This document shows, one piece after another, positions 1 through 64,000 of a DNA stretch of 64,000 bases; within the stretch, counting starts at the first letter, position 1, and each line of letters opens with the position of its first letter. Source of the stretch: Arthrobacter jiangjiafuii (lineage in GTDB: Bacteria > Actinomycetota > Actinomycetes > Actinomycetales > Micrococcaceae). The notes under the pieces are model-generated. The model ran no database searches. It worked only from the letters and a program-made list of their open reading frames with translations, and was not told where the DNA came from. The translations under genes were made by a program, and so were the position numbers. The stretch lies in assembly GCF_018622995.1 (NCBI RefSeq), contig NZ_CP076022.1, forward strand, positions 3,224,001-3,288,000. The letters are read 5' to 3'.

Positions 1-108
1 AGCCAGGACCCGGTCCAGGATGGACGGTCCGCGGGCGATGCGGAAGATGGCTCCGGCCGCTGCCAGGGCCAGCATGACGGCCACAATGACCACGAAGATA
101 TCCATCAT
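1..108 (-). CDS. mrpF: Mrp antiporter subunit F (5' part only)
   Basis: Partial gene that runs off the left edge; 36 codons are visible. The translation starts MMDIFVVIVAVML and continues into a hydrophobic helix followed by RIARGPSILDRVL, the conserved first cytoplasmic loop of MrpF/MnhF. In the family this is a small (about 90 residue) three-helix membrane subunit of the multisubunit Na+(K+)/H+ antiporter. The start overlaps the mrpE stop in an ATGATGA sequence, so translation is probably coupled. Either of the two consecutive ATGs (108 or 105) could be used. Its place after mrpE fits the standard A-C-D-E-F-G gene order. Confidence 0.9.
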   Translation of the reverse strand, partial: MMDIFVVIVAVMLALAAAGAIFRIARGPSILDRVLA

Positions 109-767
109 GCGGAGCCTCCCTTGCGGCTGGTTGCGGTGTTCCCGGGCCCTGGTGTCGTTGTCCCTGGTGTCGTTCCGGTACCGTCTGCCGGCTTCCGGCG
201 GGCCAGGGCCTGCTCGGCCTTGAGCACCTCGAGGTCTTCGCGGGTGCCGATGGTCCGGATCAGCCAGGACTCGGTGTCCCGGACATCCTTGCGGACCCGG
301 TCCGCCTGCTCCGGGGTTGAGACGTTCAGGCAGTGCAGGTACAGGGTGGAAGTGGAGCGGTCCACCTCAACCACCAGGGAGCCGGGAATCAGCGAAAGGG
401 AGTGTCCGGTGGCAGTGACCAGCAGGTCCGAGTGGCTGCGCAGCTTCACCCCCACTACGGCGTTCTTGATGTTCGGCCCCTTGGCGAGCGAGAGCCACAG
501 CACCTCGAAGCTGGCCTGGACCAGCTTGTAGAAGAACCGGACCGCGAAGCCCAGGGCGTAGAGCGGATTGAACCGGCCGCTGAGCTCCACCGGGGGCAGG
601 TAGAAGATATTGGCCACGATGAAGGCAATGACGGCCCCGAAGATCAGGTTGCCGGCGCTGAAGTCCTGCCAAAGGGCGCCCCAGAGGAACACCAGCCAGA
701 TCAGCAGCGGGATTTCCTTGAGCAGCGGGACGCGGGGCCGGTTGCGCATTTGTGCCTTGCGGGTCAT
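105..767 (-). CDS. mrpE: Mrp antiporter subunit E
   Basis: 220 residues. After a basic N-terminus come membrane helices (IPLLIWLVFLWGALW, then a second hydrophobic stretch to about residue 55), followed by a soluble domain with the MrpE signature region (SLIPGSLVVEVD, then LYLHCLNV). MrpE is needed for assembly and activity of the Mrp Na+/H+ antiporter in the cytoplasmic membrane. The C-terminal tail of about 35 residues is rich in Gly, Thr and Pro and probably disordered. The start overlaps the mrpD stop by 4 bases and the end overlaps mrpF, so it sits in the middle of one transcript. Confidence 0.93.
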   Translation of the reverse strand: MTRKAQMRNRPRVPLLKEIPLLIWLVFLWGALWQDFSAGNLIFGAVIAFIVANIFYLPPVELSGRFNPLYALGFAVRFFYKLVQASFEVLWLSLAKGPNIKNAVVGVKLRSHSDLLVTATGHSLSLIPGSLVVEVDRSTSTLYLHCLNVSTPEQADRVRKDVRDTESWLIRTIGTREDLEVLKAEQALARRKPADGTGTTPGTTTPGPGNTATSRKGGSA

Positions 768-2374
768 TGGCCTGCCCCCTCTCCGAGGACTGCTTCAATG
801 TACGGGGTGCGGTCCACCAGGTCCTGCGCCGCGTTGTCGCTCAGCGAGAACAGCGGGCCGGCCAGGACGGTCAGCGAGACACCCAGGGCCACGAGCCCCA
901 CCGTTGGGTACACCATGGTGCGCGGCAGCAGGTCCACGGCGTCGCGGCCGGCGAACTTGCCGGTGGACTTTTCGTTGACGTCGCCGGAGTGGCGCAGCGA
1001 GGAACCGTCGGTGCCGGTCGCCAGCAGGATCGGATCCGGATGCACGGCGTCTTCCGGGGTCCGCCAGAAGGCGCGGTTCCAGACCCGGGCCATCACCAGC
1101 AGGGTCAGCAGGCTGGTCACCACGCTGGCTCCCACGAGGACGAAAGCCAGCGGTGTCCCGAGGTCCACGCCGGCCTCCATGAGCCCGAGTTTCCCGAGGA
1201 AGCCGGAGAACGGCGGGATGCCCGCGAGGTTGATCGCGGGGATGAAGTAGAGGACGCCAAGCAGCGGGGAGAGTTTGGCCAGCCCGCCCAAGCGGTCCAT
1301 GTTCGCGGTCCCGCCCCGCCGTTCAATCAGGCCGGTGACCAGGAACAGGGAAGTCTGGACCGTAATGTGGTGGACCACGTAGAACACCGCTGACCCGATG
1401 CCCACCACCGAGCCGACCGCCAGCCCGAAGACCATGTAGCCGATGTGGCTTACCAGGGTGAAGGAGAGCATTCGCTTGATGTCGGTCTGTGCCAGCGCAC
1501 CGAGGATGCCCACCAGCATGGTCAGCCCCGCCACCACCATCAGCAGGGTGTTGATCCGGTCGCCGGGGAAGAGCAGGGTTTCGGTGCGGACCATGGCGTA
1601 GACGCCAACCTTGGTCAGCAGGCCGGCGAACACCGCGGTGACCGGAGCCGGCGCCGTCGGGTAGGAGTCGGGGAGCCAGAAGGACAGTGGGAAAACGGCA
1701 GCCTTGATCCCGAAGGCCACCAGCAGCATCAGGTGCAGCATCAGCTGGGTGCCCTGGTCCAGGTCGGCCAGTTTCACGGCCAGGTCAGCCATGTTCACCG
1801 TGCCGGTGGCTGCGTAGATCATCGCAATGGTGATCAGGAACAGCAGCGAGGAGACCACGCTGACGACGACGTAGGTGACGCCGGCGCGGATGCGCGGGGT
1901 GGTTCCGCCGAGGGTCATCAGCACGTAGCTGGCCGTGAGCAGGATTTCGAACCCGACATAGAGGTTGAAGAGGTCCCCGGCGAGGAAGGCGTTGGACACT
2001 CCTGCCACCAGGATCAGGTAGGTCGGGTGGAAGATCGAGATCGGCCCGTCTTCGTCGCCGTCGGTCATGCCCTGCCCTGCGGCGTAGATGAGGACCGCCA
2101 GGCTCACGGCCGAGGAAACCACCAGCATCAGGGCCGAGAATTGGTCCACCACCATGGTGATGCCCACCGGCGGCAGCCAGCCGCCCAGGTTCACGGCCTG
2201 CGCGCCGGTCTCCCAGACGGCGAACAGCAGGAACACCTCGAGGATCAGCGTCACGGACAGGATGCTGATGCTGATGACACGCTGGGCGCGTGTGTGCCGG
2301 ATCAGGATGAAGGCCAGGGCGGCGCCGAAGAACGGCAGGACCACGGCCAGCGGGGCCAGACTTATGGTGTTCAT
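764..2374 (-). CDS. mrpD: Mrp antiporter subunit D (proton-conducting, NuoM/N-like)
   Basis: 536 residues and about 14 membrane helices, of the proton-conducting subunit family shared with complex I. Conserved charged residues in the membrane are visible: Glu143 in GFEILLTASY, Lys224 in FGIKAAVFPL and Lys255 in LLTKVG. In the family these form the proton path of the antiporter, which exports Na+ or other monovalent cations and supports pH and salt tolerance. Starts and stops overlap mrpC (upstream) and mrpE (downstream) by 4 bases each. A hydrophilic loop near residues 445-480 is longer than in many homologues. Confidence 0.95.
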   Translation of the reverse strand: MNTISLAPLAVVLPFFGAALAFILIRHTRAQRVISISILSVTLILEVFLLFAVWETGAQAVNLGGWLPPVGITMVVDQFSALMLVVSSAVSLAVLIYAAGQGMTDGDEDGPISIFHPTYLILVAGVSNAFLAGDLFNLYVGFEILLTASYVLMTLGGTTPRIRAGVTYVVVSVVSSLLFLITIAMIYAATGTVNMADLAVKLADLDQGTQLMLHLMLLVAFGIKAAVFPLSFWLPDSYPTAPAPVTAVFAGLLTKVGVYAMVRTETLLFPGDRINTLLMVVAGLTMLVGILGALAQTDIKRMLSFTLVSHIGYMVFGLAVGSVVGIGSAVFYVVHHITVQTSLFLVTGLIERRGGTANMDRLGGLAKLSPLLGVLYFIPAINLAGIPPFSGFLGKLGLMEAGVDLGTPLAFVLVGASVVTSLLTLLVMARVWNRAFWRTPEDAVHPDPILLATGTDGSSLRHSGDVNEKSTGKFAGRDAVDLLPRTMVYPTVGLVALGVSLTVLAGPLFSLSDNAAQDLVDRTPYIEAVLGEGAGQ

Positions 2375-2859
2375 TCCTTGGCCTCCGGGCTGGTGCTCTG
2401 ACCGGTGGCACGCAGGGAACCCGGCGCCTCTTCAGCCTCTTCGGGCGGTGTGAATTCGGTAGTGTCCTCGGGGACGTCGGCGTCGTCTTCCGCGTCGAAG
2501 CTGCTCTGGCTTGCCACGCGGCGGTCTTCGATATCGTCTTGGACCTCGTCCTGGCGGCTCAGCACCCAGGAGCGGTAGATGATGCCCAGCATGAACGCGG
2601 TCACCGAGAAGGAAATCACGATCGACGTCAGGATAAAGGCCTGCGGCAGCGGATCGTTGTAGTCCTCCGCCGCGATGCCCGGGTTGAACAGCGGAGCCAG
2701 GCCCTGGAAGCCGCCGGTGGAGAGCAGCAGGATGTTCGTGGCGTTGGTGAGCATGGTCAGTCCCAGCACCACGCGCGTCAGGCTGCGCTCGAGGAGCAGG
2801 TAGATGCCGCAGGCGTATAACGCGCCCATGATGACCATGAAGGTGATGTTGACGCTCAT
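2371..2859 (-). CDS. mrpC: Mrp antiporter subunit C (NuoK-like)
   Basis: 162 residues. The first roughly 110 residues form three hydrophobic helices with the NuoK/MnhC pattern (ACGIYLLLERSLTRVVLGLTM, then NATNILLL, then DPLPQAFILTSIVISF). The remainder is a very acidic hydrophilic tail (DAEDDADVPEDTTEF and similar) that is not part of the usual core of about 110-125 residues. Family role: membrane subunit of the Mrp Na+/H+ antiporter, packed between the A/B and D subunits. It overlaps mrpA/B by 4 bases and mrpD by 4 bases. Confidence 0.94.
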   Translation of the reverse strand: MSVNITFMVIMGALYACGIYLLLERSLTRVVLGLTMLTNATNILLLSTGGFQGLAPLFNPGIAAEDYNDPLPQAFILTSIVISFSVTAFMLGIIYRSWVLSRQDEVQDDIEDRRVASQSSFDAEDDADVPEDTTEFTPPEEAEEAPGSLRATGQSTSPEAKE

Positions 2860-5800
2860 CGGGACACCTCCTCCTCTTCTTCTTCTCGTTCTTCGGTGGC
2901 GGGGACTTCGGGTTCGGGTTCCACCAGCTCCGCCTCGGGAGCGGAGCCACCCTCGCTGCGTTCGTCGATTTCAGAGCCCAGGCTGCGCAGGACATCCAGG
3001 ACCAGCCCCACCACCACCAGGTACACGCCGATGTCGAAAATGGTGGAGGTGACGAACTTGATCTCGCCGAAGACAGGCCAGGTGAACTTGATGATGGCGC
3101 TTTGCAGGATCTGTCCGCCGAAGGCCAGCGGTGCAGCTGCTGACAGTCCGGCCAGGCCCAGCCCGCCGCCGAGCAGCAGGCCGGCGCTGACCGGGCTGGC
3201 CTCGGCCAGTTCGAAGCGGCCGCCGGCGAGATAGCGGATGGTCAGGGCGAGCCCTGCCATCAGCCCGCCGGCGAACCCGCCGCCGGGCAGGTTGTGCCCG
3301 GCCAGCAACAGGTAGATCGAGAACATGATCACCGAGTGGAACAGCAGGCGGGTGACCACCTCGAAGATGATGGAGCGCCGTTCCGGGGCCAGGGTGCGCC
3401 CGGCCACCAGCCACGCGTCTCGGCTGACGCTGGAGAACTTGCGGGCCATCGCCAGCGTGGCCTCCTGCCGGCCCGAGGCTGCGAAATACTCGCGCCCGCG
3501 GTCCACGGAGCCGGTGGCCACGTTCTCCGCGCGGCGCCGCTTGTCGCCGCGGCCGCGCACGAAGATCAGGGAGGCAACACCGGTGGCGGCCATGGCCAGC
3601 ACCGAGATCTCGCCGAAGGTGTCCCACGCCCGGATGTCGACGAGGGTGACGTTGACGATGTTGGCACCGCCGCCCACCTCGTAGGCCAGGTTCGGGAAAG
3701 CCAGCGAAATGGGTTCGGCAACGCGTGAGGCCATGGCCGTCATGGCGATGACCACCATGGCGGTACCGAAGCCGATCCCCAGCAGCGCCCGCAGCAGGCG
3801 GTGCCCGGAGGGTTCCCGCTTCCACAGCCGGGCCGGCAGCGACCGCAGGGCAAGCACAAACGCGACCAGCACAATGGTTTCCACCAGCATCTGGGTCAGC
3901 GCCAGGTCCGGGGCTCCCTGCAGGGCGAAGATCAGGGCAATACCGTAGCCGGTCACGCTGACCATCAGCACGGCCAGGAAGCGCTTGTTGGCCCGGGCCG
4001 CGGCCACGGCGCCGAGGATGATGCCAACCCCGATGACTGCCTGCAGCGGCGAGTCGAACCAGTGGAACTGCTCGGGCAGGGGCGCGCCGACCACGACCAG
4101 GGCGGTCAGCGGGGTTATCACCGCCACCGTCAGGATGACGAACAGGTAGAACATCAGCGAACCGCGCTGCGTGCGCCCGGTGACCCAAACGGCGACGTCG
4201 TCGAGCACGCCCACAATGCCGCGGTAGGAACGTTCGGCGTCCAGCGGAGCGGTGAAACGTGCCTGCAGGCGTTCCACCCGCACCCGCTGCCAGAACAGCG
4301 CCAGCCCGGCGGCGATGGTGATAGCCGTGAGCAGCAGCGCGGTGGTGAAGCCGTGCCACAGCGCCAGGTGGGTGGGCTCGCCGTCGGCCGGGAACAGGCC
4401 CGCATAGGAGACGATCGCCGCATCCAGCGGCGCCGGCCAGAGGCCGAAGAGCACAGTGGCCACAGCAAGGATGGCCGGGGCGGTGAGGAAGGCCGCCGGA
4501 ACCGGCTTGAAGGCGGTGGGCTCGCTGCCGGTCTTGCCCGCGAAGCCGCCCCAGACAAACCGGGCACTGTAGGCCAGGGTGAGGATGGAGCCGATGACGA
4601 CGCCGGCCAGCAGGACCGCTGCGGCAACCGTGCCCTCGTGCTCGGCGTAGTGGACGAACGTCTCGTAGACCGATTCCTTCGCCACGAAGCCCAGCAGCGG
4701 CGGGATCCCGGCCATCGAGGCGGCGCCGATCACGGCCACGGCGCAGAGCAGCGGGGCCCGGCGGTAGATGCCGGAGAGCTTGCGCAGGTCGCGGGTGCCG
4801 GACTGGTGGTCGATGATGCCGACCACCAGGAACAGTGTGGCCTTGAAGAAGCCGTGGGCCAGCAGCAGGCCAAGCCCGGCCACTGCCGCTTCCCGGTTGC
4901 CCAGTCCCACGACCAGGGTCAGGAAGCCGAGCTGGCTCACCGTGCCGTAGGCCAGGATCAGCTTCAGGTCGTACTGGCGCAGGGCCCGCCAGCCGCCCAG
5001 CAGCATGGTGGACAGGCCCAGGACCAGCACGACGGCGTGCCAGTAGGTGGAGTCGGAGAAGCCGGGGGCCAGCCGGGCGATGAGATAGATGCCGGCTTTG
5101 ACCATGGCTGCGGCATGCAGGTACGCGCTGACCGGTGTGGGTGCGGCCATGGCTGCCGGCAGCCAGAAGTGGAACGGCAGCAGCGCTGACTTGGAAACCG
5201 CGCCGAGCAGCATCAGCACAACCGCGACATCGACCATCGTGCCGCGGGAGACCAGGTCCGGCGCCATCGCCAGGATGGCGGAAATGCGGAATGTCCCCGC
5301 TGCCTCCCCCAGCATGATCATTCCCACCAGCATCGCCAGCCCGCCGAAGGTGGTGACGATGAGCGCCTGCAGGGCGGCGCGGCGGGCCGAGAGCCGGTGC
5401 GCCGAATAACCGATCAGCAGGTAGGACAGGATGGTGGTCAGTTCCCAGAAGATGAACAGCAGGATCAGGTCATCTGCGGTCACCAGCCCGAACATCGCCG
5501 CGGCAAAGGCCAGCAGCTGGGAGCCGAAGGCGCCCATCTGGGCATCGCCGGGACGGAAATAGCGGGCGCAATAGAAGAGGACCAGCGAGCCGACGCCAAG
5601 GATCAGGATCGACAGGACCGCGGCCAGCGTGTCCATCCGGAACGCGAGCTCCACCTGGAGGTCGGGGATCCAGGGGATAATGACCGACGGCGGGGCGTTG
5701 GGAGCGCCCGAGGCCAGTGTCTGGTCGGCGCCGGTGTAGCGGTCGAACGTGAGCAGCAGCCAGATGAAGGCCGCGGCGGGAACGGCGGCAAGGATGTAGA

Positions 5801-5879
5801 AGGCCGACCGGCCGAACCTGCGGAACAATAAGGGCGCCACCAATGCCACCGTAAACAAAACGGTGAGCACAAATAGCAC
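2856..5879 (-). CDS. mrpA: Mrp antiporter subunit A fused to subunit B
   Basis: 1007 residues. Residues 1-about 480 are the NuoL-like proton channel (LLPFHFWLPAAMAAPTPVSAYLHAA; ILAYGTVSQLGF). The middle carries the MrpA C-terminal domains. Residues from about 815 to 960 match the separate MrpB subunit of Bacillus (LLFHSVIMFSIYLLLAGHN, then GGGFAGGL). This A+B fusion is the usual actinobacterial form and explains why no separate mrpB is present. An acidic tail ends the protein. The GTG start at 5879 follows GGGAG by five bases. It is the first gene of the minus-strand Mrp operon. Confidence 0.94.
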   Translation of the reverse strand: MLFVLTVLFTVALVAPLLFRRFGRSAFYILAAVPAAAFIWLLLTFDRYTGADQTLASGAPNAPPSVIIPWIPDLQVELAFRMDTLAAVLSILILGVGSLVLFYCARYFRPGDAQMGAFGSQLLAFAAAMFGLVTADDLILLFIFWELTTILSYLLIGYSAHRLSARRAALQALIVTTFGGLAMLVGMIMLGEAAGTFRISAILAMAPDLVSRGTMVDVAVVLMLLGAVSKSALLPFHFWLPAAMAAPTPVSAYLHAAAMVKAGIYLIARLAPGFSDSTYWHAVVLVLGLSTMLLGGWRALRQYDLKLILAYGTVSQLGFLTLVVGLGNREAAVAGLGLLLAHGFFKATLFLVVGIIDHQSGTRDLRKLSGIYRRAPLLCAVAVIGAASMAGIPPLLGFVAKESVYETFVHYAEHEGTVAAAVLLAGVVIGSILTLAYSARFVWGGFAGKTGSEPTAFKPVPAAFLTAPAILAVATVLFGLWPAPLDAAIVSYAGLFPADGEPTHLALWHGFTTALLLTAITIAAGLALFWQRVRVERLQARFTAPLDAERSYRGIVGVLDDVAVWVTGRTQRGSLMFYLFVILTVAVITPLTALVVVGAPLPEQFHWFDSPLQAVIGVGIILGAVAAARANKRFLAVLMVSVTGYGIALIFALQGAPDLALTQMLVETIVLVAFVLALRSLPARLWKREPSGHRLLRALLGIGFGTAMVVIAMTAMASRVAEPISLAFPNLAYEVGGGANIVNVTLVDIRAWDTFGEISVLAMAATGVASLIFVRGRGDKRRRAENVATGSVDRGREYFAASGRQEATLAMARKFSSVSRDAWLVAGRTLAPERRSIIFEVVTRLLFHSVIMFSIYLLLAGHNLPGGGFAGGLMAGLALTIRYLAGGRFELAEASPVSAGLLLGGGLGLAGLSAAAPLAFGGQILQSAIIKFTWPVFGEIKFVTSTIFDIGVYLVVVGLVLDVLRSLGSEIDERSEGGSAPEAELVEPEPEVPATEEREEEEEEVSR

Positions 5880-6100
5880 TAGATCTCCCGAGCTTTTTTG
5901 ACTGTCTTCCAGCCGCAGATACGGCTGTAGTTATCAAGGTGGTGGTCAGAGGGCGTAGATCCATTCTACCCATGGCATAGGACTAAGCCGCATCGAGTAC
6001 CTCGCATGAAGCCGCTCCCGCCTTCCGGCAGCCGCCGGCAGGACATGCCGGTACCGGGTTTGTGCTCCGGACGGGCCGCCGGCACCGATAGCATCGCGCT
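5880..6100. promoter_or_regulatory. Divergent promoter region of the Mrp operon and the MFS gene
   Basis: 221 bp between two divergent genes. A plausible minus-strand -10 (TAGAAT) lies at 5963-5968, with no good -35. A short inverted repeat, CAGCCG-6 nt-CGGCTG, occupies 5910-5927, inside the expected 5' leader of mrpA. No clear plus-strand promoter is visible. The assignments are inference from position and base pattern only. Confidence 0.35.
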
Positions 6101-7477
6101 ATGGTCTCAAAAACAGAACACCCACGGGTTTCCTCCGGCCCGGGCACAGCACGGCCGCACGTGAGGAAACGGGTGATTCTTGCCTGGGCTTCCTGGGACT
6201 GGGGATCGGCAGCGTTCAACGCCGTGATGACCACCTTTGTTTTCACCGTCTACCTGACCTCGGAAAGCTTCGGCGGTGAAGCTCATGCCTCCTCCGTCCT
6301 GGGGTACGGCATTGCGCTGGCCGGTCTTGTCGTGGCGGTGCTGGCTCCGGTGGTGGGTCAGCGCTCCGACGCGGGCGGCCGGCGCAAAACCTGGCTCGGG
6401 GTCAATACGGCGCTGATCTGCATCGTCACTGCCCTGTGCTTCTTCGTGTTCCCGAGCCCCGAGTTCCTGCTGCTCGGCGTCGGGCTGATCGCGCTGGGCA
6501 ACGTGTTCAGTGAATTCGCCGGCGTCAACTACAACGCCATGCTGTCCCAGATTTCGACGCCGGCCACGATAGGCCGGGTCAGCGGGTTCGGCTGGGGCAT
6601 GGGGTACGTCGGCGGAATTGCCGCGTTGGCGCTGGTGCTGGTCGGCTTCATTAATCCCGACGTCGGCTGGTTCGGCGTCACCTCGGAGAACGGCCTGAAC
6701 ATCCGTGCCGTTGCGGTCTTCGCGGCCGTCTGGCTCGCCGTGTTTGCGCTGCCGGTGATGTTCGCCGTGCCCGAAGTCCCGCGGCAGGAACGCGCCGCAG
6801 GCATCGGCTTCATTGCCTCGTACGGGCTGCTGTTCCGCCGCATCAAGGCCATTTTCAAGACCAGCCCGCACACCATCTGGTTCCTGCTTGCCAGTGCGGT
6901 GTTCCGCGACGGCCTGGCCGCAGTCTTCACCTTCGGCGGCGTGATTGCCTCCGGGACCTTCGGCTGGTTGCTGTCCGAGGTGATCATCTTTGCCATCTTC
7001 GGCAACGTGGTGGCTGCCGTCGGTGCCATCATCGGCGGTTTCCTGGACGACAGGGTCGGACCCAAGAATGTCATTGTCTTCTCATTGGTCGGGCTGCTGG
7101 TCTCCGGCGGGGTGATCGCCGTCCTCGGCCCCGACGACGTGGACCTGCTGGGGATGCAATGGTCCGGTGACACCACGTTCTGGGTGTTCGGCCTGCTGCT
7201 GTGCCTGTTCGTTGGTCCTGCCCAGTCGGCGTCCCGGGCGTTCCTGGCCCGGCTGGCCCCGGCGGGCGACGAGGCGGAACTCTTCGGGCTCTACGCCACG
7301 ACCGGACGTGCCGTGAGCTTCCTGGCACCGGCGCTGTTCGCAGCATTCATCGGGATCTTCGGCGCCCAGCGTTACGGCATCATCGGCATCCTGCTGGTAC
7401 TGTTCCTCGGCCTGCTGGCGCTGCTGCCGGTCCGCTCTCCCGAGAAGGCACCGCGCGCCGTCGTTCCGGAGGCATAG
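6101..7477 (+). CDS. MFS transporter, UMF1/Atg22-like family
   Basis: 458 residues, about 12 membrane helices. The opening AWASWDWGSAAFNAVMTTF followed by FTVYL is characteristic of the UMF1 (Atg22-like) branch of the major facilitator superfamily. The MFS loop 2-3 motif appears as GQRSDAGGRRK. A central cytoplasmic loop (EVPRQERAAGIG to about residue 245) separates the two six-helix halves. Eukaryotic Atg22 exports amino acids from the vacuole; the substrate of bacterial members is generally unknown and I do not assign one. It is divergent from the Mrp operon and convergent with dcd. Confidence 0.85.
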   Translation: MVSKTEHPRVSSGPGTARPHVRKRVILAWASWDWGSAAFNAVMTTFVFTVYLTSESFGGEAHASSVLGYGIALAGLVVAVLAPVVGQRSDAGGRRKTWLGVNTALICIVTALCFFVFPSPEFLLLGVGLIALGNVFSEFAGVNYNAMLSQISTPATIGRVSGFGWGMGYVGGIAALALVLVGFINPDVGWFGVTSENGLNIRAVAVFAAVWLAVFALPVMFAVPEVPRQERAAGIGFIASYGLLFRRIKAIFKTSPHTIWFLLASAVFRDGLAAVFTFGGVIASGTFGWLLSEVIIFAIFGNVVAAVGAIIGGFLDDRVGPKNVIVFSLVGLLVSGGVIAVLGPDDVDLLGMQWSGDTTFWVFGLLLCLFVGPAQSASRAFLARLAPAGDEAELFGLYATTGRAVSFLAPALFAAFIGIFGAQRYGIIGILLVLFLGLLALLPVRSPEKAPRAVVPEA

Positions 7478-7494
7478 TCGTTCCGGAGGTATAG
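7461..7494 (+). repeat. 17-bp tandem duplication across the MFS stop codon
   Basis: Two adjacent 17-base units, TCGTTCCGGAGG(C/T)ATAG, at 7461-7477 and 7478-7494 differ at one base. The first copy contains the TAG stop of the MFS gene and the second repeats that TAG downstream. It looks like a recent small duplication with no obvious function. Confidence 0.8.
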
Positions 7495-7506
7495 AACTTC
7501 CTGGGC

Positions 7507-8082
7507 CTAGACCGTGGTGCGGTGGAAGTTCAGGTGGCTGCGCGACGCCGTCGGTCCGCGCTGGCCCTGGTAGCGGTTGCCGTACTTGCCGGAGCCGTAG
7601 GCGAATTCCGCCGGCGAGGTGAGCCGGAAGAAGCACAGCTGGCCGATCTTGGACCCGGGCCAGAGCTTGATCGGCAGGGTGGCCATGTTGGAGAGCTCCA
7701 GGGTGACGTGGCCGGAGAATCCCGGGTCAATGAAACCGGCGGTGGAGTGCGTCAGCAGGCCGAGCCGGCCCAGCGAGGACTTGCCCTCAAGCCGGGCGGC
7801 AATGTCATCGGGCAGCGTGACGGTCTCGTAGGTGGAGCCCAGCACAAACTCCCCCGGATGCAGGATGAACGGCTCGTCCGGGTCCACCTCAACCAGGCGG
7901 GTCAGGTCCGGCTGGTCCAGTGACGGGTCGATATGCGCGTACTTGTGGTTGTCGAAGAGCCGGAAGAACCGGTCAATGCGCACGTCCACGCTGGAGGGCT
8001 GGACCATTCCGGGTTCGTAGGGATCGAGGACAATCCGCTTGTCGGCAATTTCGGTTCGGATGTCGCGGTCAGAAATCAGCAC
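7507..8082 (-). CDS. dcd: dCTP deaminase, probably dUMP-forming
   Basis: 191 residues, the normal length. Very similar over its whole length to the mycobacterial enzyme: [54 protein letters not shown], then [11 protein letters not shown] with the catalytic Glu, and [11 protein letters not shown]. The M. tuberculosis homologue is bifunctional (dCTP deaminase and dUTPase), forming dUMP for thymidylate synthesis; the same is inferred here. It acts in the cytoplasm as a trimer. It is convergent with the MFS gene (29-bp gap) and lies downstream of tryptophan dioxygenase on the same strand. Confidence 0.95.
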
Positions 8083-8126
8083 CCTCTAAAAATAGCGCAT
8101 GACGCGCGCTCCCCCGGCCTGCCCGG

Positions 8127-8981
8127 TCAGCGGCCGATTTCGGTCCGGACGGCGTACAGCTCAGGGAAGAAGGTCAGTTCCAGCGCCCGCTGCAGGAAGG
8201 AAGCGCCGGAGGAGCCCCCGGTTCCCCGCTTGAATCCAATGGTCCGCTCCACCGTCTTCAGGTGCCGGAAGCGCCAGAGCTGGAAGTTGTCCTCCAGGTC
8301 CACCAGCTCCTCGCACGCCTCGTAGATGTCCCAGTTCCCGGCCGCATTCTCGTAGACGTGTTTGTAAACACGCATGAGTCCCTCATTGGCCACATGGGCC
8401 TGGGTGACATCGCGGGTGAGCAGCTCCGCAGGGACGTCGTAGCCGCGGCGGTGCAGGAAGAAGATGAACTCGTCATAGATGCTGGTCTGTCCCAGCAGGC
8501 CGGTGAGCAGTTCCTGCGCAGCCGGGTCGGCGGCGAAGACGTTCACCATTGCCGCGTTCTTGTTGCCAAGCAGGAATTCCACTGCCCGGTACTGGTAGGA
8601 CTGGAAGCCGGACGAGGCACCCAGGTCCCCGCGGAACTCCGCATATTCGGACGGAGTGAGGGTGGCCAGCACCGACCACTGCTCGGTCAGCGAGCGCTGG
8701 ATGTGCTTGATGCGGGCAATGCCCTTCATCGCCGCACGCAGGTCGTCGCCGGCCAGTTTGGCACGGACTGCCCGCAGCTCATGCAGGACCAGCTTCAGCC
8801 AGAGCTCGGAGGTCTGGTGCTGGATGATGAACAGCATTTCATCGTGGTGCTCAGGGCTGCTGACCGGGTGTTGGGAATCCAGCAGCTGATCCAGCGCCAG
8901 ATAGGACCCGTAGCTCATCTTGTCGGTGAAGTCCCGCTCAATGCCTGGCTCAAGGCTGCGGGTGTTCCTGCTGACGCTCAT
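8127..8981 (-). CDS. kynA: Tryptophan 2,3-dioxygenase
   Basis: 284 residues from the ATG at 8981, chosen because GGAGA precedes it by a normal distance and because homology begins there; an upstream in-frame extension to 9137 has no such support. Haem enzyme that opens the indole ring of L-tryptophan to N-formylkynurenine, the first step of the kynurenine pathway. Visible signatures are QHQTSELWLK with the active-site His55, YRAVEFLLG, and LWRFRHLKTVERTIG with the haem-ligand His240, followed by GTGGSSG. No kynureninase or kynurenine formamidase gene is present in the window, so the rest of the pathway lies elsewhere or is missing. Confidence 0.95.
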   Translation of the reverse strand: MSVSRNTRSLEPGIERDFTDKMSYGSYLALDQLLDSQHPVSSPEHHDEMLFIIQHQTSELWLKLVLHELRAVRAKLAGDDLRAAMKGIARIKHIQRSLTEQWSVLATLTPSEYAEFRGDLGASSGFQSYQYRAVEFLLGNKNAAMVNVFAADPAAQELLTGLLGQTSIYDEFIFFLHRRGYDVPAELLTRDVTQAHVANEGLMRVYKHVYENAAGNWDIYEACEELVDLEDNFQLWRFRHLKTVERTIGFKRGTGGSSGASFLQRALELTFFPELYAVRTEIGR

Positions 8982-9161
8982 CGGGCTCTCCGTGTTCAGT
9001 TCCGTGTTGTCTCCGGCCAGCTCCAACGGTAACCCGGCCCCGCCTGCAACCGTGCCGGAAGCGGCTCCGGCGGGCCGTTCGGCTTGAAACACCCCCCTGC
9101 CGCTGTGCCAGACTTGCGGCTGGGTTATACGCATCACGCACTATTTGAAGGAGAGCCTCCA

Positions 9162-9692
9162 ATGGCTGAAAACACGGACAGTAACTCCACGCAGGACAGC
9201 GGTTCCGGCCAGGACGCCGCCCTTCCGGGCCAGGCCCGGTACCAGGATCCCGAGGGCGCCGCGGCACTGGAAGAAGCGATCGTTGCCGGCAAGGAAGGCC
9301 GGATCAGCAGCCAGGAACTGGTGGCGCGGATCTGCGAATCGGAACTGTTGAGCGTTGGCCGGCTGCTGGATGAGCAGGACCCCGCGTCCTTCCAGGCCCT
9401 GGTCCTGAAATCCCCTGAGGGCGACGCAGCGGTTGCCGCCACTTTCACCACTGCCGACCGGGTTCCGCAGCAGCTGCGCGACACCGCTCCGGTGATGGTC
9501 AAGGCCGGCGGCGAGGCGACGCTGCGCAGCATTGCGCAGGGCTACGGGCTGGCGATCAACCCGGGCAGCGACATGGGCCTTGAGCTTGGCCCTGAAGGGG
9601 TGGCAGCCATCGTGGCTGCCTACGACCAGGCCGCAGCCAATGCCGCAGCTGCCGGCGGTACCGCCGCCAACGAGGACCCGCAGGCGCAGTAA
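9162..9692 (+). CDS. SseB N-terminal-domain-like protein
   Basis: 176 residues from the ATG at 9162, which follows AAGGAGA; the reading frame is open further upstream but without a ribosome site. After an acidic low-complexity N-terminus (residues 1-30) comes LEEAIVAGKEGRISSQELVARICESEL, then a beta-rich middle (FTTADRVPQQL), and near the end INPGSDMGLELGPEGVAAIVA, the segment typical of the SseB N-terminal domain. The function of this domain is unknown outside enterobacterial serine-sensitivity work. It ends in an Ala/Gly-rich tail. It lies upstream of the M4 protease gene on the same strand (161-bp gap). Family call moderately sure; function unknown. Confidence 0.6.
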   Translation: MAENTDSNSTQDSGSGQDAALPGQARYQDPEGAAALEEAIVAGKEGRISSQELVARICESELLSVGRLLDEQDPASFQALVLKSPEGDAAVAATFTTADRVPQQLRDTAPVMVKAGGEATLRSIAQGYGLAINPGSDMGLELGPEGVAAIVAAYDQAAANAAAAGGTAANEDPQAQ

Positions 9693-9853
9693 CCTCCTCA
9701 GGATCTTCGCGGGATCCGGCCTTGCACTGCTCGCTGTATTGCGCTGCTCCCGGTATTGCACTGTCGGCGGGGACCTCTAGGCTGGGGCAACAGCTGCAGC
9801 CGGGGAGTGTCACCGCAGGCCCCGGTCCGGTACCTGCGACCCTGGAGGACCCC

Positions 9854-10897
9854 ATGATCTGCACCATTGTTCCCCCTTACCTGCTGGCCCGCATCGCCGG
9901 TCTCCAGGACGAAGGTTTCAGCCGGGCGGCGGAAGCCGCGCGGCACGCACTGGCGGAGCTTGACCCCGTGGCGCAGGCCCGGTCGCAGGCCCGGCAGTCC
10001 CCGCCGCCGCGGCCCGGCACCGCCGTCGTTCCCTCCCTGCGCCGCGAGGTTTCCGACGCGGGCAGCAGGGAGACGCTGCCCGGAACGGTGGCCCGCGTCG
10101 AGGGTGCGGCAGCGACCGGGGACGCGGCAGTGGATGAAGCGTACGACGGCCTCGGCGCCACCGGTGCCCTGTTCCGGGACGCCTACGGCCGGGTAGCGGT
10201 GGACGGCGCCGGCGGGCTGCTCGCCGCCACCGTCCACTACGGACGTGAGTACGACAATGCGTTCTGGAACGGCGAGCGGATGGTCTGCGGTGACGGTGAC
10301 GGCGAGATCTTCGAACGGTTCACCAAGTCGGTGACGGTGATCGGGCACGAGTTGGCCCACGGCGTCGTCCAATACACCGCTGCCCTGGAGTACCAGGGGC
10401 AGGCCGGGGCGCTGAACGAATCCGTATCCGACGTCTTCGGCGTGCTGGTTGAACAGAAGCTCCTGCGGCAGGAAGCGGCCCGGGCCAGCTGGCTGGTGGG
10501 CGCCGGGCTGTTCACTGACCAGGTCTCGGGCAGTGCGCTGCGTTCCCTGAAGGCTCCGGGCACGGCGTACGACGACGACGTGCTGGGCCGTGATCCGCAG
10601 CCTGCCACCATGGCCGGCTACGTCTCCACCCAGGCAGACAACGGCGGAGTCCACATCAACTCCGGGATTCCCAACCATGCCTTCTATTTGGCCGCCACGA
10701 CCCTCGGTGGCTTCGCCTGGGAGCGGGCCGGGCAGATCTGGTACGACACCATCACCGAACAAAGCCTGCCGGTGGACTGCACCTTCGCCGGTTTCGCTGC
10801 CGCAACACTGGCCGCTGCGGACAAGCGGTACGGAACCGCTTCGCCGGAGTACAGCGCTGTCACCGATGCCTGGGGCGCCGTGGGAATCCGGCCGTGA
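9854..10897 (+). CDS. Protealysin-like M4 metalloprotease
   Basis: 347 residues from the ATG at 9854 (GGAGG five bases upstream). There is no signal peptide; the N-terminus MICTIVPPYLLARIAG has the PPxLL-type motif of the short protealysin propeptide. Zinc ligands and catalytic residues of family M4 are visible: HELAH at 165-169, Glu189 in NESVSD, and the GGVHINSG segment with the transition-state His. Protealysin-type enzymes are cytoplasmic or non-classically exported zinc endopeptidases kept inactive by the propeptide. The stop overlaps the next gene, the emfourin-type inhibitor, in a GTGA sequence, so the pair is translationally coupled. Confidence 0.9.
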   Translation: MICTIVPPYLLARIAGLQDEGFSRAAEAARHALAELDPVAQARSQARQSPPPRPGTAVVPSLRREVSDAGSRETLPGTVARVEGAAATGDAAVDEAYDGLGATGALFRDAYGRVAVDGAGGLLAATVHYGREYDNAFWNGERMVCGDGDGEIFERFTKSVTVIGHELAHGVVQYTAALEYQGQAGALNESVSDVFGVLVEQKLLRQEAARASWLVGAGLFTDQVSGSALRSLKAPGTAYDDDVLGRDPQPATMAGYVSTQADNGGVHINSGIPNHAFYLAATTLGGFAWERAGQIWYDTITEQSLPVDCTFAGFAAATLAAADKRYGTASPEYSAVTDAWGAVGIRP

Positions 10898-11154
10898 AGA
10901 TCGTGGTGGTGCGCACCGGCGGATTTGCCGGGCTGACCCGGGTCTGGAGCGCCCAGGTCAGTACGGAGGAGGCGGAGCAGGAGTGGCTGCCGCTGCTGCA
11001 GGATCCGCCGCAGGAACAGCCCGGCGGACCGGACCGGTTCGTTTATGAAATCATGGTGGGCCCTGCCACGGTCACGCTGCCCGAGCACTGCCTGCAGGGG
11101 AGGTGGCTGGACCTGGTTCAACGCGTGCGGCAGGGCGGGACTGACGGATCGTGA
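10894..11154 (+). CDS. Emfourin-type protealysin inhibitor
   Basis: 86 residues, GTG start overlapping the protease stop by four bases. The sequence MKIVVVRTGGFAGLTR, then a Trp/Asp/Pro-rich middle and FVYEIMVGPATVTLPE, matches the emfourin family, small slow tight-binding inhibitors of protealysin-like M4 peptidases. In Serratia the inhibitor gene also directly follows the protease gene. The likely role is to protect the cytoplasm from the neighbouring protease. The call rests on the sequence pattern plus the strict pairing; inhibition is not shown by sequence alone. Confidence 0.85.
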   Translation: MKIVVVRTGGFAGLTRVWSAQVSTEEAEQEWLPLLQDPPQEQPGGPDRFVYEIMVGPATVTLPEHCLQGRWLDLVQRVRQGGTDGS

Positions 11155-11220
11155 CAGGCGAATTCGGGAGCGGGCCGGTTCCATGTAAAGTGGTTTTCTG
11201 TGCCGGTTCGCTCCGGCGCT

Positions 11221-11294
11221 GCGGGCGTAGCTCAATGGTAGAGCGCTAGCTTCCCAAGCTTGATACGCGGGTTCGATTCCCGTCGCCCGCTCCA
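11221..11294 (+). tRNA. tRNA-Gly, anticodon CCC
   Basis: 74 nt with encoded CCA. Acceptor stem GCGGGCG/CGCCCGC, D arm GCTC...GAGC, anticodon loop TTCCCAA (anticodon CCC, reads GGG), and T loop GGGTTCGATTCCC. The anticodon stem CTAGC/GCTTG contains one T-T mismatch at the second pair. It is followed after three bases by a strong terminator. Confidence 0.97.
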
Positions 11295-11297
11295 CGC

Positions 11298-11333
11298 AAA
11301 ACCCCCGGAAACCAGTGGTTTCCGGGGGTTTTT
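11298..11333 (+). terminator. Rho-independent terminator of tRNA-Gly
   Basis: Perfect 16-bp inverted repeat (AAAACCCCCGGAAACC, loop AGT, GGTTTCCGGGGGTTTT) ending in a run of five T. It starts three bases after the tRNA CCA. With A-runs on the left arm it could act in both directions. Confidence 0.92.
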
Positions 11334-11383
11334 CCGTGGCGGACGTTCCGCCGGCCGGCGCGGATTCCTCCCCGTCCCGCACG

Positions 11384-11389
11384 TATACT
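11384..11389 (+). promoter_or_regulatory. -10 element (TATACT), possible leaderless promoter
   Basis: TATACT lies eight bases before the ATG at 11398. A start site at the usual distance would fall on or next to that ATG, giving a leaderless transcript, a common arrangement in actinobacteria. No good -35 is seen. Inference from spacing. Confidence 0.5.
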
Positions 11390-11397
11390 GGGCCCCG

Positions 11398-11511
11398 ATG
11401 AGCCCACTACACTGCAGCACCACAAGACACTGGCGCACCACACGACACTGTTGCACCACACTGCCCGCACCCGGGGTCCGCCGGGCCTTGTCCGCCACCG
11501 ACGTGGCGTAG
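11398..11511 (+). CDS. Possible leaderless leader peptide upstream of the AEC carrier
   Basis: 37-codon open frame, MSPLHCSTTRHWRTTRHCCT onward, ending in TAG at 11509-11511. Its ATG sits directly downstream of a TATACT -10. Residues 5-22 consist of three imperfect six-residue units (HCSTTR, HWRTTR, HCCTTL) encoded by an 18-bp tandem repeat. It is in the same frame as the AEC gene, whose GTG start follows the stop after six bases and lacks a recognisable ribosome site, so reinitiation could couple the two. It could instead be a disabled N-terminal extension or chance. No homologue is recognised. Confidence 0.4.
   Translation: MSPLHCSTTRHWRTTRHCCTTLPAPGVRRALSATDVA
11410..11463 (+). repeat. 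18-bp tandem repeat, three copies
   Basis: Three adjacent 18-base units starting at 11410, 11428 and 11446, consensus CACTGnnGCACCACAnGA. The third unit diverges in its last bases. The period is a multiple of three and falls inside the small frame 11398-11511. Confidence 0.85.
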
Positions 11512-11517
11512 CGTCCG

Positions 11518-12444
11518 GTGCTGGGGGTACTCACCGGGTTCACGGTTGTCTGGATCATCATCCTGGCCGGCTACCTGATCGGGCGTCTGGGGGTCCTGGG
11601 CGACAACGCCCAAACGGTCCTCAGCCGGCTCGCCTTTTTTGTCGCGTCGCCGGCCCTGCTGCTGGTCACCCTGAGCGATGCCGACCTGGGCACCGTCTTC
11701 TCCCTGCCGTTGCTGGTGGCAGCGGCCAGCGCGCTGCTGACGGCCGTGGTCTTCGTGCTGTGCACCCGCTGGTGGTTGCGCCGCCCGCTGCCCGAGGCGC
11801 TGATCTCCGCCATGTCCTCGTCCCTGGTCAACGCCGCCAACCTCGGCCTGCCAATTGCCGTCTACGTGCTGGGCGACGCCGCCTACATTGCCCCGGTGCT
11901 GATCTTCCAGCTGGCCTTTTTCACCCCGCTGTTCCTGATGGCGCTGGATACCTCCACCAGCGGACGGCGCACGTCCCTGTTGTCCTTCCTGGCCCAGACC
12001 GTCCGCAATCCCATCATCATCGGGACCCTGATCGGCCTGTTCCTAGGCGCCACCGGCCTGGAGCTGCCCGTCATCATCCTGGAACCGGTGACGCTGATCG
12101 GCGGTGCCGCGGTTCCGGCCATGCTGCTGGCGTTCGGCATTTCCCTCGTCGGTTCCCGTCCGCTGCGCCGCGACGGCGGCAGGCGCGCCGACGTCGTGCT
12201 CGCCTCTGCCTTCAAGCTGGTGCTGCAACCGGCCCTGGCGTACCTGCTGGCCCGGTTTGTCCTGGGGATGGAGGGGCACCTGTTGTTCGCCGTCGTCGTG
12301 ACCGCGGCCCTGCCCACGGCCCAGAATGTCTTCGTGGCCGCCACCCGCTACGAGGAAGGGGTGCTCGTGGCCAAAGACACCGTCCTGGTGACAACGGTCC
12401 TCTCGCTCCCGGTCCTGGTACTCATCGCTGCCCTGCTGGCCTGA
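11518..12444 (+). CDS. AEC family transporter (auxin efflux carrier-like)
   Basis: 308 residues, about ten hydrophobic helices in two five-helix halves. The pattern WIIILAGYLIGRLGVL, then LSRLAFFVASPALLL near the N-terminus, NAANLGLPIAVYVLG in the middle, and AALPTAQNVFVAATRY near the C-terminus is typical of bacterial AEC carriers. Members export or exchange organic anions such as malate or malonate; the substrate here is not assigned. The GTG at 11518 is the first plausible start after an in-frame TAG; no Shine-Dalgarno is evident, so initiation may depend on the short upstream frame. Confidence 0.88.
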   Translation: MLGVLTGFTVVWIIILAGYLIGRLGVLGDNAQTVLSRLAFFVASPALLLVTLSDADLGTVFSLPLLVAAASALLTAVVFVLCTRWWLRRPLPEALISAMSSSLVNAANLGLPIAVYVLGDAAYIAPVLIFQLAFFTPLFLMALDTSTSGRRTSLLSFLAQTVRNPIIIGTLIGLFLGATGLELPVIILEPVTLIGGAAVPAMLLAFGISLVGSRPLRRDGGRRADVVLASAFKLVLQPALAYLLARFVLGMEGHLLFAVVVTAALPTAQNVFVAATRYEEGVLVAKDTVLVTTVLSLPVLVLIAALLA

Positions 12445-12584
12445 GGTTTTGTCCCTTTTTACCCCATTCGACGGTGGCGGAAATCACACCAAAGGCTTAG
12501 TGTCATTCGAAAGGCTGCTGAGTAACTGCAGTCTTCCGCGGGACCATCGTCCTGCGCCTACGACGAGTTGGAGGCACAGTACCG

Positions 12585-13904
12585 ATGCCAACGGACGTGA
12601 GACAAAAGTTCCGGCCGCGGAACCGGATACGGGTAGCTGCAGGATTGACCCTCGCCGTCGGAGCAACTTTGCTCAGCGGCTGCAGCTCCAGTGAAGGCTC
12701 CCCAACCCTGACGTGGTACATCAACCCCGACGACGGCGGCCAGGCAGAACTGGCCTCACGGTGCAGCGATGCATCCGGCGGCGCGTACACCATCGAGACC
12801 TCGCTGCTTCCCACCGACGCCGCGGCCCAGCGTGAACAGCTGGCACGGCGGCTGGCAGCCAACGACAAGACCATGGACATCATGAGCCTGGACCCGCCCA
12901 ACGTCCCGGAATACGCCGAACCGGGATACCTCGCACCGGTTCCCGATGACGTCGCCGAGCGCACCACCGCCAACGTGGTGGAGGGTGCCCTCGCCGGCGC
13001 GCAATGGAAGGACAAGGTCGTCGCGGTACCGTTCTGGGCCAACACCCAGATCCTCTGGTACCGGAAGTCGGTTGCCGAGGCCGCCGGCCTGGACATGACC
13101 CAGCCGGTGACCTGGGACCAGCTGATGGAAGCCGCCGAGAGCCAGGACAAGTTCCTGGGCGTCCAGGGCGCCCGCGCCGAGTCCATGACGGTCTGGGTCA
13201 ACGCCCTGATCGAATCCGCCGGCGGCCATATCGTCGAAAACCCCGATGCGTCAGCTGACGAGATCAAGCTCGGCATCGATACCGAAGCCGGCAAGGCAGC
13301 GGCCGAGATCGTGTCCACCATCGGCAAGGAAGGGCTCGGCGGCCCGGGGCTTCCCACCCAGACGGAGAACACCTCCATGGTGCAGTTCCAGGGTGACGAG
13401 GGATCCTTCATGGTCAACTACCCCTTCGTCTGGCCGGCCACGAACGCCGCCGTCGAAGCCGGCACCCTGCCCCAGTCCCTGATCGACGACATCGGCTGGG
13501 CACTGTACCCCCGGGTCGACGCTGACACCGACACCGCTCCCCCGCTGGGCGGCATCAACCTGGGCGTGGGGGCCAAGAGCGAGCACATTGACCTGGCCTA
13601 CCAGGCCATCGAGTGCATCGTCAGCCCGGAGAACCAGGCCTACTACTTCGCAACCAACGGCAACCCGCCGTCGAACACCGATGCCTACAACGATCCCGAA
13701 GCCGTCTCCACCTTCCCCATGGCAGGGACCATCCGTGAGTCGCTGGAGCTCTCCAAGCCCCGGCCGCAGACGCCGTACTACAACGAAATCTCCACTGGCA
13801 TCCAGCAGACGTGGACCCCGCCCAGCGACGTCAGCCCGGAGACCACTCCGGCATCCAGCCAGGAATTCATCCTTGAGGTCCTGAGAGGGGAGAAACTGCT
13901 GTGA
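12585..13904 (+). CDS. Extracellular sugar-binding lipoprotein, LpqY-like
   Basis: 439 residues with a lipoprotein signal: basic start, hydrophobic stretch and lipobox LLSGC (Cys33), so membrane-anchored on the outside. Ligand-binding family 1 fold. Segments such as ASRCSDAS, then LLPTDAAAQREQLARRLAANDKT and MDIMSLD, are close to mycobacterial LpqY, the trehalose-binding protein of LpqY-SugABC; trehalose or a related disaccharide is therefore the best guess, but other glucosides are possible. The ribosome site GGAGG is about ten bases upstream. It is the first gene of a four-gene operon; the stop overlaps the next start (GTGA). Confidence 0.85.
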   Translation: MPTDVRQKFRPRNRIRVAAGLTLAVGATLLSGCSSSEGSPTLTWYINPDDGGQAELASRCSDASGGAYTIETSLLPTDAAAQREQLARRLAANDKTMDIMSLDPPNVPEYAEPGYLAPVPDDVAERTTANVVEGALAGAQWKDKVVAVPFWANTQILWYRKSVAEAAGLDMTQPVTWDQLMEAAESQDKFLGVQGARAESMTVWVNALIESAGGHIVENPDASADEIKLGIDTEAGKAAAEIVSTIGKEGLGGPGLPTQTENTSMVQFQGDEGSFMVNYPFVWPATNAAVEAGTLPQSLIDDIGWALYPRVDADTDTAPPLGGINLGVGAKSEHIDLAYQAIECIVSPENQAYYFATNGNPPSNTDAYNDPEAVSTFPMAGTIRESLELSKPRPQTPYYNEISTGIQQTWTPPSDVSPETTPASSQEFILEVLRGEKLL

Positions 13905-14872
13905 GTACCTCTGTAGAAGCCGTCGTTCCCGGTGCCGCCGCCAAGAGGACCGGGGTCGAAGCCAAGCCCCGGCTCAGCGACCGCGCCCGGGCCGAGCGCC
14001 GGCTCGGGTTCATCCTGGCCGGCCCGGCCTTCATCATCATGCTGGCGGTCACCGCCTATCCCATCCTGCTGGCCCTGTGGGACTCCCTGTTCAGCTACCG
14101 GCTGACTGCCCCGGGGGACAGGGAATTCATCGGTTTGGGGAACTACGGCGTGATCCTGTCGGATGGCCTGTTCTGGCGGGATCTCGGCGTCACCGCACTC
14201 ATCACCGTGGTGACCGTGGTGGTGGAGCTGATTCTGGGCTTCGCCCTCGCCCTGGTCATGAACAGTGCACTCAAAGCCGTCCGCGGGTGGCTCCGTACCG
14301 CAATCCTGGTCCCCTACGGCATCATCACGGTGGTCTCGGCCTTCGCCTGGTTCTACGCCTTCGACATCAACTCCGGCTACATCAATTCCTGGTTCGGCTG
14401 GGTGCCGGGGATCAACGCCGACCTGAACTGGTTTGCCGACACCTGGACCGCGCTGTTCGTGATCATGGCATCCGAGATCTGGAAGACCACACCGTTCATT
14501 TCGCTGCTGCTCCTGGCCGGACTGGCACAGGTTCCCGGCGAGCTGACCGAGGCGGCAGAGGTCGACGGCGCCACCTGGTGGCAGCGGATGCGGCGCGTGA
14601 TCATTCCCAACATGAAGGCGGCCATCATGGTGGCCGTCCTGTTCCGGGCCCTTGACGCCTTCCGTATTTTCGACAACGTCTACATCATGACCAACGGCGC
14701 CTACGGCACCGAGGTACTCTCACTGCTGGCCTACCGGACATCGATTACCCGCCTGGAGATAGGCATGGGGTCGGCCGTCTCGGTCCTGCTGTTCCTGTGC
14801 GTGATCATCATCTGCTTCATCGCCATCAAACTGTTCAAGGTGGACCTCACCGGTGCACGAGGGGGTAACTAA
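13901..14872 (+). CDS. ABC sugar permease, SugA-like (MalF type)
   Basis: 323 residues, six to seven membrane helices after a basic, Ala/Arg-rich N-terminal region of about 35 residues. The EAA loop that docks on the ATPase reads ELTEAAEVDGATWWQRMRRV, then IIPNMK. It forms a heterodimer with the next gene product and takes up the sugar delivered by the upstream lipoprotein. The GTG start overlaps the lipoprotein stop; the stop overlaps the next gene (TAATG). Order lipoprotein-permease-permease-ATPase matches LpqY-SugABC. Confidence 0.9.
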   Translation: MSTSVEAVVPGAAAKRTGVEAKPRLSDRARAERRLGFILAGPAFIIMLAVTAYPILLALWDSLFSYRLTAPGDREFIGLGNYGVILSDGLFWRDLGVTALITVVTVVVELILGFALALVMNSALKAVRGWLRTAILVPYGIITVVSAFAWFYAFDINSGYINSWFGWVPGINADLNWFADTWTALFVIMASEIWKTTPFISLLLLAGLAQVPGELTEAAEVDGATWWQRMRRVIIPNMKAAIMVAVLFRALDAFRIFDNVYIMTNGAYGTEVLSLLAYRTSITRLEIGMGSAVSVLLFLCVIIICFIAIKLFKVDLTGARGGN

Positions 14873-15714
14873 TGAAAGCCTCGCCCGTAAGGCGCCGCGT
14901 GATCTGGACGATCATTTCGATCCTGGTCATCGTCTACGCCCTGTTCCCGGTGGCCTCGATTTTAGCCACGTCCTTCAAGATTCCCAGCGACCTGACGTCC
15001 GGCACGTTCCTGCCGAACACCTGGTCATTCACCAACTATGAGCAGATCCTGGTCGGCGACGCGCAGTCGCTGTTCCTCTCGGCGCTGCGCAACTCGGTGG
15101 GCATCTCCTTGATTGCCACCTTCATCGCCGTCGTCCTGGCGACTCTGTGCGCCTACGGAATTGCCCGCCTGGACTTCCCCGGCAAGCGGCTGGTCCTGAC
15201 GACGGCACTGGGCGTATCGATCTTCCCGGTCATCTCCATCGTCACCCCGCTGTTCAACCTCTGGCGGAACATCGGCCTGTACGACACCTGGGCCGGGCTC
15301 ATCATTCCGTACCTGTCGCTGACGCTGCCGATCTCGATCTGGACCCTGGCGGCGTTCTTCCGGCAGATCCCCTGGGAGCTGGAGCAGGCCGCCCAGGTGG
15401 ACGGAGCCACCACCTGGCAGGCTTTCCGGAAGGCCATCGTTCCGCTGGCGGCCCCCGGCGTATTCACCACGGCGATTATCGCCTTCTTCATCGCCTGGAA
15501 CGACTTTGTGTACGGCATTTCGTTGACCTCCACCGACGCGGCCCGTCCCGTGCCGGCTGCCCTGGCGTTCTTCACCGGGGCCTCCCAGTTCGAAGAACCA
15601 ACCGGCGCCATTTCGGCGGCTGCAATCATTGTCACCATCCCCGTTGTAGTACTGGTGCTGGCATTCCAGCGCCAGATCGTCTCAGGCCTCACCCAGGGCG
15701 CCGTCAAGGGCTAG
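14872..15714 (+). CDS. ABC sugar permease, SugB-like (MalG type)
   Basis: 280 residues, six membrane helices, with the EAA loop ELEQAAQVDGATTWQAFRKA, then IVPLAAPG. Second permease of the sugar importer; pairs with the preceding SugA-like protein. N-terminus KASPVRRRVIWTIISILVIVYALFPV is the first helix. The ATG overlaps the upstream stop by one base. Followed after 38 bases by the ATPase gene with its own ribosome site. Confidence 0.9.
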   Translation: MKASPVRRRVIWTIISILVIVYALFPVASILATSFKIPSDLTSGTFLPNTWSFTNYEQILVGDAQSLFLSALRNSVGISLIATFIAVVLATLCAYGIARLDFPGKRLVLTTALGVSIFPVISIVTPLFNLWRNIGLYDTWAGLIIPYLSLTLPISIWTLAAFFRQIPWELEQAAQVDGATTWQAFRKAIVPLAAPGVFTTAIIAFFIAWNDFVYGISLTSTDAARPVPAALAFFTGASQFEEPTGAISAAAIIVTIPVVVLVLAFQRQIVSGLTQGAVKG

Positions 15715-15752
15715 CGCCCTGGACCTCCGGTCGAAGAAAAGGATCTGTTCTC

Positions 15753-17021
15753 ATGGCATCGATCACCCTCAAGAACCTCGTCAAGAAGTACGGCGACGGA
15801 TTCCCCGCCGTCAATGACGTTTCCCTGGACATTGCCGACGGCGAGTTCATCATCCTCGTGGGCCCCTCGGGCTGCGGAAAGTCCACCCTGCTGCGCATGA
15901 TTGTCGGGCTGGAGGACATCACCTCCGGAGACCTGCTCATAAACGGGGAGCGCGTAAATGACAAGGCACCGCGGGACCGGAACCTTGCCATGGTGTTCCA
16001 GAACTATGCGCTCTATCCGCATTTGACGGTCTTCGAGAACATCGCCTTCCCGCTGCGCCTGGCCAAGGGCAAATACACCGACGAACAGGTCCGCAAACTC
16101 GTCAACGACGCAGCAGCCACCCTGGAACTGACGGAGCACCTGGACCGCAAGCCGGCGAACCTCTCCGGCGGGCAGCGCCAGAGGGTTGCCATGGGCCGGG
16201 CGATTGTCCGCCAGGCCGATGCCTTCCTCTTTGATGAGCCGCTCTCAAACCTGGATGCCAAGCTGCGCGGCCAGATGCGCTCCGAGATCTCGCAGATGCA
16301 GCGCCGGCTCGGCACCACCAGTGTCTACGTGACCCACGACCAGACCGAGGCCATGACGCTCGGTGACCGGGTCGCGGTCCTGAAGAAGGGCATCCTGCAG
16401 CAGGTGGCCTCGCCCCGGGAGCTTTACGAGCAGCCCGTCAACCTCTTTGTTGCCGGCTTCATCGGCTCCCCGTCCATGAACTTCCTGCCGGCTACCGTGG
16501 AGGGAAACGTGCTGCGGACCGCCGTCGGCGACTTGACCATCCCGCAGGAGAAAGCGGCGAAGGCAGCGGGCAAGGGCATTGTGCTCGTGGGCATCCGTCC
16601 GGAGTTCTTTGAGGATGCCAAGTTCGTGGACGAGGCCAAGCGTCCGCACGGCTCCGTGTTCAGCGCCCCCATCAGCCATACCGAATGGCTGGGCAATGAA
16701 CAGTACGGCTACATCCCCTTCAACCCCGACCCCGAGGTGAAGGAACTGCTGGATAACCTGGCACGCGACATGGACGCCGATGCGCTGCGGCCCCAGATTG
16801 TCGTGACCCTTGACTCTGCCAGCCGGATCCGCGGCGGCCGGGACGCCGAACTGTGGCTGGACACCCGCAAGGTGCATCTGTTTGACCCGGAAACCGGCGA
16901 CAACTTGACCCGCGATGCCAAGGCAGGTGCCGAGCTGACGGAGGAAGCGAACGCTGCCCGGGCCGAGGAGATCGCCATGGCGCGGGAAACTGACCGGGTC
17001 GCCAGCGGCGTCGAGTCCTAG
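15753..17021 (+). CDS. ABC sugar importer ATPase, SugC/MsmK-like
   Basis: 422 residues from the ATG at 15753 (AAGGA about ten bases upstream; the frame is open further up but overlaps the permease gene). Walker A GPSGCGKST, Q-loop VFQNYALYPHLTV, signature LSGGQRQRVAMGRAI, Walker B FLFDEPLSNLDAK and the switch His in VYVTHDQTEAM are intact. The C-terminal 180 residues form the MalK-type regulatory (TOBE) domain (VGIRPEFFEDAKF). The tail is slightly longer than mycobacterial SugC. Such ATPases often energise several sugar importers. Confidence 0.93.
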   Translation: MASITLKNLVKKYGDGFPAVNDVSLDIADGEFIILVGPSGCGKSTLLRMIVGLEDITSGDLLINGERVNDKAPRDRNLAMVFQNYALYPHLTVFENIAFPLRLAKGKYTDEQVRKLVNDAAATLELTEHLDRKPANLSGGQRQRVAMGRAIVRQADAFLFDEPLSNLDAKLRGQMRSEISQMQRRLGTTSVYVTHDQTEAMTLGDRVAVLKKGILQQVASPRELYEQPVNLFVAGFIGSPSMNFLPATVEGNVLRTAVGDLTIPQEKAAKAAGKGIVLVGIRPEFFEDAKFVDEAKRPHGSVFSAPISHTEWLGNEQYGYIPFNPDPEVKELLDNLARDMDADALRPQIVVTLDSASRIRGGRDAELWLDTRKVHLFDPETGDNLTRDAKAGAELTEEANAARAEEIAMARETDRVASGVES

Positions 17022-17052
17022 CCGGTCTGAGTCACCCGGTATCGTTTGAGCG

Positions 17053-18036
17053 GTGCAGGGAACAAATCCGGTAATCAAGGCAGTGGCCACATGGCTGCTT
17101 GCGCTCATGCTCACTATCGCCGCGGCCGTGGTGGTCATCTACTTCGTCAACGCCAAGGCCTACGGTCCGCAGCATCAGGTCAGCAGCTACTTTTCAGCCC
17201 TCAAGGAGGGCGACGGCGAACGCGCCCTGGGACTGCTGGCGGCCAAGGTGCCGGCGGGGAATCCAGCCCTCCTCGACGGCGAAGCGCTGAAGGCCTCCAC
17301 CGCCGGCCTCGAGATCCTGGAGATCGGCGAGCCGAGCAGCGCCGGCCAGAACCGCGTGGACATCGAAGTGCGGTACTCCCTTGGCGGGGAGGAAGCGCAG
17401 AGCACCTACCGGCTGGACCGGACCGGCCGCGAGTGGCTGTTCTTCGACCAGTGGTCCTTCGTGCCGTCCACCCTGCCAACGGTGACCGTTCTCTCGCCGA
17501 GCCAGCGGCAGGCTGCCCTGAACGGGGTCCCTGTCTCCCTGCCCCAGGAGAGAACCACCTTCTCCGCCTTTTATCCGTCCCGCCCCGAGGTCTCCTACAC
17601 CTCCGAGTTCTTCGCCGCGCCGCCGTCGGCCGCGGTCCTGGCGGGTCCGTTGGATACCAAGGAACTGACCCTGGCCACCGAGGCCACCGAAGCGTTGACA
17701 GGCGCGGTGGACGCGGAGCTGCGCACCTTCCTGGACGGCTGCGCCAGCACCCAGGACCGTCTGGCTCCCCCGGGCTGCCCGTTCTTCCACTTCACTGACA
17801 ACAAGGTGGAACTGCCGATCACCTGGGAGATCACCGAATATCCCGTGGTCAGCATCAGGCCGGTTTCCGGTTCCTGGGTGCTCTCCCCGCTGACCGGCAA
17901 GGCGCGCGTGAAAACCACCCAGACCGACCTGTTCAGCGGCGCCAAGAGCCCGCTGGAGGCCGAGACGGACTTCAGCTTCGGCGCCCAGCTCGCGGTGGGC
18001 ACCGACGGGGTTTCCGTCACCCCCTTGGTGGACTGA
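17053..18036 (+). CDS. Membrane-anchored protein of unknown function
   Basis: 327 residues, GTG start. One N-terminal membrane helix (TWLLALMLTIAAAVVVIYFV, about residues 13-32) anchors an extracytoplasmic part. Residues 40-140 have the look of a DUF4878/NTF2-like module (VSSYFSALKEGDGERALGLL ... REWLFFDQWSF), followed by a beta-rich region with two Cys (CASTQDRLAPPGC) and TWEITEYPVVSI. I do not recognise a family. It begins 31 bp after the sugar ATPase on the same strand, so read-through is possible, but no functional link is evident. Confidence 0.7.
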   Translation: MQGTNPVIKAVATWLLALMLTIAAAVVVIYFVNAKAYGPQHQVSSYFSALKEGDGERALGLLAAKVPAGNPALLDGEALKASTAGLEILEIGEPSSAGQNRVDIEVRYSLGGEEAQSTYRLDRTGREWLFFDQWSFVPSTLPTVTVLSPSQRQAALNGVPVSLPQERTTFSAFYPSRPEVSYTSEFFAAPPSAAVLAGPLDTKELTLATEATEALTGAVDAELRTFLDGCASTQDRLAPPGCPFFHFTDNKVELPITWEITEYPVVSIRPVSGSWVLSPLTGKARVKTTQTDLFSGAKSPLEAETDFSFGAQLAVGTDGVSVTPLVD

Positions 18037-18039
18037 ACC

Positions 18040-18057
18040 CCGCCCGGGACCGGGCGG
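18040..18057. terminator. GC-rich hairpin between convergent genes
   Basis: CCGCCCG, loop GGAC, CGGGCGG: a 7-bp all-GC stem in the 28-bp gap between the convergent genes ending at 18036 and 18065. No T-run follows, so terminator function is only suggested by position. Confidence 0.4.
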
Positions 18058-18064
18058 CCCCGGC

Positions 18065-20044
18065 TTAGTCCACCCCGCGCAGGTCCAGGGTCAGTGCCGT
18101 CTCGCCCGCAGCGTCCATAGTCACCGGAATACCCCAGTCCTGCTGGTAGAGGTGGCACGCGGCGTGGTCGGGGATTTCGCCGCCGGGTTCGCCGTCGCAG
18201 GCCGCAGCGCGGGCGGTAATGTGCAGGACGCCGCCGGGCACGGAGTCCGAGAGCACCAGTTCACGCGTCAGGCCGGTGGAGGTCCCGCCGCCCGATACCA
18301 GCAGTTCCTCCGGGGAGGAGGAAATCTTCAACTGGGTGGGATCCCCCCAGCGGTCATCGAGCTTCTGCCCCTTCGGTGCGGCAAACCGTACCGACAGCGC
18401 CACCGGACCGGCAGCAACCGGGCTGGCTGGCCGTTGCGTCTGCCGTGCGCCCTCGTCCACGGACTGGGCTTCCTTGGGGATCGGCAGCCGGATCAGCTGG
18501 TGCTTGTTGGCTTCGACCACAATCAGCAGCGGCTCGCCCGCGGTGGTGTCAACCAGCACATCGGAGGGCTCGGAGAGGCCGCGGGCCAGGGTGGAAACGG
18601 TTTCGGTCGCGGGATCATACCGGCGCACTGCGCCGTTGTACGTATCGGCGACGGCCACCGAACCGTCCGGCAGCACCGCCACACCGAGCGGGTGCTGCAG
18701 CCGTGCCTCGCCGGCGGCGCCGTCGCGGAAGCCGAAGTCGAACAGCCCGGCGCCGACGGCGGTGCCAACGGACACCTGGATCTGTCCGTCGGTATCGGTG
18801 AAGGAGAGCCGGCGCAGCGCGGAGGTCTCGGAGTCGGCGACCCAGATGTTCCCGGCGGCGTCTTCGGCCAGCCCGGAGGACTGCGCGAACCAGGCCGTGG
18901 ACCCCTCGCCGTCGAGCAGGCCCTCCAGGCCGGTGCCAGCGAGGATGTCGACGGCGCCCGTGAGGGGATCAAACGTGAAGATCTGGTGGGTGCCGGCCAT
19001 GGCCACCACCACGCGCCGCAGTGCGGTGGACCAGGTGAGGTCCCACGGTGAGGACAGCGATACGTCCAGCGGATTGGTGCCCAGGCCGGAGTGCGTCAGG
19101 ACTGCTCCTGCGTTTGCGCCTGCTTCGGCCGTGCGGGACTCGGAAGGGTGTTCTTCGCCGGGAGCCCGCTTGGTCTGGTTTCCGGCGTCCAGCAGCCGCT
19201 GGACGCCGTTCCCGGCCACCGTGGTTACGGTTCCGGAGGCCAGTGCCACGGCGCGCAGCCGGTGGTTGACCGTGTCCGCCACAACGACGTCGTACCCTGC
19301 AGCCTCCGCTGCGGCGGCCGGAAGCACCGCCACGCCCTGGGGTTCGTTGAACCTGGCGGTTTCGGCGGTGCCGTCACGCCAGCCCTTGGTGCCGTCGCCG
19401 ATCACGGTACGGACGGTGGCGAGGTCTGCCTCCAGTTCCACCAGCCGGTGGTGGCCGGTGTCGGCCACCAGGAAGGTGCCCTCGGGCAGCGGCACTGCCT
19501 TGCCTGGGAAGCGCAGGTTCCCCGCGGTGGGCTCGGCCGGGACGTAGGGGCCGTCGCCGCGGTGCAGCGTTCCCTTGGTTTCGTGCTCAGCCACCAGTTC
19601 GCTGATCAGCGACTCGAGCCCGGCAGCGTGGCCTTCGCCGGAGAGGTTGGCCACGATGTAGCCCTCGGGGTCCAGCACCACCAGGGTGGGCCAGGCACGC
19701 GCCGTGTAGGCCTGCCAGGTGATCAGCTCCGGGTCATCCAGGACCGGATGGTGGATTTCGTAGCGCTCCACGGCCGCGGCCAGCGCCACCGGATCCGCCT
19801 CGTGCTCAAACTTGGGCGAGTGCACGCCCACCGTCACCAGGACGTCGGAGAACTTCTCTTCCAACGGCCGCAGCTCATCCAGTACATGGAGGCAGTTGAT
19901 GCAGCAGAAGGTCCAGAAGTCCAGGATCACGATCTTGCCGCGCAGGTCTTCGAGACCCAGCTGCCGGCCGCCGGTGTTCAGCCAGTTGCGGCCCTCAAGT
20001 TCGGAGGCTCGCACCCGGTAGCCGGCGCGCACGGTTTCAGTCAT
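18065..20044 (-). CDS. Thioredoxin-like protein with NHL beta-propeller (NHLRC2-like)
   Basis: 659 residues. Residues 20-160 are a thioredoxin fold with FWTFCCINCLHVL, giving a CxxC at Cys48 and Cys51 preceded by an extra Cys47. Residues 180-500 are an NHL-type beta-propeller (repeated PxGV.VLP, VADT.NHRLR, GxGTKG.RDG). The C-terminal 130 residues are a small beta domain. This domain order and the CCINC motif match animal NHLRC2 and its bacterial relatives, whose role is not established. No signal peptide is visible. The start overlaps the CopD-CtaG stop by four bases, so the two are co-translated. Confidence 0.88.
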   Translation of the reverse strand: MTETVRAGYRVRASELEGRNWLNTGGRQLGLEDLRGKIVILDFWTFCCINCLHVLDELRPLEEKFSDVLVTVGVHSPKFEHEADPVALAAAVERYEIHHPVLDDPELITWQAYTARAWPTLVVLDPEGYIVANLSGEGHAAGLESLISELVAEHETKGTLHRGDGPYVPAEPTAGNLRFPGKAVPLPEGTFLVADTGHHRLVELEADLATVRTVIGDGTKGWRDGTAETARFNEPQGVAVLPAAAAEAAGYDVVVADTVNHRLRAVALASGTVTTVAGNGVQRLLDAGNQTKRAPGEEHPSESRTAEAGANAGAVLTHSGLGTNPLDVSLSSPWDLTWSTALRRVVVAMAGTHQIFTFDPLTGAVDILAGTGLEGLLDGEGSTAWFAQSSGLAEDAAGNIWVADSETSALRRLSFTDTDGQIQVSVGTAVGAGLFDFGFRDGAAGEARLQHPLGVAVLPDGSVAVADTYNGAVRRYDPATETVSTLARGLSEPSDVLVDTTAGEPLLIVVEANKHQLIRLPIPKEAQSVDEGARQTQRPASPVAAGPVALSVRFAAPKGQKLDDRWGDPTQLKISSSPEELLVSGGGTSTGLTRELVLSDSVPGGVLHITARAAACDGEPGGEIPDHAACHLYQQDWGIPVTMDAAGETALTLDLRGVD

Positions 20045-22161
20045 TTACGGTCTCCTTCAAAGCTGCTGGCATCCCGCTGGGCCAGATTGGCAAACATGTT
20101 GTTGTAAGCAGTGAGTTCGGCGTCGTTATTCCGCTCGGCCGCCCGGTCCTTGCGCCGGGTCTCGCGCGCATCGGTCCGGGACCACTGCAGGGCGACGCCG
20201 ATGGCGACCATCACGGTCGGAATTTCACCGATGCCCCACATGATGGATCCGCCCAGCTGCTGGTCTTCCAGGGCGGACAGGCCCCATTCCCGGCCCATGT
20301 TGCCGAAGTAGGAGGCCTGGATCAGCGAGGTGCCGCCCATGACTGCCACGCCGAAGAAGGCGTGGAAGGCCATGGTGGCGAGCAGGATCACCAGGCGCAG
20401 CGGATACGGCGCCCGGTAGGGCAGCGGATCGATGCCGATCATGGTCAGGATAAAGATGTAGCCGGTCAGCAGGAAGTGCACGACCATCAGTTCGTGGCCC
20501 ACGTGCTGGCGCAGGGCAAAGCCGAAGAGCTCCGAATAGTAGAACACCACGATCGAGCCGGCAAAGTTGATGGCGGCGAAGATCGGATTCGTGACCAGCT
20601 TGGAGAACCAGGAATGTACGCCGATGAGGATCCATTCCCGGATCCCCCGGGTTCCGTCTCCGCGCGGGGTGAGTGCCTTCAGGGCCAGTGTCACGGGCGC
20701 GCCCAGGACCAGGAACAGCGGAACCACCATGGTCAGCGCCATGTGCGCCAGCATGTGCGTGCTGAACAGCACCATGCCGTACACGGCGGGGGCGCCGGAG
20801 GTGACGTAGGTCAGCGCAGCCAGTCCCACGAGCCAGCACAGGGACCGGACCACCGGCCACTTGTCTCCGCGCCGGCGGACCTTGAAGACGCCGCGCAGGT
20901 AGGCAACGGCGAGGGTGGCCACAATGGCGACCCAGAGCCAGTCAAACCGCCACTCGGTCAGGTAGCGCTCGGGGGTGAGCTCCGGCGGCAGATCGTATCC
21001 GGTCAGGATCCGGGCCGGGGAGGCGTTGGGCGGCAGCTCTTCGGCCCGCGGAGTGGCGGTCCGGCCCAGTGCGACGGCGACGCCGGAGACGGCGCCCATG
21101 ATCAGCAGCTCCACCGTGATGAGCTGCCAGAGGATCCGGCCGGCGCCCTTCTGCCGGGGCCCGCCGGCGTTGGGGGCGGCGCTTTCGGCGGAACCCGGCA
21201 CCTTGGCCGGCAGCTGCGGAATGATCCAGCGCCGGTGCAGGAAGCCGATCACGCCCAGCAGCAGCGTGGCCGCCGCCTTGAAGATGACCAGGGAGCCCCA
21301 CTCGGAGTCCAGCTGGTCGAACGAGGTGATGCGCAGCGAGGCGTTGACGACCCCGGACAGGAACACCAGTGCAAAGGCGAAGCCAGCCAGTGCGGAGTAG
21401 CGGCGCAGCACCACCCCGGTGATGGGTCCGAGCTGGCGCGAGATGACGGCCAGGACGATGAGCCCGCCGATCCACAGGCACACGCCGGCCAGGTGCAGCC
21501 CGATCGAGTTGACCGCTGCGCTGTGGTCGTCGCCGCCGGCGGAGTGTCCGACCAGGGCAATCGGGATGATGGCGCCGGCGGCCAGGACCGCTGTGGCGGC
21601 CAGCATGTTCAGTGACCGCACACCGAAGGCCAGGGTGGTGACCACGGCGGCAATGATGCTCACGGCCAGCCAGGCCCGGCCTGTGGAGAAGTCGGTAACG
21701 AATGCACCGAGGCCGGCGGTGTAGGTGGCGTCGGCGCTCAGCGGCAGCCCGGAAACGTCCGAGTAGGTGAACAGCAGCACCGCGACCGCGGACAGGGTCC
21801 ATACGGCCGCGGCTGCCCCGGCCAGGGTAAGGGCGCGGGCGAACGCGGGATGCTCCGGTTCACCGGCTTCAATGCGCCGGCCGCGCTTGAGCGTGAGGGA
21901 CTTGGGCAGAATGGCCACTGAGAAGACCAGTGCGCCGATCACGGCAGCCATTGCACCGTTTTGCACTGCCTTGGCCATGGGCAGGGCCCACCGGGTGAGG
22001 GCTCCCGGGTCGGAAAGCTGCTGGGCGGCTGCAGCGCCGGAGAACAGCAGCCCTGCTGACAGGGCCATGATCATCACGGCGCCGGCTGCGGCCAGCCAGC
22101 CGTTGCGGACGGCGGGAGCGGCCACGGTATCGGAGTTGGCAGTGTTAGGCACGGTATCCAT
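20041..22161 (-). CDS. CopD-CtaG fusion, copper handling / cytochrome oxidase assembly
   Basis: 706 residues, about 15 membrane helices. The N-terminal half (to about residue 330) matches the CopD copper-resistance domain (LTRWALPMAKAVQNGAMAAV; LIGGLIVLAVISRQL-type region; WGSLVIFKAAATLLLGVIGFLHRR). The C-terminal half (about 410-670) matches caa3-type CtaG (YGMVLFSTHMLAHMALTMVVPLFLVLGAP; HFLLTGYIF; PLPYRAPYPLRL; FGVAVM). Multiple membrane His and Met residues fit copper binding. This fusion is common in actinobacteria and is thought to deliver copper to cytochrome oxidase. A soluble cytoplasmic tail ends the protein. First gene of a two-gene unit with the thioredoxin-NHL gene. Confidence 0.9.
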   Translation of the reverse strand: MDTVPNTANSDTVAAPAVRNGWLAAAGAVMIMALSAGLLFSGAAAAQQLSDPGALTRWALPMAKAVQNGAMAAVIGALVFSVAILPKSLTLKRGRRIEAGEPEHPAFARALTLAGAAAAVWTLSAVAVLLFTYSDVSGLPLSADATYTAGLGAFVTDFSTGRAWLAVSIIAAVVTTLAFGVRSLNMLAATAVLAAGAIIPIALVGHSAGGDDHSAAVNSIGLHLAGVCLWIGGLIVLAVISRQLGPITGVVLRRYSALAGFAFALVFLSGVVNASLRITSFDQLDSEWGSLVIFKAAATLLLGVIGFLHRRWIIPQLPAKVPGSAESAAPNAGGPRQKGAGRILWQLITVELLIMGAVSGVAVALGRTATPRAEELPPNASPARILTGYDLPPELTPERYLTEWRFDWLWVAIVATLAVAYLRGVFKVRRRGDKWPVVRSLCWLVGLAALTYVTSGAPAVYGMVLFSTHMLAHMALTMVVPLFLVLGAPVTLALKALTPRGDGTRGIREWILIGVHSWFSKLVTNPIFAAINFAGSIVVFYYSELFGFALRQHVGHELMVVHFLLTGYIFILTMIGIDPLPYRAPYPLRLVILLATMAFHAFFGVAVMGGTSLIQASYFGNMGREWGLSALEDQQLGGSIMWGIGEIPTVMVAIGVALQWSRTDARETRRKDRAAERNNDAELTAYNNMFANLAQRDASSFEGDRK

Positions 22162-22199
22162 TGTCTACCCACGGTAGAAATTTGGGCTAATTGCACGAA

Positions 22200-22229
22200 A
22201 AGGGCCGGCACCTACAGGCGCCGGCCCTT
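22200..22229 (-). terminator. Terminator of the HU gene
   Basis: Ten-base inverted repeat (AAGGGCCGGC / GCCGGCCCTT, loop of ten) 16 bases past the HU stop; read on the minus strand it is followed by TTTT. It separates HU from CopD-CtaG. Confidence 0.85.
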
Positions 22230-22245
22230 GAGTCGTGCGAAGAAG

Positions 22246-22533
22246 TTACTTCTTCGTGGAGACAGCAGCCTTCAGCTTCGAGCCCGCGGTCAGCTTGACG
22301 CTGTGGCCTGCGGGGATCTGAATGGTCTCGCCGGTCTGCGGGTTGCGGCCCTGGCGGGCGGCGCGGTCGGTGCGCTCGACTGCAAGCCATCCCGGGATGG
22401 TGATCTTCTCACCGTTGGCAACGGAGGTTGCGAAGATGTCGAAGACAGCGTCGAGAACGCCGTTCACCGAGGTCTGGCTGTTGCCGGACTTCTCTGCCAC
22501 TGCTGCAACAAGTTCACTGCGGTTCATAGCCAA
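22246..22533 (-). CDS. hup: HU family nucleoid protein
   Basis: 95 residues, the bacterial HU length. Typical segments are MNRSELVAAVAEKSGNS, then VLDAVFDIFATSVANGEKITIPGW, then RQGRNPQTGETIQIPAGHSVKLTAGSKLK (the DNA-clasping beta arm with NPQTG). The TTG at 22533 is chosen because AGGAGG lies seven bases upstream; the ATG two codons later is spaced too far at 13. It lacks the long Lys/Ala tail of mycobacterial HupB. It binds and bends DNA without sequence specificity. Transcribed alone between two terminators. Confidence 0.95.
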   Translation of the reverse strand: MAMNRSELVAAVAEKSGNSQTSVNGVLDAVFDIFATSVANGEKITIPGWLAVERTDRAARQGRNPQTGETIQIPAGHSVKLTAGSKLKAAVSTKK

Positions 22534-22768
22534 TTTATGTCCTCCTGGACTAGGGGTTAGCTCGAGCGGATCACGGATGCGAAACCGCCACTGTTGGAAA
22601 ACTTACCAGTCCGGCACGCAAAATCCGGCAAAATCCGCTGTTTTTAGCGGTTTTTTCCGCTCTCAGCCCAGAAAAGGGTGACTTGGGCCCCTCCCCGGCT
22701 CCAGTGCTGCTTCCCTGTAACGGCGGGGATTTCCGGCCGTTGCCGCGCACCGGCTCCCCTGGCGCAGC

Positions 22769-22804
22769 AAAAAGGGCGGCCACCCGAAGGTGGCCGCCCT
22801 TTTT
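22769..22804 (-). terminator. Terminator of the rpmB-rpmG-rpsN operon
   Basis: Perfect 16-bp inverted repeat (AAAAAGGGCGGCCACC, loop CGAA, mirrored arm) 17 bases beyond the rpsN stop; read on the minus strand it ends in five T. The A/T-tailed arms would also stop plus-strand transcripts. Confidence 0.92.
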
Positions 22805-22821
22805 AGCTCGTAAAGCAGTGC

Positions 22822-23127
22822 TTACCAGCTGGACTTCTTGACGCCCGGCAGTTCGCCTGCGTGGGCCATGTTGCGGAAACGCACACGCGAGATACCGAAC
22901 TTCTGGAGGGTACCGCGGGGGCGGCCGTCGATCTGGTCGCGGTTGCGAAGGCGGACCGGCGAGGCGTTGCGCGGCAGCTTCTGCAGGCCGAGGCGTGCAG
23001 CTTCGCGGGCTTCGTCGGTAGCGTTCGGGTCTACCAGGGTCTTCTTCAGTTCGAGACGCTTTGCAGCGTAACGCTCAACGATGACCTTGCGCTGCTCGTT
23101 GCGAGCAATCTTTGACTTCTTAGCCAT
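22822..23127 (-). CDS. rpsN: 30S ribosomal protein S14, zinc-free type
   Basis: 101 residues, the long form of S14 ([34 protein letters not shown], then [18 protein letters not shown] and GVKKSSW). It has no CxxC zinc motif, unlike the about 61-residue zinc form normally in the spc operon, so it belongs to the C-minus class. Part of the small-subunit head near the decoding site. Third gene of rpmB-rpmG-rpsN, two bases after rpmG. Confidence 0.97.
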
Positions 23128-23129
23128 GT

Positions 23130-23297
23130 TTAGCGCTCCTCACGGAATTCGACGTGCTGGCGGATCTTCGGGTCGTACTTCTTCAGGACCATGCGGTCCG
23201 GGTCGTTACGACGGTTCTTGCGGGTCACGTAGGTGTACCCGGTGCCAGCTGTCGACTTCAGCTTGATGATCGGACGTACGTCCTTGTCCTTAGCCAC
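23130..23297 (-). CDS. rpmG: 50S ribosomal protein L33, zinc-free type
   Basis: 55 residues: [20 protein letters not shown], then [18 protein letters not shown] and [17 protein letters not shown]. No Cys is present, so this is the zinc-independent form. The GTG start at 23297 shares its last base with the rpmB TAG stop (TAGTG), indicating coupled translation. L33 is near the ribosomal E site of the large subunit. Confidence 0.97.
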
Positions 23298-23533
23298 TAG
23301 AGCTTCACACCCTTCGAGATAAGGTCAGTGATGACGGCGTCGATACCGCGCACGTCGATCGTCTTGATCCCGCGGGCCGAAACCTGCAGCGTCACGTTGC
23401 GGCGCAGGGACGGAACCCAGTAGCGCTTCTTCTGAATATTCGGGTCGAACCGGCGCTTGTTGCGGCGGTGCGAGTGCGAAATGCTGTGACCAAAGCCGGG
23501 AATGGCTCCGGTTACCTGGCAGTATGCTGCCAT
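23297..23533 (-). CDS. rpmB: 50S ribosomal protein L28, zinc-free type
   Basis: 78 residues: [61 protein letters not shown]. Only one Cys is present, so the four-Cys zinc ribbon is absent. GGAGG precedes the ATG. First gene of the rpmB-rpmG-rpsN operon. Zinc-free sets like this are commonly under Zur control in actinobacteria; I do not see a convincing Zur palindrome in the upstream region. Confidence 0.97.
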
Positions 23534-23924
23534 GATCTCTCTCCTCCAGTTGTAGTAAATATGACGGTCCTCAAAAAACAGACACAGGGCGTTTGCCTAA
23601 GCACCTGCCATAAAGAGCGTCCCGCCACCAGTTTTGACACCGTTATTACTGCGACTTTCCGGAGGTGAACCTGGCGGGGTGAGATCCAGCCGAAGTGCCT
23701 CGCCGCGGGGAAGACGGTGAAGTTCAGGAAGCCAAGCAGTATCTGCCGGGACAGCCTTCAATTCTAGGTTTATACGGGTGGCCGCGCAAATGTCCGTCCG
23801 ACCGCATGGAAGCGGGCCCGGTGGACACAGGCGCAACTTAACGCCTCTCTATCCTAGGGGCAAGCGGGGGATCATTCAAACCGGCGGGACACCCTACCCC
23901 AAAAGGTGCCCCACCTCACGGACT
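23534..23924. other. Gene-free interval upstream of rpmB
   Basis: 391 bp between rpmB and the GlgC-like gene, both on the minus strand. It must hold the rpmB promoter and the end of the glgC-like transcript. Open frames across it have no ribosome site or recognisable product. The part next to rpmB (23534-23660) is relatively AT-rich, as expected for a promoter. No tRNA, strong hairpin or Zur-type palindrome was recognised. Confidence 0.5.
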
Positions 23925-25070
23925 TTAAGACGACGGCGGCGTGCCGAGGGCGCCGTCGGCACCGATGACCACCACGCCGGCGTCGGGATCCAGCTCCGCC
24001 CCGTCAAGGCTCGTCCCGCCGCCGATCACGGCCCCGGCGTCGACGATCGCGTTGCGCAGCTTCGCTCCGGAGCTGATCCGGACATCGCCCAAAATGACGC
24101 AGGAATCGACCTCGGCCCCCGCCTCGACAACCGCGCCCGGGCCGAGGACGCTGCGGTGGATGGTTCCCTCCACACGGGAGCCGGGTGCGAGCAGGCTGCT
24201 GGAGACCTTGGCGGTTTCTCCGGCGAAACCGGGCAGCCGCCGCGGTGCGGCGCTGAGAATGGGCCACTGCGGATTGTCGAAGTCCAGGCCGTGGCCGTCA
24301 ATGAGGTCCATGTGGCCCTGGTGGTAGCTGCGCGGCGTGCCCATGTCCCGCCAGTAGCCCTCCAGCCGGTGTTCGGCGACCTTCTCGGTCTGCACCAGGT
24401 AGGGAATCAGCTGGTCGCCGTAGTCTTCAAGCTGGCCCTCCCGCTCCACCAGGTCGTCCATGGCGGTGAGCAGCACGCCGGCGTCGTACAGGAAGATCTC
24501 GGCGGCCACGAGGTCCGTTTTCGGCTGTTCCGGCTTGTACTCGAAGCCGGTGACGGTGCCGCCGTTGACCTGAACCACCCCGTGGTCCGAGGGGTTGTTG
24601 CGGATTTTGGTGGTGACCACCGTCAGGGCAGCCCCGGCGTCGTGGTGCGTGGCGACGACGTCGCGGAAGTCCATCGTGTAGAGGTGGTCCGCGCTGAGCA
24701 CCAGGACCAGATCCGGATCGTATTCGCGGATGTAACCGGCCTGCCGGTAGAGGGCATCGGCGTTTCCTTCTGCGAACCCTTCGCCTTCACCGCCCTGGTA
24801 CGGCGGCAGCACGCGCAGGCCGCCATTGGTCCGGTCCAGGTCCCAGGGCCGCCCGCTGACCAGATGGTCATTGAGGGATTTGGGTTTGTACTGCTCCACG
24901 ATCCACACATCGGTCATGCCGCTGTTGTGCAGATTGGACAGTGCTATGTCGATCAGCCGGTAGGAGCCGGCCACGGGCATGGCCGGCTTGGCCCGGTGGT
25001 CGGTGAGCGGGCCCAAGCGGCCGCCGGTACCGCCGGCAAGAATGATGGTCAGGATCCGTGGCACCTGCAT
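23925..25070 (-). CDS. GlgC-like sugar-phosphate nucleotidyltransferase
   Basis: 381 residues. N-terminal nucleotidyltransferase domain with LAGGTGGRLGPLTDHRAKPAMP (signature with the binding Arg and Lys), YRLIDIALSNLHNSG, ADHLYTMDFRD (metal Asp) and YWRDMGTPRSYHQ. C-terminal left-handed beta-helix (VILGDVRISSGAKLRNAIVDAGAVIGGG). This resembles ADP-glucose pyrophosphorylase, which makes ADP-glucose from glucose-1-phosphate and ATP for glycogen or trehalose. It is shorter and more divergent than the canonical actinobacterial GlgC, so it may be a paralogue with another sugar. Downstream of and probably co-transcribed with the MarR gene (6-bp gap). Confidence 0.8.
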   Translation of the reverse strand: MQVPRILTIILAGGTGGRLGPLTDHRAKPAMPVAGSYRLIDIALSNLHNSGMTDVWIVEQYKPKSLNDHLVSGRPWDLDRTNGGLRVLPPYQGGEGEGFAEGNADALYRQAGYIREYDPDLVLVLSADHLYTMDFRDVVATHHDAGAALTVVTTKIRNNPSDHGVVQVNGGTVTGFEYKPEQPKTDLVAAEIFLYDAGVLLTAMDDLVEREGQLEDYGDQLIPYLVQTEKVAEHRLEGYWRDMGTPRSYHQGHMDLIDGHGLDFDNPQWPILSAAPRRLPGFAGETAKVSSSLLAPGSRVEGTIHRSVLGPGAVVEAGAEVDSCVILGDVRISSGAKLRNAIVDAGAVIGGGTSLDGAELDPDAGVVVIGADGALGTPPSS

Positions 25071-25076
25071 GGGGAA

Positions 25077-25586
25077 CTACCTCTCGCTGGGGTTCAGTGG
25101 GTCGAGGACGTTGGTTCCGGGCTCAATCCGGGCCAGGATTTTCCTGCCCACCCGTTCCAGGTCTTCAACATCGCGGGCATCGAGGCCGTCGAAGACGAGC
25201 TCCCGCACCGTTTCCACATGCCCCGGGGCCAGCCCGGCCAAGGCGTCCATGCCTTCGCCGGTCAGTGCGGCGGTGGTGACCCGCGCATCGTCGGGGGACG
25301 GGCGGCGTTCCATCCAGCCACGGTTTTCCAGCTTTTTGACCACGTGGGAGAGGCGGGAGAGGGAGGCGTTGGAGCGGGCTGCGAGTTCACTCATCGGCAG
25401 CTTGCGCCCGGGTGCCTCCGAGGCCATCGCGAGCACGTGGTAATCGAAGAGCGTGATGCGTGATTCACGGAACAGCTCGGCGTCCAGCGTGGGTGTCAGC
25501 CGGGTTGCCACGGCGTACAGGGCCAGCCAGGCCCGCCGCTCATCGGGGTTCAGCCACCGGGGCGAAGGAGCATCTGAGTCACTCAT
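25077..25586 (-). CDS. MarR family transcriptional regulator
   Basis: 169 residues from the ATG at 25586, preferred because GGGAGG lies nine bases upstream; an ATG three codons earlier sits directly on that site. Winged helix-turn-helix: LFDYHVLAMASEAPGRKLPMSELAARSNASLSRLSHVVKKLENRGW (recognition helix) and the wing RRPSPDDARVTTAALT. MarR dimers usually repress nearby genes and release DNA on binding a phenolic or oxidant ligand. Its obvious candidates are its own operon with the GlgC-like gene and the transporter at 25664-27172. Confidence 0.92.
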   Translation of the reverse strand: MSDSDAPSPRWLNPDERRAWLALYAVATRLTPTLDAELFRESRITLFDYHVLAMASEAPGRKLPMSELAARSNASLSRLSHVVKKLENRGWMERRPSPDDARVTTAALTGEGMDALAGLAPGHVETVRELVFDGLDARDVEDLERVGRKILARIEPGTNVLDPLNPSER

Positions 25587-25663
25587 GCAATCCATCCTCC
25601 CATGGCGGGTTGAGCCTTCAATGGTGCGGCGGGCCGGGCTGGTTTCGAGCTGTCGTCCGAGCG

Positions 25664-27172
25664 TTACCTGCGCTCTGAATCCACCGATTCGGACTCGGCG
25701 CCGAAAGGCAGCGAATCGACGTCGAGCCGGGGGTTCTCATCCTGGGTCGCCACCAGCTCGCGGGCTTCGGCCACGGTGTCCACGCTGGGCATGGAGCCCG
25801 GCATCGGACGGTTGGCGGATTCCTTCATGATGAAGACCGCGACGGCGCCGACGACGGAGGTCGCCATCAGCCAGAAGGCCGGCATCATTTCGTTGTCCGT
25901 GAGGTTGATCAGGCCCTGCATGATCAACGGCGCGGTGCCGCCGAAGATGGCCACGGCAAAGTTGTACGAGATGCCCATGGCGCCGTAGCGGCTGGCCGTG
26001 GTGAACAGGGCAGGCAGCGCCGAGGCCAGGTTGGACACGTACAGCGTGACGGGCACGGCCAGCAGGACCAGGCCCAGCAGGGTGGACCAGACCGGGCCCA
26101 GGCCGATCAGCATGAACGCCGGAACCGCCAGCACAATGGTGGAACCGGCACCCATCAGCAGGACCGGCCGGCGGCCGATGCGGTCTGAGAGCTTCCCGGC
26201 CATCGGGATGCACAGGGCCATCAGCACCAGGACCGGGATGGTCAGCAGGGTGCCGTGCAGGGCGTCATAACCCATGGAGTCCGTCAGGTAGGACGGCATG
26301 TAGGACGTCAGTGTGTAGCCCACGGTGTTCGCAGCGGCGACCAGGACCATGGCGACGATGATCGGACGCCAGTAGAGGCCGATCATGGCCATGGTGCCGG
26401 GAGGCGTGACCGACTCGTCGGGGTTGTCCGAAGCAGCGTTTTCCTCCTGGGCATCCAGGGTGGCCTGGAATGCCGGGGATTCTTCGATCTTCAAACGGAA
26501 GTAGATCGCGATCATGCCGAGCGGGCCGGCGATCAGGAACGGAATGCGCCAGCCCCAGTCCAGCATGGTCTCGGCGCTGAGGGACAGCTGCATGATGGAG
26601 ACCACGCCGGCACCCAGGGCGAAGCCCATGTAGCTGCCCAGGTCCAGGATGCTGGAGAGGTAGCCGCGGCGCTTGTCCGAGGCGTATTCGGTCACGAAGG
26701 TGGTGGCGCCGGCATACTCGCCGCCGGTGGAGAACCCCTGGATGAGCTTCATGAGCACGAGGAGGACCGGAGCCCACATGCCGATCTGGTCATAGCCGGG
26801 CAGCAGCCCGATGACGAATGTCGAGGCTGCCATCAGGATCAGCGTGGTGGCCAGGGTCTTCTGGCGGCCCAGGCGGTCACCGAGGCGCCCGAAGATGACG
26901 CCGCCGAGCGGGCGGGCCAGGAAGGTTGCAGCGAAGACGCCCAGGCTGAAGATCAGCTGGGCGGAGGCGTCAGCCTCGGAGAGGAATACAGCACCCATAG
27001 TGACGGCGAGGTAGCCGTAGACACCGATGTCAAACCATTCCATGGTGTTGCCGACGACGGTTCCGCCGACGGCCTTTTTCATCATTGATTTGTCGACGAC
27101 GTTCACATCGTCGACACGAAGGCGCCGCCGCCTCAGGGCAGGGCGGCGCTTAATCGGTGCATCGGTAGGCAT
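25664..27172 (-). CDS. MFS metabolite:H+ symporter, ProP/ShiA-like
   Basis: 502 residues, 12 membrane helices. Motifs of the MHS family: GGTVVGNTMEWFDIGVYGYLA, FGRLGDRLGRQKTL, MKLIQGFSTGGEYAGA, and AGKLSDRIGRRPVL in the second half. Family members bring in osmolytes (proline, betaine) or organic acids such as shikimate or alpha-ketoglutarate with protons. ProP itself carries a long C-terminal coiled coil; here the tail of about 50 residues is acidic and lacks clear heptads, so osmosensing is doubtful. Monocistronic, with a 266-bp gap upstream to the SGNH hydrolase gene in which I see only an ordinary promoter-sized interval. Confidence 0.88.
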   Translation of the reverse strand: MPTDAPIKRRPALRRRRLRVDDVNVVDKSMMKKAVGGTVVGNTMEWFDIGVYGYLAVTMGAVFLSEADASAQLIFSLGVFAATFLARPLGGVIFGRLGDRLGRQKTLATTLILMAASTFVIGLLPGYDQIGMWAPVLLVLMKLIQGFSTGGEYAGATTFVTEYASDKRRGYLSSILDLGSYMGFALGAGVVSIMQLSLSAETMLDWGWRIPFLIAGPLGMIAIYFRLKIEESPAFQATLDAQEENAASDNPDESVTPPGTMAMIGLYWRPIIVAMVLVAAANTVGYTLTSYMPSYLTDSMGYDALHGTLLTIPVLVLMALCIPMAGKLSDRIGRRPVLLMGAGSTIVLAVPAFMLIGLGPVWSTLLGLVLLAVPVTLYVSNLASALPALFTTASRYGAMGISYNFAVAIFGGTAPLIMQGLINLTDNEMMPAFWLMATSVVGAVAVFIMKESANRPMPGSMPSVDTVAEARELVATQDENPRLDVDSLPFGAESESVDSERR

Positions 27173-27438
27173 GTTGGCTTTCTTTCCTAGAAGTCAGCTG
27201 CGTGTATCGGAAGCAACCAGCCCAGGGCCATATGAGGCTCTGGGAGACCATTAAGTTTAGGAAAGACTGCCTGAGTTGCCGAATTGCAGGCCGCTGAAAA
27301 CCCCGATTGGCGGGGCCGGAGGCAACGCTGTTCCCTGCTCCCATAAGAACTGGGGGCCATTCTATGAAACACGTCACTAGGGCGTATTTGCGGCCGCTTT
27401 TACCCTCCGGGAAGATGAATCACAGCGTCATTCGCAGG

Positions 27439-28224
27439 TCAATTGCCTGCCGATGGCCGGATATGCACCGGCACCGGGTACTTCGCGGTGAGGTTGTCTC
27501 CGGAGGAGACGCCCCGCAGCCTGCGTCCGACCCACGGCCCCAGGTATTCCCGGGCCCACTGGGCATCATGCCGCAGCCGCTCGGCGCGGGTCCGGGCGGG
27601 CGGCGCCTCCAGCTCCGGCAGGTCGATCGCGTCGGTGCGGCGCAGGACTTCCAGGACCTTCTTGGCGGTGAGCATGTGCCCGGCCGGTGACATGTGGAGC
27701 CGGTCGATGTCCCAGAACCGCTCGTCCTGGAGTTCCTTCATCCGCCAATAATCCACCAGCTCGGCCCCATGGCGGTCCGCGGCCTCCCGCACCAGCTCGT
27801 TGTACAGGGCGGTGCGTCCGCGGGTGGCACCGAAAACCGGAGATTTGCCGGAGTCAAAGCCGGTGAATACGAGCACTGCTGCCCCGGACGCGCAGAGCTT
27901 CGCGATGCCGGCGTCGTAGGCGTCCACAATCGCATCAATGTCCACCTTCGGGCGCAGGATGTCGTTGCCGCCGGCATAAATGGTGACCAGGGTCGGTTCC
28001 AGCGCGATCGCTGCGTCCACCTGCTCCGCCAGTACCTGATGCAGTTTTTTGCCGCGGATCGCGAGATTGGCGTAGCCCCAGGAGGAATCCGCAAGGATCA
28101 GCTGCTCGGCCACGCGGTCCGCCCAGCCGCGGACGCCGTTGGGCCGGGATTCGTCCCAGTCCCCCACGCCTTCGGTAAAGGAATCGCCCAAGGCCACATA
28201 ACGAGAATCAAAAGTCACCTTCAC
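27439..28224 (-). CDS. SGNH/GDSL family hydrolase
   Basis: 261 residues. The four SGNH blocks are visible: GDSFTEG with nucleophile Ser, Gly/Asn region YANLAIRGK, GGND, and DRLHMS with the catalytic Asp and His. No signal peptide, so probably cytoplasmic, acting as an esterase or deacylase on an unknown substrate. The C-terminal 70 residues (ARTRAERLRHDAQWAREYLGPWVGRRLRG) are a conserved extension in actinobacterial homologues. GTG start with GGAGG 11 bases upstream; a second GTG two codons in would be spaced further. Confidence 0.88.
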   Translation of the reverse strand: MKVTFDSRYVALGDSFTEGVGDWDESRPNGVRGWADRVAEQLILADSSWGYANLAIRGKKLHQVLAEQVDAAIALEPTLVTIYAGGNDILRPKVDIDAIVDAYDAGIAKLCASGAAVLVFTGFDSGKSPVFGATRGRTALYNELVREAADRHGAELVDYWRMKELQDERFWDIDRLHMSPAGHMLTAKKVLEVLRRTDAIDLPELEAPPARTRAERLRHDAQWAREYLGPWVGRRLRGVSSGDNLTAKYPVPVHIRPSAGN

Positions 28225-28350
28225 AGGTTACAAGTCCTCCTTCCCCGTTCCCGCACCGGGCACCGCGGGGCCTTCGGGCGGATTAGACTCGGAACAAGCC
28301 CGCATACTTCGTGAAACGCCACCCTGTTTCGCTGCAACCAAAAGGACTCC

Positions 28351-29322
28351 ATGGCCAGCTCAGCCAGCTCAGCCGCCGGAACGCGCCGGCGCGCCGCCGT
28401 CGTCGTGAATCCCATCAAGAAGACGGACTATGACATCCGTGCCCTTATCGACGGAATCTGCAGGGATGAGGGGTGGGATGAGCCGATGTGGCTGGAAACC
28501 ACCAAGGAGGATCCCGGCCGCGGCATGGCCCGCGAGGCCTTGGAAGCCGGTGTGGACCTGGTGATCGCCGCTGGTGGAGACGGCACGGTGCGCTGCGTCG
28601 CAGCGGAGCTGACCGGTACGGACACCCCGCTTGGCCTGCTGCCGCTGGGAACCGGTAACCTCCTGGCCCGGAACCTGGACATAGCCGTGGATGATCCGGA
28701 AGGCGCCGTCACCGCAGCCCTCACTGGCACCGACCGCCGCATCGACGTCGTGCATGTCACCCTGGACCGGGAATTGAAGGGCGACGTTTTCCTGGTCATG
28801 GCAGGCCTGGGTTACGACGCAGCCCTGATGGGCGATACGAATGACGCGCTCAAGGACCGCGTTGGCTGGCTGGCCTATGTTGACGCCGGCGTCCGCAATC
28901 TCCCCGGCAAGCCGGTCAAGAGCACCATCCGGATGGACGGCGGCAAGGAAATCTCCGGCCATCCCCGTTCTGTGATGGGCGGAAACTGCGGAAAGATCGT
29001 GGGCGGCCTGGAGATTTTCCCCGGCGCCCGGATCGACGACGGTTTGCTGGACATCATGACCATGGCGCCCAAGGGGCGGTTCGGCTGGTTCGCCGTCGTC
29101 GCCGGGCTGCTGCGCCGGGGCAAAGGAAAAGGAACCTCGGTGGAGTACTACCAGTGCAAGGAAGCGGAGATCTTCACCGAGGTTCCGCAGGAATTCGAGG
29201 TCGACGGCGACCATTTGGGGAAGGCCTCGCACGTGGCCTTCCGGGTTGACCCCAGTGCCCTGCGGGTCCGGATGGCGCACGGGAAGAAAGACCCGGCGAT
29301 CCTGTCCGACCCGCAGGTCTAG
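28351..29322 (+). CDS. Diacylglycerol kinase-family lipid kinase
   Basis: 323 residues. Diacylglycerol-kinase catalytic domain: AAVVVNPIKK near the start, AGGDGTVRCVAAEL (ATP-binding GGDGT), LPLGTGNLLARNL and MAGLGYDAAL, then the C-terminal beta domain (FPGARIDDGLLDIMT, EVDGD). Family members phosphorylate diacylglycerol, sphingoid bases or related lipids (YegS/DgkB/BmrU type); the lipid here is unknown. AAGGA lies four bases before the ATG. Divergent from the SGNH hydrolase and convergent with the M23 peptidase gene. Confidence 0.9.
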   Translation: MASSASSAAGTRRRAAVVVNPIKKTDYDIRALIDGICRDEGWDEPMWLETTKEDPGRGMAREALEAGVDLVIAAGGDGTVRCVAAELTGTDTPLGLLPLGTGNLLARNLDIAVDDPEGAVTAALTGTDRRIDVVHVTLDRELKGDVFLVMAGLGYDAALMGDTNDALKDRVGWLAYVDAGVRNLPGKPVKSTIRMDGGKEISGHPRSVMGGNCGKIVGGLEIFPGARIDDGLLDIMTMAPKGRFGWFAVVAGLLRRGKGKGTSVEYYQCKEAEIFTEVPQEFEVDGDHLGKASHVAFRVDPSALRVRMAHGKKDPAILSDPQV

Positions 29323-29324
29323 GG

Positions 29325-29365
29325 ATTACGCTCCGGATGACGTTCCGGGGCTGACGCTCCGGGGC
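29325..29365 (+). repeat. Short imperfect tandem repeat after the lipid kinase gene
   Basis: Three adjacent units of about 12-15 bases with core ACG(C/T)TCCGG (ATTACGCTCCGG, ATGACGTTCCGGGGC, TGACGCTCCGGGGC) in the gap between two convergent genes. Function unknown. Confidence 0.6.
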
Positions 29366-29375
29366 GCCTGCCGGG

Positions 29376-30443
29376 TCAGAGACCCAGCAGGGGCGCGGGA
29401 TCGATGTACTCGCCGTCGCGGAGCATCTCGAAGTGCAGGTGGGGTCCGGTGGAGTTACCGGTGGTACCGACCGTACCGATCTGCTGGTTGAAGTCCACGT
29501 GCTGTCCCACGTCGACGAGGATCTCGTTCATGTGGTTGTAGGTGGTCTCCAGGCCGTTACCGTGGTCAATCACCACCCGCAGGCCGCCGTACTGGTGGTA
29601 TTCCGCGTAGGTGACCGTGCCCTCGGCGAAGGACTTTACGGGGGTACCGGTATTGGCGCCGAAGTCGATGCCGTTATGGAGCTCCGCGGCTCCTGCGGGC
29701 ATCAGCGGATTCACATTGGACCGCCAGCCAAACTCATTGGTCACCCAAATGTCGTCCAGGGGCACCGACGGTGCCGGTTCCTCGGCGACGGGCTCGGGAG
29801 CGGGTTCCTCAGCCGGAGCTGCCTCTTCTGCCGGGGCCTGCGCTTCACCGGTTTCCGGTGCGGCTGCGGATTCGTGTTTGCCACCTTCGGCATCAGCGGC
29901 AGCGTCGCCGCCTTCTGTCGAGGCTTCGGCTCCTGCGGCGCCCGTCCCGGGGTCTCCGCCTGTCTGGCCTTCACCTGCGCCGGCTTCCCCTGCGCCGGCT
30001 TCGCCGCCGCTCGCCGCAGAACCGGTTGCGTTCCCGGCTCCCGGATCCGTCTTGCCGTACAGGAGCTCATCCAGTTGCGAAACAACCGACGTGCGCTCTA
30101 TCTCAAACGGCTCTGTTGCATGCGCTGTTCCCACAACGACCCCACCCAGGGCCACGGCCGTTCCGGCGCTCAGGACAGCGGTCTTGCGCAGCGGCGTGGA
30201 CAACCAGTCCCGCTTCAGGGACCCGGCCCTAACCGCCGGGGGAAGCTTTTCGGGCAGCTGCTTGGCGAGTTCGGTTACCGCCGGAGGAAGCTTCTCGGGC
30301 AGCTGCTTGGCAAAGGCGGACACCTTCGTCGGAACCTTCTCGGGCAGGTGCTTTCCAACTGCCGACTTCATCTCCAGCCCCGGGGGCCGGTTATCAGTGG
30401 CCCAGTTCAGAACCCGGGCCTTGAGCTCGGAAATGTATCGCAT
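29376..30443 (-). CDS. M23 family peptidoglycan endopeptidase, membrane-anchored
   Basis: 355 residues. The N-terminus has repeats of about 16 residues built on KQLPEKLPPAV (residues 30-75), then a membrane helix (KTAVLSAGTAVALGGVVVGTAHA, about 91-113) that may be a signal or an anchor. Residues about 135-225 are an Ala/Glu/Pro/Gly-rich linker, suited to crossing the wall. The C-terminal LytM/M23 domain has the zinc motifs HNGIDFG (HxxxD) and HLHF, with NEFGWR at its start. It should cut peptidoglycan cross-bridges in growth or division. Repeated GTGAC motifs lie about 140-180 bp upstream. Confidence 0.9.
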   Translation of the reverse strand: MRYISELKARVLNWATDNRPPGLEMKSAVGKHLPEKVPTKVSAFAKQLPEKLPPAVTELAKQLPEKLPPAVRAGSLKRDWLSTPLRKTAVLSAGTAVALGGVVVGTAHATEPFEIERTSVVSQLDELLYGKTDPGAGNATGSAASGGEAGAGEAGAGEGQTGGDPGTGAAGAEASTEGGDAAADAEGGKHESAAAPETGEAQAPAEEAAPAEEPAPEPVAEEPAPSVPLDDIWVTNEFGWRSNVNPLMPAGAAELHNGIDFGANTGTPVKSFAEGTVTYAEYHQYGGLRVVIDHGNGLETTYNHMNEILVDVGQHVDFNQQIGTVGTTGNSTGPHLHFEMLRDGEYIDPAPLLGL

Positions 30444-30578
30444 GGTCTCTGTTGAGATATTCGTAATTCGTCACCTCTGTGCAATCTCGGCAAAGGGGTA
30501 GTGAAAAATGAACCTCAGAGTGTGGGCCGGGCGGTCTTCGTCCAACCCATAGTCCACTTTACCGATGATGGTTTTTCA

Positions 30579-30624
30579 GTGACACAGAATGTGACCAAGG
30601 CCCATAACAGGTGTGACCAAGGCC
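30579..30624. promoter_or_regulatory. Three direct GTGAC repeats upstream of the M23 gene (MtrA-like site?)
   Basis: GTGAC occurs at 30579-30583, 30591-30595 and 30613-30617. The last two sit inside a perfect 13-base direct repeat TGTGACCAAGGCC (30590-30602 and 30612-30624), 22 bp start to start. On the minus strand (that of the M23 gene) they read GTCAC(A). The mycobacterial response regulator MtrA binds GTCACA-type direct repeats and controls wall hydrolases, so this is a candidate MtrA site; that is inference. Confidence 0.45.
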
Positions 30625-30675
30625 GATTTACCCCCGCGAGCAGTGCAGGGAGGCGCCGCTTGCACTGGTTCAGGA

Positions 30676-31737
30676 CTAGAGTTCAGCGCGTCCGCTGCGC
30701 CAGTAACCCATGAAGGCGACCTGCTTGCGGTCAATCCCCGCTTCGCTCACCAGATACCGGCGCAGGCCGCGGACCATGCCAGCTTCACCGGCGATCCAGG
30801 CGTAAAAGGGCAGCGCACCGGCGGGGGTCTGCGGATTCGGCGAGGACAACACCGCGGCCGGAGTCAGCCGCTGCGGTGTTTCCCACAGGATGGCCTCGTC
30901 CACGTTGACGTCTTCCATCTCGGGGCGGGGGTGCGGAATGGGCCCGCCGTCCACCGATGCCCAGCCGGGAAGGGCCACTGTTGCGCGGACCGCCCCTTCC
31001 AGCAGCTCGCCGTGCGGTCGGCCGGCGCGGGGCAGCCACCTGATCTGGACCGACGAGGCGGTGGGAGCGGGCTGGATATCCGCGCTGTCAGGGACTTCCA
31101 GGAGGGCGTGCCCGGTGATGTCCGACGGCAGCGACTCCAGGATGGCGGTGATGGCAGGAACTGCTGTCTCGTCGCCGGCGAGCAGGATGTGCCGTGCCAT
31201 CCCGGGGCGCCACTCGATGCCGCCGTAGGATTCCGCGGTAACGCACTGAGCCACGTTGGGGCCGATGATGCTGACCCGGTCCCCGGGTGCCGCCGTGGCC
31301 GCCCAGCTGGAAGCCGGGCCGCCCTTGCCCTCGGCATCGAAATGCAGCACAAAGTCGACGTCGATCTCCGGGTCCTCACCGGAGCAGCGGGCGGCGCGGA
31401 CTGTGTAGGTGCGCATCGAACCGCGGGCCTCCTGTGCCAGGGCCAGCCAGTTCCGGTACCAGCCGTTGTCGCTGCAGTCGAACTCCGGCAGCGGAAGCCG
31501 GTTGCCGCCGTCGTCCACCGACGGCACCACCACCTTGATCCGCAGGTCGTGGGTCTGCCCCTGCACGCCGAACTCGGACAGGCACTGCCCGGCAAACGTG
31601 ATCCGCTGGAAGTTTCCGCTCAGCCGCACCACCTTCCGCACTTCGACATCGAAGCAGATCACCGCTCCCGCGCTTGAAGCACGGCGTGCCCTGCGGGGAA
31701 GCGCCGTTGCTCCGGTTCGGGTGCTGACCTGCGTCAT
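30676..31737 (-). CDS. Siderophore-interacting protein (ferric reductase, ViuB-like)
   Basis: 353 residues. FAD-binding domain at residues 25-150 (GNFQRITFAG, RTYTVRAAR, DFVLH) and NAD(P)H-binding SIP domain at 185-350 (ARHILLAGDETAVPAI, ALLEVPDS, WIAGEAGMVRGLRRYL, RKQVAFMGYWRSGRAE). These cytoplasmic flavoproteins reduce the ferric siderophore to release iron. The protein is longer than most SIPs because of an insertion at about 265-300. Last gene of the iron operon; the start overlaps the ATPase stop by four bases. Confidence 0.93.
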   Translation of the reverse strand: MTQVSTRTGATALPRRARRASSAGAVICFDVEVRKVVRLSGNFQRITFAGQCLSEFGVQGQTHDLRIKVVVPSVDDGGNRLPLPEFDCSDNGWYRNWLALAQEARGSMRTYTVRAARCSGEDPEIDVDFVLHFDAEGKGGPASSWAATAAPGDRVSIIGPNVAQCVTAESYGGIEWRPGMARHILLAGDETAVPAITAILESLPSDITGHALLEVPDSADIQPAPTASSVQIRWLPRAGRPHGELLEGAVRATVALPGWASVDGGPIPHPRPEMEDVNVDEAILWETPQRLTPAAVLSSPNPQTPAGALPFYAWIAGEAGMVRGLRRYLVSEAGIDRKQVAFMGYWRSGRAEL

Positions 31738-32672
31738 GATGCTGCCTCCAGGCGGGTATCGGTGTTCCGGGCGGATCGGATCTCGTGCGGGTTCGGCAGG
31801 TATCCGCCGGGAGCGGGCGGAGCAGCCGGTTTCGGCGCCGACCCGTGGTGACGGCCCAAAGGAACCACCATAGGCGTCCCGGAGACGGGATCAGTGATGA
31901 CCCTGGAAACAAGTCCAAATACGTCCTGGACCAGGTCTTCGGTCACGACGTCGGCGGGTGCGCCCTGGGCAGTGATGGCGCCGCCCTTCATGGCGATCAG
32001 GTGATCCGCGTAGCGGGCGGCCAGGTTCAGGTCATGCAGGACAATGGCCACCGTGGTGCCGGCGCGGCGGTTCAGGTCGGTGACCAGGTCAAGCACCTCG
32101 ATCTGGTGGGTGACATCCAGGAAGGTGGTCGGCTCATCCAGCAGCAGGATCTCCGTCTCCTGCGCCAGGGCCATGGCAATCCAGACCCGCTGGCGCTGCC
32201 CGCCGGAGAGCTCGTCCACATTCCGTTCGGCCAGCTCCAGCGTTCCGGTGGCTTCCAGCGCGGCGGCCACGGCGTCGTCGTCTGCCGGGGTCCACTGCCG
32301 GAACCAGCCCTGGTGCGGATAGCGGCCGCGGCCCACCAGGTCGGCCACTGTGATGCCGTCGGGGGCGGTGGGGGTCTGCGGCAGCAGGCCCAGGGTGCGG
32401 GCGACCTCGCGGGCGGGCTTGGAGCGGATATCGCTGCCGCCGAGCAGCACTGTGCCGCCGGCAGGCTTGAGCAGGCGGGAAAGTCCGCGCAGCAGGGTCG
32501 ACTTTCCACACGCGTTGGCGCCAACGATCATGGTGATCTTGCCGGCGGGCAGCGTCACGGACAGGCCGTCCACCACGATGCGCTCCCCGTAGGAGAGCAC
32601 CAGGTCCTGCGCGCTGAGCGACTGCGGGGTCTGGGGAGCTTCCGGGGTCTGGGAGTTTTTCGGGTTGCCCAT
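31734..32672 (-). CDS. Ferric siderophore ABC importer ATPase (FecE/FepC-like)
   Basis: 312 residues. Walker A VGANACGKSTLLRG, Q-loop LPQTPTAPDGITV, signature LSGGQRQRVW, Walker B ILLLDEPTTFLD and switch VLHDLNLAARYAD are intact. It drives uptake through the two permeases encoded upstream. The C-terminus has about 45 extra Pro/Ala-rich residues. One-base gap to the upstream permease gene, four-base overlap with the SIP gene. Confidence 0.95.
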   Translation of the reverse strand: MGNPKNSQTPEAPQTPQSLSAQDLVLSYGERIVVDGLSVTLPAGKITMIVGANACGKSTLLRGLSRLLKPAGGTVLLGGSDIRSKPAREVARTLGLLPQTPTAPDGITVADLVGRGRYPHQGWFRQWTPADDDAVAAALEATGTLELAERNVDELSGGQRQRVWIAMALAQETEILLLDEPTTFLDVTHQIEVLDLVTDLNRRAGTTVAIVLHDLNLAARYADHLIAMKGGAITAQGAPADVVTEDLVQDVFGLVSRVITDPVSGTPMVVPLGRHHGSAPKPAAPPAPGGYLPNPHEIRSARNTDTRLEAAS

Positions 32673-32673
32673 C

Positions 32674-33744
32674 TTAGCCTCCTCGGCCTACACGGTTGGA
32701 TGTGACCAGCAGCCACAGCAGGAAAGGGGCACCCAGGGCGCCGGTCACCACTCCCACCGGCAGGGAAATGCCAGGCACCAGGTTGGCGCCGGCAAAGTCA
32801 GCGGCGAGCACGATCACCGCTCCCACCAGGGCGGATGCTGCCAGGGAATGGCGGCCGCGCAGCAGGCGGTGCGCGATGGGCCCGGACAGGAAGGCCACAA
32901 AGGAGATCGGTCCGGCTGCTGCTGTGGCCACTGCGGCCAGGGCGACGCCGGTGATGAGCAGTCCCAGCCGGGATGCCTCCACGCGCAGGCCGAGCCCGGC
33001 GGCGGCGTCGTCGCCCAGTTCCAGACCGCGCAGCTGCCGCGCGAGCACTGCCACGGCCGGCAGCAGCACCAGCAGCGCGCCGGCCAGCACCACGGCGCGG
33101 TCCCAGCTGGCCGGATTCAGCGACCCGTTCAGCCAAACCAGGGCCTGCGTGGCGGTCCGGGCGTCGGTGCGCGTCATGAGGAAGGTGACAATGGCCTGCA
33201 GGACGGCGGCGAAGCCGATGCCGACCAGGATCAGCCGGTACCCGGCCGCTCCCCCGCGCCTGGCGAGCAGGTAGATCGCCAGTGCCACCAGCAGGGCACC
33301 GGCCAGCGCGGCCAGGGACACGGAGGTGCCGGCCGCGCCGAAGACGATAATGGCCACCACGGCACTGGCGCTGGCGCCGTAGCTGATACCGATGATGTCC
33401 GGGCTGGCCAGCGGGTTGCGCAGCATGGTCTGGAAAATGCTGCCGGCGATCCCGAAGGCGGCACCCACCATGGTGCCGATCACGGCCCGGGGCAGCTTGC
33501 TCTCCATCACGATGTAGGTGGCGCCCTGCAGCTGCTCGCCGCCAAGGATGCGGAAAAAGTCGGGAATGGTCACCGTGTAGGTGCCCAGCAGGATGTTCAC
33601 GGCAAAGAGAACGACGACGGCGGCGCCCAGGGCGGCGATGACGGTGCCCAACCGCCGGGAGGTGCGGCGGCGGGCTGAGCGGACAATGTCTGCCGCGGTT
33701 CCGGAGCCCGGGGCCTTCGGGTTCCGGTCCAACAGTGCACTCAC
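32674..33744 (-). CDS. Ferric siderophore ABC permease (FecD/FepG-like)
   Basis: 356 residues from the GTG at 33744, chosen because it overlaps the preceding stop in GTGA and the FecCD domain begins soon after; an upstream frame extension overlaps the other permease. About nine to ten helices with GAAFGIAGSIFQTMLRNPLASPDIIGIS (FecCD hallmark), GLELGDDAAAGLG and GPISFVAFLSGPIAHRLL. Pairs with the FecC-like subunit and the ATPase. Confidence 0.93.
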   Translation of the reverse strand: MSALLDRNPKAPGSGTAADIVRSARRRTSRRLGTVIAALGAAVVVLFAVNILLGTYTVTIPDFFRILGGEQLQGATYIVMESKLPRAVIGTMVGAAFGIAGSIFQTMLRNPLASPDIIGISYGASASAVVAIIVFGAAGTSVSLAALAGALLVALAIYLLARRGGAAGYRLILVGIGFAAVLQAIVTFLMTRTDARTATQALVWLNGSLNPASWDRAVVLAGALLVLLPAVAVLARQLRGLELGDDAAAGLGLRVEASRLGLLITGVALAAVATAAAGPISFVAFLSGPIAHRLLRGRHSLAASALVGAVIVLAADFAGANLVPGISLPVGVVTGALGAPFLLWLLVTSNRVGRGG

Positions 33745-34826
33745 AGCTGGGCCTGCTTCCGGCGCCGGACCAGCCAGATGAAGACCGGGGCACCGATCAC
33801 AGCGGTCATGACCCCTACCGGGATTTCGCCCGGAGGCAGGGCCAGGCGGCCGGCGATGTCGGCGAGCAGCAGCAGGACCGGTGCCAGGACCAGCGAGAAC
33901 GGCAGGATCCAGCGGTAGTCCGGCCCGGTGAAGGAGCGCACCATATGCGGAATCACCAGCCCGACAAACGCAATGGGTCCGACTGCGGCGGTGGCTGCAC
34001 CGCACAGAAGAACCACGCCGAGCGCGGTGATGCCGCGGCTCAGAGCCACCCGCTGGCCCAGCCCCCGGGCCAGGTCATCGCCCAGGGAAAGACCGTTCAG
34101 GGCGCGGCCCGCCCCGAGGGTGATGGCGGCGCCGACAGCCAGGAACGGAAGGACGGCGGTGATCACGTCCCAGCCGCTGCCGGCGAGAGAGCCCATCTGC
34201 CAGAACCGGAAGATGTCCAGCGTCTGCTGGCTGGAGACCAGCACGGCGTTCATCAGGGAGCTCAGTCCTGCGGAGAGGGCGGCTCCGGCCAGGGCCAGCT
34301 TGAGAGGCGTCGCCCCTTCACGGCCCAGGCTGGCCACGGTGTACACCAGCACTGCGGCCACCGCGGCGCCGGCCAGGGCAAACCAGACGTAGCCGCTAAA
34401 GGCCGAGATGCCGAACAGGTAAATGCCGATCACCACGAAGAATGCAGCGCCGGCGTTTACGCCCAGGATTCCCGGATCGGCCAGCGGATTGCGGGCCACC
34501 CCCTGCATCGCGGCTCCGGCCAGGCCCAGCGCACCGCCGGCCAACAGGCCCAGGACGGTGCGTGGCACCCGGGACAGGACCACCGCGTGGTCGCCGTTCT
34601 CAGGGTCGAAGGCGGTCAGTGCCTGCACCAGCGTTTCAAAGGACACGGCCCGCGCGCCGAAGGCCACTGAGGCCAGGCAGGATACCGCGAGCAGCACGAC
34701 GGCGGCGGCCAGCAGGGCGGCCTTTCGGGCGGGCTGCGCGGGCCTGGCCGGTGCCAGGGCCGCTGGACCCTGCTCCTGCTCGATGTCCTGAGATGCCTGC
34801 GCGGGGTGGCGAAAGTTCACGCCCAC
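33741..34826 (-). CDS. Ferric siderophore ABC permease (FecC/FepD-like)
   Basis: 361 residues from a GTG preceded by AAGGAGG seven bases away. FecCD-type helices with GGALGLAGAAMQGVARNPLADPGILGVN, GLSLGDDLARGLGQRV and GPIAFVGLVIPHMVRSFTG. The N-terminal 35 residues are hydrophilic. First gene of a four-gene minus-strand operon (permease, permease, ATPase, reductase). An IdeR/DtxR-like box lies 29 bp upstream of the start, so expression is expected only under iron limitation. No binding protein is in the operon; the likely one is at 41075-42121. Confidence 0.94.
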   Translation of the reverse strand: MGVNFRHPAQASQDIEQEQGPAALAPARPAQPARKAALLAAAVVLLAVSCLASVAFGARAVSFETLVQALTAFDPENGDHAVVLSRVPRTVLGLLAGGALGLAGAAMQGVARNPLADPGILGVNAGAAFFVVIGIYLFGISAFSGYVWFALAGAAVAAVLVYTVASLGREGATPLKLALAGAALSAGLSSLMNAVLVSSQQTLDIFRFWQMGSLAGSGWDVITAVLPFLAVGAAITLGAGRALNGLSLGDDLARGLGQRVALSRGITALGVVLLCGAATAAVGPIAFVGLVIPHMVRSFTGPDYRWILPFSLVLAPVLLLLADIAGRLALPPGEIPVGVMTAVIGAPVFIWLVRRRKQAQL

Positions 34827-34854
34827 GGCGGCACCTCCTTAAGCTGGAATGATC

Positions 34855-34873
34855 TTAAGTAAGGCTAACCTAC
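34855..34873 (-). promoter_or_regulatory. IdeR/DtxR-type iron box of the siderophore importer operon
   Basis: The 19 bases TTAAGTAAGGCTAACCTAC match the consensus TTAGGTTAGGCTAACCTAA at 16 positions and lie just upstream of the first permease gene. Iron-loaded IdeR/DtxR would repress the operon. Confidence 0.88.
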
Positions 34874-34927
34874 GCCCGGGTCGCTTACGAAACATTTGTG
34901 TGCCCTTATTAGGCCCTGCGGCAGTCT

Positions 34928-35986
34928 TTAGCCTGCGCCGTGTCCCGGCTCCACTTCCTCGCCGGCACGGACCGGCCCTGGAGCGGTTCCGGTGCCGAAC
35001 GGCGTACCGCCGAGTTCCTCGCGGCCGTGCGCGGACAGCCAGCCGGAAACGTCCGGCCCCTTGGGGATGATTCCGGTGGGATTGATGTCCTCATGGACCA
35101 CGTAATAATGGGCCTTGATCTGCTCGAAATCGACGGTGTCGCCGAAGCCGGGCGTCTGGAACAGGTCCCGTGCGTAGCCCCAGAGGTTGGGCATTTCCGT
35201 GAGCTTGTTCCGGTTGCACTTGAAGTGGCCGTGGTAGACCGGGTCAAACCGCACCAGTGTGGTGAAGAGCCGCACGTCGGCCTCGGTGATCGTGTCTCCC
35301 ACCAGGTAGCGCTGGCGGGAAAGCCGGTCCTCCAGCCAGTCCATGGCGGTCCACAGCCGGTCATAGGCCGCGTCGTAGGCGTCCTGTGAGCCGGCGAACC
35401 CGCAGCGGTATACACCGTTGTTGACCTCGGTAAAGATCCGCTTGTTGACGGCGCGGAGCTCCTCCAGGTGCTCAGCGGGCAGCAGGTCCGGGGCGCCCTC
35501 ACGGTGGAACTGCGTCCACTCGGTGGAAAAGTCCTCGGTGATCTGCGGGAAGTTGTTGGTGACCACCGCGCCGCTGGGGATGTCAACGATTGCCGGCACG
35601 GTGATGCCGCGGCTGTAGCCGGGGTCCCGCCGGAAGAAGGCCTCCTGCAGCCGTTCGATGCCCAGGACCGGGTCCCTGCCGTCCGGATCCAGGTCGAAGG
35701 TCCAGGACCGGGAGTCATGGGTCGGCCCGGGAGTGCCCAGGGAGATGGCATCCTCGAGACCCAGCAGCCGCCGGACAATGATGGCGCGGTTGGCCCAGGG
35801 GCAGGCCCGGGCCGCGATCAGCCGGTACCTGCCGGGCTCTACCGGATAGCCGTCGCGGCCGTCACGGGTGATGCGCGTTTCAATGTAGTTGGTGTCCCGG
35901 GTGAATTCGGTCCCGCCGGTGACATACGCTCCGCGTGTGCTGAAGTCGGAGCCGGCTTCCTGACCTGTCATGGTGCGCTCAGTCAT
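34928..35986 (-). CDS. Glutathionyl-hydroquinone reductase-like protein (Xi-class GST fold)
   Basis: 352 residues. Thioredoxin-fold half with AARACPWANRAIIVRRLLGLE (catalytic Cys62), HDSRSWTFD and the thiol-binding SGAVVTNNFPQI; helical half with RLWTAMDWLEDRLS, YLVGDTITEADVRLFTTLVRFD and MPNLWGYARDLFQ. Xi-class enzymes (YqjG, PcpF) reduce glutathionyl-hydroquinones. Actinobacteria mostly lack glutathione, so mycothiol or another thiol may be the partner; that is inference. GGAG precedes the ATG by four bases. Divergent from the epimerase gene. The C-terminus is Gly/Pro-rich. Confidence 0.88.
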   Translation of the reverse strand: MTERTMTGQEAGSDFSTRGAYVTGGTEFTRDTNYIETRITRDGRDGYPVEPGRYRLIAARACPWANRAIIVRRLLGLEDAISLGTPGPTHDSRSWTFDLDPDGRDPVLGIERLQEAFFRRDPGYSRGITVPAIVDIPSGAVVTNNFPQITEDFSTEWTQFHREGAPDLLPAEHLEELRAVNKRIFTEVNNGVYRCGFAGSQDAYDAAYDRLWTAMDWLEDRLSRQRYLVGDTITEADVRLFTTLVRFDPVYHGHFKCNRNKLTEMPNLWGYARDLFQTPGFGDTVDFEQIKAHYYVVHEDINPTGIIPKGPDVSGWLSAHGREELGGTPFGTGTAPGPVRAGEEVEPGHGAG

Positions 35987-36184
35987 GGCGCTCCTATCCT
36001 CGTGCGATTGCCTGATGCTGCTTGCTGGGGAGTCGTTACAACCCTAACTGCTTGTTAACACCCTTCGCTGCCCTGCTGCGCTGCCCGCCCCGGCGGTAGA
36101 GTCTTACCCAACGTCCGCGATACCGCCCCACCAACGGCCCAAGGATTTCCGCTTCCGGATCCCATGCCAGGGAAGGACCAACCG

Positions 36185-37222
36185 ATGCGAGTAGCTGTAA
36201 TCGGAGCAACCGGAAATGTCGGCACCGCGCTGTTGCGCCGGCTTGACCGGGCCAGGACCGAGCGTCCGGACGGCCTGGAGATTGTGGGCATCGCCCGGCG
36301 GGTGCCCGAACCCGGCTCTCCGCCGTACGACGGCGTCCAATGGCACAGCATCGATATCACCACCGGTGATGGCCGGGAACGGCTGACGGAGGCACTTCAG
36401 GGGGCCGACGCCGTCGTGCACCTGGTGTGGGCGCTCCAACCCAACCGCGACGAAGCGCAGCTGCACCGCGTCAATGTGCACGGGACCGAAAACGCCCTCG
36501 CCGCAGCGGCTGCCGCCGGGGTCCGCCAGTTTGTCTGTGCCTCTTCGGTCGGTGCCTACAGCCCCGCCCCGAAAGACCGGCTCACTGATGAGTCCTGGCC
36601 GGCACGCGGCATTGCCAGCTCGCATTACAGCCGCCAAAAGGGCGAGCAGGAAGCGCTGCTGGACGGCTTTGAGCGCGAATATCCGGAGATTCCGGTGGCC
36701 AGGCTGCGGCAGGGGCTGTCGTTCTCCTCCGAGGTGGGCACCGAGATCGGCAACTACTTCCTGGGCCCGCTGGTGCCCAAGTTCATCCTGAACAAGCTGC
36801 GCCTGCCGCTGCTTCCGCTGCCGAAGGAATTCTCCTTCCAGGTTGTCCACGCCGATGACCTTGCCGATGCGTACTGGCGGGTGCTGGACCAGCGCGCCGA
36901 GGGGGCCTTCAACATTGCAGCCGATCCGGTGATCACTCCTGAGCTGCTGGGCGGAGTGCTGGGCGCCCGGCGCATCCTCAACATCCCGGTGAAGCTGGTG
37001 CGCGCCGTCGTCGGCCTGACCTGGGCAGCGCACCTGCAGCGGTCCGACCCCGGCTGGATCGACATGGCAGCGGGGTCGCCTCTGATGGACACCTCGCGGG
37101 CGCGGAACCTGCTGGGCTGGCAGCCCCGCTGGACCTCGGTCGAAGCGCTGCGCTACGTGCTGGACGGCATGGCCGGGGGCGACGGCGTTAAAGGGTCGCC
37201 GCTGCTGGCTCCCCGGCGCTGA
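36185..37222 (+). CDS. NAD-dependent epimerase/dehydratase family protein
   Basis: 345 residues from the ATG at 36185, which follows AAGGA by seven bases; a start seven codons earlier lacks a site. Extended SDR fold: VAVIGATGNVGTALLRRL (cofactor-binding GxxGxxG), HLVWALQP, VNVHGTENAL, CASSVGAYSP and the active-site YSRQK (YxxxK). C-terminal substrate domain with HADDLADAYWRVL and NLLGWQPRWT. The substrate is unknown. The last 35 bases overlap, tail to tail, the end of the flavoprotein gene on the other strand. Confidence 0.87.
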   Translation: MRVAVIGATGNVGTALLRRLDRARTERPDGLEIVGIARRVPEPGSPPYDGVQWHSIDITTGDGRERLTEALQGADAVVHLVWALQPNRDEAQLHRVNVHGTENALAAAAAAGVRQFVCASSVGAYSPAPKDRLTDESWPARGIASSHYSRQKGEQEALLDGFEREYPEIPVARLRQGLSFSSEVGTEIGNYFLGPLVPKFILNKLRLPLLPLPKEFSFQVVHADDLADAYWRVLDQRAEGAFNIAADPVITPELLGGVLGARRILNIPVKLVRAVVGLTWAAHLQRSDPGWIDMAAGSPLMDTSRARNLLGWQPRWTSVEALRYVLDGMAGGDGVKGSPLLAPRR

Positions 37223-38183
37223 CCGTGGGGGCTGAGCTGAGGGCTGCCGCGATGTCCTCCTCCAGCAGGGCAGCGTTCAGGGCGACGGCCAGGCGGTAGG
37301 CGTCACCGGCCGCCGCCACTACCTGGCTCGAGGGGTCGGTGACGTTACCGACCGCCCAGACGCGGTCTGCTCCGGTGCGGCCCTCGGCGTCGGTTTCGAT
37401 GCAGCCGTCCGCGGTCAGGCGGCATCCCGGGGTGCCTGCCAGTGCCGGGTCCACGGTGGCTTCGGGCTCGCAGAACACCGCCCGGCACGGCACGCTGCGG
37501 CCGTCGGACAGCACCACTGCGGACAATTCCCCGTCGGTGACCCGAAGTTCCGCTGCCGTGCCGGGCACCACTGTCACACCCATGGCCGCCAGGGAGCGGG
37601 CATCCTCGGCCGGCAGCTCCACCTTGTCATCCAGGATCAGCGTGACGTCCGGGGAAAACGTGCTCACCAGGAGTGCATGGTGCGCTGAGCTCTCCGCCGT
37701 GCCCAGGACAGCAAGCGGCTGACCCGCAATCTCCCAGCCGTGGCAGTAAGGGCACTGCAGCAGGCTCTTGCCCCAGCACTCAGCGGCACCGGCGACGTCG
37801 GGCAGCACGTCCCGAAGGCCGGCGGCGATCACCACCTGCCGTCCCTGCAGCACCCGGCCGTCGGCCAGGACCACGCTCCGGCCGCCGTCTCCGCTTTCCG
37901 GGCCGCCCTCACCCACGTGCGTGGCCTGCCCGCTGAGCAGGTCGACGTCGTATTGCTCAAGGTCCTGCCGGCACAGCCGCAGCAGTTCAGCGGGCGTAAC
38001 GCCGTCGCGGGAGGGAAATCCGTGGACATGGCCGGCGGGGGCGTTGCGCGGGTGGCCCGCGTCGATGACAGCCACCCGGCGCCGGGCCCGTCCGAGCACG
38101 GTTGCGGCCGTGAGCCCGGCTATTCCACCGCCGATAATAACGGCGTCATAGCAGGTGGAATCGGCGTCAGAAGCAGAAGTCAT
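37188..38183 (-). CDS. Thioredoxin reductase-like FAD/NAD(P) oxidoreductase
   Basis: 331 residues. FAD motif VIIGGGIAGLTAATVLGRA, redox pair Cys144/Cys147 in LLQCPYCHGWE, NAD(P) region PLAVLGTAESS and second FAD motif VWAVGNVTDPSSQV. The family resembles thioredoxin reductase but the Arg pair and GxGxxA of NADPH-TrxR are not conserved, so the electron acceptor may not be thioredoxin; bacterial homologues often accompany dithiol-type natural product or redox genes. The 3' end overlaps the epimerase gene by 35 bases in convergent orientation. Confidence 0.85.
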   Translation of the reverse strand: MTSASDADSTCYDAVIIGGGIAGLTAATVLGRARRRVAVIDAGHPRNAPAGHVHGFPSRDGVTPAELLRLCRQDLEQYDVDLLSGQATHVGEGGPESGDGGRSVVLADGRVLQGRQVVIAAGLRDVLPDVAGAAECWGKSLLQCPYCHGWEIAGQPLAVLGTAESSAHHALLVSTFSPDVTLILDDKVELPAEDARSLAAMGVTVVPGTAAELRVTDGELSAVVLSDGRSVPCRAVFCEPEATVDPALAGTPGCRLTADGCIETDAEGRTGADRVWAVGNVTDPSSQVVAAAGDAYRLAVALNAALLEEDIAAALSSAPTVSAGEPAAATL

Positions 38184-38226
38184 GGATTATTTCTACCCGA
38201 TCTTCGCCAATCGTCAGCACACTTAC

Positions 38227-39300
38227 CTACTTGAGGTCGTCGTCGTAATCCTTGCCGGCGTGCTGCTGGCGCAGTTTCCGGCCCTCCTCAATGTCTTCTT
38301 CGAGCTGCTCCTGGCGTTTTTCCGTCTGGCGGGTATCGCGCGGAGGCAGCTGGACGCTTTCCTCGGCCTGGATTCCGGCCTGCAGCTCGCGCCCGCGTTC
38401 CACTTCGGCGTCGAACTCGGCACCGAACAGCAGCGACAGGTTGGCCAGCCACAGCCACAGCAGCAGCACGATCACGCCACCGATGGCGCCGTACGTGGCG
38501 TTGTAGTTGCCAAATCTGGACACGTAGAAACTGAAGCCCAGGGTGGCGATGGCGAGGATCACCAGGGCAATGAAGCCGCCCATGCTCATCCAGCGGAACT
38601 TGGGCTGCTTCACGTTGGGGGTGGTGTAGTAGAGGATCGCGATGACGAGCACGGCGAAGATCACCATCACCGGCCATTTGGCGATGTTCCAGATGATGAG
38701 GGCTTCGGGGCCGAGGCCGATGAAGTTACCCAGCGTCTCGGCGATGGGGCCGCTGACCACCAGCATGATGAGCAGCGCCGCCACGAGCAGGATCAGCACC
38801 AGGGTCACCAGCAGCTGGGCGGGCAGGAGCTTCCAGGCCGGACGGCCTTCCTCCACCTCGTAGATCCGGTTCATTGACCGGCCGAAGGCCTTCACGTAGC
38901 CCGACGCCGACCACAGGGCGCCGGCGATACCGATGATCAGCGCAAGTCCGGCGGCGCCGGAGGTGGTCAGCTGGGTGATCGGATCCTTGAGCACGTCGAC
39001 GGCGCTGGCCGGGGCGAACTCCTCAAGGAAATCCAGCATGGTGTTGGTGGTGCTTTCCGCCTGGCCGATCAGGCCGAGGATGGAGACCAAGGCCAGCAGT
39101 GCCGGGAACATTGCCAGCACGGTGTAATACGTCAGCGCCGCGGCCAGGTCGGTGCACTGGTCTTTGCCGAACTCCCGGAGGGTCTTGCGCAGGATGTACT
39201 TCCAGCTGGGCTTGGTCACCTGGGCCGGAGTGTCCGGCTTGCTCGCGTGCTCCGGGTCCGGAGCCGTCTGGGCCCGTCCCCCACTGTCCTGCTGCGCCAT
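38227..39300 (-). CDS. YihY/BrkB family membrane protein
   Basis: 357 residues from the ATG at 39300, preceded by AGGAGG five bases away; the frame continues upstream without a site. Six helices. Family patterns: LREFGKDQCTDLAAALTYYTVLAMFPALLAL, ALWSASGYVKAFGRSMNRIYEVEEGRPAWK, GAIGGVIVLLLWLWLANLSLLFGAEFDAEVERGR. Function is not established; older RNase BN and virulence labels for the family are doubtful. The tail is charged. Upstream of the flavoprotein gene on the same strand. Confidence 0.9.
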   Translation of the reverse strand: MAQQDSGGRAQTAPDPEHASKPDTPAQVTKPSWKYILRKTLREFGKDQCTDLAAALTYYTVLAMFPALLALVSILGLIGQAESTTNTMLDFLEEFAPASAVDVLKDPITQLTTSGAAGLALIIGIAGALWSASGYVKAFGRSMNRIYEVEEGRPAWKLLPAQLLVTLVLILLVAALLIMLVVSGPIAETLGNFIGLGPEALIIWNIAKWPVMVIFAVLVIAILYYTTPNVKQPKFRWMSMGGFIALVILAIATLGFSFYVSRFGNYNATYGAIGGVIVLLLWLWLANLSLLFGAEFDAEVERGRELQAGIQAEESVQLPPRDTRQTEKRQEQLEEDIEEGRKLRQQHAGKDYDDDLK

Positions 39301-39403
39301 GACGGCCTCCTGGGTGCGTGTGGATACTGCATTCATCCTATTGGTAAGGGGACTTACTACCAAAGGGATTAGGGGCTTCCCGGCACGCCGGACTGCGGGC
39401 GGG

Positions 39404-39715
39404 TCAGAACTGCCGGTAATAGTCTGTCAGCTGGACTTCCTCCTCGGCGGTAAGGGCGCCGTCGGGGTCCAGGTGCGGCGAGTCATCCACTGCCTGCCGG
39501 CTGTAGTTCACATAGATGTCGTCCTCGTCCCGCCGGGCCCCGGCCAGCGGGACAAAATGCTGCCGGGTCTCGAAGAGGCCCAGGGCTACGGTAATCCACT
39601 CCGGCTCCCCGGTGGCGCGGTCAAGATGCACCTCCCCGACCACACCCAGCCGCTCCCCGTCCTTCGCCCAGACGTTGGAGCCCTGAAGTTCATGAATCAC
39701 AAATTCATCCGCCAT
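39404..39715 (-). CDS. PRC-barrel domain protein
   Basis: 103 residues. LQGSNVWAKDGERLGVVGEVHLDRATGEPEWITVALGLFETRQHFVPLAGA is the PRC-barrel beta fold known from the photosynthetic reaction centre H subunit and RimM. Stand-alone actinobacterial members occur with stress and envelope genes; their function is unknown. The C-terminal 30 residues include LTAEEEVQLTDYYR. Located 42 bp downstream of the gap with the MscS gene on the same strand. Confidence 0.85.
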   Translation of the reverse strand: MADEFVIHELQGSNVWAKDGERLGVVGEVHLDRATGEPEWITVALGLFETRQHFVPLAGARRDEDDIYVNYSRQAVDDSPHLDPDGALTAEEEVQLTDYYRQF

Positions 39716-39757
39716 AACCGCACTCCCGTCAGTACTGCCGAGTTGTTGCTGCCAAGG

Positions 39758-40972
39758 CTAGTCCTCGGGGGAGTTTTCCTCACGCTCTTCGTAGACCTCT
39801 TTACCCGGCCCGGCGAAGGAATGCCTGCGGTCCACGGCCTCGATGGAGCCGGTGAAGAACTGGGAGGTGCTGGTGTCCTGGGGGTCGCCGCCGGGGATCG
39901 ACCGCGGGCCGCTGTGGACCTTCGGCCCGTCCTCCTGGACCTGGGCCCAGCGCTGCCGGGGCAGGGCTCCGGGGTGCCATTCCTGCAGATAGGTCACCAT
40001 CGCCTCGCGGACCAGGCAGCGCAGGTCAAACAGTGCGCCGCTGTCCGCGGCACTGACGAGGATGCGCACGCGCACCAGGCTGTTGACGGCATCGGTGATC
40101 TGCAGGACGCCGGTGCGGCCGTCCCAGAGCTCGGTGCCGGCCAGGGTTTCCTTAAGGTGGGCGCGCAGGTCCCCGACCGGGGCGCCCCAGTCCAGGTCCA
40201 GTTCGACGGTGCCCAGGATGGCGGACTGCTTGCGGGTCCAGTTCTCGAACGGGGTGGTGGTGAAGTAGGTGGAGGGCAGGATCAGCCGCCGGTCATCCCA
40301 GAGGTGCACCACCACATACGTCATGGTGATTTCCTCGATGGTGCCCCACTGGGTTTCCACGACAACAACGTCGTCCACGCGGATGGCGTCGGTGAAGGCC
40401 AGCTGCATCCCGGCAAAAACATTGGTCAGGGTGCTCTGCACCGCCAGACCGGCGACGATGGAGATCAAACCGGCCGAGGCGAGGATACCAGCGCCGAGGG
40501 CCCGGACCTCCGGAATGGTGAGCAGCACGCAGGCCACGGCAATCGTGATGATGACGGCCACCCCGACCCGCCGGCCCAGCATCACCTGCGTCTTGAGCCG
40601 GCGCATCCGGCGGTTGTCCTTGGTGTCCGTCTTGTACTTGCTGAGCAGCATCACTTCGACGATGAGCAGGACGACGACGCCCAGCCAGCACAGCGAAGCG
40701 ATCAGGGCCAGGGTGAGGACGTAACTGACCGGTTTAAACCAGTCGAAGCCGGAAGCTGTGGCCCCCAGGGCAATCCGCACACCGATCAGGGACAGCACCA
40801 GCCGCAGGGGGTTCCGTCCCAGCGTGATCACCTCACGGATCCGCGGCACCCGCCGGAAGATCTTGGCTGTGCTTTCACGGACGGCCCGCGCCAGCAGCAG
40901 TGCCGCCGCCACGGCTAGAAGGACGGCGAACACGGGTTTCAGGCCTGAGGCCATGGCTAACAGATCTTCCAT
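39758..40972 (-). CDS. Mechanosensitive ion channel, MscS family
   Basis: 404 residues if started at the ATG at 40972; a GTG at 40993 and a TTG at 41011 are in frame and no start has a clear ribosome site. Four to five helices, the last being the pore helix region GAGILASAGLISIVAGLAVQSTLTNVFAGMQLAF, followed by the MscS beta domain (IRVDDVVVVETQWGTIEEITMTYVVV, RRLILPSTYF). These channels release solutes on osmotic downshock. The C-terminal tail of about 90 residues is hydrophilic. Confidence 0.9.
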   Translation of the reverse strand: MEDLLAMASGLKPVFAVLLAVAAALLLARAVRESTAKIFRRVPRIREVITLGRNPLRLVLSLIGVRIALGATASGFDWFKPVSYVLTLALIASLCWLGVVVLLIVEVMLLSKYKTDTKDNRRMRRLKTQVMLGRRVGVAVIITIAVACVLLTIPEVRALGAGILASAGLISIVAGLAVQSTLTNVFAGMQLAFTDAIRVDDVVVVETQWGTIEEITMTYVVVHLWDDRRLILPSTYFTTTPFENWTRKQSAILGTVELDLDWGAPVGDLRAHLKETLAGTELWDGRTGVLQITDAVNSLVRVRILVSAADSGALFDLRCLVREAMVTYLQEWHPGALPRQRWAQVQEDGPKVHSGPRSIPGGDPQDTSTSQFFTGSIEAVDRRHSFAGPGKEVYEEREENSPED

Positions 40973-41074
40973 ATGTCCGATCGTTTCAGCCACCCCGGGG
41001 GGCCTGTCCAATCGACAGCGGGGCTGGAGCCGGTGAGATCGGCTACAGCCCGGCTGTCGTGGAGACTATTTGTT

Positions 41075-42121
41075 CTACTTCGCTGAGTCGGAAGCCGCTG
41101 CTGCCTCGGCGATCATCGGTACAACGTTTTCCAGGGCGTAGGGCACGCTCAGGACGTTGATGCCGGAGACGGAGAAGACCCGTTCGGCGTTGGAATCGGC
41201 AACCAGGCCGCCGTTTTTGACGGCGGGGATCTGGCTCAGCAGCGGGTCGGAAGCGATCGAGGCGGCTGCTTCGTCGTCCGCCACCCAGGTCACGAACACA
41301 TCGGAGTCCAGCTGGTTGGCATCTTCATCGGCCCAGGGAATGTAGAAGGTGTCCTCGGGGGTGTTTTCATCCACGATCGGCGCCTGCACCATTCCCAGTT
41401 CGGTGAGGAACTTGGGGCGGTTGTCCAGGGCGGTGTAGACGGAGGAAGCACCCTTGGCCAGGTTGCCGTAGATGAAGGTCTTGCCCTCAAGCTCCGGGTG
41501 CTCGGCAGCGGCGTCCTTGATCGACTGTTCCGTGTCGGCGACCAGCTTGTCTGCCTCGCTGCTCATGCCCAGGGCCTTGCCGATCATCGTGGCGGTGTCC
41601 TGCCAGGAGGTGCCCCAGGGTGCGTCCGGGTAGGCGACAACGGGGGCAATCTTGGAGAGCTTGTCGTAGTCCTCCTGGGAGAGGCCGGAGTACGCGGCCA
41701 GGATGACGTCCGGGTTGGTGGCGGCAACGTCGTCGAACGCAATGCCGTCTGTCTCGGAGTACTGGGCCGGGGCGTTCTCGGATCCGATCGGGGCATCCAG
41801 CTCTTCCAGTGCCTCGTCGATCCAGGGGATGGTGCCCTGCTCATTGCCGCCGTAGCCGATGATCGGCATACCGACCGGCACCACGCCCAGGGCCAGGGCC
41901 GTTTCAGCGTTGGACCAGGCGATGGTTGCTACGCGCTCCGGGGCTGACTCGATAGTGGTTTCACCGTAGACGTGCTCGATGGTTACCGGGAAGGAGTCGC
42001 TGGCTTCAGAAGCGGAGCTGTTGCCGCCTTCCTCGCCGGTGGCCCCGGTCGAGCAGGCGGAAAGGGACAGAACGGCAGCGGCGGCAACGGCCGCAACGCG
42101 GCGCATCCGAGACAGGGCCAT
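41075..42121 (-). CDS. Iron-siderophore-binding lipoprotein (FepB/FhuD-like)
   Basis: 348 residues with a lipoprotein signal: RRVAAVAAAAVLSLSAC, lipid Cys at residue 23, then a Ser/Gly/Glu-rich spacer. TroA-type class III binding fold: VYGETTIESAPERVATIAWSNAETALALGVVPVG, DDVAATNPDVILAAYSGLSQEDYDKLSKIAPVVAYP, GTSWQDTATMIGKALG. An IdeR-like box lies 58 bp upstream of the start. It is the most likely partner of the permease-ATPase operon at 31734-34826, which lacks its own binding protein; shared iron boxes support this. Confidence 0.93.
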   Translation of the reverse strand: MALSRMRRVAAVAAAAVLSLSACSTGATGEEGGNSSASEASDSFPVTIEHVYGETTIESAPERVATIAWSNAETALALGVVPVGMPIIGYGGNEQGTIPWIDEALEELDAPIGSENAPAQYSETDGIAFDDVAATNPDVILAAYSGLSQEDYDKLSKIAPVVAYPDAPWGTSWQDTATMIGKALGMSSEADKLVADTEQSIKDAAAEHPELEGKTFIYGNLAKGASSVYTALDNRPKFLTELGMVQAPIVDENTPEDTFYIPWADEDANQLDSDVFVTWVADDEAAASIASDPLLSQIPAVKNGGLVADSNAERVFSVSGINVLSVPYALENVVPMIAEAAAASDSAK

Positions 42122-42178
42122 GTGGGGCTCCTAGGCAGAGGTAGGGATTACAGGTATTTGCGCCCGGATAATTCCGAA

Positions 42179-42197
42179 CGAAGTAAGGCTAACCTAT
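42179..42197 (-). promoter_or_regulatory. IdeR/DtxR-type iron box of the siderophore-binding lipoprotein
   Basis: CGAAGTAAGGCTAACCTAT shares the core AGTAAGGCTAACCTA with the box at 34855-34873 and matches 14 of 19 consensus positions. Same orientation and similar distance to its gene. Confidence 0.82.
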
Positions 42198-42207
42198 CCT
42201 CGGTGCA

Positions 42208-42233
42208 ATTACGCAACACGGATCTTGCGTAAT
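42208..42233. promoter_or_regulatory. 9-bp inverted repeat next to the iron box
   Basis: ATTACGCAA, eight-base spacer, TTGCGTAAT: a perfect palindrome 11 bp upstream of the iron box. No T-run follows, so it is more likely an operator or activator site than a terminator of the Rieske gene. Confidence 0.5.
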
Positions 42234-42270
42234 CACAAATCTGCAGCATGCAGGTATCAGCCGAAAGGCC

Positions 42271-42615
42271 TCAGGATGCTGCGGGCGCCTCGCCCGGATA
42301 CAGGTAAACGTCGCCGTCGCGGACCTCGACCCGGTGCGTTTTGGTTCCCACGATTGCCGGCAGGCACAGGGCCTCGCCGGTGCGCAGGCAGAAACGGGCG
42401 GAGTGGATGGGGCATTCCACCTCGTTGTCCTCGATCCACCCCTCTGCCAGGGACGCTTCCTCGTGGGTGCAGGTGTCATTCAGCGCATAGAAGCTGCCGT
42501 TGTCGCTATGGAACACCGCAATGTCATCGTCGGTACCCGCCACGTCGGCGTCTACTTTGAGGGCAGTGCCTTCATCGATGTCGTCCACAGCGGCAACCCG
42601 AATGCCTTCACTCAT
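42271..42615 (-). CDS. Rieske-type [2Fe-2S] ferredoxin
   Basis: 114 residues. Cluster ligands in CTHEEASL (Cys49, His51) and CPIHSARF (Cys68, His71), the two boxes of a soluble Rieske ferredoxin. Similar proteins pass electrons to ring-hydroxylating oxygenases or assist assembly with Suf/NirD-type partners. No oxygenase gene adjoins it here, so the electron acceptor is unknown. The nearest gene on the same strand upstream is MarR (83-bp gap). Confidence 0.92.
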   Translation of the reverse strand: MSEGIRVAAVDDIDEGTALKVDADVAGTDDDIAVFHSDNGSFYALNDTCTHEEASLAEGWIEDNEVECPIHSARFCLRTGEALCLPAIVGTKTHRVEVRDGDVYLYPGEAPAAS

Positions 42616-42698
42616 GTTTTCCCTCTTCCGGCCGGAGCCGTGATGTGCCTATTGGTTCCCTCATCACGTTACCCCGCGAAGAGCCGCCGGTTTCGCAG

Positions 42699-43136
42699 CT
42701 ACAGCGATGCAGAGGCTCCGGCCCGGTGGACCTCAAGGTCGTGGATCAGGGAGACCAGTTCCCGGCGGAGCTCTGGGCGGATGTCTGCGCTGAATCCGAC
42801 CTGCTCAATCTCGTCGGCCCGCCCCAGCATCCGGCGGCCATGCTCGGAGATGTCCACCACCCGGCGGGCGCCGCCCTCCGCCGCCGGAGGCAGCTCGCCC
42901 ACAAGTCCCTGCCGGGTCATGGTTACCAGCGAGGTTCCCAGCGTTTGTGCCGTCACCCGCAGCCTGCGGGCCAGCTCCGCCCGCTTCATCGGCCCGTCAC
43001 CGGCCAGGACCCGCAGCACTGTCACACGTTCCTGGGTCAGGCCCAGCTCCCGCAAACGGTTATCAACTTCCCGCCGCACCAATCGGGCTGCAGTTGAAAG
43101 CAGTCGGACGGCTTCCCATTCCCCCTCGTTCTGCAT
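42699..43136 (-). CDS. MarR family transcriptional regulator
   Basis: 145 residues from the ATG at 43136 (AGGGGA nine bases upstream); ATGs at 43157 and 43172 are also in frame but lack a site. Winged helix-turn-helix: LGLTQERVTVLRVLAGDGPMKRAELARRLRVTAQTLGTSLVTMTRQGLV, then the wing ELPPAAEGGARRVVDISEHG. Divergent from the long acyl-CoA dehydrogenase gene, which it may regulate, and upstream of the Rieske gene. The ligand is unknown. Confidence 0.88.
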   Translation of the reverse strand: MQNEGEWEAVRLLSTAARLVRREVDNRLRELGLTQERVTVLRVLAGDGPMKRAELARRLRVTAQTLGTSLVTMTRQGLVGELPPAAEGGARRVVDISEHGRRMLGRADEIEQVGFSADIRPELRRELVSLIHDLEVHRAGASASL

Positions 43137-43368
43137 CTGTTTGCTTCCCCTGTACATGTCATCGGTTGGCATCAAAATACTCAGTGTGCTTACTATTCCA
43201 ACGCTACAAAGGGGGGTCTTGTCAAGATTCGGGGCGGCGTTGCAGTGTCCCGGCGACACATTCCAAGCCGCCTCCCGGACCCCCTTTCTGCCTGCTCCTC
43301 CGGCGCGTAGTCTGAGCCGCACAGCCAGCGTCGGCTGCCTAATGCAGCCACAAGCGAGGGGATTTCGC

Positions 43369-45345
43369 ATGAGCACCAAGGACCTGCAGCAGGCCGCCGA
43401 CAGCGCGGAGAACGACGGCGCCAGGGAGGTACGGGAGCGGGAAGTCACCGCCTCCGACGCCAGGGCACTGGCCGAAGCTTCCCGCATCGCCGAGGACCAA
43501 AGGCCCAGCTTTGCCAAGGGAATCTACATGGGCAGCTACAACCTGGATCTCATCCGCCCCCATCAGCGCGACCCTGAAGAGGACATCCGGGCCCGTGGCT
43601 TCCTGGACCAGCTCACCGCATACTGCGCCACCTTGGACGGGGAACTGATCGAGCGCACCGGCGCCATTCCCGATGAATACCTCCGGGGCCTGGCGGAGCT
43701 GGGGGTCTTCGGCATGAAGATCCCCCGGAAGTACTCCGGACTGGGGCTGTCACTGCTCTCCTACGGCCGGGCCCTGATGGTGCTGAGTTCAGTGCATCCC
43801 AGCCTGGGCGCACTGACCTCGGCGCACCTGTCCATCGGCGTTCCGGAGCCGGTGAAGGTGTTCGGCACCGAGGAGCAGAAGGAAGAGTATCTGCCGCGCT
43901 GCGCGGGCGGGGCCATCTCCGCCTTCCTGCTGACCGAGCCCGACGTCGGCTCCGATCCGGCGCGCATGCGCGCCACTGCGGTTCCCTCAGAAGACGGCAG
44001 CGAGTATGTCCTGGATGGCGTGAAGCTCTGGACCACCAACGGAGTGATCGCCGAGCTGGTGGTGGTGATGGCCGCGGTCCCGCCGCACGGCACCGAAAAG
44101 GGCGGTGTCAGCGCCTTCGTGGTCGAGATGGATATTCCGGGGATCACGGTGGAGAACCGGAACAACTTTATGGGCCTGCGCGGCATTGAAAACGGTGTCA
44201 CCCGTCTGCGCGGAGTCCGCGTGCCGTCCGCGAACCGATTGGGCCGGGAGGGCCAGGGCCTGAAGATCGCCCTGACCACCCTCAACACCGGGCGGCTGTC
44301 CATCCCGGCGATGTGTGCGGCGTCCGGCAAATGGTCGCTGAAGATCGCCCGCGGCTGGACCGGTGCCCGGGAGCAGTGGGGCCGGCCGATCTGGCAGCAC
44401 GAGGCAGTGGGGAAGAAGGTGGCCTTCATTGCCGCCACAGCGTTCGCCGTGGAATCAGTCTTTGAACTGTCCGCGGAAATGGCCGACGCCGGCACCAAGG
44501 ACATCCGGATCGAGGCAGCGCTCGCCAAGCTGTGGGCCTCCGAAATGGCCTTCCGGATCGGCGATGAACTGGTGCAGATCCGCGGCGGGCGGGGATTTGA
44601 AACGGCATCCTCGCTGGCGGCCCGCGGTGAACGCGCCGTGGCGGCCGAGCAGCAGCTGCGGGATCTGCGCATCAACCGCGTGTTCGAGGGATCCACGGAG
44701 ATCATGCATCTGCTGATTGCCCGTGATGCCGTGGACGCGCACCTGAAGGCGGCCGGGGACCTGGCGGTGGCGGGTTCGTCGCTGAGCAGTAAGGTCCAGT
44801 CGGCAGTGAAGGCCAGCGGCTTTTACGGCAGGTGGCTCCCCACTCTGGCGGCGGGCCGGGGTTCGGTTCCCACCGCGTATGCGGAGTTCGGCCCACTGTC
44901 CGGCCACCTGCGCTACGCGGACCGTGCCTCGCGCCGGCTGGCCCGCTCCACGTTTTACGGGATGGCGCGCTGGCAGGCCGGGCTGGAGCACCATCAGGTG
45001 TTCCTGGGCCGGATCGTGGACATCGGTGCGGAGCTGTTCGCCATGTCGGCGGTGTGCATGCGTGCCGAAACCATGCGGGGCAAGGATCCGCAGGAAGGCG
45101 CCGCGGCCTATGAGCTGGCGGGAGCCTTCTGCGCCCAGTCCCGGGTGCGGATCGACACGCTGTTCGATGACCTGTGGCGCAATTCCGATGCCGAGGACCG
45201 CAGGCTCGCCAAGGGCGTGCTCGGCGACCGCTACACCTGGCTGGAAGCCGGGGTCCTGGACCAGTCCGAAGGCACCGGGCCCTGGATTTCAGAGACAGCG
45301 AACGGAACTGTCGCAGGTGAAAACCTGCACCGCCGCTACCGGTAG
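43369..45345 (+). CDS. Long acyl-CoA dehydrogenase (VLCAD-like)
   Basis: 658 residues from the ATG at 43369 (GAGGGG upstream); the frame is open further upstream across the MarR gene. FAD-dependent: GALTSAHLSIGVPEPVKVFGTEEQKEEYLP, FLLTEPDVGSDPARM, LDGVKLWTTNG, WGRPIWQHEAVG, QIRGGRGFE and NRVFEGSTEIMHLLIARDAV with the catalytic Glu in FEGS. A C-terminal helical extension of about 200 residues makes it longer than ordinary 380-residue members, like very-long-chain enzymes. It removes two hydrogens from an acyl-CoA. The roughly 70 N-terminal residues are hydrophilic. Divergent from MarR, convergent with TetR. Confidence 0.9.
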   Translation: MSTKDLQQAADSAENDGAREVREREVTASDARALAEASRIAEDQRPSFAKGIYMGSYNLDLIRPHQRDPEEDIRARGFLDQLTAYCATLDGELIERTGAIPDEYLRGLAELGVFGMKIPRKYSGLGLSLLSYGRALMVLSSVHPSLGALTSAHLSIGVPEPVKVFGTEEQKEEYLPRCAGGAISAFLLTEPDVGSDPARMRATAVPSEDGSEYVLDGVKLWTTNGVIAELVVVMAAVPPHGTEKGGVSAFVVEMDIPGITVENRNNFMGLRGIENGVTRLRGVRVPSANRLGREGQGLKIALTTLNTGRLSIPAMCAASGKWSLKIARGWTGAREQWGRPIWQHEAVGKKVAFIAATAFAVESVFELSAEMADAGTKDIRIEAALAKLWASEMAFRIGDELVQIRGGRGFETASSLAARGERAVAAEQQLRDLRINRVFEGSTEIMHLLIARDAVDAHLKAAGDLAVAGSSLSSKVQSAVKASGFYGRWLPTLAAGRGSVPTAYAEFGPLSGHLRYADRASRRLARSTFYGMARWQAGLEHHQVFLGRIVDIGAELFAMSAVCMRAETMRGKDPQEGAAAYELAGAFCAQSRVRIDTLFDDLWRNSDAEDRRLAKGVLGDRYTWLEAGVLDQSEGTGPWISETANGTVAGENLHRRYR

Positions 45346-45365
45346 CAGCGGCTGGCGGGCACACG

Positions 45366-45989
45366 TCAGCCGCCCAGGGCCGCCCGGGTGATGACCAGGT
45401 AGCGGTCGGCCAGCTCTTCGGGCGGCAGGCCGCCGTCGCGTCGGTACCACTGCGCCACCGAGGTGCACATGGTGAGAACCGCCCGGGTGGCTTCGGCCGG
45501 AAACGGCGTGGTGAAGATGCCGGCGGCCACGCCGTCGTTCACGATTTCCGTCAGCAGCAGCTGCTGGCGGTCGCGGGCGGCGATGTGCCTGGCGCGGGCC
45601 TGCCCGTCAAGGCTGCGGATTTCGGACGCGGCAATGAAGGCCTGGTCGCTCCGGTGGGCGTGGAACAGGACCAGGCAGCGGATCAGGGCGGCGAAGCGCT
45701 CCTCTATACCCGCGCCGGCCTGGTCCAGCGCCTGCCGGCTGCGGGAGAACAGGTCAGCCATGGCCCGCTCCGCGATGCCCGATAACAAGGCGTGCTTGGA
45801 CGGATAGTGGTGGTAGATCCCCGGAACGGACAGTCCGGCGCGGGCTGCCACCTCCCGGATGGTGGTGCCGTGGTACCCCTGCTCCACGAAGCAGGCCAGG
45901 GCCGCACCCAGCACCGGAGGCAGCGGCGTGGTGCCGTAATCGCGCCAGTCCCTCTGATCGTCCACTGTCCGCTTCCTTGGCTCATGCAT
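45366..45989 (-). CDS. TetR family transcriptional regulator
   Basis: 207 residues from the ATG at 45989 (GGGG just upstream); the frame continues to 46115 through the promoter region without a site. Helix-turn-helix at residues about 30-62: ALACFVEQGYHGTTIREVAARAGLSVPGIYHHYPSKHALL. The C-terminal domain would bind a ligand, plausibly an acyl-CoA given its neighbours. Divergent from the SDR-ACAD-APH operon, with a perfect palindrome at 46076-46093 in between as its likely operator. Confidence 0.9.
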   Translation of the reverse strand: MHEPRKRTVDDQRDWRDYGTTPLPPVLGAALACFVEQGYHGTTIREVAARAGLSVPGIYHHYPSKHALLSGIAERAMADLFSRSRQALDQAGAGIEERFAALIRCLVLFHAHRSDQAFIAASEIRSLDGQARARHIAARDRQQLLLTEIVNDGVAAGIFTTPFPAEATRAVLTMCTSVAQWYRRDGGLPPEELADRYLVITRAALGG

Positions 45990-46027
45990 CCCCGGTCGGA
46001 TACTGCAGTCCCACGTAAATGTGACCC

Positions 46028-46056
46028 TTGACACTTTTGGGCACTGGAACCAGACT
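46028..46056 (+). promoter_or_regulatory. Candidate promoter of the SDR-ACAD-APH operon
   Basis: A consensus -35 TTGACA (46028-46033) is followed after 17 bases by a weak -10 CAGACT (46051-46056). The TetR palindrome starts 20 bases downstream, in the early transcribed region. Confidence 0.45.
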
Positions 46057-46075
46057 AAGCGTACCCGCAGCGCAT

Positions 46076-46093
46076 ACCGAGCGGTTGCTCGGT
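46076..46093. promoter_or_regulatory. Palindromic TetR operator candidate
   Basis: ACCGAGC, GGTT, GCTCGGT: 7-bp perfect arms with a four-base centre, between the divergent TetR gene and the operon. Its sequence class (ACCGA...TCGGT) is common for TetR regulators of acyl-CoA catabolism. A T-run follows on the plus strand, so weak termination is also possible. Confidence 0.7.
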
Positions 46094-46126
46094 TTTTCCT
46101 CGTATCCAGACCCAAAGGACGCCATG

Positions 46127-46909
46127 ATGAAGAACAGCTCCGGAGCCGTCCGCCGCTTGGAGGGCAAGACCGCCGTCGTGACCGGCGCCAGCCGCGGCAT
46201 CGGGCTGGCTGTCGCGCAGCGGCTGGTCGCCGAAGGTGCCCGCGTCTGCATCACCGCCCGCAAGGACGGGCCGCTGAAGGAGGCTGCTGCTGATTTCCCC
46301 GAGGGGACGGTCCTGGCGATTGCCGGCAAGTCCGACGACGCCGTGCACCGCGCGGAGGTCCTGGACACGGTGGCCGCGGAGTTCGGCCGGCTCGACATCC
46401 TGGTGAACAATGCCGGCATCAACCCCGTGTACGGCCCGCTGATGGATCTGGAGCCCGATGCGGCCCGCAAGATCATCGACGTGAACCTGTACGGCACCCT
46501 CGGCTGGGTGCAGGCCGCCTATCACCACGAGAAGCTGGATTTCGCCGGCCGCGGCGGTTCGGTCATCAACCTGTCCTCGGTCAGCGCACAGACCCCCTCC
46601 CCCGGCATCAGCTTCTATGGCATCAGCAAGGCCGCCATCGAACAGCTCACCCGGTCCCTCGCCGTCGAGCTGGGTCCGGCCATCCGCGTCAACGCGCTGG
46701 CCCCCGCCGTCGTCAAGACGCAGTTTGCCCGCGCACTGTACGAGGGCCGGGAAGAGCAGGTGGCGGCCGCCTACCCCCTGGGCCGGCTGGGCACCCCTGA
46801 GGATGTGGCCGCTGCCGCGGCCTTCCTGGCCTCCGACGACGCCGCGTGGATCACCGGCCAGATCCTGAACCTCGACGGCGGCCTGCTGGCTGCCGGCGGC
46901 AACGCCTAG
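46127..46909 (+). CDS. SDR family oxidoreductase (3-oxoacyl reductase-like)
   Basis: 260 residues from the second of two consecutive ATGs (AAGGA seven bases upstream; 46124 also possible). Classical SDR: VVTGASRGIGLAVA (NAD(P) binding), LDILVNNAG, NLSSVS and Y164-G-I-S-K168 (YxxxK), then ALAPAVVKT and GRLGTPEDVAAAAAFLASDDAAWITGQ. It should interconvert a hydroxy- and keto-acyl substrate. First gene of SDR-ACAD-APH; in the Pseudomonas lva pathway the SDR LvaD reduces levulinyl-CoA to 4-hydroxyvaleryl-CoA, a possible analogue. Confidence 0.9.
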   Translation: MKNSSGAVRRLEGKTAVVTGASRGIGLAVAQRLVAEGARVCITARKDGPLKEAAADFPEGTVLAIAGKSDDAVHRAEVLDTVAAEFGRLDILVNNAGINPVYGPLMDLEPDAARKIIDVNLYGTLGWVQAAYHHEKLDFAGRGGSVINLSSVSAQTPSPGISFYGISKAAIEQLTRSLAVELGPAIRVNALAPAVVKTQFARALYEGREEQVAAAYPLGRLGTPEDVAAAAAFLASDDAAWITGQILNLDGGLLAAGGNA

Positions 46910-46926
46910 GCAGCAAAGGACACCCC

Positions 46927-48132
46927 ATGAGCCTTCCTTCCGACATCGAAGACCTGCGCCTGCGCACCCGGGACTTCATCCGCACGGTGGTCATCCCCGC
47001 CGAACCGGCTCCCGGCGAGCGCCTGAAGGAAGCCGACCGGACCCGGCTGCAGGACGCCGCCAAGGCAGCCGGTGTCTACGCACCGCACGCTCCCCGCGAA
47101 TACGGCGGCCAGGGCGTCCCGCTTCGGTACTGGTCCCCCATCTTCCAGGAAGCCGGGTACTCGCTGATTGGCCCTACGGTGCTGAACTGCCAGGCACCGG
47201 ATGAAGGCAACATGCACATGCTCGAGCTGATCGGCACCGAGGCGCAGAAGGAACAGTATCTGCGCCCCCTGGTCTCCGGTGCCGCGCGCTCCTGCTTCGG
47301 CATGACCGAGCCGCATCCCGGTGCCGGGTCGGATCCCGCCGCGCTGCGCTCCTCTGCCGCCAAGGTGGACGGCGGCTGGGTCATCACCGGACACAAGCGC
47401 TTCACCAGCGGCGCGAACAACGCCACCTTCTGTATCGCCATGGTCCGCACTCCGGCACTCGAGGCCACCCCAACCTCCGCCGCAGCGCAGGCCGGAGCCA
47501 CCATGCTGCTGGTGGACATGGACGCTCCCGGGGTGCGCATCGGCGAGCAGATCTCCACCATGGACCGGGCCATTGGCGGCGGGCATCCACACCTGCATTT
47601 CGAGGACGTGTTCGTTCCGGACACCGCGGTTTTGGGTGCTCCAGGCGAGGGATTCCGGTACGCGCAGGTCCGGCTGGGTCCGGCGCGGCTGACCCACTGC
47701 ATGCGCTGGCTTGGACTGGCCCGGCGGGCCATGGATATTGCCCTGGACCGGGCCAACACCCGGGAAATGTTCGGCGCCGCCCTGCATGAGCTGGGCATCG
47801 CGCAGGACATGCTGGCCCTGAATGTGATGGATCTGGAAACCTCCGACGCGATCATCACCAAGACCGCCGGCCTGCTCGAATCCGACGCGAGGGCCGGCTC
47901 CGCACTGTCCTCGGTGGCCAAGGCCCACACCTCCGAAGCGGTGTACCGGGTGATCGACCGGTCACTGCAGCTGTGCGGCGGCGACGGCGTCTCCGACCGC
48001 CTGCCACTGGCCTCCTACCTGAACGAGGTCCGCGCCTTCCGGATCTACGACGGCTCCAACGAAACCCACAAATGGGCCATTGCCCGGCGCGCCTCATCCG
48101 CCCGGCGCCGCGAGGTGGCCAGTGCCCGCTGA
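46927..48132 (+). CDS. Acyl-CoA dehydrogenase, ACAD10/11-like
   Basis: 401 residues from the ATG at 46927 (AAAGGA upstream). FAD sites CFGMTEPHPGAGSDPAAL and VITGHKRFTSGANNATF, then MFGAALHELGIAQDMLA and CGGDGVSDRLPLASYLNEVRAFRIYDGSNETH. At the usual catalytic Glu position the sequence reads YDGSNE, i.e. Asp, as in ACAD10/ACAD11 and LvaC relatives that act on phosphorylated 4-hydroxyacyl-CoAs. Followed immediately by an APH-fold kinase gene; in human ACAD10/11 the two are one polypeptide. Overlap with the kinase gene is 11 bases. Confidence 0.9.
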   Translation: MSLPSDIEDLRLRTRDFIRTVVIPAEPAPGERLKEADRTRLQDAAKAAGVYAPHAPREYGGQGVPLRYWSPIFQEAGYSLIGPTVLNCQAPDEGNMHMLELIGTEAQKEQYLRPLVSGAARSCFGMTEPHPGAGSDPAALRSSAAKVDGGWVITGHKRFTSGANNATFCIAMVRTPALEATPTSAAAQAGATMLLVDMDAPGVRIGEQISTMDRAIGGGHPHLHFEDVFVPDTAVLGAPGEGFRYAQVRLGPARLTHCMRWLGLARRAMDIALDRANTREMFGAALHELGIAQDMLALNVMDLETSDAIITKTAGLLESDARAGSALSSVAKAHTSEAVYRVIDRSLQLCGGDGVSDRLPLASYLNEVRAFRIYDGSNETHKWAIARRASSARRREVASAR

Positions 48133-49243
48133 CACAGTCCTCCTGCACTCGGTACCCGACGGCGTTGAAGTGGTTGCCACCGCCGCCGAGGCAGCACTCC
48201 TGGCCTCCCCGCCCCTGCTCATCCTGGACGCCGTCACCGCGTTTCTGGACGCCAACAACCTGGGATCGGGCCCCCTGTCCTGGGCCCAGATCGGCGACGG
48301 GCAATCCAACATCACCTACCGGATCCAGCGCGGCAGCGACGTTTATGTGCTGCGCCGCGGACCGCGGCCGCCGCTGCCCCGATCCACGCATGACATGGTC
48401 CGTGAAGCCCGGATCCAGCAGCTCCTGCAAACCCGCGGGATTCCAGTCCCCGGCATCCTGGCCGTCTGCGAGGACGAGTCGGTGCTGGGCGTGCCGTTCT
48501 ACGTCATGACCTACCTCGACGGACTGGTCATCGCCGACACCATTCCCGCACCCCTGGACCCGCTGGAAGAGCGGCTGGCGACCAGCAACGCCGTCGTCGA
48601 CACCCTGGTGCAGCTGCACCGGGTGGACGTTTCGGACGGCGAGCTGGCGGCGTTCGGGCGTCCGGACGGTTACCTGCGCCGGCAGGTGGAGCGCTTCTCC
48701 GCACTTTGGGACATCAACACCACCCGGTCACTGCCCGACGTCGCGCTCCTGGGTAGCTGGCTGGCGGATAACCTGCCGGACAGCCAGGCCGCGGCCGTGC
48801 TGCACGGGGACTACCGTCCGGGAAACCTGATGTTCGCCAGTTCCGCTCCGGCCCGCGTCAGCGCCGTCCTGGACTGGGAGATGGCAGCGATCGGTGATCC
48901 GCTGGCGGACCTGGGCTACCTGACCGCCACCTACGCCGAGCCGGGCAGTGCATCCACTCCCCTGGAGCTGACCTCCGTATCCCGCAGTCCCGGCTATCTG
49001 GACCGGGCCGGTGTCATCGCCCGCTACCGGGCGCAGAGCGATCTGTCGCTGGATGCCCTGCCCTGGTATCAGGCGCTGGCGCTGTGGAAGGCGTCGATCT
49101 TCTGCGAGGCCATCTACACCCGCTGGCTCAGGGGCGAGCGGCCCGGCGACACCCGGTTCGCGCCCACCCTGGAAGCCGGGGTGCCGCAGCTGCTGGCGCA
49201 GGCCCGGCTATTTGCGGGCCTGTCACCGGAAGGCAGGCATTAG
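48122..49243 (+). CDS. APH-fold kinase, ACAD10/11-associated (LvaA-like)
   Basis: 373 residues from the GTG at 48122, which overlaps the dehydrogenase stop and follows GAGG. Aminoglycoside-phosphotransferase fold: IGDGQSNITYRIQ, VLRRGPRPPLP, REARIQQLL, catalytic loop HGDYRPGNLMF (HxDxxxxN) and metal motif LDWEMAAIGDPLADLGYL. This subfamily (ACAD10/11 N-terminal domain, LvaA of Pseudomonas) phosphorylates 4-hydroxyacyl-CoA so that the partner dehydrogenase can rearrange it to the 3-hydroxy isomer; it is not expected to give antibiotic resistance. Last gene of the operon. Confidence 0.88.
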   Translation: MPADTVLLHSVPDGVEVVATAAEAALLASPPLLILDAVTAFLDANNLGSGPLSWAQIGDGQSNITYRIQRGSDVYVLRRGPRPPLPRSTHDMVREARIQQLLQTRGIPVPGILAVCEDESVLGVPFYVMTYLDGLVIADTIPAPLDPLEERLATSNAVVDTLVQLHRVDVSDGELAAFGRPDGYLRRQVERFSALWDINTTRSLPDVALLGSWLADNLPDSQAAAVLHGDYRPGNLMFASSAPARVSAVLDWEMAAIGDPLADLGYLTATYAEPGSASTPLELTSVSRSPGYLDRAGVIARYRAQSDLSLDALPWYQALALWKASIFCEAIYTRWLRGERPGDTRFAPTLEAGVPQLLAQARLFAGLSPEGRH

Positions 49244-49254
49244 AACGCTCCGCA

Positions 49255-50289
49255 CTAGGGAACGACGACGGCGCGGCCCATGATCTCGTTGCGGTGCAGC
49301 TTGGCGTAGGCCTCGGGGGCGTTGTCCAGCGAGTAGACCTCGGTATGGACGTTGATGCCGCTGGTCCTGGCCAGGTCCAGCACTTCGATCAGCTCCGGCC
49401 GGCTGCCCCAGTAGGGCGAGCGGATGGCCGACTCCATGGCACCGGTGGTCAGGCCCACCGGAAGCACTCCGGCGCCCACGCCCACCAGCACCTGGTCGCC
49501 CTGCGGACGCATCATCGCGTGGCCCAGATCCATAGTGGCCTGGTTCGCCACGAAGTCGAACACCACATTGACACCCTCGCCACGAGTGAGGTCCCGGACC
49601 GTGGCCACAGCGCCGGGTTCGGAGGGGAAGGTGTACTGGGCGCCGACGTCGGTCGCCAGGTTCAGCTTCTCCTCGCTGATATCCAGCGCCACCACGGTGG
49701 CCGGCGTCATCGCCCGCAGCAATTGGACGGCCACGTGCCCCAGTCCGCCGACGCCGATCACCACGCATGTGGAACCGGCGTGCAGCTTATCCAGCGATCC
49801 CTTGATCGCGTGGTACGGGGTGAGTCCGGCGTCGGTCAGGGACACGTTCTTCACCGGATCAAGGTCGCCCAGCGGCACCAGATGCCGCGCGGAGTCCACA
49901 ATCATGTATTCGGCCATGGATCCCGGCGAGCCGAGCCCGGGCGGCCGGATGCCGAACTCGTGGGCGTTGGTGCAGTAGTTCTCACTGCCTTTGGAACACT
50001 CGTAGCAGCGTCCGCAGCCCCAGGGACCGTAGACGGCAACGGAGGTTCCCAGCTCGAGGTGCGCGACGCCGTCGCCCAGCTTGTCCACCGTTCCGGCGCC
50101 TTCATGGCCCAGGGTCTGCGGGAGCGCGTAGACGTAATGCTCTTCCGGCAGGCTCATGATGAAGTCGTCGGAGTGGCAGACCCCGGCGGCGGTCACCTTG
50201 AGGCGCACCTGCCCCGGGCCGGGTTCCGGTGTTTCAATCTCGACGACTTCCGGCGCGGAACCAATGGTGCGGTATTGAAGGGCCTTCAT
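49255..50289 (-). CDS. Zinc-dependent alcohol dehydrogenase
   Basis: 344 residues. Catalytic zinc site Cys38 (GVCHSD) and His62-Glu63 (GHEGAG); structural zinc Cys92, 95, 98 and 106 (CGRCYECSKGSENYC). Rossmann motif VVIGVGGLGHVAVQLL with Asp after the second strand (ALDIS), which favours NAD. It oxidises an alcohol to an aldehyde, substrate not assigned. Convergent with the APH-kinase operon and separated from it by 11 bp; its product could feed acyl-CoA metabolism nearby, but this is only position. Confidence 0.92.
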   Translation of the reverse strand: MKALQYRTIGSAPEVVEIETPEPGPGQVRLKVTAAGVCHSDDFIMSLPEEHYVYALPQTLGHEGAGTVDKLGDGVAHLELGTSVAVYGPWGCGRCYECSKGSENYCTNAHEFGIRPPGLGSPGSMAEYMIVDSARHLVPLGDLDPVKNVSLTDAGLTPYHAIKGSLDKLHAGSTCVVIGVGGLGHVAVQLLRAMTPATVVALDISEEKLNLATDVGAQYTFPSEPGAVATVRDLTRGEGVNVVFDFVANQATMDLGHAMMRPQGDQVLVGVGAGVLPVGLTTGAMESAIRSPYWGSRPELIEVLDLARTSGINVHTEVYSLDNAPEAYAKLHRNEIMGRAVVVP

Positions 50290-50459
50290 GGTTAGCTCCT
50301 GGTCTCCGCACCGGACGCTGGGGAACCGCCCGGGTCGGTGGTTTGGGATAGGCCCCTTAATGGTTGCACCCAGCGTCTGGTTGCACAGCCCCCGGGGCCG
50401 ATCTGCGCCGCTCCGCGCGGGTTCTGCGGCTCTACCTACTCAATGTCCGGTCCGAAACC

Positions 50460-50475
50460 TACCGGCCAGTAAGTT
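50460..50475. promoter_or_regulatory. Repeat element copy 1, TACCGGCCAGTAAGTT
   Basis: Sixteen bases differing at one position from the copy at 50499-50514, 39 bp away. The core CTACCGGCCAGTAA matches the imperfect palindrome TTACCGnnCAGTAA. Probable repressor site upstream of the heptad-repeat gene. Confidence 0.65.
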
Positions 50476-50498
50476 TTTTCCGGGAAACCTTGCTTTGT

Positions 50499-50514
50499 TA
50501 CCGGACAGTAAGTT
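50499..50514. promoter_or_regulatory. Repeat element copy 2, TACCGGACAGTAAGTT
   Basis: Contains TTACCGGACAGTAA (50498-50511), half-sites TTAC(C/T)G. On the minus strand CTAACTTACTG...GGTAA is nearly the same as the site at 53601-53614. Confidence 0.68.
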
Positions 50515-50667
50515 AGATGTAACCGACATCACATTGTGTCGGGGGGATTCGTCATCAGAGCAGATGCGCTTTCGGTCCGACACCACCGATAGCGGATTTG
50601 CCCACAGGCAAACTCGCTGCCCACCCGGTCCTGGACCGGCTTATGACGAGAAAATAAAGGAATTTCA

Positions 50668-52272
50668 ATGACGAGTTCTCCGTCCGGCCAGGCCACTTCC
50701 CGGCCACATACCCTCCTAACGGCCCTTCTGGCCCTGTTCCTGGTGCTCCTCTTGGCCTTCTTCGTCTTGTTCACCAACCAGGTTGCCAACGGCGCCACCC
50801 AGCTCAGTGAAGGTGCCCAGCGCGCCTCCACCGGTGCCGGCGACCTCGAGGCAGGTGCAACCAAGGCCAAGGAAGGCGCCGACAAGGTTGCCGCCGGCTC
50901 CGAGAAGGTCGATACCGGCGCCAACACCCTGGCCAAGGGCATCGCCTCCGCCAAGACCGGTGTTGTCTCGCTCAAGGAAGGTGCCACCACGCTGGATGAA
51001 GGCGCTCTCAAGCTCCTCACCGGCGCGGAAGCGGCCAACACCGGCGCCAACAAGCTCGCCGCCGGTGCGACCACGGCGAACAACGGTGCCGGTCAGCTCG
51101 TCACGGGTGCCAACAGCGCCGCCGAGGGTGCCAACCAGCTTGCTGCCGGTGCCACCAACGCACGCGTAGGTTCCGATACCCTGGCGGCCGGTGCGAACAA
51201 GCTCTATACGGAGATGAAGCCGCTGGCTGAAGGCGCACCGGGACTTGCTGCAGGTGCACAGAAGGTTGCTAGTGGCATTGCTGTCGCTGCGCCGGGCGCT
51301 GCCGCACTGAGCGGTGGAATCCAGAAGGTAAACGGTGGCATCAACGGGATTCAAGACGGCCAGACCGAGAGTGTCGCCACACAGATCAGGAAGGACTTGT
51401 CGGTCTATGGCCCCACGGGAGAATCTGCTGGTTCCGCCGAGCTCGAGCTCCTTGCTGAATACCAAAGCCCGCTTATTCCTGGTGCAAGAGAAGGCATCCT
51501 CAAAGCAGCGGCCAAGCTCGAAGGTCTTGAACGCCTTATAGCCAGCATCGACCTCGGCCTACAGGGCATTGACCCCGTAACCGGCGCTTCGTATACCGGC
51601 CTCATGGATGGATCGCAGCAGCTCTCCGCCGGCCTCGCCGCACTGAATGATCCTGCAGCAGCTCCCACCCTGGCAGCCGGTGCTCAGACCGCAGCCGCCG
51701 GAATCGAACAGCTCTACGCAGGTGCCGGAACGCTTTCCGCCGGAGCCACCGAGCTGAACACCGGGCTGAAGACCCTTGAGGTCGGAGCCGGCACGCTCGC
51801 CGCCGGCAACAACAAACTCGCCACCGGCGCGGGCAGCCTGGCCTCGGGCATCTCCACCCTTGAAGCCGGCGCTTACTCGCTGGCCGACGGCAACTACAAG
51901 ATCTACGACGGCACCATCAGCCTCGCCGAGGGCACGAACAAGCTGGCCACCGGCGCCGGCACCCTCGATGAGGGTGTCGTGAAGCTCGACGACGGCGGCA
52001 AGACGCTGACCGCCGGAACGGCTGACCTGAAGAAGGGCGCCTCTGAGCTGGCCGACGGAAACACGAAGCTGGCCGACGGCTCCACCACGCTGGCCAGCGG
52101 CAACGGGGAAATCTCCGCAGGCGCCGACAGCATGATGGAGCGCACCTCCGCAATGACCCCCGGGGAAATCATGACCTCCCCGAAGGTCCTGGCCGTGCTG
52201 ATCCCGCTGATCCTGCTCCTGGTTCCGATCGCGATGCTTCTGTCCGGCCGCGCACGCCGTAACCAGCACTAG
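50668..52272 (+). CDS. Heptad-repeat protein with a membrane helix at each end (YhgE-related repeats)
   Basis: 534 residues. One helix at about residues 14-36 (TLLTALLALFLVLLLAFFVLF) and one near the C-terminus (about 506-528, VLAVLIPLILLLVPIAMLL). Between them are long arrays of a seven-residue unit of the type GAxxLxx (GANKLAA GATTANN GAGQLVT ...), interrupted at about 225-330 by a non-repetitive part. Such heptads occur in the extracytoplasmic part of YhgE/Pip proteins, but the multi-helix YhgE transport half is absent. Likely a stiff fibrous loop outside the membrane held at both ends. Function unknown; no recognised enzyme domain. Two operator-like repeats lie upstream. Confidence 0.85.
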   Translation: MTSSPSGQATSRPHTLLTALLALFLVLLLAFFVLFTNQVANGATQLSEGAQRASTGAGDLEAGATKAKEGADKVAAGSEKVDTGANTLAKGIASAKTGVVSLKEGATTLDEGALKLLTGAEAANTGANKLAAGATTANNGAGQLVTGANSAAEGANQLAAGATNARVGSDTLAAGANKLYTEMKPLAEGAPGLAAGAQKVASGIAVAAPGAAALSGGIQKVNGGINGIQDGQTESVATQIRKDLSVYGPTGESAGSAELELLAEYQSPLIPGAREGILKAAAKLEGLERLIASIDLGLQGIDPVTGASYTGLMDGSQQLSAGLAALNDPAAAPTLAAGAQTAAAGIEQLYAGAGTLSAGATELNTGLKTLEVGAGTLAAGNNKLATGAGSLASGISTLEAGAYSLADGNYKIYDGTISLAEGTNKLATGAGTLDEGVVKLDDGGKTLTAGTADLKKGASELADGNTKLADGSTTLASGNGEISAGADSMMERTSAMTPGEIMTSPKVLAVLIPLILLLVPIAMLLSGRARRNQH

Positions 52273-52310
52273 GCAGAACAGCACTAACCGCACCACCGAA
52301 CACAGTTCTA

Positions 52311-52350
52311 CAGAAAGGGCGGGGCCGCACCAGCGGTCCCGCCCTTTCTG
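52311..52350. terminator. Bidirectional terminator between convergent genes
   Basis: 18-bp arms (CAGAAAGGGCGGGGCCGC, loop ACCA, mirrored arm with one G-T pair) between the heptad-repeat gene and the convergent DHFR-like gene. Short T-runs flank both sides. Confidence 0.85.
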
Positions 52351-52379
52351 CTTGTTTGGGAACTGCACATCGCCGGAGG

Positions 52380-52994
52380 CTACGAACTCCCGGGCCCAAT
52401 CTCCGCCGTCGTGAACGGTACGGGACGGAGCCGCAGATGCACCGCGCCATTGTCCAGGGTTTCGGATTCCAGCAGCTGGAAGCCCGACGGCACGGATCCC
52501 GTTTCGAAGAGCCGTTTGCCGGCGCCGACCACCACAGGGAAAACGAGGAGCCGGTATTCGTCCACCAACCCGGCGTCGTGCAGGCTCCGGGCCAGCTGGT
52601 GGCTTCCGTGGACCTGAAGTTCGCCGCGGTGGTCCCGCAGCGCAGCGACGGCTTCCAGAGGATCTCCGGTTAGCAGACGGGTGTTGTTCCAGGTTGGATC
52701 GGTCAGCGTCGAGGAGACCAGATACTTGGTCAGGTTGTTCAGCGCATAGGCCACCGCATCGTCTGGATCGACGGCCGGTTCCCAGTACGGCTGCATCATC
52801 TCGTAGGTGCTGCGGCCCAGCAGCAGCGCATCGGCTCGGGCAAACCAGCCGGCAACAATCTGATCCATGGCAGGTCCGGCGTGCGGCACCAGCCAGCCGC
52901 CGCGCTCGAACCCGCCGGACCGGTCCTCATCCGTTCCCCCGGGACCTTGCATGACGCCGTCCAGGGTCAGGAAGACATTGACAGAGAGAGTCAT
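52380..52994 (-). CDS. Dihydrofolate reductase-family protein (RibD C-terminal-like)
   Basis: 204 residues. MTLSVNVFLTLDGVMQGPGG, ADALLLGRSTYEMMQPYW, TKYLVSSTL, GELQVHGSHQLARSLHDAGLVDEYRLLVFPVVVGAGKRLF: the pattern of the stand-alone RibD-C/DHFR fold often called YwjB or YyaP. It binds NADPH; substrate unknown, and folate reduction is not implied. Convergent with the heptad-repeat gene. Confidence 0.9.
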   Translation of the reverse strand: MTLSVNVFLTLDGVMQGPGGTDEDRSGGFERGGWLVPHAGPAMDQIVAGWFARADALLLGRSTYEMMQPYWEPAVDPDDAVAYALNNLTKYLVSSTLTDPTWNNTRLLTGDPLEAVAALRDHRGELQVHGSHQLARSLHDAGLVDEYRLLVFPVVVGAGKRLFETGSVPSGFQLLESETLDNGAVHLRLRPVPFTTAEIGPGSS

Positions 52995-53041
52995 GGCGCA
53001 AATTTACGCCCCGGTCCGGGCCCGAGGAAGAGCGGGGAGGG

Positions 53042-53590
53042 CTAACCCCAGTGGTGCGGGGCAGGACGGCGGGTGCTGGGCAGGGCGCCGTCCTCACGCC
53101 ACTGCTTCACCCACTGAGGCAGCACAAGGTCCGACGGCGGGAGAACCCCGGCAGCCTTGAAGATGTCCTCATTGCTGACCGGACCCTCTTTGGACACGAA
53201 GCGCGCGGCGATGTAGGCGCGGGCGTAAATTTCGCCGTCGGCCACCATCCGCTGCTCGATGTAGCTGGCGCGATCGTCGAAGCCAATCACCCGGGTTTCG
53301 ATCGTGTAGCGCTGGCCCAGCTGCAGGGACTTGCGGAAGCTGATGGTCTCATTGCCCACCACTGGGCTCCAGCCGTGGCGGCGCATCGATGCCCAGAAGC
53401 CGCTGCGGACCATGAGGTCGAAGCGGCCCAGGTCCATCAGCGACAGGTACATGCCGTTGTTCAGGTGCATGGCGATGTCGATGTCCGTCGGCAGCACCCG
53501 CATGGGCAGCGACGAGGGTTCGAAGAAGCCCATTTTGGGGCGCCGCCGGGAGCGGAAGAGGACCAAGAGGGTGCGGAGAAGAAGATGCAT
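53042..53590 (-). CDS. Acyl-CoA thioesterase-like protein (THEM6-type hotdog)
   Basis: 182 residues. Hotdog-fold signature LPTDIDIAMHLNNGMYLSLMDLGRFDLMVRSGFW (the DxxxHLNN nucleophile/activator region), then GQRYTIETRVIGFDDRASYIEQRMV and YARAYIAARFV. Related to 4-hydroxybenzoyl-CoA thioesterases and human THEM6. Probably hydrolyses an acyl-CoA. A hydrophobic N-terminus (LLLRTLLVLF) could touch the membrane. The site at 53601-53614 lies 11 bp before the ATG, so the gene may be separately regulated from the permease just upstream. Confidence 0.87.
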   Translation of the reverse strand: MHLLLRTLLVLFRSRRRPKMGFFEPSSLPMRVLPTDIDIAMHLNNGMYLSLMDLGRFDLMVRSGFWASMRRHGWSPVVGNETISFRKSLQLGQRYTIETRVIGFDDRASYIEQRMVADGEIYARAYIAARFVSKEGPVSNEDIFKAAGVLPPSDLVLPQWVKQWREDGALPSTRRPAPHHWG

Positions 53591-53600
53591 GCTCGCTATA

Positions 53601-53614
53601 TTACCGCTCAGTAA
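53601..53614. promoter_or_regulatory. TTACCGCTCAGTAA site upstream of the thioesterase gene
   Basis: Same imperfect palindrome TTACCGnnCAGTAA as at 50498-50511; minus-strand flanks CTAAGTTACTG...GGTAATATAG parallel CTAACTTACTG...GGTAACAAAG there. It fills the 25-bp gap between the permease stop and the thioesterase start. Confidence 0.68.
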
Positions 53615-53615
53615 C

Positions 53616-55079
53616 TTAGTTTTCTGCCATGACTTTTTGCTTCCGGCTCAGCTTCGCGAGAACGTGCTCCTCAGCGTCGGGACCAGCCTTGATGCCGCCG
53701 GGAACGCGGAAGAACAAGACTCCGCCGATGACCCACCACAGACCGAACAGGATCCACGGTTCCATACCCAGCTGGGCCGGCATGCCCGGCATGTAGAGGC
53801 TGAACAACGCCGTACCGAAGACCGCGGCCAGGACGCCGATCAGCTCGCCTCCGCGGCCGCGGCCGCCGATGCGCAGCGGCCGGTCCATGGCCGGCTCGCG
53901 CCGGCGCAAGAGCACGAAGGCCACGGCGACGAGCGTGTAGGCCAGCACGATGCTCGGCGCGCCGGAATCCACCAGCCAGCCCAGCATTTCCGCGCCGCCA
54001 AACGGGGCCAGGAAGCTGAGCGCGCCGATGAACAGCAGGGCGTTGTGCGGGGTGTGGTACTTGGGGTGCAGGCGGCCGAACCACGCGGGCAGCATGCCGG
54101 AGCGGGCCAGCGAGTACATCAGCCGCGAGGCGCCCATCAGCAGCGAGTTCCAGGAAGTGAGGATGCCGGCGATGCCGCCGGCAATGAGGATCTTGGCCAT
54201 AACGTCCGACCCGAACATGGCGCCGACGGCGTCTGCCGTGGCGATGTCGGCTCCGGCAAGCTTCGAGGCAGGCATGGCGGAGGAGGTCGTTAGGACGACC
54301 ATCACGTACCAAATGGTGGCCAGGACAACCGACACCACCACCAGCTTGCCGATCTGCTTGGCGGGAATGTTCACTTCCTCGGCGGACTGGGGAATGACAT
54401 CGAAGCCGATGAACAGGAAGGGAACCACAACCAGGACCGCGAAGAAGCCGTTCATTCCGCCGTTAAACCACGGCTCCATGTTGGCGACGGAGCCACCGGT
54501 GAAGGATCCGGCGATCATGACGACGCCGATGGCCAGCAGGAACAGCACGACGAAGGTCTGGACGATTCCGGCTTCCTTCACACCGCGGATATTGATCCAG
54601 GTGATGACGACGGCGGCCAGGGAACCTACGAGCGCCCAGGTCAGGTTCACTTCGAAGCCGGCAACTTCCCACAGCGGGATCTGGCTGAGGTTCGGGAAGA
54701 TGTACTCCACCGTGCGCGGCAGGGCCACTGCCTCAAAGGCCACGATGGTGACATAACCGCCGATGATGGCCCAGGAACCAATGAATGACGTGCGCGGCCC
54801 CATGGCCCGCATGATGTAGTTGTGCTCGCCTCCGGCTTTCGGCATGGCGGCGCAGAGCTCGGCATAGGTCAGGCCGACGACGGACATGATGATGCCGCCG
54901 GCAACCATCGCGGTCACCGCCCCCATGGTCCCTGCCGATTCCAGCCAGCCGCCGGTGAGGACAACCCAGCCGAAGCCGATCATCGCTCCGAAGCCGAGGG
55001 CCAGGACGTCCATTCTGCCCAGTACTTTTTTCAATGCGGGTTCGGTTCCGGGCGTAGTGATCGCCATGTCGGTTCCCAT
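53616..55079 (-). CDS. APC family amino acid/amine permease
   Basis: 487 residues, 12 membrane helices. APC hallmarks: LALGFGAMIGFGWVVLTGGWLESAGTMGA (helix 1 with the unwound GxG), YAELCAAMPKAGGEHNYIMRAMG (helix 2) and FLFIGFDVIPQSAEEVNIPAKQIGK (helix 6 and loop). Takes up an amino acid, polyamine or similar amine; substrate not assigned. The start at 55079 or 55067 (ATG, GGGA upstream) cannot be decided. The thioesterase gene follows on the same strand after 25 bp. Confidence 0.9.
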   Translation of the reverse strand: MGTDMAITTPGTEPALKKVLGRMDVLALGFGAMIGFGWVVLTGGWLESAGTMGAVTAMVAGGIIMSVVGLTYAELCAAMPKAGGEHNYIMRAMGPRTSFIGSWAIIGGYVTIVAFEAVALPRTVEYIFPNLSQIPLWEVAGFEVNLTWALVGSLAAVVITWINIRGVKEAGIVQTFVVLFLLAIGVVMIAGSFTGGSVANMEPWFNGGMNGFFAVLVVVPFLFIGFDVIPQSAEEVNIPAKQIGKLVVVSVVLATIWYVMVVLTTSSAMPASKLAGADIATADAVGAMFGSDVMAKILIAGGIAGILTSWNSLLMGASRLMYSLARSGMLPAWFGRLHPKYHTPHNALLFIGALSFLAPFGGAEMLGWLVDSGAPSIVLAYTLVAVAFVLLRRREPAMDRPLRIGGRGRGGELIGVLAAVFGTALFSLYMPGMPAQLGMEPWILFGLWWVIGGVLFFRVPGGIKAGPDAEEHVLAKLSRKQKVMAEN

Positions 55080-55122
55080 TTCTGTCGAGACTTCCGCATC
55101 GGGTGCAATGCGGACCTACAAC

Positions 55123-55136
55123 CTACCGGCGAGTGA
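55123..55136. promoter_or_regulatory. Degenerate copy of the TTACCGnnCAGTAA site upstream of the permease
   Basis: CTACCGGCGAGTGA differs from TTACCGnnCAGTAA at three fixed positions, 44 bp before the permease start. Weak on its own; listed because the other three copies flank the same gene group. Confidence 0.35.
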
Positions 55137-55226
55137 TGCGGGGCACACCATTTGTGACATTTTCCGGTTTCTGCGGCTGGGTCTATGCGGGGCTTATAGG
55201 CTGGATGCGACACAAGGAGAAGTCAC

Positions 55227-55532
55227 GTGACCAGTTTTGAACAGGCCCGCTCCATCGCCCATAAATCCATCGCTCCAAAATGGCGCAGGCAGTACCGGGG
55301 TGAATACATGGTGGCCGATTACGGGTTTGAAAACGCCACGACGTGGCTGCTAATTGACGGCGCCCGGGAAAGCATCGTCGACGAGGAGTCTGGCTTTGAG
55401 CCGATTGGCAGGCCAAGCACACTGGTGGACAAAGCGTCGGGGCGGTTGTTCTTCCGCAATTACATAGAGGACCCGGAGTGGTTCGGGGCGATGATCCCGG
55501 TGGGTGAACACCCCGAAGGACTGCTGGACTGA
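55227..55532 (+). CDS. Small protein of unknown function
   Basis: 101 residues, GTG start with a good AAGGAG seven bases upstream. No signal peptide or membrane helix. Contains EYMVADYGFENATTWLLIDGARE and SGRLFFRNYIEDPEWFGAMIPVG, a beta-rich pattern loosely like small YrhB or immunity-type proteins, but I do not assign a family. Its last 73 bases overlap the end of the HNH gene on the opposite strand. Real-gene evidence is the ribosome site and normal amino acid composition. Confidence 0.65.
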   Translation: MTSFEQARSIAHKSIAPKWRRQYRGEYMVADYGFENATTWLLIDGARESIVDEESGFEPIGRPSTLVDKASGRLFFRNYIEDPEWFGAMIPVGEHPEGLLD

Positions 55533-56938
55533 ACCGGGTCGTTGCCCGTTCCAGGCAAAGGTGGAGCTGCGGACCGGTATAGATGGCCGGTGGGGGTGCG
55601 GGTCTCCACCGTGTGCGAAGCGCCCCTGAGTGCTGCTGATCCGGCGGACACGGTGTTCATGCTCCAGCCCGGTGCTTCCTTGGCCTGGTTGCAGGCCTCG
55701 CATAAGCCCTGAATATTCTCCGCGCTGGTTGTGCCGCCGTCGCGGAACGGCTTGATGTGGTCGAAATGCCGGATCGGCGCCCCGCACCACGGCATCCGGC
55801 AAACCTGGTCCCGGACCGCGATAAACCTCGCCAAACCCTCCGGCACCAGTCGCGCCCGGGAATCCATGCCGACCAGCTGACCGGTGGAGGGCTCCGTGTA
55901 CAGCCGCCGCAGCCAGGTCCGGGCGGCCTTATCAGTGCGGCTGCCTGTCTTCCGCACCAGATCGCGGGCGAACTGCGCCGGAACCATCCCATAACCGGGC
56001 AGCACCGCCGGCTCCACGGACCCGGCCAACAGGGCCCGGTCCGTCATCACCAACTGCACCTGAACCCGCACATCCTCGGCCTTCGCCCAGCCGGTCACCC
56101 GCTCCACCAGGGTGTCGGCCATAATCTGGCCCTTCGTGCGCGGATCCCCGACCGCCCGCAGCCGGTCCGCCTCCCGCGTCAGCGCCGCGAACACGCCCAC
56201 GCCCTGGGCCACCGGCAGCAGCCCGGTCAGATACGTCATGGTGTCCGGTGCCGGACGGCAGGACACATAGCGTTCCGAGGCCGCCTTGGATGCCCGGTTC
56301 ACCACGCTGTGCGGATCCAGGGCGTAGGAGAGGTTCTTGATCCGGGCAATCAACTGGTTATCCCCCAGCGTTTCCAGCTCGGCCAGGTTCCCGGCGACCT
56401 GCTCATCGATCCGCTGCCGGTCCTCCAGGGACAGGCAAGCGGTTTCCTTCACCAGGATGGTGGCCCGCCACTCGTTGATCACCCCCAGGGTCAGGGCCTG
56501 CAGGGTGTGCGGCATTTCCCCGGTCAGGATCCGGGCGGTGCCCAGCATCCGGGTGCCGCGGTTCGGGGACTCCCGCCGCGCCAGCCCAATCTGAGCCCCG
56601 ACCCCTTTACCGAGCTGATCGGCCTTCACACCCGCTGCGGCCTGGGCCCGCCGCGTGAGGGCATCAAAGACCGCGGTCACCCGGACCTGTGCCGCTGCCG
56701 CAGCCGCCTTCAATTCCTCCAAGGCCCGCACCTGGTCGATCATCCCGGCGAGGTATTGCTCCTCCACCGCCGATGAGGAATCCACGGCATTGAACGCGCG
56801 GCCTGCCCGGTCAGCCAGCGCACCGGCCCAGCTCTGCACGAGAGCTACGGTGATATCGCGAGTCGGATTAACCGATTCAGCAGATTTGCTGAACCGGTAA
56901 TCCGCCTGCACTTCGTCTTCCGACGCTTCCTCGTACAT
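55460..56938 (-). CDS. DUF222 / 13E12-repeat HNH endonuclease-like protein
   Basis: 492 residues. Residues about 50-330 are the helical DUF222 region (SSAVEEQYLAGMIDQVRALEELKAAAAAAQVRVTAVFDALTRR; MGTARILTGEMPHTLQALTLGVINEWRA-type segment). HNH motif CRMPWCGAPIRHFDHIKPFRDGGTTSAENIQGLCEACNQAKE at about 380-420 with paired Cys for zinc. Present in many copies in actinobacterial genomes; biological role unclear, sometimes described as a mobile repeat family. The C-terminal 70 residues are low-complexity and overlap the small gene on the other strand. Confidence 0.9.
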   Translation of the reverse strand: MYEEASEDEVQADYRFSKSAESVNPTRDITVALVQSWAGALADRAGRAFNAVDSSSAVEEQYLAGMIDQVRALEELKAAAAAAQVRVTAVFDALTRRAQAAAGVKADQLGKGVGAQIGLARRESPNRGTRMLGTARILTGEMPHTLQALTLGVINEWRATILVKETACLSLEDRQRIDEQVAGNLAELETLGDNQLIARIKNLSYALDPHSVVNRASKAASERYVSCRPAPDTMTYLTGLLPVAQGVGVFAALTREADRLRAVGDPRTKGQIMADTLVERVTGWAKAEDVRVQVQLVMTDRALLAGSVEPAVLPGYGMVPAQFARDLVRKTGSRTDKAARTWLRRLYTEPSTGQLVGMDSRARLVPEGLARFIAVRDQVCRMPWCGAPIRHFDHIKPFRDGGTTSAENIQGLCEACNQAKEAPGWSMNTVSAGSAALRGASHTVETRTPTGHLYRSAAPPLPGTGNDPVQSSSPSGCSPTGIIAPNHSGSSM

Positions 56939-57094
56939 GTGTTCTATTTTATAGAAGCGTCCTAACGATACGAAGGTAAAACTGGCTTATCCGATACCGG
57001 AGTTTTCTGTCCGATTACCCAAGTAGTACGGGCTGAATTACCTATGCCGCCCCATCCTCCACCCCCAGACACAACACACCACCCCAGACACAGC

Positions 57095-57126
57095 AAAAGC
57101 CCGAATACCCAACAGGGCACCCGGGC
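57095..57126 (-). terminator. Terminator after the frameshifted protein gene
   Basis: Minus-strand GCCCGGGTGCCC, loop TGTT, GGGTATTCGGGC followed by TTTT; outer five pairs and inner three pairs with an internal bulge. Located 19 bases past the stop at 57145. Confidence 0.65.
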
Positions 57127-57144
57127 ATTCCGCTGGAGACGAGA

Positions 57145-57699
57145 CTAACCGCCGACTTCGATTCGAGCTGCAGCCTGCAGCAATGGGTCGGTCACTGTCA
57201 CGGTGGCGGCCCCCGGGGCCATATCGAAGGCGACGAAGCCGCGGGATTTATCGCCCGGGAGCACCTCGCCGGAGCCCAGCTGCCCGTCGGCGAACATGTA
57301 CATTTCGCCCTTCCGGCCCTCGGCATCCTTGGCGTCGAAGTACAGCGGGTTGGAGGACGTGACGCCTTCCTCGGTTTCCCAGAGAACGTCCAAGAGCAGG
57401 AAGCCGCCGTTCTGTGACGCCGGCGCGAATGACTGGGCGCTCACGGAGGCGGTGTATTCAGCGGAAATGATGGTGATGCGGGCCGTGTTGCCACCTCCCA
57501 TGTCAGCGGTGAACGGAACCCCAACAGCCGGAGCTGCTGCTTCCGGTGCCGCCTCCACGGCGGGCGCTTCCTGTCCGGCCACGCCGGCCGGCGCGGCGGT
57601 ACCGGCTTCGCCTGATGATCCTTCAGCGATCGACCGACTCTTTGGAAGTTTCCAAGGCGGCATATTCTTCGCTTCCGGTCGGGTCAACCAGCACGGCAC
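57145..57699 (-). CDS. DUF4352-like extracytoplasmic domain, probably 3' part of a frameshifted gene
   Basis: Frame of 184 codons. The C-terminal about 120 residues (VGVPFTADMGGGNTARITIIS, LLDVLWETEEGVTSSNPLYFDAKDAEGR, LPGDKSRGFVAFDMAPGAATVTVTDPLL) form an immunoglobulin-like domain of the DUF4352 type, normally secreted or membrane-anchored. The frame's own N-terminus has no signal or anchor and no ribosome site. The missing anchor is encoded just upstream in another frame (57623-57841). The two are best read as one gene split by a frameshift near 57620-57640, after which the Ala/Pro linker continues. Confidence 0.6.
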   Translation of the reverse strand: MPCWLTRPEAKNMPPWKLPKSRSIAEGSSGEAGTAAPAGVAGQEAPAVEAAPEAAAPAVGVPFTADMGGGNTARITIISAEYTASVSAQSFAPASQNGGFLLLDVLWETEEGVTSSNPLYFDAKDAEGRKGEMYMFADGQLGSGEVLPGDKSRGFVAFDMAPGAATVTVTDPLLQAAARIEVGG

Positions 57700-57841
57700 C
57701 CGTCACGCCCCCACCGCCAAAGAGCACGACGGCGGTCAGCAACAATCCCCACAACTTGCCTTTGCGTTGCTTCTTTTGCGGCTGGTCATCCACTGACGCC
57801 TCTCCTTCGCCCTGCTCCGGGACCAGGTTTTCCTCCATCAC
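57623..57841 (-). CDS. Membrane anchor part of the frameshifted DUF4352-like gene
   Basis: 72 codons (ATG at 57838, AGGAG eight bases upstream, is the likely start). Basic N-terminal stretch QPQKKQRKGK, one helix WGLLLTAVVLFGGGGVTGAVLV, then DPTGSEEYAALETSKESVDR and a TGA. That layout, anchor plus EY..L...K..., is the usual beginning of actinobacterial anchored DUF4352 proteins, and the domain follows in the +1 frame. It may be a true frameshift mutation, a sequencing error or a recoding site at CGC-TGA. Coupled to the gene upstream, whose TAG forms part of its ribosome site. Confidence 0.6.
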   Translation of the reverse strand: MMEENLVPEQGEGEASVDDQPQKKQRKGKLWGLLLTAVVLFGGGGVTGAVLVDPTGSEEYAALETSKESVDR

Positions 57842-57849
57842 CGCGACTC

Positions 57850-58449
57850 CTACTTGTCCGCGATTTCAATAACGATGTTCAAGCCGCTATCCGGGTGGTA
57901 ACCCCAAGAGGACGTGAACTCGTTCCAGTCCGCACTCTGGCGTCCATCCAGTGCCCTGGTGGTTCCAATGCGGTTGTCCACACTGTCCGGGACCTCCAGT
58001 TCGCCGAGTACGCAGTAGATGTCGGAATACTCTGCCCCCGAGGATTCGTTGCCCTCGCTGCTCATAGAGATGGACTGGCCGTTGTCACCTATATCGATTC
58101 CGGCGGTCTCCATGACGTTGCAGGTCTCAGCAGCGTCATTGATGGCGCTGGACGCAAAGGGAATGTCGATCTGTCCCAACGCGAGCCCGACAATGAGGCC
58201 AATGCCAAGCCCGGCTGCACCGAAGATCAGGTGCTTACGACCGCCACGGGTAGTTCCCGTTCCCGGTCCCGGTCCCGAGCTACCTTCCGGGGCACCCGGG
58301 GCTGGCCCACCGGGAGGAGCCGGCGGCGCTGCCGGCGTTACCGGAGGCCATATCCCCGGCGCCTCGGCCATCGGCACACCGGTCTGCTGCCGGCCTTCCG
58401 GTCCGACTGAATCCGGCGGGATTTCACCCGTTTCTCGGTGTTGCGACAT
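57850..58449 (-). CDS. Membrane-anchored protein of unknown function with Pro-rich N-terminus
   Basis: 199 residues from the ATG at 58449 (GGGGAG six bases upstream). Residues 1-70 are Pro/Gly/Ala-rich and cytoplasmic; one helix about 73-92 (HLIFGAAGLGIGLIVGLALGQ); residues 93-199 outside, with two Cys (TCNVMETAG and YCVLGELEVP) that may form a disulfide. No family recognised. It is the first gene of a pair with the frameshifted protein gene. Divergent from the restriction operon, 255 bp away. Confidence 0.75.
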   Translation of the reverse strand: MSQHRETGEIPPDSVGPEGRQQTGVPMAEAPGIWPPVTPAAPPAPPGGPAPGAPEGSSGPGPGTGTTRGGRKHLIFGAAGLGIGLIVGLALGQIDIPFASSAINDAAETCNVMETAGIDIGDNGQSISMSSEGNESSGAEYSDIYCVLGELEVPDSVDNRIGTTRALDGRQSADWNEFTSSWGYHPDSGLNIVIEIADK

Positions 58450-58611
58450 GAATTGCTCCCCTGGCTGGACGACGAATAAGCGTTGGATACGGAGCGGAAG
58501 CCGTCCCCCCACTAAACGTGCAACGGCTTCCGCTCCAGCAGAACCAACGCTTGGCGTTTGTCCTGCCCTATGAACCTAGGCTCAGCCCTTTGCTTTTCCA
58601 CCAACGATTAG

Positions 58612-58629
58612 TGATAACCCCCCTTATCA
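58612..58629. promoter_or_regulatory. Palindrome TGATAA-C6-TTATCA upstream of the restriction operon
   Basis: Six-base perfect arms around six C, 75 bp before the first gene of the operon, in the 255-bp divergent region. Candidate operator for autoregulation by the helix-turn-helix at the start of that gene's product. Inference. Confidence 0.45.
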
Positions 58630-58704
58630 AGACTTGGAGTTGAAAAAGCCAGTGCTGCACTACGCTGATGAGATGGAGACCACATATCCGGGAAAGGAGC
58701 AGCG

Positions 58705-60795
58705 ATGAATGACAGCGACAACCAATTGCTGATCTCGCTGCCGGATATCGCGCTTCTCGCCCGGGTAAAACGACCGGTTGTAACCACGTGGAGATCCCGC
58801 ACCAAGGAATCAGCGCACCCCTTTCCCCAGCCGCTGCAGCACATACGCGGCCAGGACCTCTTTGACGCCTATGAGGTGGCCAGCTGGCTCAGCGATACCG
58901 GCCGTGGCAACAATCAGGAAGCGCTCGACGACGTCGCCTCCTTCGCCGTGCTGGCCGGTGTTTCCGCCCAGGGTGAGCTGCTGTTCAATGCGCTGACCTC
59001 ACTCCTCGCCCTTCGGGCCCTCTCCGGTAGCCAGCTCACCGGCCTGGACAAAGCGGACCTGATGGACGCCGCGGACGACCAGGATCCGGACAATGTCCTG
59101 CTCTACCGTGAGCTCGAACAGGTCGAACCGGACCTCGTTCCGCTGGCGCGCTACACCGACCTGCTGGTGGATGCCGCCTACCATCCGGCGGCCGCCTTTG
59201 AAAAGCTCATGGCCGACCGGTTCCGCGCCCGATTGCAGAGCCTTTCCCGCGTCGCGCTGGCCGAAGAGGCAACGGACATGGTTGCTGCCATCGCCGCAGA
59301 ACTGGCCGCCGGCCTGCCGGAGACCCCGGTCTTCGCCGATCCGACCAGCGGCGGTAGCGACCTGTTGATGGCGGTGGCCCGCCGGTTGAGTGATACCGAG
59401 GACGTTGTCCTCATGACCGGATCGCATGATGACGACGACGCCCGGCTCGCACGGCGGAGGCTTGCCGTCCATGGCATCCATCGCGAACAGCTGGATGTCG
59501 ATGCAGCCGGCGAATTTGCGCTCTCCCGCCCCGCTGTCCTGGTAGCCCAGTATCCGGCGCCGGGCACCCCGGTGATGGACCCGCTGCAGATCCTTTCAGC
59601 GGTGGATCACATCCAGCTGCAGATGCGCGAAGATCAACGCGCAGTCATCATTGGACCGGCGGGCACACTGGCTGAACCGCTGCGCGGCGACGCCGAAAAC
59701 GTCCGCTCGGATCTTCTGCGCTCCGGCCGTCTTCGAGCCGTGGTGAAACTGCCCCAGGGGCTGCTCCTCAGCAAATCCCGGCAGGCACTCGCCCTGTGGG
59801 TGCTGGGCCCCGCCCACCGCTCCGTCGAGGATACGGCCAAGTGGACCATGGTGGCGGACCTGAGCAGCGCCCATCTGTCGCCCGATGTGGTCCAGGATCT
59901 GGTCGGAGATATTTCTGCCGCAATGGGAACGCTGGCGCAGATCCGCGCACATTCATTCCGCTTTGCACGCCTGTCCCTGACCCGTGTCCTGCTGGCCTCA
60001 CGCGGTTCACTCGTCGCGGCAGCAGCGGCCTCAAGCGGCCGCCGAACACTTGGCGGCCCCGAAGCAGCACTTCGTGCCGACGGACTGCTGGAACTCCTGA
60101 GCGCTCCGCCCACGCCCGATGTCCTGTACCGCTATTCGATCGAGTCCGCCCCGGACAGCGGGCCGGCCGGAACGCTGACGGGAGGCCGGCCGGGAAGTGG
60201 TTTGGGACAGTCATCGCCAATCCAGGATCTGATGGAAGCCAAGCATCTCGCCTACCGGCCCGGCCACCGCATCGACGCGGCGCATATCGACCACCACGAC
60301 GGCGGAACCCCGGTTTTCGGGCCGGAGGAAATTACCGGCATCATTCCCCCAGGCTCACGGACCATCAGCTTTTTCACGTTTTCGCAGGCTTATCCGGCCG
60401 GTCAGCTCACCGAAGCAGGTGACGTCGTGTTCTGTACCGGCACGCGGCCCGCCGCCTTCGTCGATACCGAGGGCTCCGCCGTCGTGCTCTATCCGGCCCG
60501 CATTCTGCGGATCAATTCCCAGCGTCCCGGCGGCCTGCAGCAGCACGTTCTGGCTGCCGACATCAACAACCTGCCTTCCGGGCGCGGCAGCTGGAAGCGG
60601 TGGCCCGTGCGCCGGTTGGACGAGACGGAACGGGGAACTCTCACGCAGGTGCTGGGCGAACTTGCCCGGCAGCGTGATGCGGCCCGCACCCGGCTCGAAC
60701 AGCTTGAAGAACTCACTACGCTTGTCATGGACGGCGTAGCGGGCGGAAGCCTCGCCCTGACCGACACATCCGTCATTATGGAAGGAACACCCTAG
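58705..60795 (+). CDS. Degenerate HsdM-like methyltransferase with N-terminal HTH and HsdS-like C-terminus
   Basis: 696 residues, AAAGGAG five bases before the ATG. Residues 6-65: AlpA/MerR-type helix-turn-helix (ISLPDIALLARVKRPVVTTWRSR, FPQPLQ, LFDAYEVASWLSDTGRG). Residues 140-430: N6-adenine methyltransferase fold with a damaged cofactor motif (FADPTSGGSDLL at about 210 instead of DPxxGSGG) and, where NPPF/Y is expected (about 281), VLVAQYPAPG; still followed by the HsdM-like RSDLLRSGRLRAVVKLPQGLLLS. Residues 500-690: HsdS-type target-recognition half plus coiled coil (LTEAGDVVFCTGT, LARQRDAARTRLEQLEELT). Probably no catalysis; a regulator or specificity adaptor of the hsdM-hsdS that follow (TAGTG overlap). 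Confidence 0.8.
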   Translation: MNDSDNQLLISLPDIALLARVKRPVVTTWRSRTKESAHPFPQPLQHIRGQDLFDAYEVASWLSDTGRGNNQEALDDVASFAVLAGVSAQGELLFNALTSLLALRALSGSQLTGLDKADLMDAADDQDPDNVLLYRELEQVEPDLVPLARYTDLLVDAAYHPAAAFEKLMADRFRARLQSLSRVALAEEATDMVAAIAAELAAGLPETPVFADPTSGGSDLLMAVARRLSDTEDVVLMTGSHDDDDARLARRRLAVHGIHREQLDVDAAGEFALSRPAVLVAQYPAPGTPVMDPLQILSAVDHIQLQMREDQRAVIIGPAGTLAEPLRGDAENVRSDLLRSGRLRAVVKLPQGLLLSKSRQALALWVLGPAHRSVEDTAKWTMVADLSSAHLSPDVVQDLVGDISAAMGTLAQIRAHSFRFARLSLTRVLLASRGSLVAAAAASSGRRTLGGPEAALRADGLLELLSAPPTPDVLYRYSIESAPDSGPAGTLTGGRPGSGLGQSSPIQDLMEAKHLAYRPGHRIDAAHIDHHDGGTPVFGPEEITGIIPPGSRTISFFTFSQAYPAGQLTEAGDVVFCTGTRPAAFVDTEGSAVVLYPARILRINSQRPGGLQQHVLAADINNLPSGRGSWKRWPVRRLDETERGTLTQVLGELARQRDAARTRLEQLEELTTLVMDGVAGGSLALTDTSVIMEGTP

Positions 60796-62408
60796 TGCCC
60801 CCGAAAACCAAGGTTGCCGCTGTGCCGTCGACCATGAAGGAACTCAAGGACACGCTCTGGAAGGCCGCCGACAAGCTGCGCGGTTCGATGGACGCGTCCC
60901 AGTACAAGGACGTGATCCTGGGCCTGGTGTTCCTGAAATACGTCTCCGACGCGTTCGAGGAACGCCGCAGCCAGATCCGGGCGGAGCTCGAAGCGGCTGG
61001 CATGAACGAGGACCAAATCGCCCAGTTGATCGACGACGTGGACGAGTACACCGGCCGCGGCGTCTTCTGGGTGCCGGCCCGGGCCCGCTGGCAGTACCTG
61101 GCCGAAAACGCCAAGGGCATCCAGGCCTCCGCCGACGCCCCGGCGAAGTCCATCGGCGAACTGATCGATGACGCAATGACGCTCATCATGGCCGCCAACC
61201 ACACCCTGGCCGCCACGCTGCCCACCATCTACAACCGCGACAACGTGGACCAGCGCCGCGTCGGCGAACTGCTGGACCTGCTGAACTCGGCCCGCTTCAC
61301 CGGTGACGGCGCCAAGAAGGCCCGCGACCTGCTCGGCGAGGTCTACGAATACTTCCTCGAGAAGTTCGCCCGCGCAGAGGGCAAGCGGGGCGGCGAGTTC
61401 TACACTCCCGCCGGCGTCGTCCGCGTGCTCGTGGAGGTCCTCGAACCGGACCACGGCCGCGTTTACGACCCGTGCTGCGGCTCCGGCGGCATGTTCGTAC
61501 AGACCGAGAAGTTCCTCGAAGCCCACCAGAAGGAGGGCTCGGACATCTCGGTATACGGACAGGAACTGAACGAGCGCACCTGGCGGATGGCCAAGATGAA
61601 CCTGGCTATCCACGGGTTGAACGGCAATCTGGCGTCCCGCTGGGGCGATACCTTCGCCCGGGACCAGCACCCGGAGATGGAAGCCGACTACGTGCTGGCC
61701 AACCCGCCGTTCAACATCAAGGATTGGGCCCGCTCCGAGTCCGATCCGCGCTGGAAGTTCGGTGTCCCGCCGGCCAACAACGCCAACTACGCCTGGATCC
61801 AGCACATCATCTCCAAGCTGGCCCCTGGCGGCAAGGCCGGCGTGGTCATGGCCAACGGCTCCATGTCCTCCAACTCCGGCGGCGAGGGGCAGATCCGTGC
61901 CCAGCTGGTGGAAGCGGACTTGGTCTCCTGCATGATTGCCCTGCCCACCCAGCTGTTCCGCAGCACCGGCATCCCGGTCTGCACCTGGTTCTTCGCCAAG
62001 GACAAGGCCGCGGGCCCCAACGGCTCCATCGACCGTTCCGGCCAGGTGCTGTTCATTGACGCCCGCAACCTGGGCTACATGGTGGACCGTGCCGAGCGTG
62101 CTCTGTCCGAGGACGACATCAGCAAGATCGCCAACACCTTCCGCGCCTGGCGCGGCAAGGCTTCCGCGGTCGAATCGGGCCTGGAGTACGACGACGAGCC
62201 CGGCTTCTGCTATTCGGCCACCCTCGAGGAAATCAAGGCTGCCGACTATGCCCTGACCCCGGGCCGGTACGTCGGTGCCGCCGCGGTTGAGGATGACGGC
62301 GAGCCGATCGAGGAGAAGATCGAGCGGTTGAAGAAGGAACTGTTCGAGCAGTTCGAGGAATCCGACCGGCTCGCCAAGGTTGTGCGCGAGCAGTTGGGGC
62401 GGATCTGA
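60795..62408 (+). CDS. hsdM: Type I restriction-modification methyltransferase subunit
   Basis: 537 residues, GTG start overlapping the upstream TAG. N-terminal HsdM helical domain (STMKELKDTLWKAADKLRGSMDASQYKDVILGLVFLKYVSDAFEERR). Catalytic domain with the AdoMet motif VYDPCCGSGGMF at about residue 224 and the adenine N6 motif LANPPFNIKDW at about 300, both intact. C-terminal coiled coil (EEKIERLKKELFEQFEESDRLAKVVREQL). With HsdS it methylates adenine in a bipartite DNA site and forms the core for HsdR. The ATG of hsdS overlaps its TGA. Confidence 0.96.
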   Translation: MPPKTKVAAVPSTMKELKDTLWKAADKLRGSMDASQYKDVILGLVFLKYVSDAFEERRSQIRAELEAAGMNEDQIAQLIDDVDEYTGRGVFWVPARARWQYLAENAKGIQASADAPAKSIGELIDDAMTLIMAANHTLAATLPTIYNRDNVDQRRVGELLDLLNSARFTGDGAKKARDLLGEVYEYFLEKFARAEGKRGGEFYTPAGVVRVLVEVLEPDHGRVYDPCCGSGGMFVQTEKFLEAHQKEGSDISVYGQELNERTWRMAKMNLAIHGLNGNLASRWGDTFARDQHPEMEADYVLANPPFNIKDWARSESDPRWKFGVPPANNANYAWIQHIISKLAPGGKAGVVMANGSMSSNSGGEGQIRAQLVEADLVSCMIALPTQLFRSTGIPVCTWFFAKDKAAGPNGSIDRSGQVLFIDARNLGYMVDRAERALSEDDISKIANTFRAWRGKASAVESGLEYDDEPGFCYSATLEEIKAADYALTPGRYVGAAAVEDDGEPIEEKIERLKKELFEQFEESDRLAKVVREQLGRI

Positions 62409-63562
62409 TGTCCGAACTCCCCGCTGGCTGGCAGCTTAAGCGCGTAGATGAGCTTTGCCGTGTTACAAGAGGAGCCTCTCCTCGTCCCATACATGAATGG
62501 GTTTCCACCTTTGGCACACCCTGGATCAAGATTTCGGATGCTACCGCTGACCCGTCAAAATACATCACGAAGACAAAGGAGTTCATTCGCAACGAAGGAC
62601 GTAGTAAAAGCGTCGTTGTTTATCCCGGAGATCTGATCCTGTCCAACAGTGCTACACCCGGCATTCCTAAGTTTCTGGGTATCGAGGCGTGCATCCATGA
62701 TGGCTGGTTACTCCTCCGCGATCTCCACGACATCGAGCCGATGTATTTCTACTATGTCTTCCTCAACGACAGAAAGGACTTAGCTGGCCAAGGCAACGGG
62801 TCGATCTTCACCAATCTGAAAACAGAAATTGTTAAGCGTCACCGGTTGTCCGTCCCACCCATGCCCGAGCAACGAGCGATCGCAGAGGTACTGGGTGCCC
62901 TCGACGACAAGATCGCCGCCAACACCAAGCTCGCTGAAACCGCTGCGGGTCTGGCGATCCAGTCCGTGGCACCTTTCCGCGGGGACACAGCGCCTCTTTG
63001 GGATTTTGTCACGCATCGGAAGATCACTGTCGATCCAGCATCTGCGGCATCTAATACGGTTGCGCACTACAGCCTTCCAGCCTTCGACGTCGACGGTTCC
63101 CCGGAAATGACGAGTCCCGCCACCATCAAGAGCTCAAAGTTCTCGGTCGAGGTACCGTCCGTGCTTATATCAAAATTGAACCCACGCTTTCCTCGTGTTT
63201 GGGACATCCAGGAACTCACTGAATTCCCTGCACTCGCCTCCACCGAGTTCTTGGTCCTCGAACCTCGGGAGCCAATCAGCACTTCAGTTCTCTGGGCTGT
63301 CCTTTCACAGAGCGATTTTGGCCTCCGGCTCGAATCGAAGGTGGCGGGCACCTCTGGAAGCCACCAGCGTGTCAAACCCTCAGATTTGCTTGCGACAGAA
63401 GTCGTCGATCCCACACGAATCACAGGTGCCGTACAGAGACAAATCACAGCGCTGGGGAAGTCGATCAGTAGTCTCCAGCAGGAAAACAGAACCCTCGCCG
63501 CCACCCGTGACATGCTGCTCCCGCAGCTGATGTCCGGAAAACTGCGAGTAGGAGATATCTAG
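62408..63562 (+). CDS. hsdS: Type I restriction-modification specificity subunit
   Basis: 384 residues. Two target-recognition domains (about 1-150 and 195-345) each followed by a conserved coiled helix: MPEQRAIAEVLGALDDKIAANTKLAETA at about 152 and ITALGKSISSLQQENRTLAATRDMLLPQLMSGKLRVGDI at the end. The first domain opens with LPAGWQLKRVDELCRVTRGASPRP. It sets the DNA sequence recognised by the HsdM/HsdR complex. Base composition is visibly lower in GC than hsdM, as expected for fast-exchanging specificity genes acquired by transfer. The target sequence cannot be read from the protein. Confidence 0.95.
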   Translation: MSELPAGWQLKRVDELCRVTRGASPRPIHEWVSTFGTPWIKISDATADPSKYITKTKEFIRNEGRSKSVVVYPGDLILSNSATPGIPKFLGIEACIHDGWLLLRDLHDIEPMYFYYVFLNDRKDLAGQGNGSIFTNLKTEIVKRHRLSVPPMPEQRAIAEVLGALDDKIAANTKLAETAAGLAIQSVAPFRGDTAPLWDFVTHRKITVDPASAASNTVAHYSLPAFDVDGSPEMTSPATIKSSKFSVEVPSVLISKLNPRFPRVWDIQELTEFPALASTEFLVLEPREPISTSVLWAVLSQSDFGLRLESKVAGTSGSHQRVKPSDLLATEVVDPTRITGAVQRQITALGKSISSLQQENRTLAATRDMLLPQLMSGKLRVGDI

Positions 63563-63619
63563 AAATAGCGTTTCGCTGCCGGACAACTACTAGATCAGCT
63601 TGAACAAAATGGGGGAATC

Positions 63620-64000
63620 TTGCCGTACAGTCTCAAAAACCGCTTGGTGATCGGAATAGCGTCGAGTGCGCTCTTTGATCTCACAGAATCAGATGCCTTT
63701 TTTGTCGAAAACGGTGAAGAGGACTATCGCCTTTACCAGGATGAGCGCATAGGTGAAACGCTCGAACCCGGAGACGCATTTCCATTTATTAAAGGCCTGC
63801 TGGGGCTCAATGATCTACGGCCTGGCGACCCGGTTGTGGAAGTGATTGTGCTATCGAAAAATGACCCATCAACTGGACTCCGACTCCTGCGATCAGTCGA
63901 AGCGCACAAGCTGAGTATTTCCAGGGCTGTCTTTACACAAGGCAAGGCACCTGTGGAATACATCGAGGCATTCGACATGTCTCTATTCCTTTCGGGCAAC
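63620..64000 (+). CDS. 5'-nucleotidase-family protein (PF06189-like), 5' part only
   Basis: 127 codons visible before the window ends, start taken as TTG at 63620 (GGGGGA three bases upstream); the frame is open back to 63569 but with no other good start. MPYSLKNRLVIGIASSALFDL, then EDYRLYQDER, LEPGDAFPFIKGLLGLNDL, VVEVIVLSKNDPSTGLRLLRS and HKLSISRAVFTQGKAP, ending in FDMSLFLSGN: this is the pattern of cytosolic 5'-nucleotidases related to animal NT5C1, which dephosphorylate nucleoside monophosphates. Located 57 bp after hsdS in the same direction, with the same lowered GC, so it is probably part of the defence operon. Confidence 0.72.
   Translation, partial: MPYSLKNRLVIGIASSALFDLTESDAFFVENGEEDYRLYQDERIGETLEPGDAFPFIKGLLGLNDLRPGDPVVEVIVLSKNDPSTGLRLLRSVEAHKLSISRAVFTQGKAPVEYIEAFDMSLFLSGN

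What the first reader, a model, noticed from the sequence alone, without database searches (positions are those of the whole stretch)
11384..11520. Possible leaderless leader peptide with an HxxTTR repeat ahead of an AEC transporter
TATACT eight bases before an ATG implies a leaderless mRNA. The 37-codon frame has three 18-bp repeats rich in Cys, His, Arg and Thr codons, ends six bases before the transporter's GTG, and that GTG lacks a ribosome site. Translation of the peptide could thus control the transporter, like attenuator or uORF leaders (for example Cys-rich leaders in mycobacteria).
Basis: partly seen in the sequence, partly recalled or inferred. Interest (0 to 1): 0.55.

Follow-up and report, generated by a model that had tools for sequence, protein, structure and literature searches.

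The report
Gene stump feeding ribosomes to transporter
A tiny reading frame ahead of a transporter gene looks like the worn-down stump of a lost vitamin-pathway gene (panD), apparently kept not for its peptide but because ribosomes that start on it are handed on to the transporter, which seems to have no ribosome-binding site of its own.

Summary
In detail: TATACT (11384-11389), ATG eight bases later, a 37-codon frame (11398-11511) with three in-frame 18-bp repeats, TAG six bases before the AEC transporter's GTG (11518), no clear Shine-Dalgarno site. The leaderless-type mini-ORF recurs in relatives; the repeats and the Cys/His/Arg/Thr codons do not, so an amino-acid attenuator is not supported.

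In sister Arthrobacter genomes panD, itself with a leaderless-type promoter, sits at this spot and runs straight into AEC. Eight of 29 genus genomes lack panD: exactly the eight with the mini-ORF (six) or with AEC itself at the leaderless position (two). Place, promoter, start register, stop and frame fit panD, so the mini-ORF is best read as an in-frame panD stump. The repeats are a local expansion (+36 nt = 2 x 18).

Across 93 AEC loci, 73 have a mini-ORF stopping at the AEC start (frame-shifted controls: 10 of 148). Interiors drift without peptide selection, while rare NTA codons keep an overlapping stop. Best reading: the mini-ORF delivers ribosomes by termination-reinitiation. No transcript or translation data were available.

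The parts
11221..11294 (+). tRNA-Gly (CCC), the syntenic anchor upstream of panD or of the mini-ORF in the genus
11298..11332 (+). perfect 17-bp inverted repeat followed by T's: probable terminator behind the tRNA gene
   Evidence: I1; the scanner demands a loop of 3 or more and did not list it
11384..11389 (+). TATACT, probable -10 element, at the place of the TAGACT/TACACT -10 of panD in sister genomes
11398..11511 (+). 37-codon leaderless-type mini-ORF (ATG to TAG), read as an in-frame stump of panD
11410..11463 (+). three 18-bp in-frame tandem repeats, absent from the five other stumps (36 nt longer than the 84-nt relatives = 2 x 18)
11470..11499 (+). codons for PGVRRALSAT, aligning by eye with the P[PS]E[IV]RR[IV]S core of L002-L005, which in L002 matches panD MFKSKIHR
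   Evidence: alignment of L001 to the core made by eye
11509..11520 (+). stop-to-start junction TAGCGTCCGGTG, close to the panD-AEC junction TAGCCGCATCCGGTG of L007
   Evidence: compared by eye
11518..12444 (+). AEC-family transporter (Mem_trans, PF03547), GTG start without a clear SD

Best explanation
The mini-ORF is the in-frame remnant of a leaderless panD gene that once stood between the tRNA-Gly gene and the AEC transporter gene and was translationally coupled to it. After panD was lost, its promoter, start codon, stop codon and frame stayed. Ribosomes load at the leaderless ATG, cross 15 to 37 irrelevant codons, terminate at TAG six bases before the transporter's GTG and reinitiate there, so the stump feeds ribosomes to a start that has no clear Shine-Dalgarno site. 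Shown by sequence: architecture, recurrence in relatives, absence of panD, lack of peptide constraint, synteny. Inferred: leaderless transcription, translation of the stump, reinitiation, and that panD was the ancestor. The 18-bp repeats are taken as a neutral or slightly useful in-frame expansion.
For: Six of eight panD-less genomes have the leaderless-type mini-ORF with TAG 6 nt before GTG; the other two have none, and TATACT stands 6 nt before the AEC GTG itself. PF02261 is absent from exactly those 8 of 29 genomes; 13 have panD directly before AEC, 8 have panD but no AEC match at E 1e-100. tRNA-Gly precedes AEC in 8 of 8 panD-less loci and panD-AEC in 7 of 7 genus loci scanned, of 13. panD in sisters has TAGACT-8 nt-ATG or a close variant (16 loci seen). 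A panD 5' profile from 16 loci, run on the 8 panD-less loci, has its best hit in exact start-codon register in 4 of 6 stumps (L002 E 4e-5, L009 1.8e-3, L004 0.011, L001 0.78). L009 matches panD at 13 of its first 15 bases, 0 of 1555 window ATGs as good. Wider: 73 of 93 AEC loci carry a mini-ORF stopping within -6..+7 of the AEC start; for the 74 rows with such a start, reading from 1 or 2 bases later puts a stop there in only 10 of 148. Among 54 B/P loci with Leu or Val at AEC codon 2, 46 use NTA codons (39 CTA, 2 TTA, 5 GTA), whose TAG ends the mini-ORF, against 0.8% NTA of Leu and 6.5% GTA of Val later in the genes; in A, leaderless and panD-direct loci 0 of 24 Leu codons. Interior changes fall evenly on codon positions, 91/92/80 of 370 each.
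Against: No transcript ends, ribosome footprints or reporter data. The panD similarity of the window's own stump is not significant alone (E 0.78; 8 of 15 bases, reached by 484 of 1555 ATGs), and L003 and L005 have their best profile hit elsewhere; the window is tied to panD by position, promoter, junction and relatives. Peptide shuffles support only L002 (61 of 5000 as good; the other five 1634 to 4364). The free AEC tree does not put the 8 panD-less rows in one clade, though one clade is not rejected (p-AU 0.36). No -35 element was found. One B locus, L086, has a broken frame. The constancy of start and stop columns (1 of 30 variable against 137 of 212 interior; 59 of the 73 mini-ORFs) is in part by construction, since rows were chosen and grouped by having a start and stop there. 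Rows are related, so no count is a set of independent events. Reinitiation cannot be told from unfolding by the ribosome.
Confidence: 0.7

Rival explanations
1. Amino-acid attenuator: the Cys/His/Arg/Thr-rich leader peptide senses charged tRNA and controls transporter transcription or translation.
For: Codon-rich repeats in the window: 3 Cys, 3 His, 5 Arg, 7 Thr of 37; leaderless Cys-rich uORFs are proposed in mycobacteria (Shell 2015, passages).
Against: Repeat absent and Cys codons 0, 0, 0, 0 and 1 in the five relatives that have the mini-ORF; no codon-level selection; no terminator found in 11150-11750; no Rfam leader; folding no better than shuffles, z 0.25 to 0.90 in five folds.
Confidence: 0.04
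2. Rho-type attenuation: the C-rich, G-poor stump is a Rho loading site that a translating ribosome covers.
For: 11398-11472 is 44% C and 17% G; composition, not codons, would be kept.
Against: Mini-ORFs of other loci are as short as 11 codons, and what recurs is start, stop and frame; panD itself takes this place in sisters.
Confidence: 0.08
3. The mini-ORF is a decaying relic with no function; AEC is translated independently from its GTG.
For: Its interior drifts freely and two genomes lack it.
Against: Start, stop and frame are still there in six stumps, at 0.31 mean pairwise interior divergence in the four of equal length; the two genomes without it have AEC itself at the leaderless position; 67 further loci show the same rule with other mini-ORFs.
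Confidence: 0.14
4. Regulation by an N-terminal extension: the stump is in frame with AEC and TAG is read through.
For: In-frame relation in all six stumps.
Against: TAG present in all six, with varied following bases; AEC begins at the same GTG in the leaderless-AEC genomes; most B and P mini-ORFs are out of frame with AEC (offsets).
Confidence: 0.02

Closest known systems
Coupled leaderless small ORFs of mycobacteria (Shell et al. 2015, PMC4633059; passages seen)
   Same: Leaderless RTG small ORF ending at the start of the next gene; linkage kept while the peptide is not; ribosome delivery proposed.
   Different: Window stop is 6 nt upstream, not an RTGA overlap (RTGA occurs in 14 of 93 loci here); origin traced to a lost gene; compared over 93 loci, where the passages seen show one M. 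tuberculosis/M. smegmatis example.
uPPE2-PPE2 termination-reinitiation in M. tuberculosis (Kipkorir et al. 2024, PMC11260477; abstract, outline and section 22 seen)
   Same: uORF as a 'landing pad' whose translation the downstream gene needs.
   Different: There under a B12 riboswitch with an AUGA overlap; here no Rfam riboswitch and a leaderless-type start.
Cysteine-rich leaderless uORFs of mycobacteria (Shell 2015, passages; later work recalled only)
   Same: Leaderless small ORF upstream of other genes.
   Different: There the Cys-rich peptide is conserved; here neither codons nor repeats are.
MIRU elements coupling an ORF to the gene at their insertion site (J Bacteriol 2025 review, PMC12548453; passages seen)
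   Same: An ORF that came from elsewhere may keep a downstream gene translated.
   Different: MIRUs appear mobile; this is a single-copy sequence read as the remnant of the neighbouring gene.

Membership tests
Leaderless coupled small ORF (Shell 2015 type) | Transcript begins at the RTG start codon | tested here: inconclusive
   -10 at 7-8 nt in 6 of 6 stumps; start of transcription not mapped
Leaderless coupled small ORF (Shell 2015 type) | Stop at or near the next start | tested here: met
   6 nt upstream in 6 of 6 stumps; -6..+7 in 73 of 93 loci; frame-shifted controls 10 of 148
Leaderless coupled small ORF (Shell 2015 type) | Strict RTGA overlap of stop and start (their 'coupled' class) | tested here: not met
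   window has TAG six bases upstream, which they would call a uORF; RTGA in 14 of 93 loci
Leaderless coupled small ORF (Shell 2015 type) | Linkage kept, peptide not | tested here: met
Leaderless coupled small ORF (Shell 2015 type) | Small ORF is translated | not testable with these tools
   no footprint data
Amino-acid attenuator / Cys-rich leader peptide | Conserved run of the sensed codon | tested here: not met
   no Cys in 4 of 5 relatives, one in the fifth
Amino-acid attenuator / Cys-rich leader peptide | Terminator/antiterminator or known leader RNA | tested here: not met
panD remnant | Same place, promoter type and start register as panD | tested here: met
panD remnant | Sequence similarity to panD in the stump | tested here: inconclusive
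   significant for L002 and L009, borderline L004, not for L001 (window), L003, L005
panD remnant | Full panD absent from the genome | tested here: met
   0 PF02261 matches in the 8 genomes, 1 in each of the other 21

The most novel reading that the evidence does not exclude
More widely, in Arthrobacter and its relatives the AEC gene keeps switching between SD-led, gene-coupled, leaderless and mini-ORF-fed starts, with the mini-ORF under selection for start, stop and frame but not for peptide.
Probability: 0.6. Interest if true: 0.66.

Novelty: new variant of a known kind. Interest (0 to 1): 0.56.

Why it matters
A review suggests that some short ORFs may exist only to deliver ribosomes (PMC12548453, passage). 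Here is a natural series with intact gene, in-frame stump and clean removal, plus 67 further loci where a mini-ORF ends at the same gene's start while its peptide drifts. It offers a source for leader ORFs (dead genes) and makes ribosome delivery testable in soil bacteria. It also warns that codon-rich repeats in a leader need not mean amino-acid sensing.

Tried and rejected
Amino-acid attenuator: rejected for want of conserved codons, terminator or leader RNA. RNA structure around the start: folds no better than shuffles; a possible CCGGUG/CACCGG hairpin over the GTG and a GAGATCC/GGATCTC palindrome in the stumps were seen by eye and not tested apart. Repeats as a genome-wide element: one full copy. 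SD energies: the 'leaderless AEC' class scored -5.7 in both rows and P-class AEC -5 or below in 42% of 31, so lack of SD is clear for classes A and panD-direct (0 of 6 and 0 of 17 at -5 or below), mostly true for B (14% of 37 at -5 or below) and not general for P. Peptide similarity to panD failed for five of six stumps. Literature searches; no title or abstract start that they listed names this locus. Absence from print beyond those searches, in a library without most subscription journals, is not claimed.

L039-L110 are the 80 loci kept of 405 relatives, less those eight, so they are the nearest relatives. Classes were first assigned by pattern; L047, L107, L055 and L091 were added and L067, L071, L074 and L106 moved from P to B by hand. 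Because classes are set by start and stop, the start/stop column test and the 41 of 41 NTA figure inside the +7 class are partly circular; the figures less open to this are 46 of 54 and the frame-shift control. The tally of 12 changes of start-to-AEC distance (11 keep the frame, L086 does not; binomial p 4.7e-5) was made by eye on the tree and shares this bias. The family and order survey was read by eye for 40 fetched stretches and 27 loci, with no count claimed.

Full report
THE OBSERVATION. The sequence is as described: TATACT 11384-11389, ATG 11398, 37 codons, TAG 11509-11511, six bases, GTG 11518. The three 18-bp repeats are real, with one full copy of the array in the genome. Upstream is a tRNA-Gly gene with an inverted repeat that is probably its terminator. 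The downstream protein is AEC-type (PF03547, E 5e-26; best NCBIfam model TIGR00946 below its cut-off). No sigma-70-type promoter and no terminator was found by pattern scan near the frame.

RELATIVES IN THE GENUS. Of 29 genus genomes, 21 have the AEC orthologue at E 1e-100 or better. Eight AEC copies lie just behind tRNA-Gly. Six of these (L001 = window, L002, L003, L004, L005, L009) have TATACT or TAGACT, 7-8 bases, ATG, a short frame, TAG and six bases before GTG. Two (L006, L011) have no short frame, and TATACT stands six bases before the AEC GTG. In the other 13, panD stands directly before AEC, with its stop 9 nt upstream in 12 and 11 nt in L018 (read).

A STUMP OF panD. tRNA-Gly precedes panD-AEC in 7 of 7 genus loci scanned (of 13) and AEC alone in 8 of 8 panD-less loci. 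panD there has a leaderless-type promoter, TAGACT-8 nt-ATG or a variant (16 loci seen). Aspartate decarboxylase (PF02261) is found in 21 of 29 genus genomes; the 8 without it are exactly the 8 above. A DNA profile of the panD start (16 loci) run on the 8 panD-less loci has its best hit in exact start-codon register in 4 of 6 stumps: L002 E 4e-5, L009 1.8e-3, L004 0.011, L001 0.78; for L003 and L005 the best hit lies in the AEC gene at E 0.68 and 0.44. L009 shares 13 of the first 15 bases with panD (0 of 1555 ATGs in the window do as well), L004 and L005 11 (15 of 1555), L002 10 (58), L003 9 (206), L001 8 (484). L002 keeps MFPSEIRR against panD MFKSKIHR (61 of 5000 shuffles as good; no support for the other five). 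The junction TAGCGTCCGGTG of the window differs from TAGCCGCATCCGGTG of L007 by three bases removed and one changed (by eye). Stump and, in those 12 genomes, panD are both in frame with AEC. One loss of panD is not rejected by the AEC tree (p-AU 0.36), although the free tree does not show it. Start-to-AEC distances are 84, 84, 84, 84, 120 and 54; the window's 36 extra bases equal two repeat units, and L009 has a 15-nt duplication of its own (by eye).

THE WIDER RULE. In 93 AEC loci (21 from the genus, 72 after dropping 8 duplicates) the classes are A 6, leaderless AEC 2, panD-direct 17, B 37 (own -10, leaderless-type GTG mini-ORF) and P 31 (mini-ORF between panD and AEC). In B, 35 of 37 have TAnnnT 6-7 nt before GTG. 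The mini-ORF stops within -6..+7 of the AEC start in 73 of 93; of the 74 rows with such a start only L086 (Hiyo8) fails. Reading the same rows one or two bases later puts a stop there in 10 of 148 (8 of the 10 are P rows at one shift). Of 54 B/P loci with Leu or Val at AEC codon 2, 46 use NTA (39 CTA, 2 TTA, 5 GTA), which makes the overlapping TAG; later in the genes NTA is 37 of 4627 Leu and GTA 206 of 3149 Val, and the A, leaderless and panD-direct loci have 0 of 24 Leu. In 29 nearest pairs interior changes fall 91, 92 and 80 on codon positions 1, 2 and 3 (370 sites each), synonymous fraction 0.266 against 0.292 expected; AEC itself, in those of the pairs with equal gene length, shows 512, 231 and 2372 of 8235. 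So the frame is kept and the peptide is not. Start and stop columns vary in 1 of 30, interior columns in 137 of 212 (59 of 73 mini-ORFs), but that contrast is partly built in by how the rows were chosen. Similar mini-ORFs were read by eye in other genera of the family (L147-L150, L152, L165, L166, L171; the stop of L150 lies 17 bases into AEC) and in another family (L020, L135), while other genera have an SD-like stretch behind the same tRNA-Gly (for example L160, L162).

MECHANISM. Best reading: leaderless loading on the stump, then termination-reinitiation six bases on. That the ribosome only melts structure is not excluded, though folds are ordinary. Precedents are the coupled leaderless small ORFs of mycobacteria (PMC4633059, passages), the uPPE2 landing pad (PMC11260477, abstract, outline and section 22) and the 'deliver a ribosome' proposal in review (PMC12548453, passages). 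An amino-acid sensor is not supported.

NOVELTY. Ribosome-delivery ORFs are known in outline; the proposed origin from a dead gene, the graded series and the neutral-peptide test are what is added here. Searches for prior reports were.

Noticed in passing
G000 and 7 other genus genomes: panD is missing in 8 of 29 genomes while panC (PF02569) is present in 29 of 29: the source of beta-alanine for pantothenate is unknown there.
   Followed up: partly
G005, G006, G017, G018, G022, G023, G024, G040: The mirror case: panD kept, no AEC match at E 1e-100.
   Followed up: no
L041-L044, L046, L048, L049, L058, L066, L069, L073, L075, L078, L088, upstream of the mini-ORF: AAAACGCTTAC stretch shortly before the -10 in these Paenarthrobacter-type loci (by eye), resembling a LacI-family operator half (recalled).
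   Followed up: no
P-class loci such as L039, between panD stop and mini-ORF GTG: A nearly invariant CCGGAGC before the GTG with CCGG shortly after, able to form a hairpin around the mini-ORF start (by eye).
   Followed up: no
L150 (G348), mini-ORF: Another in-frame tandem repeat in such a mini-ORF (12 nt x 3, by eye).
   Followed up: no
window 9848-10897 and 10894-11154, + strand: Thermolysin-type M4 metallopeptidase gene followed by an Emfourin-domain ORF, a protease and perhaps its inhibitor (the inhibitor role is recalled).
   Followed up: no
L086 (Arthrobacter sp. Hiyo8): The one B-class locus with a one-base shift that breaks the mini-ORF frame; true exception or assembly error.
   Followed up: no
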